Shown: in pieces, positions 1 through 22,655 of the stretch
Numbering within the stretch: the first letter of the stretch is position 1
Layout: every line of letters begins with the position of its first letter
IMG/VR virus record: IMGVR_UViG_3300025128_000372
Location: 1 to 22,655 of that record
DNA length: 22,655 nt
From: a virus
Reading direction: 5' to 3' (one strand)
Position numbers and translations under genes: made by a program
The notes under the pieces: model-generated
Database searches by the model: none
What the model was told of the DNA's origin: nothing
Seen by the model: only the letters and a program-made list of their open reading frames with translations

Positions 1-1
1 T

Positions 2-100
2 GACAAGAAGGCTATCTTCAAGGCGGCTAGCGCGGCCCAGAAAGCGGTCAACTGGCTAAACGATGCAGTGGACAACGAAAGGAAAGAGGAGGCCGCATAG
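2..100 (+). CDS. C-terminal fragment of an unrecognised protein
   Basis: An open frame enters from the left edge and ends at a TAG at 98-100, giving the last 32 residues of a protein that starts outside the window. The tail is alanine- and charge-rich (it ends ERKEEAA) and looks helical. It is in a plausible operon position, 22 bases before the next start, and the next gene's ribosome-binding site lies just after its stop. No function can be assigned from so short a piece. Confidence 0.5.
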   Translation, partial: DKKAIFKAASAAQKAVNWLNDAVDNERKEEAA

Positions 101-122
101 CGGCTCCTTGGAGGACAAGACA

Positions 123-623
123 ATGACATACGCAGTTATAACATCAAAAAGCGCTTGGCTTAGTCAGGAGTTTGGGCAGAGCTATACGCAACGTGTTTTC
201 GATATAACCGAAAATGAATTAGAGCAGGCTGTTGGTCGATACACCAGGGGGCAAAGAAAAGGATTACTTCGCGGGTGCTTGCACTGGTGGCTGGTCGAGA
301 AAGGTGGCTGGTCGTACTACGACAACAATACTTATGGCGAAAGGAAGGAAGGGACAGTTGTGCTTCCAAAAGAGCGTGGCGGCTTTCATGTGCTTGGCTG
401 GGGCGGTGAGCTTTTGCTAGGGCATCGCGATTATGCGACAGATGCTATTTTAAACAACCGAGAGTACCTGTCAGACGCAGAGTGCGCGAAGCTTGGCGAC
501 ACGGAAGCGACATTCAAGCCTGCCTTTGGCTCCAAGTACACCACAGATAAAAGTGGCGACTGGTGGCACAGAATCAATTTTGGCAGACCTGACCCTAACA
601 ATCATACAAAGGGGGCTGAGTAG
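123..623 (+). CDS. Hypothetical protein, 166 residues
   Basis: I do not recognise this protein. I chose the ATG at 123 because GGAGG lies at 110-114 with an 8-base gap. The in-frame ATG at 63 falls inside the preceding gene and has no good ribosome-binding site. The product is rich in tryptophan, tyrosine and glycine (for example LHWWLVEKGGW near residues 52-62 and GDWWHRINFG near the end). It has no membrane segment or signal peptide that I can see, so a small soluble globular protein is likely. It ends at a TAG whose last base is the first base of the next gene's GTG, which suggests translational coupling. Its position before the terminase genes would fit an accessory or late-control function, but that is only context. 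Confidence 0.6.
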   Translation: MTYAVITSKSAWLSQEFGQSYTQRVFDITENELEQAVGRYTRGQRKGLLRGCLHWWLVEKGGWSYYDNNTYGERKEGTVVLPKERGGFHVLGWGGELLLGHRDYATDAILNNREYLSDAECAKLGDTEATFKPAFGSKYTTDKSGDWWHRINFGRPDPNNHTKGAE

Positions 624-967
624 TGAGAGATACATTGAAAATATTATGCAAGAAGCTCGACGCAGAACGACCGGAGGATGTATTGCCGGAGGACGAGCAG
701 GATCTTTTGGAGTCGTATCTGTACGAGAACGGGTGGCTGGCAGTCATCCCTGACGAGCGAGAGCATGAGACAGACAAAGATTATGATGCTCGCGTAGATC
801 AGCACAGGGAGGCGGCAGAGCGTTTGTTTTGCGAGGCGATGGCGGAAGGTACGAAAGAGTCCGCTATTCGCTATGTGGAGTTTCTCAGGGCTACTGTGAT
901 GGAGAATTACACGCAGAAGCTAGAGTATTACCTGGACGGTGCTAACAATTATAAGTTTCTTAATTAA
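623..967 (+). CDS. Hypothetical acidic protein, 114 residues
   Basis: Starts at a GTG overlapping the previous stop by one base (TAGTG at 621-625). A purine-rich GGGGGCTGAG at 611-620 serves as ribosome-binding site. The product is strongly acidic and predicted helical. An N-terminal stretch of about 30 residues (PEDVLPEDEQDLLESYL) is followed by a glutamate- and aspartate-rich middle and an aromatic C-terminal end (LEYYLDGANNY). I recognise no motif. It is the last gene before the non-coding region, after which the packaging genes begin, so it may close the upstream transcription unit. Confidence 0.6.
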   Translation: MRDTLKILCKKLDAERPEDVLPEDEQDLLESYLYENGWLAVIPDEREHETDKDYDARVDQHREAAERLFCEAMAEGTKESAIRYVEFLRATVMENYTQKLEYYLDGANNYKFLN

Positions 968-972
968 GCGTC

Positions 973-1053
973 TGTCATGTTTGTCATAGAGTATGACATA
1001 CGCAAGTGATTGTTAATAAAGGAAATAAAAAAGTTGTGACAAACGTTGTGACA
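973..1053 (+). promoter_or_regulatory. Operator-like array of TGTCA/TGACA motifs
   Basis: TGTCAT occurs at 973-978 and 982-987. The second copy forms a perfect 7-base inverted repeat TGTCATA-GAG-TATGACA at 982-998. GTTGTGACA then occurs twice with a 12-base period, at 1033-1041 and 1045-1053, and the first copy sits in the palindrome TTGT-G-ACAA (1034-1042). Five related half-sites in about 80 bases look like binding sites for a dimeric repressor or activator. A TTGTGA (1046-1051) with TATGGA 17 bases downstream is a weak promoter-like pair. The protein that would bind is not in the window. Confidence 0.35.
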
Positions 1054-1111
1054 GAAGATCCAATATGTTATGGAACAATAAAGGGGAGTGGGACTCCACC
1101 GAGGGAAGTTG

Positions 1112-1138
1112 CATAGAGATAACTGCAATTATCTTATG
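1112..1138 (+). repeat. Inverted repeat, 10-base-pair stem with one bulge
   Basis: CATA (1112-1115) pairs with TATG (1135-1138) and AGATAA (1117-1122) with TTATCT (1129-1134). One G bulges at 1116 and the loop is six bases. The stem is AT-rich and is not followed by a T-tract, so it is unlikely to be an intrinsic terminator. It could be a leader-RNA hairpin or a protein-binding site. Confidence 0.4.
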
Positions 1139-1195
1139 TCCTCACTTCATCTCAAAAACTGTGTACGACCACGCAGTATTTACCTGATCTCCTGT

Positions 1196-1228
1196 GCGTT
1201 GCGGCCCTTGTAATTTCATGCGTAACGC
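1196..1228 (+). repeat. Inverted repeat GCGTTGCG / CGTAACGC
   Basis: Positions 1196-1203 and 1221-1228 pair over 8 base pairs (one G-U if transcribed) around a 17-base loop. It lies between the AT-rich motif array and the small terminase gene. Its role is unknown. A structured leader or a packaging-site element are both possible. Confidence 0.3.
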
Positions 1229-1241
1229 GAAAGCAGGCAAC

Positions 1242-1285
1242 ACCTCCTCCACTCTTAAACAGTCGGGGGTGAAAGGTCAGGAGGT
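1242..1285 (+). repeat. Perfect 7-base inverted repeat pairing a Shine-Dalgarno-like AGGAGGT with ACCTCCT
   Basis: ACCTCCT at 1242-1248 is the exact complement of AGGAGGT at 1279-1285, with 30 bases between. AGGAGGT is an ideal ribosome-binding sequence and ACCTCCT matches the anti-Shine-Dalgarno end of 16S rRNA. No ATG, GTG or TTG follows at normal spacing (the first TTG is at 1302), so no gene obviously uses it. The small terminase start at 1343 has its own purine-rich site at 1332-1338. Confidence 0.35.
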
Positions 1286-1342
1286 CGATATTTTCTACCC
1301 ATTGATTTACAATGCCAAAAGGGTCCATTCCGAGAGGGCAAA

Positions 1343-1777
1343 ATGGCTAAAAAATCAAGGGTTAAGCGCATTGGCAGGCCAACAAAAGAGCTAGATCCAA
1401 ATGTCGTATATCGTCTGTGCTTGCTGGGACTATCTCAACAAGAACTTGCAGATACGCTGGGAATCTCACTGGCTACTGTAAAGAACAAGCGTAACCCAGA
1501 CCATCCATCACACGATCCAGAGTTTTTAGCCGCATGGACGCGAGGCACAACCGACGCTGATAGCCGAGTAGCTCTGAGTATGTATGAGCAGGCGTTATCC
1601 GGCAATGTAACTGCTGGTATGTTCATCCTGAAAAACAAACGGGCCGCGAACTGGCAGGAGAAACAGCACATAGAGCATAGCTCCGAGACCCTGAGCGATT
1701 TAATCGGGAAACTAGAGGATAGTTACTACGAGCAGGAAGAAGAGTTAAATGGCAAAGAAACAAGCCATCAACACTGA
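1343..1777 (+). CDS. terS: Terminase small subunit
   Basis: This protein would recognise phage DNA for packaging and recruit the large subunit. The 144-residue length is typical. The N-terminus (residues 3-13) is basic, followed by a helix-turn-helix at about 20-50 with the pattern LSQQELADTLGIS then a recognition helix. The middle (about 60-105) has the usual small-terminase pattern of an F-x-x-A-W-T-R-G segment, an AL-x-x-YEQAL-x-G segment and a LKN-x-x-A-x-x-W segment. The tail (about 115-135) is acidic. The ATG at 1343 has GAGAGGG at 1332-1338. The gene overlaps the large terminase gene by 29 bases. Such overlap and order are standard for terminase pairs. The family is assigned by pattern and context; an unrelated HTH regulator is the less likely alternative. 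Confidence 0.85.
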   Translation: MAKKSRVKRIGRPTKELDPNVVYRLCLLGLSQQELADTLGISLATVKNKRNPDHPSHDPEFLAAWTRGTTDADSRVALSMYEQALSGNVTAGMFILKNKRAANWQEKQHIEHSSETLSDLIGKLEDSYYEQEEELNGKETSHQH

Positions 1778-3143
1778 TGCGGTAGAGCGGCTCAAGGTCT
1801 GGCGTGAACACCCAGACATATTCGTACAAGACCTGTTCAAATGTCATATCGAGGAGTGGCAACGAGAAGCGCTGAAGAGCATAGCGACTCACGATAAGGT
1901 AAGTATCCGGTCTGGTCACGGGGTCGGTAAGAGCGCCCTGTTAAGCTGGGTAATATTATGGTTTATCTCTACCCGCTCGGATGCCAGAGTACCGTGTACT
2001 GCACCATCGAGCCATCAGCTATCAGACGTACTGTGGGCCGAGCTACTGAAATGGCTGAGAAAAGCGCCAGACTGGTATCAGTCACAGTTTGAAATGTCCG
2101 CAGACAGGGTGAGGATGGGTTCTAGCTATGCTGTGGCCCGTACAAGCAGGAAAGAACAACCCGAAGCATTGCAGGGATTCCACGCAGAAAACTTGCTGTA
2201 TATCGTAGACGAAGCTAGCGGCATCCCAGAGAACGTGTATGAGACGGCAGAGGGAGCGCTGTCAGGGGAAGGGGCCAAGATTATGATGACGGCTAACCCG
2301 ACAAGGGTATCCGGTTACTTCTATGACTCGCACCACAAGATGAGGAACCGATGGAAAACAATGGTAGTGCCGTGTACGGATAGCACTCAGGTATCGAAGA
2401 CCTACATCGAGGATATGCTGGCGCGATGCGGTAACGACCCAGACTCAGACATTTACAGGGTGCGCGTTCTGGGGGAGTTCCCTAAGAGCGAGTCCAACGG
2501 TGTTATTCCGCTCGACCTAGTGATAGCGGCATATGATAGACCTGTTGAACAGATCAAGACAGTAATGCCCGTCTGGGGCTTGGACGTAGCCAGATTCGGC
2601 ACTAACAAGACAGCCTTAGTGAAACGTCACGCAAATATTGTAAAGTCCGTAGAGACGATTACAAACAGGGATACGATGTATGTGGCTGGTTGGGTGATGC
2701 AACAGTATGAGGACGCGAACAGTGACGATAGACCAGCCGTGATTAACATCGATAGTATCGGCGTGGGGGCTGGGGTAGTAGACAGGATGAGAGAGCTAGA
2801 TGTTCCTGTCCAGGGAATCAATGTAGGTGAACAGCCATCCGGCAAGGACCGCTATGCAAACCTGAGAGCAGAGCTATGGTGGAGAGCCAGGGAATGGCTA
2901 GAGCAACGGGACACACGGGTAGAGAGCGAGGATCTAGGCGCTGAACTAACCGAGGTCCAGTTTAAGATTACCTCCACGGGAAAAATACAGATCGAATCAA
3001 AAGATGATATGCTAAAGCGCGGTGTGACATCACCGGACATCGCAGACGCTTTTGTGCTGACATTTGCTGGCGCAGAGCGCAGACGGGGGCTAGGCAGGTA
3101 CGCCGTTAAAGAACGCAAACAATCAGCAGGGTGGGCGGCATGA
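1749..3143 (+). CDS. terL: Terminase large subunit (ATPase-nuclease DNA-packaging motor)
   Basis: This is the motor that pumps DNA through the portal and cuts the concatemer. At 464 residues it has the two-domain layout of the family. The N-terminal ATPase carries a Walker A motif GHGVGKS (residues 56-62) and a Walker B VDEAS with D154-E155. A coupling-type MTANPT segment follows. The C-terminal RNase H-like nuclease has acidic residues at expected places: D279 in GLDVARFG, D335 in NIDSIG, and D430/D433 in SPDIADAF. The start overlaps the small subunit gene, and the stop overlaps the next start as ATGA (3140-3143), so translation is coupled both ways. All key catalytic positions appear intact. 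Confidence 0.95.
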   Translation: MAKKQAINTDAVERLKVWREHPDIFVQDLFKCHIEEWQREALKSIATHDKVSIRSGHGVGKSALLSWVILWFISTRSDARVPCTAPSSHQLSDVLWAELLKWLRKAPDWYQSQFEMSADRVRMGSSYAVARTSRKEQPEALQGFHAENLLYIVDEASGIPENVYETAEGALSGEGAKIMMTANPTRVSGYFYDSHHKMRNRWKTMVVPCTDSTQVSKTYIEDMLARCGNDPDSDIYRVRVLGEFPKSESNGVIPLDLVIAAYDRPVEQIKTVMPVWGLDVARFGTNKTALVKRHANIVKSVETITNRDTMYVAGWVMQQYEDANSDDRPAVINIDSIGVGAGVVDRMRELDVPVQGINVGEQPSGKDRYANLRAELWWRAREWLEQRDTRVESEDLGAELTEVQFKITSTGKIQIESKDDMLKRGVTSPDIADAFVLTFAGAERRRGLGRYAVKERKQSAGWAA

Positions 3144-5713
3144 GCGTATTAGACGTACTTGGAAGGCAAATAGGGGAAGGCTTGTTAGCGCCACCGCAGA
3201 GAATAGGGGAGCCAACTCCTACAAGGAATGTGCTAGGGATTAATCACCCGCTTGCAGAATCCAGCCCAGTTGCCCGCATCCCGATATCGATGATTCCAGG
3301 CGTGGGAAGCTTCGCCTCCGGTTATATGCAGGAAGATGTTGCAACGTTAGGCCAACCAGAAGAAACATTGTTTAACATTTCGCCTTCGCCTGACAGCACG
3401 AGAGATCCTCGATATTTCCCATTGGCAGACGGCGCAGATATAACAAACCATGACCTAGCACGATTTGGTCTGGCGACCGACGCATGGGATTGGGTTCCTG
3501 GGGCGGCGGTAGTTGGAGGCATGGCAACCACAGCAGGGGCGCTTGGACGAGCGCTGAAAGGCGATGCCGTGTCCAGCGATGCTTCCGTAATGGATGCGCT
3601 TGGACCATTTATGATTGATCCAAAAGCGAGCATGGTGTCGCAGGTAGGGGATCAAGGCGTACCTAAAGTTGATGCCGTGAGTGCTCAAAGGGCCGCAAGA
3701 AATGTAGACGCGCCTACGGTTCAAGTATCGAGCGAGGCATTGCCATCTACAGGATTGATAGAGGGCAGGATGATCAAGCAAATGCCGATTGACCTACAGG
3801 ACGAGTACGAGAGGCAGGTGCAGGAGATAATCGGTCCATCGCTATACGACAAGCTAGGGCTAACGGTTGTTGATGAGGCAATAGCGCCGTCGAAGTACGA
3901 CGGGCATCAGGGAAGGTCATTACAAACGATGCTGGAGGCGCAGACAGAGGTCAACGAAGCAGGCGACATTGTTTTAACGCAAGCTTATAAGAAAAAAATA
4001 TTAGAACTGGCGGCGGCGCGAGGGTTTTTACAAGACCAAGACGCTGTGACTATGAACTTTGCTGTTCCCTTGAGGTCTTCAGAGGACGTAGGTGTCGGCT
4101 ATATATCGTATGGTCGGGTTATTACCGACGATGAAATGCGCTTTTTCGACGAAACGTTAGATGAGTTAGGCGCAAAAGATGATACAATAGCGCGGGTCAC
4201 TACACCGAAAGGCATTAAGTTTCTGAACCTTGGAATGGATGGCGAGGAGTTCCAAGACTTGATGCAAACGGTTGGTGACAAAGCAGACCAAAAGATAGCA
4301 TTATTCAAAAATGATTTAGGCGAGGAGATGGACTATGGCTATATCGGAGGATCAGACTGGCGCGGCGGGCAAGAAGCCTATCAAAAGATCGCGGCTGATA
4401 TGGGGGACGCAGGAGATGGCAAACGAGGCCAACCTTGGTGGAGTGCAGATGACGAGTTCATTTCGCTCAAGGAACGCATCCTCGAACACAGAAGGCAATT
4501 CGTCAAGGACAACCCGCTCCCAGAAAAAACAATAAGAAATATTGCGGACGAAAACGATGCCCGTTACCAAAGAGAAGGTCTAACTCTTGAGTTAAAGGAC
4601 CAATCCGACGAGGCTATGGATGTCTTGGCAAGCCGTATGTTTGACGAGGCATTAGGCGTTCTTCGCGGCGGAGACAGGACAGGCAGGGGTTGGTATACGA
4701 GCAGGTATGACCAAGCATTAGGTGAGCTTGCCGTAAAAATACCGGAGCTAGACCTAGAGACCAAGACCCAGAAAGACCTGTACACTACGCTGACAGGGAT
4801 ATTCTCTGACGGCACGGCTATCCAGCCCAACACAGAGCTTGCGGTTAATCAGTACAGGGATTTTCTACGCACGGGTAAAGTCAATGCGATGACTCCCACA
4901 GCGGGCGGTGAGCGAAACAAATCATTTCGCAATAACCTCAACAAGCTACAGGACTTAATAGACGACAAAGGTCTAGAAGGGGCTATGGAGTTTCTGGATG
5001 GGTTCAGCACAACCAGAGACCTACAGAAACTAACGAACCGCAATATCGGTTATTTGCAAGACCAGCGGTTGCCCAACTCCGTCATCTTTGGCGACAAAGT
5101 GGGCGTATTCATGGCGAACCTTAAAGGACACCCAGACTATCTGACAATGGATAGGTGGTGGAATCGCACGGTGCATCGCTTGCGTGGGCATATGGGGGAT
5201 GAGCCAAGTGAAAAAGGACTCAAACGGTTTAGGGCATTGCTCGGTCAAGAAAAAGAAGCGGAGTTAATGCGAAAGGCTGGGCATGGGCCGCAATATACCC
5301 CAGCGGCTCGAAGGAAAACATTGACCAAAGAAGCACGGCGGTTATCGAAGCAATATGGGAAAAAAGATTTTAAGGACGGAACCCCTCTAGAAGTAGCGGC
5401 TAACACTATCTTTAAGGCCGAGATGGGTTTACGAGATGTTGCGAAAAGCGGCGGAGAGAAGAAATTTCAATTAGACCTAGCGCGAAAAGTAGCAGAGCGT
5501 TTTAGACAAGACACAGAATATTCAGATATGACGGCGGCGGATTTACAAGCCATTATGTGGTTTGCAGAGAAGCGGCGCATGAAAGAGTTTGGAAGTAGGG
5601 ATGCGAAAGGCTCAGAGGAGCTAGACTTTAGGGATGCGGTGGAGAGATTGCCCCCAAACGTGCTAGACCCCTCTTTGAAAAATGCCCCTGGACCAAGCCC
5701 ATTAAGCCCATAA
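3140..5713 (+). CDS. Large polyvalent-type phage protein with HhH-GPD-like segment, 857 residues
   Basis: No single known enzyme matches the whole protein. I start it at the ATG at 3140 (ATGA overlap with terL) rather than the GTG at 3131. Residues 1-60 are predicted partly amphipathic with a glycine-rich stretch, and a short Ala/Gly hydrophobic segment lies near 120-140. The middle is charged and mostly helical. Residues 648-683 contain G-x-K-V-x-x-F-x-x-N-L-x-G, then L-T-M-D-R-W-W-x-R. This resembles the core of phage HhH-GPD-like (DNA-glycosylase-fold) domains I recall from large phage polyvalent proteins. A later MTAADLQAIMWFAEKR segment also recurs in that kind of protein. The C-terminus is basic and then proline-rich. 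Its place between terminase and portal suggests a virion-associated or co-injected protein. The domain call is recalled from sequence pattern and needs a profile search. Confidence 0.55.
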   Translation: MSVLDVLGRQIGEGLLAPPQRIGEPTPTRNVLGINHPLAESSPVARIPISMIPGVGSFASGYMQEDVATLGQPEETLFNISPSPDSTRDPRYFPLADGADITNHDLARFGLATDAWDWVPGAAVVGGMATTAGALGRALKGDAVSSDASVMDALGPFMIDPKASMVSQVGDQGVPKVDAVSAQRAARNVDAPTVQVSSEALPSTGLIEGRMIKQMPIDLQDEYERQVQEIIGPSLYDKLGLTVVDEAIAPSKYDGHQGRSLQTMLEAQTEVNEAGDIVLTQAYKKKILELAAARGFLQDQDAVTMNFAVPLRSSEDVGVGYISYGRVITDDEMRFFDETLDELGAKDDTIARVTTPKGIKFLNLGMDGEEFQDLMQTVGDKADQKIALFKNDLGEEMDYGYIGGSDWRGGQEAYQKIAADMGDAGDGKRGQPWWSADDEFISLKERILEHRRQFVKDNPLPEKTIRNIADENDARYQREGLTLELKDQSDEAMDVLASRMFDEALGVLRGGDRTGRGWYTSRYDQALGELAVKIPELDLETKTQKDLYTTLTGIFSDGTAIQPNTELAVNQYRDFLRTGKVNAMTPTAGGERNKSFRNNLNKLQDLIDDKGLEGAMEFLDGFSTTRDLQKLTNRNIGYLQDQRLPNSVIFGDKVGVFMANLKGHPDYLTMDRWWNRTVHRLRGHMGDEPSEKGLKRFRALLGQEKEAELMRKAGHGPQYTPAARRKTLTKEARRLSKQYGKKDFKDGTPLEVAANTIFKAEMGLRDVAKSGGEKKFQLDLARKVAERFRQDTEYSDMTAADLQAIMWFAEKRRMKEFGSRDAKGSEELDFRDAVERLPPNVLDPSLKNAPGPSPLSP

Positions 5714-5725
5714 AGGAGTATTATC

Positions 5726-5830
5726 ATGGCATACGGTGGATATAAAGCGACGACAAAACCCAAAGCAAAAGCCCCCAAAAAAAAGAAAAAGACGAAGAAA
5801 ACGACGATGAAGGGCAAAAAAAGCAAATAA
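5726..5830 (+). CDS. Tiny lysine-rich basic protein, 34 residues
   Basis: A 34-residue frame with a good ribosome-binding site (AAAGGAG just after the previous stop) starts 13 bases after that stop and ends 10 bases before the portal gene. It begins MAYGGYK, and 15 of its 34 residues are lysine, including a run of five at 18-22. Such a peptide should bind nucleic acid or an acidic surface. It could condense DNA in the capsid or act in packaging, but this is inference from charge. An A8 run (5777-5784) next to A5 makes the reading frame sensitive to slippage or sequencing error. Conserved spacing on both sides argues that it is real. Confidence 0.6.
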   Translation: MAYGGYKATTKPKAKAPKKKKKTKKTTMKGKKSK

Positions 5831-5840
5831 GGAAAGCGTC

Positions 5841-7940
5841 ATGACAACAGCGCGACAAGTACAAAGTTGGTTTGAGTCCGCGAAAGACGACACGGGAGAG
5901 TGGCGCTCGGAAGCCAAAGACCTGTATGACCTTGTGGCTTGTCGGCAGTGGACAGCGGCAGAAGAGTCTGAGATTAAGGAAAAGCGGCGTATTCCTATCG
6001 TAATGAACAGAATAGCGCCATTTGTTGACTCTATCGTAGGACAGCAGATTAATAACCGCAAAGAGGTTAGATTCCTCCCCAGAGAGACATCTGACACGCA
6101 GTTAGCGGATATGTATACCGAGGCTTCTCGATGGGCGGACGATTTATGTGATGGTGAGGATGAAGTAACCGATGCTTTCACCGACCTTGTGATAAGCGGC
6201 ATGGGCTGGACAGAAACCCGCATGGATTACAGCACCGACCCAGAAGGTAAGCTGATTACAGCGTCACGCATAGACCCTATCGAGATGTACTGGCCGACTT
6301 CAGACACATCAAGAAATCTTGATAATGGCAAGTGGGTTATCAGGGCGCGGAAGTATCCGGCAGACGAGGCCGAGGACCGCTGGCCTAATATCAAGAATGT
6401 GGCGGGAGAATGGACCGCAGACGATATAGATATGCGCCAACCGCATGATGCGACCAATGCGTGGAAGTATGAGTCGGACAAGTCTAGTTATTTTCCGCAC
6501 GAGCAGATGTATCTTGTGCTACAGGTGCAGTATTACAAAGATGTGCCGATGTACCGAGTGGCTGACCCAGACAGCGGTCAGATTTTAACCGTTAGCCCTG
6601 ACCGTTTAAGCAAAATGCGCGACTACCTGGAAGATATGGGCGTGAAGTTTGTGAAGATCACGCAAAGAAGGTACTTCCAAGCGTTTGTGTGCGGCTCTGA
6701 GCTACTGGAGGATGAGGAAGCCCCAACTCAAAAGGGGTTTACGCTGAAGTGCATGACGGGCAAAAGAGACAGGAATAAGCGCCAATGGTACGGCGTTTGC
6801 AGGGCGCTAAGAGACCCGCAAAAGTTCTCTAATAAGTTCTTTAGTGACATCATGTTTATCCTGGCGACCAATAGAAAAGGCGGTGCGTTTGTAGAAGCTG
6901 ATGCGCTGGCAGATCCAAGAAGGGCAGAGGAAGACTGGGCTAGTCCAGATGCATTGATTAAACTCAACGCAGGCGGTCTCAATAAGGTCCGAGAGCGCGA
7001 TGCGGGCGTATTTCCAGCAGGGCTAGAGCGTTTGATGCAGTATGCGATAGACGCTGTTCCGGCAACGTCCGGCGTAAATGCCGAGATGATAGGCATGGCA
7101 GACAGGAATCAGCCAGCAATCCTAGAGGAATCACGCAAAATATCCGGCCTTACCATACTAGCACCGCTCTTTGACTCTCTAAAAAGACACCAGAGAGAGC
7201 GTGGGCGCATTGTTCTGGACTTTCTAAACAGGTTTATAGCAGATGGGCGGGCAATCAGGATAACAAGTCCGACAGGCGACAGAATGAGCGTACCGTTTAT
7301 GCAAGACCCACAAGCGGCAACCTATGACATTATCGTAGATGAGATGCCGAGTACGCCTAACAGCAAGGCTGAGACGTTTAACGTGCTAACTAAACTCATG
7401 CCCATCATGCAATCAATGGGAATGTCGCCTCCGTCAGATTTAATTAACTATATGCCGCTCCCCGCTACTCTAGTGGAGAAATGGCGTGGAGAACTGGCAC
7501 AGCGCACAGAGCAACCTGACCCACAACAGCAGATGCTACAGGCGGCGACTGAGTTTGAGATGATGAAGCAACAGGCGAATCAACAAGAAGTGCAGATGAA
7601 ATCCCAGCTAGAAATGCTCAAGCTTGAATTTGAGAAAGAAAAGACGGCGATAGCTACGCAGACAAATCAACAGGATGCCGCGCTAAAACAGGGGCAGTTA
7701 CAGCTAGAAGCGCAAATAAAGAGCAAAGAGGCGGAAATCAAGGCGCAGGAAGCGCAGATCAAAGCCGCAGAGCTAGAATTGAAACGGCAGGAGTTGGCGC
7801 TAAAGAGTCAGTCTATGCAAATTGAAGCTACCGCAGACATGATGGACGCACAGGCTAATCTGATGGAAGCCGAGGCCGATATGATAGAGGCGGGAAAGCC
7901 GCCAGACTCCGAAACTAACATTACCGTAAACATGACCTGA
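5841..7940 (+). CDS. Portal protein (P22 gp1-like)
   Basis: The portal forms the dodecameric ring at one capsid vertex through which DNA enters and leaves. At 699 residues it is close to the P22-type portal size. The N-terminal region (about 1-85) has the usual pattern: a charged helix, DLYDLVACRQW, then IPIVMNRIAPFVDSIVGQQ and a basic NNRKEVRF segment. The middle holds the stem/wing region, with VPATSGVNAEMIG near residue 405 and an IRITSPTG loop region near 470. From about 560 the protein becomes a long Gln/Glu/Lys-rich coiled coil, with five near-perfect heptads at 624-658. This matches the C-terminal barrel of P22-like portals. ATG 5841 is preceded by GGAAAG. The following scaffold and capsid genes support the call. 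Confidence 0.92.
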   Translation: MTTARQVQSWFESAKDDTGEWRSEAKDLYDLVACRQWTAAEESEIKEKRRIPIVMNRIAPFVDSIVGQQINNRKEVRFLPRETSDTQLADMYTEASRWADDLCDGEDEVTDAFTDLVISGMGWTETRMDYSTDPEGKLITASRIDPIEMYWPTSDTSRNLDNGKWVIRARKYPADEAEDRWPNIKNVAGEWTADDIDMRQPHDATNAWKYESDKSSYFPHEQMYLVLQVQYYKDVPMYRVADPDSGQILTVSPDRLSKMRDYLEDMGVKFVKITQRRYFQAFVCGSELLEDEEAPTQKGFTLKCMTGKRDRNKRQWYGVCRALRDPQKFSNKFFSDIMFILATNRKGGAFVEADALADPRRAEEDWASPDALIKLNAGGLNKVRERDAGVFPAGLERLMQYAIDAVPATSGVNAEMIGMADRNQPAILEESRKISGLTILAPLFDSLKRHQRERGRIVLDFLNRFIADGRAIRITSPTGDRMSVPFMQDPQAATYDIIVDEMPSTPNSKAETFNVLTKLMPIMQSMGMSPPSDLINYMPLPATLVEKWRGELAQRTEQPDPQQQMLQAATEFEMMKQQANQQEVQMKSQLEMLKLEFEKEKTAIATQTNQQDAALKQGQLQLEAQIKSKEAEIKAQEAQIKAAELELKRQELALKSQSMQIEATADMMDAQANLMEAEADMIEAGKPPDSETNITVNMT
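7710..7814 (+). repeat. Five tandem heptads at the portal C-terminus
   Basis: These 105 bases encode five consecutive 7-residue units of the form A/L-x-I/L-K-x-x-E/S (residues 624-658 of the portal). The DNA copies have diverged, but the protein period is exact. This is a regular coiled coil, as expected for the long helical barrel of a P22-type portal. Confidence 0.7.
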
Positions 7941-7953
7941 CAGGAGGCATGAC

Positions 7954-8838
7954 ATGGCAGAAGAAGATAGGCTCTTAGAGCCGGACCAAAGCGAAGCACC
8001 GACAATCCCCGTTCCCACGGATGAGCCGGAGCCAACGCCGCAACCCGTGGCAGAAGCGCAAGAACCGGAGCAAAAGGAAGACAAGGATTATCGGACGCAA
8101 TACGAAAACGTGCGTAAAGCGTTGCGGGAAGAGCGCCAGAGCAAAGCGGACATACAAAAACACATAGGCGGCATGGAAGAACGTCTGAGAGGGTATGAGA
8201 CGCTAAAAGGTCAGCTAGAGGAGTACCGTAACTCGACTAAGGTGAGCGAGGATAAGACAAAGTACGAAGAAGATCCCGCCGGATACCTTAAAGACAGGGT
8301 GGACGGACTTGCTAAACAGCAGGAAGATTTTATCAACGGGACACACCAAGCGAATCAAGAGCTAGAGTCGCAACGGCAGGAAATTGAGTTCATACGCTCT
8401 CAGGCGCAGGAGTACGCCAGACAAAATCCAGACTACGAGAGCGCTTTTAAATTTACGCAAGACCAAAGACGGTCCGAGCTTAACGCTATGGGTATTGCGG
8501 ACGAGCATCACGCCCAAATAATGGACGCAGAAGCGATCCAGCTAGCAAGACAGGCTATGCAAAACGGTCAGAACCCTGCGGAGTTGCTACACAATATTGC
8601 AAAGGTCAAAGGCTATAGCGGCCCAGTAGCGCCGGATGCGTCAACAACTGCGCCGACTGGCAACGGAGCAAGAGGCAATGAAGCAAGCTTGCAACGCCTG
8701 GAGGAAGGGCAGAGAGCCGCCGCCACACTAAGCAATGGTGGACAAAGCGATGATAGTCTGCTAAAAAGTATAGAAAGAATGACGGATGATGAGTTTGATA
8801 AATTCTGGGATTCAGAAGTTAAGCCAACATACCGTTAG
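7954..8838 (+). CDS. Capsid scaffolding protein
   Basis: A scaffold guides coat-protein assembly into the procapsid and then leaves. The evidence is position and composition: the gene lies between portal and major capsid genes, as in P22 (gp8). The 294-residue product is highly charged and almost entirely helical after a Pro/Glu-rich disordered start (residues 5-45). Coiled-coil segments lie at about 48-95 and 115-165. A Gly/Ala-rich loop around 225-250 leads to an acidic and aromatic C-terminal helix (MTDDEFDKFW, about 275-285), the sort of end that docks to coat protein. A strong AGGAGG at 7942-7947 precedes the ATG. There is no sign of a protease domain, so it is a stand-alone scaffold. 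Confidence 0.82.
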   Translation: MAEEDRLLEPDQSEAPTIPVPTDEPEPTPQPVAEAQEPEQKEDKDYRTQYENVRKALREERQSKADIQKHIGGMEERLRGYETLKGQLEEYRNSTKVSEDKTKYEEDPAGYLKDRVDGLAKQQEDFINGTHQANQELESQRQEIEFIRSQAQEYARQNPDYESAFKFTQDQRRSELNAMGIADEHHAQIMDAEAIQLARQAMQNGQNPAELLHNIAKVKGYSGPVAPDASTTAPTGNGARGNEASLQRLEEGQRAAATLSNGGQSDDSLLKSIERMTDDEFDKFWDSEVKPTYR

Positions 8839-8889
8839 TCGTGGCCTACGTTATCGGCATTATCGCAGGGGTGCGTTACACCAATTCGC

Positions 8890-8917
8890 TAGACAGCGTG
8901 AAGTCTAATCGTATTAA
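8890..8917 (+). promoter_or_regulatory. Possible promoter before the major capsid gene
   Basis: The 102-base gap between scaffold and capsid genes holds TAGACA (8890-8895; five of six -35 bases) and TATTAA (8912-8917; four of six -10 bases) with a 16-base spacer. Transcription would begin near 8924, just before the GAGGG ribosome-binding site. A dedicated capsid promoter makes sense for a highly expressed gene. The match is modest and could be chance. Confidence 0.25.
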
Positions 8918-8940
8918 CAACTCAATGAGGGTATAGCAAT

Positions 8941-10032
8941 ATGGCTACATCAAATTGGGGTGTAAACGATGCGGAAGCCGTTAAACTCTGGTCTCGCAAG
9001 ACCATGCATGAGGCGCTTAAAACCACCTATGCATCGCGTTTTATGGGATCGGACAGCAATGCTTTGTGTCAGATAGTAGACGATACAAGCAAAAGCTCAG
9101 GAGACCGTGTACGGAATATACTTCGTATGCAGTTGACTGGTAGCGGTGTCCAAGGCGACAGCACCCTTGAAGGAAACGAAGAAGCTCTCGTGACCTACAC
9201 TGACGACCTACTGGTCGATCAGCTACGTCATGCGGTAAGGTCAGGCGGTAAAATGTCTGAACAACGTGTGCCGTTCGAAGTGCGCGAAGAAGCTAGAATG
9301 GCTCTCACCGATTGGTGGGCCGACACTTATGACACTTGGTTCTTTAATCAACTGTCTGGTAATAGCGGAGTCAGTGATACTCGTTTGACGGGTAACAACT
9401 CAGCTAGTGCGCCAGACTCAGGCCACCAGATTTTCGCTGGTGTGGCGACAGCCGAATCAAACCTATCAGCAAACTCTACACAGACATTCTCTCTGGCTGT
9501 GATAGACAAAGCTGTATTGGCGGCTCGAACCACTACGCCTGTGATTAGACCCATTAACAATCAGCAAGAAGCTGGCAAACATCAATTCGTTATGTTCATA
9601 ACGCCAGAACAACACTTTGACTTGCGTCAATCGACCAGCGATGGTCAATATGGCGACATTCAGAAGTATGCTCTGGCGGCTAATGCATCCGAGAAGAATC
9701 CTCTCCTCAGTGGTGCAATAGGCGTATATAACGGAGTGGTCATGCATGAGACTTCCCGTATGTATACGGGTGCTGGGGCAAGCGGAACGGCGAATACGCT
9801 AGGACGGGCTGTGCTTTGCGGAGCGCAAGCGGCTGTTATGGCGTTTGGTCGAGGCTACACTCAGAACCGTATGGAATGGGTCGAGGAAATGTTTGACTAC
9901 GGCAACCAGTTAGGCGTATCGACGGGCTGTATTTGTGGACTTAAAAAGACACGATACAACTCGAAAGATTTTGCTACTATGGTTGTTTCATCTTCTCATA
10001 GTGATGCGGCTCGAAACGCATCGCAACGATAG
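8941..10032 (+). CDS. Major capsid protein, N4-gp56 family
   Basis: This protein builds the icosahedral head. Its 363 residues show the N4-gp56 major capsid pattern: an N-terminal WGVNDAEAVKLWSRKT then FMGSDSNALCQ, with the segment DRVRNILRMQLTGSGVQGD near 55-75. DDLLVDQLRHAVRSGGKMSEQRVPF follows (about 88-115), then a helical EEARMALTDWWAD. Later come FVMFITPEQHFDLR (about 217-230) and YNGVVMHETSR (about 260-270). The C-terminal region includes ALCGAQAA-like and EMFDYGNQLGVSTG segments typical of these HK97-fold capsids. ATG 8941 is preceded by GAGGG. The P22 coat protein is a different family, so the capsid and the P22-like portal/tail appear to come from a mosaic lineage. No obvious maturation-cleavage prodomain is seen. 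Confidence 0.93.
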   Translation: MATSNWGVNDAEAVKLWSRKTMHEALKTTYASRFMGSDSNALCQIVDDTSKSSGDRVRNILRMQLTGSGVQGDSTLEGNEEALVTYTDDLLVDQLRHAVRSGGKMSEQRVPFEVREEARMALTDWWADTYDTWFFNQLSGNSGVSDTRLTGNNSASAPDSGHQIFAGVATAESNLSANSTQTFSLAVIDKAVLAARTTTPVIRPINNQQEAGKHQFVMFITPEQHFDLRQSTSDGQYGDIQKYALAANASEKNPLLSGAIGVYNGVVMHETSRMYTGAGASGTANTLGRAVLCGAQAAVMAFGRGYTQNRMEWVEEMFDYGNQLGVSTGCICGLKKTRYNSKDFATMVVSSSHSDAARNASQR

Positions 10033-10046
10033 GGGGGTAAGCAAAA

Positions 10047-10469
10047 ATGGCACATTTAACTGCTGATGCAATGACCGCTGGCCCCGCTCCTGCCATTCAC
10101 GCAGGGATAAACGCTCAGATATGTAAATTCAGCATGGGGGCAACCTCGTCTGGATCACTGACTGTAAGCCTGACACCATTGCCCGCAGGGGCAGAAATTG
10201 TTGGGGTTAAGTCCGTGCAATCTAATACGATTGGTACAGGCGGAGAGCTTATATCCGTATATGCGACGATTGGCGGAACCAAGGTCCAGAACTATATAAC
10301 TAGTGCGGCTTCGGGTATCGTTGTCGAGCAAAATGGTCAGGAGATTGGACAAAGGCTAACAGCTAGTGCAAACGCTGTTTTCTCTTTGACTAATCAAGTG
10401 GGTACAGGAACAGCTTCCTGCGACTTCACGGTGATCATCGAGTATTTGACACAGAAACGAGGCGATTAA
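10047..10469 (+). CDS. Small beta-rich virion protein, possible head decoration, 140 residues
   Basis: Lies 14 bases after the capsid gene with a strong AGGGGGG (10031-10037). The product is rich in Gly, Ser, Thr, Val and Ile with alternating hydrophobic residues, so a beta-sandwich is likely. Two short cysteine-containing patches (AQICKF near 24-29 and TASCDF near 122-127) are present. It has no signal peptide or membrane segment. Position right after the capsid gene suggests a head-decoration or head-surface protein. The high Ser/Thr content and the sugar-transferase genes just downstream make it one candidate glycan acceptor; that is inference. A minor tail protein is the alternative. Confidence 0.6.
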   Translation: MAHLTADAMTAGPAPAIHAGINAQICKFSMGATSSGSLTVSLTPLPAGAEIVGVKSVQSNTIGTGGELISVYATIGGTKVQNYITSAASGIVVEQNGQEIGQRLTASANAVFSLTNQVGTGTASCDFTVIIEYLTQKRGD

Positions 10470-10482
10470 TGGCGTATCTGGC

Positions 10483-10498
10483 GGTGGGTTAATCCACC
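10483..10498 (+). terminator. Hairpin after the capsid-region genes, possible weak terminator
   Basis: GGTGG (10483-10487) pairs with CCACC (10494-10498), plus one G-U pair and a TTAA loop. TGTCAGTTTTAG follows, so the T-tract is short and displaced. It could partly terminate head-gene transcripts before the sugar cassette, or protect the 3' end of the abundant capsid mRNA. Confidence 0.4.
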
Positions 10499-10532
10499 TG
10501 TCAGTTTTAGCCTAAACCGTCGGTTATGTCAG

Positions 10533-10555
10533 GGGGGTGGCGAAAGTCACTCCCC
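10533..10555 (+). promoter_or_regulatory. GAAA-capped hairpin in the leader of the glycosyltransferase cassette
   Basis: GGGG (10533-10536) pairs with CCCC (10552-10555) and GTG with CAC across one bulged T. A G-U and a C-G pair close a GAAA tetraloop (10542-10545), a stable GNRA type. The stem covers the in-frame GTG at 10537 and sits just before the AGAGGA site at 10564-10569. This favours the ATG at 10579 as the real start. The hairpin may end transcription, mark RNA processing, or regulate cassette translation. Confidence 0.45.
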
Positions 10556-10578
10556 ACCTTTATAGAGGACAGGACTAT

Positions 10579-12045
10579 ATGGGTAAACTGATAGGCGATG
10601 TCATGGAGGATCTGCAAAAGACGCAAGTCGAGTGCAGTGAGAACAATGACTTCGAAAAGCTACAGGTCGTTATAGACGGCTACCATCAGTTATTGTTGGA
10701 AGCCCCACACGATCCCTACATCATATTTCAACTCGGTACAGCACACCTCCAGAAGCAAGATTACGGCGTAGCGCTGGTCATCCTGCAACGGGTTCTTGAC
10801 TACCTGCCGGATAACTCCCATGTGTGGAGTAACATCGGTTGTTGTTATCGAGCAATACATATGCTTCCCCAGGCTAGAGACTGTTTTATGAAGTCTTTGA
10901 TGTTGGAGGAGAAAGCAGAAACCTACTCTAATCTTGCATCATCTTATGTCAATGAGGATGCGCCAGAGGAGGGATGGCCGTATGCCATTAAAGCGATGGA
11001 GCTAGAGCCGGAAACAGCGAAGGCAAGATGGAACGGAAGTCTGTTACAGCTAGAGATGCGGAACTGGAAGGAAGGCTTTGCTCTGTACGATGCGGGGTTT
11101 TTCTGTGGTGAGCGTGGGCTGAGAAGCTATAGCAATGATACGCCGGACAGCACGGACTGGTTTGACGGCAATCTGCAATCAGGCAAAACGCTGGCGCTCT
11201 GGGACGAGCAGGGGCTAGGGGATAGGCTATTAGCGGCAGGATTGCTCCCAAAGCTCGAAAAAGCGAATCTCGACATCATCTTAGAATGTCATCCGAGGCT
11301 AGAGGCTATCTACAAGCGGTCTTTTCCGTGGATTAACAAGATATATCCGACAGCCAAGAAATCGTTCATAGAGTGGCCGAAAGAACATCCGGTAGGCCAG
11401 AAATCTGCGGTATTCAGCCTTGCTAAGCACTTCTGGAAAACAGAAGCGGATATGAGCACACGGTCTTATTTAAAGCCGAACCCAGAGCTACTGGAAATGT
11501 ATCGCAAGCAGTTCGAGGCGCTTGGTCCGCCGCCCTACTACGGGTTGAGTTGGAAAGGTGGCGCACTAAAAACCAACACGCAATATCGGTCAATGAAGCT
11601 GGGCTGGTTCGAGAACGTGATAAAACGAGCGGGCGGAACGTGGATCTCGATGCAGTACCATGAGGATGCTAAAGAGAAAGTGGAACGGATGAGGGAGAAG
11701 ACAGGGCTTCCGATATTCCATTGTGATGCGGCGCAGGAAATGGATTACGACCATACGCTGTCCGCTCTGGCGGCACTAGACCACACGATTACTTGCTGTA
11801 ACACGGTAGTTCATACCTGTGGCGCGGCGGGTTTGAAATGCACGGTGCTTGTGCCAAAGAAACGGGCTTGGCGCTATCCGGCTGGCCCGTACTTCCCCTG
11901 GTACTCCGACGATATCGTCATGTTCCACCAGACCACAGATCAAGAGTGGAAAGAGGTTTTAGAGGTTTTAGGAGGGTCGCTCGAAAATGCGTACAATCAT
12001 AATAGGTCACGGTCCATCGATTCTAAGACAGAAACTCGGCAGTGA
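10579..12045 (+). CDS. TPR-repeat glycosyltransferase (GT9/GT41-like)
   Basis: Two modules are visible. Residues about 20-170 are tetratricopeptide-like helical repeats, with units such as DPYIIFQLGTAHLQKQDY and NSHVWSNIGCCYRAI. Residues about 210-470 are a GT-B-type sugar-transferase domain of the kind found behind TPRs in bacterial and phage proteins. It has LALWDEQGLGDRL near 205-217, GLSWKGG near 322-328, and a donor-site region reading ITCCNTVVHTCGAAG, then KKRAWRYPAGPYFPWYSDD. I start at ATG 10579 behind AGAGGA rather than GTG 10537, which lies in a hairpin. The product has 488 residues and would be cytoplasmic. It begins a four-gene overlapping cassette; its end overlaps the next gene by 59 bases. 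Sugar and acceptor are not predictable. Confidence 0.75.
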   Translation: MGKLIGDVMEDLQKTQVECSENNDFEKLQVVIDGYHQLLLEAPHDPYIIFQLGTAHLQKQDYGVALVILQRVLDYLPDNSHVWSNIGCCYRAIHMLPQARDCFMKSLMLEEKAETYSNLASSYVNEDAPEEGWPYAIKAMELEPETAKARWNGSLLQLEMRNWKEGFALYDAGFFCGERGLRSYSNDTPDSTDWFDGNLQSGKTLALWDEQGLGDRLLAAGLLPKLEKANLDIILECHPRLEAIYKRSFPWINKIYPTAKKSFIEWPKEHPVGQKSAVFSLAKHFWKTEADMSTRSYLKPNPELLEMYRKQFEALGPPPYYGLSWKGGALKTNTQYRSMKLGWFENVIKRAGGTWISMQYHEDAKEKVERMREKTGLPIFHCDAAQEMDYDHTLSALAALDHTITCCNTVVHTCGAAGLKCTVLVPKKRAWRYPAGPYFPWYSDDIVMFHQTTDQEWKEVLEVLGGSLENAYNHNRSRSIDSKTETRQ

Positions 12046-12637
12046 GATAGATCGCCACGATCAAATAATCAGGATGAAGCGCCATTCGGATCTACCGAAG
12101 CTTCGCCCAGACTTGTACGGAAGCAGAACAGACGTAGTGGTGTCATCCATGACGCTTGGACGAGTAATTATGGATGCCTGGGAAGGTGTAAAAGACTTCT
12201 GGCTGTTTGACGATACCCGTACTGAGAACGAAAGCGATAAAACATTACCGCAGGATGCTAACGTTTATTGCGATAGGGATGTATGCCGCTTCTGGCGTAC
12301 TCAGTATAGACGCTTGCGAAAAGACTATGTGAAGGCCGACAGTCAAAAGCTGATAGACGGTGTATCGGACAACAAAGGACATTTACATCCGTCTGCGGGA
12401 ACCCATGCGATTTTGTACGCCATGCATAAAGCGAACCCAGAAGAGATACAACTGCACGGGTTCGACAACATCCTCTCCGGCACTCACGACTGGTCAATTA
12501 CACGGGGCCATGAGTATAAGGAATACCCAGACCACAACTGGCCCGCCGAGTCACAGATGTTAGACCTGCTGTGCAGGGTGTACGGATACCAGATGGAAAA
12601 AGGCGATACAGGGAGCGCTTTACTCAATGCAATTTAA
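11987..12637 (+). CDS. GT29 / sialyltransferase-like glycosyltransferase
   Basis: The 216-residue product resembles the core of family GT29 sialyltransferases. A start I-I-G-H-G-P-S-I (residues 4-11) precedes G-x-x-ID-x-x-D-x-IIRMK (about 18-31), the nucleotide-sugar-binding L-motif pattern. HPSAGTHAILYAM (134-146) and LHGFDN (156-161) later match the S-motif region (P-S-x-G and G-F-D). It lacks the signal anchor of eukaryotic enzymes and should be cytoplasmic. Such compact versions occur in phages and bacteria, where the actual donor is often unknown, so sialic acid transfer should not be assumed. ATG 11987 has a strong AGGAGGG at 11970-11976 inside the previous gene. It overlaps the next gene by 11 bases. 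Confidence 0.72.
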   Translation: MRTIIIGHGPSILRQKLGSEIDRHDQIIRMKRHSDLPKLRPDLYGSRTDVVVSSMTLGRVIMDAWEGVKDFWLFDDTRTENESDKTLPQDANVYCDRDVCRFWRTQYRRLRKDYVKADSQKLIDGVSDNKGHLHPSAGTHAILYAMHKANPEEIQLHGFDNILSGTHDWSITRGHEYKEYPDHNWPAESQMLDLLCRVYGYQMEKGDTGSALLNAI

Positions 12638-13874
12638 GTTTGTAACGTCGATGAACCGCCGTATGTACGATGAATACGGCGAGATAATGATGGATACTTT
12701 TAGTCAGTTCTGGCCCGCAGGCGAGTTACACGTTTACACGGAGGATGAGTTCTTCCCCTACAATAATTCGCGCATTGTCTACCATGACTTAATGAAGGTG
12801 GATGGCATACAGAATTTCCTCGACGGCGTGTCCCACTTCCCAATATTTCACGGGCTTGTAAACGAGACGATCCAGTACAAATATAACGTCAATGCGTTTT
12901 GCCGAAAGGTATACGCGCAGATCGATGCTGCGAAGGACTACAAAGGCTACCTATTCTGGATAGACACAGACATCAGGACGTTCAGGGCGATCCCCGCAGT
13001 AAGGCTCGAAAACTGGATGAGTGGTAACTTTATGGCCGTTATGCGGCGTAAAACATGGCATCTATGTAGTTCTTTTGTTGGCTGGGATTGCGCCCATTCG
13101 TTCAGCGACGGCTGGTTCAAGCATTACAAGAATATGTACGACTCTGGCGGCATATTCATGTTAAGCCAATGGGACGACGCATTTGTGCTAGAGAAGACGC
13201 TAGAGGATTTGGTAGGTGTTAATGACATAGCGGAGAATGTGACCGGCGAGGGGCCGTATAACGTGTTTGACGGGGTGTTTGACAAGTATGCGACACACGA
13301 CAAAGGGCCAACGAAACACGCAGTCAGGTACATACATTTACTGGAAATCGTCAAACAGATGCAACCGAAAAGAATACTGGAAGTCGGAACGTGGAATGGC
13401 GCGAGGGCAAGGCAAATGCTGGAGCTTAGTCCGAAGTCAGAGTATTTTGGGTTTGACTTGTTCGAGGAGGCTAGCGACGAGACGGACAAGGCAGAGAAAA
13501 ACGTGAAAAAACACTACAGTTTAGAAGAGGTGAAAGAGCGCCTAAACGATGTGAACGCAACGCTGTATCGCGGCGACAGCAAACAACAGCTAAAAAGATA
13601 CCTGAAAGAGCATGGCGAAAATTCGGCAGACTGTGTTTTTATCGACGGCGGGCATAGCGTGGAAACCATAAAAAGCGACTACAAGTACGCGAAAAAGATA
13701 GTGCAGAAAGGCGGAATTGTCATTTTCGATGACTTCTATACGGAAATGCCGGAAGAAGAACTAAAACAGTATGGGGCGCAGGAAGTGTTGGAAGGCGAAG
13801 AATATTACCTGATGCCTACCAGGGACCATGTAAAAGGCGGAGGCAGAGTGCAAATGGCGGTAGTCCAATGTTAA
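12627..13874 (+). CDS. Fused glycosyltransferase - SAM-dependent methyltransferase
   Basis: A 415-residue two-domain enzyme. Residues 1 to about 220 look like a GT-A sugar transferase. They contain a central DxD metal site D113-T114-D115 in YLFWIDTDIRTF, a start FKFVTSMNRRMYDEYG, and DSGGIFMLSQWDDAFVLE near 171-188. Residues about 240-415 are a class I methyltransferase of the Methyltransf_24 kind: motif I ILEVGTWNG (250-258), DLFEE after it, FIDGGH (338-343), and VIFDDF (365-370). The simplest reading is that one chain adds a sugar and methylates it or a neighbouring glycan. The gene is uninterrupted, with no frameshift at the junction. It overlaps both neighbours (11 and 7 bases). Function is inferred from motifs. 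Confidence 0.78.
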   Translation: MQFKFVTSMNRRMYDEYGEIMMDTFSQFWPAGELHVYTEDEFFPYNNSRIVYHDLMKVDGIQNFLDGVSHFPIFHGLVNETIQYKYNVNAFCRKVYAQIDAAKDYKGYLFWIDTDIRTFRAIPAVRLENWMSGNFMAVMRRKTWHLCSSFVGWDCAHSFSDGWFKHYKNMYDSGGIFMLSQWDDAFVLEKTLEDLVGVNDIAENVTGEGPYNVFDGVFDKYATHDKGPTKHAVRYIHLLEIVKQMQPKRILEVGTWNGARARQMLELSPKSEYFGFDLFEEASDETDKAEKNVKKHYSLEEVKERLNDVNATLYRGDSKQQLKRYLKEHGENSADCVFIDGGHSVETIKSDYKYAKKIVQKGGIVIFDDFYTEMPEEELKQYGAQEVLEGEEYYLMPTRDHVKGGGRVQMAVVQC

Positions 13875-14572
13875 AACAAGCAGACGTATACATCGGGTTT
13901 GACCCGTCAGAGTCGGTAGCGGCATCGGTCCTACAGCACTCGATCAGGGCTAGGTCATCTATTCCGGTGCGGGTCACGCTATTGATGCTGGACCAACTGA
14001 GAGAAATCCATAAAAGAGAAAGACACCAGTTGCAAAGCACGGAGTTCTCATTTACCCGTTTTTTAACACCGTATCTGAATCGCTACTCGTCACACTCTAT
14101 ATATATGGACTGCGATATGCTGATGCTTGGGGATATAGCGGACCTATATCAAGAAGCGGAGCAAACGTATGCTCCCGTCAGTGTGGTCAAGCACGACTAC
14201 AAGCCCGAAAACACGGTGAAAATGCTAGGCCAAAAACAAACGCAGTATGAGAAAAAGAACTGGTCATCGTTGATGGTGTTCTGGGGAAAGCACTACGACT
14301 GTATGCATCTAACGCCAGAAGTAGTGGACGAGGAGTCAGGGCTGCATCTGCATCAGTTCGCGTGGGCCACTGACGTTGGAGAAATAGACGGCAGGTGGAA
14401 CCACTTGGTTGGGTACGATGAAAGACCACTTGAAGATATAGCTATGTTACACTGGACAGAGGGCGGTCCGTGGTGGGATCGTTACAGCAACACCGAATAT
14501 TCAGATATTTGGTTTGAAGAAAAAGAGAGGATGGAACAGAGCTACGAGCGACCCAAGGCGGTGACAGCATGA
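13868..14572 (+). CDS. Glycosyltransferase with DxD motif (GT8-like)
   Basis: The 234-residue product reads as a small GT-A transferase. The start VYIGFDPSES (residues 7-16) and STEFSFTRFLTPYL (about 57-70) precede a metal-binding D81-C82-D83 in IYMDCDMLML. W-S-S-L-M-V-F-W (about 131-138) follows, and MLHWTEGGPWW lies near the end (about 195-205), a common closing motif of GT8-like proteins (histidine plus GG-P-W). It has no membrane segment. It is the last of the four sugar genes: its ATG overlaps the fusion gene by 7 bases and its TGA overlaps the next start as ATGA. Donor and acceptor are unknown. Exact CAZy family is a judgement from motif spacing. Confidence 0.75.
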   Translation: MLKQADVYIGFDPSESVAASVLQHSIRARSSIPVRVTLLMLDQLREIHKRERHQLQSTEFSFTRFLTPYLNRYSSHSIYMDCDMLMLGDIADLYQEAEQTYAPVSVVKHDYKPENTVKMLGQKQTQYEKKNWSSLMVFWGKHYDCMHLTPEVVDEESGLHLHQFAWATDVGEIDGRWNHLVGYDERPLEDIAMLHWTEGGPWWDRYSNTEYSDIWFEEKERMEQSYERPKAVTA

Positions 14573-14739
14573 CTGAAAACCAACCGACAGGAAGAAGACG
14601 TAGTATAATGGCTCAACGTGTTGTCGAGACAGGCGATGATAATAAAGTAGCTGAGACACCTAAAAAACCGAAGCGGAAGCGCCGCAGGAAACGAGGTAGC
14701 GATGGCAACACTATCAGAACTAGTCAACGAAGTCAGTGA
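14569..14739 (+). CDS. Small Arg/Lys-rich basic protein, 56 residues
   Basis: The ATG at 14569 overlaps the previous stop (ATGA), with AAGGCGG just upstream. The 56-residue product has an arginine cluster at 9-11 and a dense basic block at 32-42 (KKPKRKRRRKR), ending in a Ser/Thr/Gln tail. It resembles basic nucleic-acid-binding peptides. It overlaps the tail adaptor gene by 38 bases; that gene's ribosome-binding site lies inside this frame, so coupling is likely. It may be a DNA- or RNA-binding accessory, or a virion component. The coupled start makes it likely real, but the function is unknown. Confidence 0.5.
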   Translation: MTENQPTGRRRSIMAQRVVETGDDNKVAETPKKPKRKRRRKRGSDGNTIRTSQRSQ

Positions 14740-15313
14740 CGATTTAGCGAGAACAGACTTAACTGCTCAATGCTCGGACGCAGTGGTGATGGCGATACGC
14801 CATTATGATCACAAGCGTTGGTGGTTTAACGAAGCTTCGGCAACATTCACCACAACCGCATCTACTACGACCTACGCATTACCGTCAGACTTTCGCGCAG
14901 TCGATTATGTAGAGGCTCGACTGACAGGGGATGAGTTTCAAGAGGTGCAACCGCTAGACTTTCCGGCTATTAAAAAGATGCTGGAAGGAACGTCTGTCAC
15001 GGGATATCCAGAAGCGTATGCGATCCGTGACGAGAAGATGTGGTTAGCCTATACGCCAAACGACGCATATACGGTCAGGTTGTACTATTTGAGGTCGCTG
15101 TCTGAATTAACGGCAGGAGCGTCAAATGCCTGGACTACAGATTGCAAGGATTTAATTCGCGCTCACGCTAGCAGAACAGTTGCGACGAGGACGCTCCATG
15201 ATGGAGAGTTAGCGTCTTTTATGTCAGCTATTGAGCAGACAGAGCTAACACGTTTATTAGCCGAGAATGATAAGCGGGTGGCGACAAACTCCAAAGTAAC
15301 GCCAGTTTATTAG
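14702..15313 (+). CDS. Tail adaptor / head completion protein (P22 gp4-like)
   Basis: The protein should bind under the portal ring and begin tail assembly. The 203 residues match the P22 gp4-like pattern. An N-terminal helix TLSELVNEVSDDLARTDLTAQ (about 2-22) precedes AIRHYDHKRWWFNEA (about 31-46). A beta segment TTTYALPSDFRAVDYVEARL follows (about 54-73). YRNxxW-like contacts are absent, but GYPEAYAIRDEKMWL (about 101-115) and a helical end with LIRAHASRTV and MSAIEQTELTRLL are present. Order matches P22, where gp4 follows the coat gene, apart from the inserted sugar cassette. The ATG sits behind CGAGGTAGCG. Confidence 0.8.
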   Translation: MATLSELVNEVSDDLARTDLTAQCSDAVVMAIRHYDHKRWWFNEASATFTTTASTTTYALPSDFRAVDYVEARLTGDEFQEVQPLDFPAIKKMLEGTSVTGYPEAYAIRDEKMWLAYTPNDAYTVRLYYLRSLSELTAGASNAWTTDCKDLIRAHASRTVATRTLHDGELASFMSAIEQTELTRLLAENDKRVATNSKVTPVY

Positions 15314-15314
15314 C

Positions 15315-16808
15315 ATGGAATGGATGAAACTAAAATTCGGGGAATGGTTGCCAGATCAACCGGACTTTGAAAATCCTGGCGCTACGGTTGCAACGAACTG
15401 CTATGCAGGGGCTACATCTTACAAGCCGATAAAATCTATAGAGGCATACAGCGACGAGATAGGGCTGGCTGGCGGTGATTTTATTCGCGGCGCAGTTTCA
15501 TGTAAGGACGCGACAAACACCGCACGAGTTTATGCGGGCGATGCCGGAAATATGTATCGTCTGTCCGCACAATCGTTTGATGCGATAGCAACAGGGTTTA
15601 CTGGAACAGCGACTCAGAACGTATGGAATTTCGCGAACTACGGACCGGAAAGACTGCTAGCTACAAATTTTATGAACGCGATCCAAAAGATTGTTCATGG
15701 CACAAGCATCGGCGCATTAGGCGGAAATCCGCCACGAGCAAAATACATACAGACCGTCAGAGATTTTGTGGTTTTAGGCTGGATCAATGACGGAAGCGAC
15801 AGGCCGAACCGAGTGCAGTGGTCTGGGTACAATGATTCGGAGTTCTGGCAAGCGGGTGACATCGCCAGACAATCAGATTATCAGGACATATATGAAGGTG
15901 GCTGGATCACAGGACTGGCCGAAACAGGCGGTAGTTGTTTGGTGATCCAGGAGGAAGCAGTCACCCTCATGCAGTACGTCGGTCCGCCATTGATATTCTC
16001 GTTTACCAGATTAGCTAATTCTGTAGGAAGCCGAACGCCGAGAAGTATTATTACGCACTCCGATAGAGTGTGGTGGTGGGGAACCAATGAAATCTGGGAA
16101 TTTAGCGGCGGTCAAATTAAGCCGATAGCAGGGGAGAAGGTCGCAGACTTTTGGGCTAATGACTACGACACAAGCTACCAAGAGAGAGTTAGTGTCGGCA
16201 TAGATAGGACGCATAAGCTAGTAATCTGGAGTTATCCCAGTAATACGTCTACTGGGGGAGTCCCTAACCGTTTGTTGATTTATGCATGGGATACGGGAAG
16301 GTGGACAAAAGCAGAAGTCACAGGGGATACCATTTTTCATCATTTGAGCGCGGGCAAGACCTTAGAGGAAATGGATGCAATTAGCGACGACGTAGACACC
16401 TCGACCTGGGCGCTGAGTTTTGACCATTCGATCTGGAAGGGCGGCGATATTTCGCAGGGCATTTTCAAAAACAAAAAAATGCATCTTTTCAGCGGCTCTC
16501 CGATGTCCGCGACAATCGACACGCCAGAGTTCAAAGCGCCGACAGGAAAGACCATAGAAGTGATGGGCGCGAAGCCTTTACACGAGGGCGGGGATGCACA
16601 ACTGTCCATAGGCACTCGGTCTGTGCAAAGCGAGAGCGCGACCTACACCACGAACACCAGCGTTAACCGTTTCGGAGAGGTCAATTTACGCAAGTCTGGC
16701 AAGTTTGTGAGAGGTCGTATGCATTTGCAAGGAAGTTGGTCGCAGGCCATTGGCTTAGAGCTACAGGTCAGGGGTGCGGCAACAAGAAAGAGAAGCGCAG
16801 ATGGTTGA
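15315..16808 (+). CDS. Packaged-DNA stabilisation protein (P22 gp10-like)
   Basis: This protein closes the portal-adaptor channel after DNA packaging. The 497-residue product starts MEWMKLKFGEWLPDQPDFENPGATVATN, a typical opening for the gp10 family, and continues as a beta-rich protein with propeller-like segments. These include FIRGAVSCKD, NVWNFANYGPERLLATN, DFVVLGWINDG and VQWSGYNDSEFW (residues about 150-180). SDRVWWWGTNEIWEFSGG near 252-270 and a GRWTKAEV strand further on fit the family. The start lies one base after the previous stop, with a weak ribosome-binding site, so coupling from the gp4-like gene is likely. Its end overlaps the next start by 8 bases. Order gp4-gp10 is as in P22. 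Confidence 0.8.
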   Translation: MEWMKLKFGEWLPDQPDFENPGATVATNCYAGATSYKPIKSIEAYSDEIGLAGGDFIRGAVSCKDATNTARVYAGDAGNMYRLSAQSFDAIATGFTGTATQNVWNFANYGPERLLATNFMNAIQKIVHGTSIGALGGNPPRAKYIQTVRDFVVLGWINDGSDRPNRVQWSGYNDSEFWQAGDIARQSDYQDIYEGGWITGLAETGGSCLVIQEEAVTLMQYVGPPLIFSFTRLANSVGSRTPRSIITHSDRVWWWGTNEIWEFSGGQIKPIAGEKVADFWANDYDTSYQERVSVGIDRTHKLVIWSYPSNTSTGGVPNRLLIYAWDTGRWTKAEVTGDTIFHHLSAGKTLEEMDAISDDVDTSTWALSFDHSIWKGGDISQGIFKNKKMHLFSGSPMSATIDTPEFKAPTGKTIEVMGAKPLHEGGDAQLSIGTRSVQSESATYTTNTSVNRFGEVNLRKSGKFVRGRMHLQGSWSQAIGLELQVRGAATRKRSADG

Positions 16809-17163
16809 TACGCTCGCTCCGGCAGGGTTATTAGCCCAGATGTCGACGGCGGCAACGTCAGGGCCGACTCTGGCCTATAGCGCCGTGCATCACAGCGAAA
16901 TTAAACGAATGGTAGTGGTTAATACGAATTTGAGCGCTACGGCAGGACAATGCACGATCTACCACGCAGACAATGGAGAGGGATTTTCAGCGGGAAATGC
17001 GCTAAGATTTGGGCATAGCATCGCGGCGAAAACGCACTTTGAGATTGTCGCAAACGATGATGGTAGTGGTATCAGTGTGAAAGCGGGAGGTAAAATCGGA
17101 GTGAACGCCACGACGAGCAGTATGACGTTATCCATTTACGGAACCACAAGGGCGGGTCGATAA
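16801..17163 (+). CDS. Small beta-rich tail or fibre-base protein, 120 residues
   Basis: I choose the ATG at 16801 (overlapping the stabilisation gene end) over an upstream GTG at 16774 that lies inside that gene. The product is Ser/Thr/Gly/Ala-rich with alternating hydrophobics. It has the general plan of small phage structural beta-sandwich proteins: LLAQ near the start, a strand RMVVVNTNLSATAGQCTIY (about 37-55), an H-S-I-A-A-K-T-H-F turn, AGGKIGVNA, and a final SMTLSIYGTTRAGR. It replaces P22 gp26/gp14 in order, so a tail-knob or fibre-attachment role is plausible. It is not a trimeric coiled-coil needle. It ends in TAATG, coupled to the next gene. Confidence 0.6.
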   Translation: MVDTLAPAGLLAQMSTAATSGPTLAYSAVHHSEIKRMVVVNTNLSATAGQCTIYHADNGEGFSAGNALRFGHSIAAKTHFEIVANDDGSGISVKAGGKIGVNATTSSMTLSIYGTTRAGR

Positions 17164-18431
17164 TGGCTGTGCCAGGGAATCCCATACCGCAAAATTTATC
17201 TCCTGCCATGCAAGAGGCGGTTCTTGCGGCACGGAAAGAAGTCGCGGAAGGCCCGAGGAGTCTCGCTCGAAGAGGAGTGAGAGAAGGGAAGGCAGGAAGA
17301 ACAGGTGGCTATCCCAGGCTGAATCTAAGCATGGATAGGCCATCATACGACTGGACTAACCCAGCGATCATGGAGTTACAAAAACATACCTACAATGCGA
17401 AAAATCTTCCGTATGCAACACATGGCATAGGTATCGCGAATTACGGTTGGAATCGCAACAATATTGACCGGAATGTGAAGCTTGGCAGAGACAGAAAAAA
17501 AGCGGGCGATAAAAGCGGGGGTATGGCCGAGATATACGATGATATGCTGGTTTGGGCGAACAAGTACAAGCCAGAAAGCGGCCTCGCAAATTACATCAAA
17601 ACAGGCAAAGAGGGCAAGGGTTACGATACTGACGATGTATTACGAGCCGCAGATTATGGGTTAAGGGAGACTGCCCGACAACAGCAGACTAAGGGAAACT
17701 TTCTCAAGGATATGGTGCTGGGCAATCTGGGTACGATTGCAGGCGCAGCGATGTTAGCGTTTCCAGCAACAGCGCCGTTTGCGGTAGCCGCCGGAACGGT
17801 AGGCCAAGGGCTTCAAAGCGGGACAGGATTTTTGAGACCCAGACAGGAAGCCGGATGGGGAGCAGGATTAAGAGGCGCGGCGCAAGGCTACTCAACAACT
17901 AGCGCGTTGGCGGGGGGATTAAACCAAGCGGGCTATCAAGTGCCAGCGCAACGGGTTCCATTTGTGGGAGAATTGCCAGCCCCTCTTCAGCCGTATGGCA
18001 CAGATCCGGTTATGGCGGGACCGCCAAGAAACCAAACCGTATTGCAGAAAGCTACGGATTTTATGAAGAAATATGGGATGCCGTACTCGGCGGCAATGAG
18101 TTTAGCTCGATCCGCCGAAGAAGCAAAACTGGGAGCGATGCCAACATCCGAACGACTTGCGGTAGAAGGGCGATTGCCAGTGGCGACATTTGGTGGCGAC
18201 AACCCAGCGTCAGAGTCTTTTGCAGTTCCCGACATCTGGAGTAATCGCGGAGTAGCTGGCGGAGTAACTGGCGGAGCGGCGATCTCAGATGATATTCCGA
18301 ATGTGAACAACAATTTATATTACAACCAGTTAGCGCATCAACTAGCGTTTGGCGGTCCTGGCCCAAGGCGGGGAAACCCGTTCTTATCGCCAGTGGTTCA
18401 CGCCCCGCCGTTGGTGTTCCCAACAGCTTAG
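17163..18431 (+). CDS. Internal virion / ejection-type protein, 422 residues
   Basis: I recognise no enzyme motif. The N-terminal third is basic and Tyr/Asn-rich (NPAIMELQKHTYNAKNL, YGWNRNNIDRNVKLGRDRKK at about 75-105). A hydrophobic Ala/Gly stretch spans about 190-217 (GTIAGAAMLAFPATAPFAVA). The rest is low-complexity Gly/Pro/Ala-rich, with a short tandem repeat near residues 363-371, and it ends proline-rich. A hydrophobic Ala/Gly patch within a soluble protein is typical of podovirus internal head proteins that are ejected to bridge the membranes (functional analogues of P22 gp7/gp20/gp16). The start overlaps the previous stop as TAATG. The assignment rests on composition and order. Confidence 0.55.
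   Translation: MAVPGNPIPQNLSPAMQEAVLAARKEVAEGPRSLARRGVREGKAGRTGGYPRLNLSMDRPSYDWTNPAIMELQKHTYNAKNLPYATHGIGIANYGWNRNNIDRNVKLGRDRKKAGDKSGGMAEIYDDMLVWANKYKPESGLANYIKTGKEGKGYDTDDVLRAADYGLRETARQQQTKGNFLKDMVLGNLGTIAGAAMLAFPATAPFAVAAGTVGQGLQSGTGFLRPRQEAGWGAGLRGAAQGYSTTSALAGGLNQAGYQVPAQRVPFVGELPAPLQPYGTDPVMAGPPRNQTVLQKATDFMKKYGMPYSAAMSLARSAEEAKLGAMPTSERLAVEGRLPVATFGGDNPASESFAVPDIWSNRGVAGGVTGGAAISDDIPNVNNNLYYNQLAHQLAFGGPGPRRGNPFLSPVVHAPPLVFPTA
18249..18272 (+). repeat. Tandem 12-base repeat coding Gly-Val-x-Gly
   Basis: GGAGTAGCTGGC (18249-18260) is followed by GGAGTAACTGGC (18261-18272), one base apart in sequence, and then a partly matching GGAGCGGCG. It encodes a G-V-A-G / G-V-T-G linker in the ejection-type protein and is prone to copy-number change. 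Confidence 0.6.
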
Positions 18432-18446
18432 TTAGAGGTTAAGTAA

Positions 18447-19256
18447 ATGGCAATCGAGACGACAACTCAAACAGGTTACTCCGCACCGTGGATGCAACAG
18501 CAACCATATTTGACCACAGGCTTTGAAGAGTCGCTACAAGCTTTACGTCAGGGCGGGCCACAAGTATATCAGGGTAGAACATATACGCCTTTTAGCGGAC
18601 AAACGAATCGCGCCTTGGGAATGATGGAAAATTTAGCGACTCAGGGATCTCCCGTAGACCTTGCAAACACCCAGTTAGCAGAACGAACACTGCGAGGCGA
18701 TTTTCTTACGCCGGAGAGCAATCCTTACCTCCAGGCTTATTATGAGCGGGCGGCTGAAAGTATCCAGCCTAACATAGCATCTATGTTTGGCGCAGGAGGG
18801 CGGACAGGGAGCGGAGCGCAGTCGATGGCATTGGGTCGAGGTTTAGCAGATGCGGCTTCGGGTATTTTCGGGGGAGCTTATGGCGACGAGAGAACCAGAC
18901 AGATGCAAATGTCTCAATTAGCTCCGGCGATATCGAATCAACGATATGCGGACGCTCAACGACTCATGGGTGTTGGTAGTGCTCTCGAGGGGCAGTCCGA
19001 TTTGCGTTTGCAAGATCGCATTAGGAGATTCAACGCTTTGCAAAACAGACCGGAGGCGGCTTTAAACCAGTACCTAGCGAGAATTACAGGTAATTATGGG
19101 GGCGCGACAGCACAGACAACGCAATCGCCACTGTACCAACCTAGCGGCGGCCAGAGATTCCTGGGCGGAGCCATGATGGGCGCTAGTATGTTTCCAGACA
19201 ATCCGTGGGCTGGCGCTCTGATGGGCGGCAGCGGCGGTTACTTACTAGGAGCGTAA
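18447..19256 (+). CDS. Internal virion / ejection-type protein, 269 residues
   Basis: The layout is one I associate with a widespread uncharacterised family in structural operons of podoviruses and metagenomic phages. It has an aromatic start (SAPWMQQQPYLTTGFEE), a TYTPFSGQT element (about 45-53), and a 'LANTQLAERTLRGDFLTPESNPYL' type segment (about 72-95). A helical YYERAAESIQPNIASMFGAGGRTGSGAQS core (about 98-127) follows, then GRGLADAASGIFGGAY and a helix ending ERTRQMQMSQLAP. The C-terminal part is Gly/Met-rich with a weak hydrophobic helix (FLGGAMMGASMF). An AGAGGT precedes the ATG. It likely takes the place of P22 gp7, but no measured function is implied. Confidence 0.6.
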   Translation: MAIETTTQTGYSAPWMQQQPYLTTGFEESLQALRQGGPQVYQGRTYTPFSGQTNRALGMMENLATQGSPVDLANTQLAERTLRGDFLTPESNPYLQAYYERAAESIQPNIASMFGAGGRTGSGAQSMALGRGLADAASGIFGGAYGDERTRQMQMSQLAPAISNQRYADAQRLMGVGSALEGQSDLRLQDRIRRFNALQNRPEAALNQYLARITGNYGGATAQTTQSPLYQPSGGQRFLGGAMMGASMFPDNPWAGALMGGSGGYLLGA

Positions 19257-19257
19257 A

Positions 19258-20919
19258 ATGGCGAATCCATTAAGTCCGTTCATTACAGGGGCGCAGAACC
19301 TTTATGGAAACGTGACAGGCGCTCTCGGGGGCGCAGATTTACAAGGCGCTCTGTCGAACCCGATGTTTCTGTATGGCGCTAGTATTTTAGGCAGAGGCCA
19401 AACACGAGCGCCCCAGCCTTTGTTTGATATGCAGACTTTCGCGCAAGCACAACAAATGGCAGATATGTATAAGCGCAGACAGTTCTTTTCCGATCTAGCC
19501 GAAGACCAGCAAAAATACGAAGGCCAGTTGGACCGCTTTCAAGATTTTGCAACAAATGTGGGGAACGTGGCGCGAGATTATGAGACAGAATATACAGGCA
19601 CTCAAGAAGATATATTAGAAGAATATACACCGGATGATACTTACGAGGGCGTTACGGCGGGGTTTCCACTAGACCCAAGCGATATAGATACAGCCGCATA
19701 TAGGGAGCGTTTGTTGGATGAAGGGGTGCGACTGGCTCCGACAGGCGGTAGCCCAGAGATGGTTGACGCAGACATTGGCGTAAGAGGCACAGTAGCGACT
19801 TTAGGTGAAGGGGCTTCTTTCCCTGCCGCCCTCGCGGTAGACCCAGTGAGCGGAGAGGTAATGACCCCCGCGCCAGAACTGATGGCAGACCCCCTTAGTC
19901 GGGAGAATTTAACAAACAGGCTGTTACAGAGCGGCGTACCAGCTTTGCAACAGGCGGGGCTACAAGAGAAGTTTAGACCGCCAAGCCTGATGGCTGTTGA
20001 CCCGTGGACACAATTATACGATCCAAGAACAGGTAAGTTTGTGAACATGGGTGGCGCTGGTGGCGCTGGTGGGGCAGGGGCAGCGATATTCGACCCCAGG
20101 CTTATGAGCGCGGGATACAAAGCAGCGTTGAGTGAAGGAATACCGCCAACTTTACCAGATGGATCACCAAACCCTGTGTTTGCAAACCGAGTGCGAACAT
20201 TAAACGAGAAAACAGAACGCACAGGCCCAGCTACAATAGGCACAAAATTACGAGAATTAAGAACGGCAAAAACCGAAGGTGGTATAACTGAAGAAGGGTA
20301 CGAAAATCAAGTAGAACAATTATTGCGTAACCAGTGGATAAATAATATTACTGAATCTGATAAGCAAATAGAAAAAGACGTAGCTAAAAAATTTACTAAT
20401 TGGCAATTTCAAGGTGGCAGGTTCCAAGATTTAGCAGACATAAATCAAGTAGAACAGGTGATTCAAGATTTTGTAGATAATAGACCAATAACTGGCAACA
20501 TTTTAACTAATAGATTGCCAAAATTTGTACAAACAAAACTCAATCCAAATGCTGTAATGTCAAAAGATAAAATTTTAGAAATAACTCAAAGAACTTTACG
20601 GGAAATATTAGGCGCACAATTTACAGAGAAAGAAGGAGAGTTAATAATGAGCAGGGCATGGAATACAGAGTTGCCCGCTAAAGAATTAGCTAAACGAGCG
20701 CAAAAAATGGTTGCAATATTAAGAGCAAAACAAAATCAATTAAATGAAGGGTATAAGTATTGGCGTACTGAAAAAATAGACATAGAAAATTTATCTTATA
20801 AACCAGCACGATCAATATTAGGTTTTGAGCAACAGGACTTTATGACAGCAGATGACTTTCTGGAGACTTTAGACTTAGACCAACAATCGGAATTAAGTGG
20901 GACAAAAGTATCACTGTAG
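19258..20919 (+). CDS. Internal virion / ejection-type protein with composite composition, 553 residues
   Basis: The gene starts one base after the previous stop behind TAGGAGC. Residues 1-50 are Gly/Ala-rich with SNPMFLYGASILGRG. A helical, charged region (about 60-120) follows, then a Pro/Glu/Asp-rich middle. A Gly/Ala linker at 265-276 (GGAGGAGGAGAA) comes next, and then a distinct helical C-terminal region (about 330-530). That region includes NRPITGNILTNRLPKF and LREILGAQFTEKEGELIMSRAWN (about 440-465), which resembles a C-terminal segment I recall in several phage internal proteins. From about 20220 to 20820 the DNA falls to about 31% GC, against roughly 50-57% before and after. The frame stays open, so it is a fusion or recombinant region rather than a broken gene. 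Confidence 0.6.
   Translation: MANPLSPFITGAQNLYGNVTGALGGADLQGALSNPMFLYGASILGRGQTRAPQPLFDMQTFAQAQQMADMYKRRQFFSDLAEDQQKYEGQLDRFQDFATNVGNVARDYETEYTGTQEDILEEYTPDDTYEGVTAGFPLDPSDIDTAAYRERLLDEGVRLAPTGGSPEMVDADIGVRGTVATLGEGASFPAALAVDPVSGEVMTPAPELMADPLSRENLTNRLLQSGVPALQQAGLQEKFRPPSLMAVDPWTQLYDPRTGKFVNMGGAGGAGGAGAAIFDPRLMSAGYKAALSEGIPPTLPDGSPNPVFANRVRTLNEKTERTGPATIGTKLRELRTAKTEGGITEEGYENQVEQLLRNQWINNITESDKQIEKDVAKKFTNWQFQGGRFQDLADINQVEQVIQDFVDNRPITGNILTNRLPKFVQTKLNPNAVMSKDKILEITQRTLREILGAQFTEKEGELIMSRAWNTELPAKELAKRAQKMVAILRAKQNQLNEGYKYWRTEKIDIENLSYKPARSILGFEQQDFMTADDFLETLDLDQQSELSGTKVSL
20050..20067 (+). repeat. Tandem 9-base repeat GGTGGCGCT, Gly-Gly-Ala linker
   Basis: Two exact copies of GGTGGCGCT (20050-20058, 20059-20067) are followed by a diverged GGTGGGGCA. 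Together they encode a flexible Gly/Ala linker in the ejection-type protein, between its acidic first half and the AT-rich second half. Confidence 0.65.
20220..20820 (+). other. AT-rich composition island inside the ejection-type gene
   Basis: Hand counts per 60-base line give 22-43% GC for 20341-20820 (149 of 480, about 31%). Sampled lines upstream (19741-19800) are near 57%. Codons shift to AAA, GAA, TTA and ATA/ATT. The reading frame is continuous, so this is a transferred or recombined coding segment, or a segment under different selection, rather than a non-coding insertion. Confidence 0.7.
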
Positions 20920-20940
20920 CGACTTAAGGAAAGGCGACAA

Positions 20941-22655
20941 ATGTCATTTATCAAAAACACAAAAGATGGCGCTTATATAAAATTTACGCATGGCCCTGAA
21001 AGGGGGAATTTATATAAGTACAGCCTTGATGATGTCAAACAGGGAACAGTGCAAAGCGAGTTTGACAACTACAATGCAAAGTACGAGTTTCAGCCGACAG
21101 ACAGGCAACAAATAGCGGCAGGGGTTCAAGGAGCGACGTTTGGATGGGGTGACGAATTGCAAGCATTTTACGGTGCGGCATTAGACAAGGTTTTTGCAGG
21201 AGAGGACTTTTCCGATAGCTATGTGGCGTTGCGAGACGCTTATCGTGATGAAGTAGAATCTTACGAGCAAAGTGACCCTCTTGGATATACCGTGAACGAG
21301 GTGGCAGGGTCGTTGCCGACAGGCTTTGGGATCGCTATGCAAATGGCAAAAATACCGAAAATAGCGACGGCGTTACAGGGCGGCTGGAAAAGCAAACAAG
21401 CGTTAAAAGCGTCTGCGGTAATTGGCGCGACTGAAGGAACAATATACGGCGCTGGGGTTGCTGGAGGAGGCTCCCCAGTGATACAGAAAGACCCAAGGAC
21501 GGGAGAGATAACACAAACGGAAGATGTGCTTTCGTCGCCATTGTCACAGGGCTTGACTACTGCCGGATCTGGCTTGGGGGGAGCCGTTGGAGGGCCGCTA
21601 GGACAAACTGTGATTGGCGCAGTTGGAGCGGCGGCTGGATATACCGGAAGAAAGCTGGGAGATGCGGTATTAGCCTTAAGCAATATGCTAAAAGAACGCA
21701 GTCAGCGCGTAGATATATCAATTCCAACAGCGGACACGATCTTAAAAGATGTTTTGTTACACACAGACGCAACAGAGGACGAAGTTTTCGCATGGTTGCG
21801 AAATAACCCAAAGTCTACTCTTGCGGACTTTAATGACGCCATGCAGAAAATGGGGCAAACGGTAGCGGCGAAATTGAATATGCCAGACAATTATCTGGAG
21901 TTTTTTTCGGGGCGAGATACTACTGCAATCGACAGGATCATGCTTCCCGTGAGAAAGCACTTTGGAGGTGTCGTAGAATCCGGCAGAACACTGTCGCAAA
22001 TAGCAGAGGGCAGAGAGGCGTTAGCGAAACCGCTATATGCTCAAGCAATGGAAGAGGGTGTAGAAAATACGCCTGTGTTAAGACAAATATTCGAGCATAT
22101 GAAAAAACATACGCCAGAGAGACTAAACAAATCAAGAAGGCTAGGGCTGGAACACGCTTTAGCAAATAGCCTTCCCATCGACGACGAGGCGCTAGGAACC
22201 GCATTGCCGACGTTGCGGTGGTGGCAAGCTATTTCCCAGCAGTTAGATGACGACATCGGAACAGCTATACGCGAAGGAAAAGGTTTCGAGGTGGCAAATT
22301 TAGTAGGGATAAAAAAACGAATAACGAATGAGTTATACGCCCAGAACGATGCGTATAGGCAGGCGAACGCTATATGGCAGAACAGCAAGCATATGGAAAA
22401 CATGGTAGATGCGGGGAGGGATCTGTATAAAAACAAAAAGTTAAGCGAAATTTTCGCAGATTCAGAAGATATAAAAAATCTAAGCCCACGAGACAAACAG
22501 CTATTCATGTTGGGTTTCGGTGAGTCTATAGAAAACAACTTAAGCTCGATAATTGGCACGGGAGATTTCGGTGTTATGGCCGGATCTATGAAAACCAGAT
22601 CGTTTTTAACAAAAGCAATGGAAGAAAAATTAAGATTGCTCTTGCCGGATGAAGC
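20941..22655 (+). CDS. Large internal virion / DNA-ejection protein, N-terminal part (571+ residues)
   Basis: The frame opens at ATG 20941 behind AAGGAAAGG (20926-20934) and runs off the right edge without a stop. The N-terminus has a short lysine/aromatic segment, then GVQGATFGWGDELQAFYGAALDK (about 57-80) and SYVALRDAYRDEVESYEQSDPLGY (about 89-113). These are typical of the start of large phage ejection or tail-associated proteins. Two Gly/Ala-rich hydrophobic stretches follow (about 120-142; about 204-237), and the rest is long and helical with many charged residues. No lytic transglycosylase motif is visible in the part present; one could lie beyond the edge. By position it would replace P22 gp16 or gp20. 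Confidence 0.7.
   Translation, partial: MSFIKNTKDGAYIKFTHGPERGNLYKYSLDDVKQGTVQSEFDNYNAKYEFQPTDRQQIAAGVQGATFGWGDELQAFYGAALDKVFAGEDFSDSYVALRDAYRDEVESYEQSDPLGYTVNEVAGSLPTGFGIAMQMAKIPKIATALQGGWKSKQALKASAVIGATEGTIYGAGVAGGGSPVIQKDPRTGEITQTEDVLSSPLSQGLTTAGSGLGGAVGGPLGQTVIGAVGAAAGYTGRKLGDAVLALSNMLKERSQRVDISIPTADTILKDVLLHTDATEDEVFAWLRNNPKSTLADFNDAMQKMGQTVAAKLNMPDNYLEFFSGRDTTAIDRIMLPVRKHFGGVVESGRTLSQIAEGREALAKPLYAQAMEEGVENTPVLRQIFEHMKKHTPERLNKSRRLGLEHALANSLPIDDEALGTALPTLRWWQAISQQLDDDIGTAIREGKGFEVANLVGIKKRITNELYAQNDAYRQANAIWQNSKHMENMVDAGRDLYKNKKLSEIFADSEDIKNLSPRDKQLFMLGFGESIENNLSSIIGTGDFGVMAGSMKTRSFLTKAMEEKLRLLLPDE

What the first reader, a model, noticed from the sequence alone, without database searches (positions are those of the whole stretch)
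3140..5713. Large polyvalent protein with an HhH-GPD-like segment between terminase and portal
The 857-residue protein has no single recognised function. Its segment at 648-683 (G-x-K-V-x-x-F-x-x-N-L-x-G, then L-T-M-D-R-W-W) resembles phage HhH-GPD-like domains, which share the DNA-glycosylase fold. Such a domain encoded between packaging and portal genes could act on phage DNA during packaging or on host DNA after injection.
Basis: inference. Interest (0 to 1): 0.6.

Follow-up and report, generated by a model that had tools for sequence, protein, structure and literature searches.

The report
DNA-glycosylase-fold domain in phage protein
A phage gene between the DNA-packaging and portal genes makes a large protein, probably injected into the host with the phage DNA, whose C-terminal half is predicted to fold like DNA-repair glycosylases and keeps their two catalytic residues; what it does to which DNA is untested.

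Summary
An 857-aa ORF (3140-5713, +) overlaps the terminase large-subunit stop by four bases and precedes the portal. The described motif is at aa 651-674 (Lys653, Asp671). AlphaFold2, run on 48 relatives, gives a confident all-helical model of aa 440-857 (pLDDT 91, pTM 0.86). In VIA-align its top 14 rows are all HhH-GPD superfamily (OGG, MUTYH, AGOG, QNG1, phage PUGT; Z 9.9-6.4), and the next row falls to 4.4. Lys653 and Asp671 are kept in every relative where the alignment covers them (105 of 107 rows), with the Lys-Asp spacing of endonuclease III. The domain is widespread: 226 viral contigs. Elsewhere it is mostly part of 2300-3800-aa proteins, several with polyvalent-protein domains (LPD22/23/38, ART-PolyVal), encoded among ejection and tail genes. 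So "polyvalent protein with an HhH-GPD-like domain" is supported. Function is inferred: most likely a DNA base-excision or base-modifying enzyme delivered with the genome. Lys and Asp do not prove glycosylase activity, since the phage DNA transferase PUGT has both. The only Pfam family hit, DUF7178, is below its cut-off, and the searched text of the 2017 polyvalent-protein survey names no glycosylase. Domain 1 (aa 187-440) remains unassigned.

The parts
3140..5713 (+). 857-aa polyvalent-type protein, ATG overlapping the TerL stop
3140..3697 (+). variable N-terminal region (aa 1-186); L002 carries about 200 extra residues here and L003/L005 have unrelated N-termini
3698..4459 (+). Domain 1 (aa 187-440), begins at conserved SSEALPSTGL; alpha/beta model, found only in the window's clade (L001-L006)
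4622..5629 (+). HhH-GPD-like domain (about aa 495-830)
   Evidence: AF2 model m3ca08e9e988e; VIA-align range 56-391 of the model; alignment A2
5087..5167 (+). helix-hairpin-helix and catalytic-motif core FGDKVGVFMANLKGHPDYLTMDRWWNR (aa 650-676): Lys653 (codon 5096-5098), Asp671 (codon 5150-5152), Arg676
1749..3143 (+). terminase large subunit (upstream neighbour)
   Evidence: phrog_2
5841..7940 (+). portal protein (downstream neighbour)
   Evidence: phrog_156

Best explanation
The gene encodes a short member of the phage 'polyvalent' protein class: a multidomain protein made with the structural genes, probably packaged in the head and delivered into the host with the DNA. Its C-terminal domain (about aa 495-830) is an HhH-GPD-superfamily domain. 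The helix-hairpin-helix binds DNA; Lys653, at the start of the second hairpin helix, and Asp671, at the N-terminus of the next helix, are placed like Lys120/Asp138 of endonuclease III and Lys249/Asp268 of OGG1. Most likely it acts on bases in DNA (flipping, then excision via a Lys Schiff base or a related transfer) during or just after genome entry, for example removing damaged bases from the incoming virion DNA. Shown here: the ORF, conservation, the predicted fold, the multidomain architecture and the gene context of relatives. Inferred: packaging, injection, catalysis and substrate.
For: Confident AF2 model (pLDDT 91.1, pTM 0.86). VIA-align: TmOGG2 3n0u Z 9.9 (191 aligned, rmsd 4.2), QNG1 7ugk 9.0, mOGG1 7.8, MUTYH 7.5, AGOG 7.4, PUGT 8z2n 7.2; rows 1-14 are all HhH-GPD and row 15 is an unrelated chain at 4.4. 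In the model, helix 213-222 carries K214 (Lys653) and helix 232-243 starts at D232 (Asp671), as in EndoIII (from general knowledge of that structure). Lys and Asp present in all 105 covered rows of 107, spacing 18 (96 rows) or 19 (9 rows); Nth proteins fetched here also show K to D = 18 and D+5 = R. The Nth profile aligns to FTxLxxITSDG with a score above all 30 column shuffles (27.1 against a maximum of 22.8). dN/dS about 0.16 for this domain between the window and L001 or L002. Relatives sit in 2300-3800-aa proteins with LPD22/23/38, ART-PolyVal or methyltransferase and beside tail, lysozyme/endolysin or internal virion protein genes. Polyvalent proteins were proposed to be injected with the DNA (PMC5512222).
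Against: Sequence profiles alone are not significant: hhalign to Nth probability about 5%; DUF7178 below its cut-off; no PDB sequence hit; no significant Foldseek hit in PDB. Z 9.9 is below the level at which helical folds can be trusted on score alone. Lys and Asp also occur in PUGT (GFKV...FD). No proteomics shows packaging. No substrate or partner gene was identified.
Confidence: 0.5

Rival explanations
1. It is a DNA base-modifying transferase of the PUGT/ADDT kind (HhH-GPD fold, but it builds hypermodified pyrimidines instead of excising bases), marking phage DNA against restriction.
For: The fold match includes PUGT 8z2n (Z 7.2). PaMx11 gp46 has a very similar hairpin, GFKVADMVDRVLGKPVSFD, against GDKVGVFMANLKGHPDYLTMD here.
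Against: PaMx11 encodes a putative thymidylate synthase and a 5-hmdU DNA kinase (HMUDK_hel) near gp46. None of PF00303, PF18723 or PF18724 is found in 13 records carrying the domain, including two complete phages. The PF18724 (ADDT) model does not reach this protein.
Confidence: 0.12
2. It is an enzyme of this fold aimed at the host: an injected glycosylase or lyase that breaks host DNA or acts on nucleosides (as QNG1 does), to block defence or redirect metabolism.
For: QNG1 is the second-best fold match (Z 9.0). Some homologues place the domain in one chain with ART-PolyVal, a predicted effector domain.
Against: The phage's own DNA would need protection, and no protection gene was recognised in the window. 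The ART domain is absent from the window protein.
Confidence: 0.15
3. It is a non-catalytic DNA-binding or structural module using the HhH-GPD fold, part of the internal core or ejection machinery.
For: The gene sits among structural genes; relatives sit among ejection genes.
Against: Lys, Asp and many polar residues (GWY, SDG, DxQAxxWxxEK) are invariant or nearly so across relatives mostly 22-33% identical to the window domain, which is typical of an active site.
Confidence: 0.17
4. The fold match is an artefact of comparing helical proteins, and the domain belongs to an unrelated all-helical fold.
For: Foldseek finds nothing significant in PDB; Z is under 13.
Against: Fourteen HhH-GPD entries of several families fill the top ranks, with a gap to 4.4; the Lys-Asp spacing and their positions at helix starts fit as well.
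Confidence: 0.06

Closest known systems
HhH-GPD superfamily DNA glycosylases (endonuclease III, OGG1/OGG2, AGOG, MutY)
   Same: Predicted fold; hairpin Lys and downstream Asp at EndoIII spacing (18); Asp at the N-terminus of the next helix; Arg at D+5
   Different: No significant sequence-profile match (no PF00730 hit); domain of about 340 aa with its own invariant motifs (GWY, DxQAxxWxxEK); embedded in large phage structural-module proteins
DUF7178 (PF23802)
   Same: Sub-threshold HMM match over the hairpin-Asp region in 45 of 50 relatives
   Different: Below the gathering cut-off wherever scores were shown; only about 66 of 193 profile positions matched in the window protein
Amino acid:DNA transferase PUGT, phage PaMx11 gp46 (PF18724)
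   Same: Same fold class; GxKV hairpin with downstream Asp
   Different: Lys-Asp spacing 16; sits in a 5-hmdU modification gene cluster that is absent from the relatives searched here
Phage polyvalent proteins (Iyer et al. 2017, PMC5512222)
   Same: Homologues are giant multidomain proteins with LPD22/23/38 and ART-PolyVal
   Different: The main text of that survey does not contain the word 'glycosylase'; the window protein is short and carries no catalogued LPD or ART domain

Membership tests
HhH-GPD superfamily | overall helical HhH-GPD fold | tested here: met
   predicted model; top 14 structural matches all HhH-GPD, Z 9.9-6.4 (a prediction, not a solved structure)
HhH-GPD superfamily | helix-hairpin-helix with GxK and downstream catalytic Asp | tested here: met
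   Lys and Asp in all 105 covered rows of 107, spacing 18-19; residue-level superposition not available
HhH-GPD superfamily | significant profile match (PF00730); a practical marker, often missed by remote members | tested here: inconclusive
   no PF00730 hit; hhalign to Nth probability about 5%, but above all 30 shuffles
DNA glycosylase (activity) | base excision or AP-lyase activity | not testable with these tools
   needs a biochemical assay
DUF7178 (PF23802) | score above the gathering cut-off of 27 bits | tested here: not met
   18.6 bits for the whole protein, 21.1 for the domain alone
ADDT/PUGT (PF18724) | match to the family model | tested here: not met
   no hit to P0001 or in 13 relative records
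ADDT/PUGT (PF18724) | accompanying 5-hmdU pathway genes | tested here: not met
   no PF00303 or PF18723 in 13 records, two of them complete; the others may be fragments
Polyvalent proteins | several disparate domains in one chain, with LPD/ART-type domains | tested here: inconclusive
   met in homologues; the window protein itself has two conserved domains but no catalogued LPD
Polyvalent proteins | packaged and injected with the DNA | not testable with these tools
   gene context only
Phage SAM lyase (for Domain 1) | SAM-lyase fold clearly above background | tested here: inconclusive
   Z 7.8, but AcrB and other ferredoxin-like chains reach 6-7

The most novel reading that the evidence does not exclude
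A virion-delivered DNA glycosylase/lyase: a widespread, unnamed HhH-GPD clade that phages pack into the head as part of polyvalent proteins, so that base excision (repair of the incoming genome, or attack on host or modified DNA) starts at entry, before any phage gene is expressed.
Probability: 0.3. Interest if true: 0.75.

Novelty: new variant of a known kind. Interest (0 to 1): 0.52.

Why it matters
Hundreds of phage contigs encode this domain, mostly inside giant proteins of unknown role. A likely fold and an active-site pair make it testable: two point mutants and an incision assay would show whether phages inject a base-acting DNA enzyme. It would add an activity not named in the searched text of the 2017 polyvalent-protein survey, and would help interpret DUF7178.

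Tried and rejected
Foldseek against PDB gave no significant hit; only the second-look aligner showed HhH-GPD. PDB sequence searches gave nothing. DUF7178 was not found in Prochlorococcus phage P-SSP7, so no stand-alone reference member was obtained. hhalign to MutY and ADDT profiles was no better than shuffles or weak (MutY was not shuffled). The LPSTG in SSEALPSTGL resembles a sortase motif, but it is fixed only in the window's clade at the start of Domain 1, and I read it as part of that domain. Domain 1 as a SAM lyase: Z 7.8 is not separated from unrelated ferredoxin-like folds, so left unassigned. DNA-level similarity to cultured phages: none. No promoter or terminator signal above chance around the gene. 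A literature search for DUF7178 found nothing.

Full report
Observation. The ORF at 3140-5713 (+) encodes 857 aa; its ATG overlaps the stop of the large terminase gene (ATGA, 3140-3143). PHROGs assign the neighbours: small terminase, large terminase, [this gene], portal, then the major capsid protein and tail/virion structural proteins. The window is a whole IMG/VR record of 22,655 bases.

Relatives. A scan of viral contigs with the whole protein gave 57 loci; a scan with the domain alignment gave 226 confirmed relatives, the best 80 kept. Nine loci came from genome assemblies, including a Polynucleobacter contig and a Zixiibacteriota chromosome. L001 and L002 are close relatives (95% identity in the C-terminal domain), and L002 has the same size and order of TerL-like, polyvalent and portal-like ORFs. 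L003-L006 share aa 190-837. Most others share only about aa 458-837, and there the segment lies inside proteins of mostly 2300-3800 aa. Several of these carry LPD22, LPD23, LPD38, ART-PolyVal or a methyltransferase domain, the signature of polyvalent proteins (PMC5512222). Their genes sit beside tail, lysozyme/endolysin or internal virion protein genes.

Fold. The only relevant Pfam signal is DUF7178: 18.6 bits for the whole protein against a cut-off of 27, but seen in 45 of 50 relatives. AlphaFold2 on 48 aligned sequences gives a confident helical model (pLDDT 91.1, pTM 0.86). Foldseek against PDB finds nothing significant. The VIA-align second look ranks 14 HhH-GPD entries on top (TmOGG2 9.9, QNG1 9.0, mOGG1 7.8, MUTYH 7.5, AGOG 7.4, PUGT 7.2, lowest 6.4), after which Z drops to 4.4. 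Z alone would be weak for a helical protein; the exclusivity and the gap are the argument.

Active-site pair. Lys653 starts a helix in the model and Asp671 is the first residue of the next. Their spacing is 18, as in the Nth proteins fetched here (LPGVGRKTANVVLN...AVDTHIFR), and Arg at D+5 is shared. In 107 rows (89 unique sequences), all 105 rows where the alignment covers both positions have Lys and Asp; the other two are a partial row and a row whose alignment starts late. A profile comparison with Nth is insignificant by probability but exceeds all 30 column shuffles, and it aligns FTxLxxITSDG with the Nth segment FELLIAVLLSAQATD. The combined Nth+MutY profile aligns Lys with Lys and Asp with Asp, again without significance. 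The domain is under purifying selection (dN/dS about 0.16).

What the pair does not show. The phage DNA transferase PUGT (PaMx11 gp46) has a similar hairpin Lys and Asp (GFKV...SFD, spacing 16), so the pair marks the superfamily and not glycosylase activity. PaMx11 encodes a putative thymidylate synthase and a 5-hmdU DNA kinase nearby. Neither those families nor ADDT is found in 13 records carrying the domain here, two of them complete. A transferase acting on 5-hmdU-derived bases is therefore disfavoured but not excluded.

The rest of the protein. Aa 1-186 is variable. Domain 1 (aa 187-440) starts with SSEALPSTGL and is confined to the window's clade in the loci held. Its model is fair (pLDDT 82.7). 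Its best structural matches, phage SAM lyases at Z 7.8, are not separated from unrelated ferredoxin-like folds, so it is left unassigned. Foldseek finds similar folds in other large phage proteins, some annotated as polyvalent.

Mechanism. Shown: reading frame, context, conservation, predicted fold, multidomain architecture of homologues. Inferred: that the protein is packaged and injected (from context and the 2017 proposal), that the domain is catalytic (from invariance), and that its substrate is a base in DNA (from the superfamily). I favour base excision on the incoming genome, because entry is when virion-carried damage must be met and phage genes are not yet expressed; this preference is inference.

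Novelty. The text of the polyvalent-protein survey held here contains no 'glycosylase', and DUF7178 has no paper in the library. A stand-alone HhH-GPD protein has been annotated in a phage before (Streptomyces phage Sf3 gp35, PMC5336643). I rate this a new variant of a known kind.

Noticed in passing
5726-5830 (+): 34-codon ORF with a Shine-Dalgarno-like AAAGGAG, encoding MAYGGYKATTKPKAKAPKKKKKTKKTTMKGKKSK, a Lys-rich peptide identical in L002; it may bind DNA. In L001 the sequence after the polyvalent gene is different.
   Followed up: partly
10537-14572 (+): Cassette between the capsid and tail genes: TPR protein, GT29 sialyltransferase-like protein (PF00777, E 7.6e-7), Methyltransf_24 protein and a 234-aa protein without a Pfam hit; looks like surface-sugar genes inside the structural module.
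   Followed up: partly
20941-22655 (+): Second large structural-module protein, cut by the window end; matches phrog_5880 (unknown function) and weakly a tape-measure family.
   Followed up: no
L002:2779-5988: Close relative whose protein ORF is 1070 aa, with about 200 extra residues between the N-terminus and Domain 1: gain or loss of a segment at the Domain 1 boundary.
   Followed up: partly
PQ492659.1 record header (L148): Limnohabitans phage DC33 is labelled Inoviridae, but its 39-kb genome with a giant (about 3100-aa) protein resembles the podovirus MW202722; probably a taxonomy mislabel.
   Followed up: no
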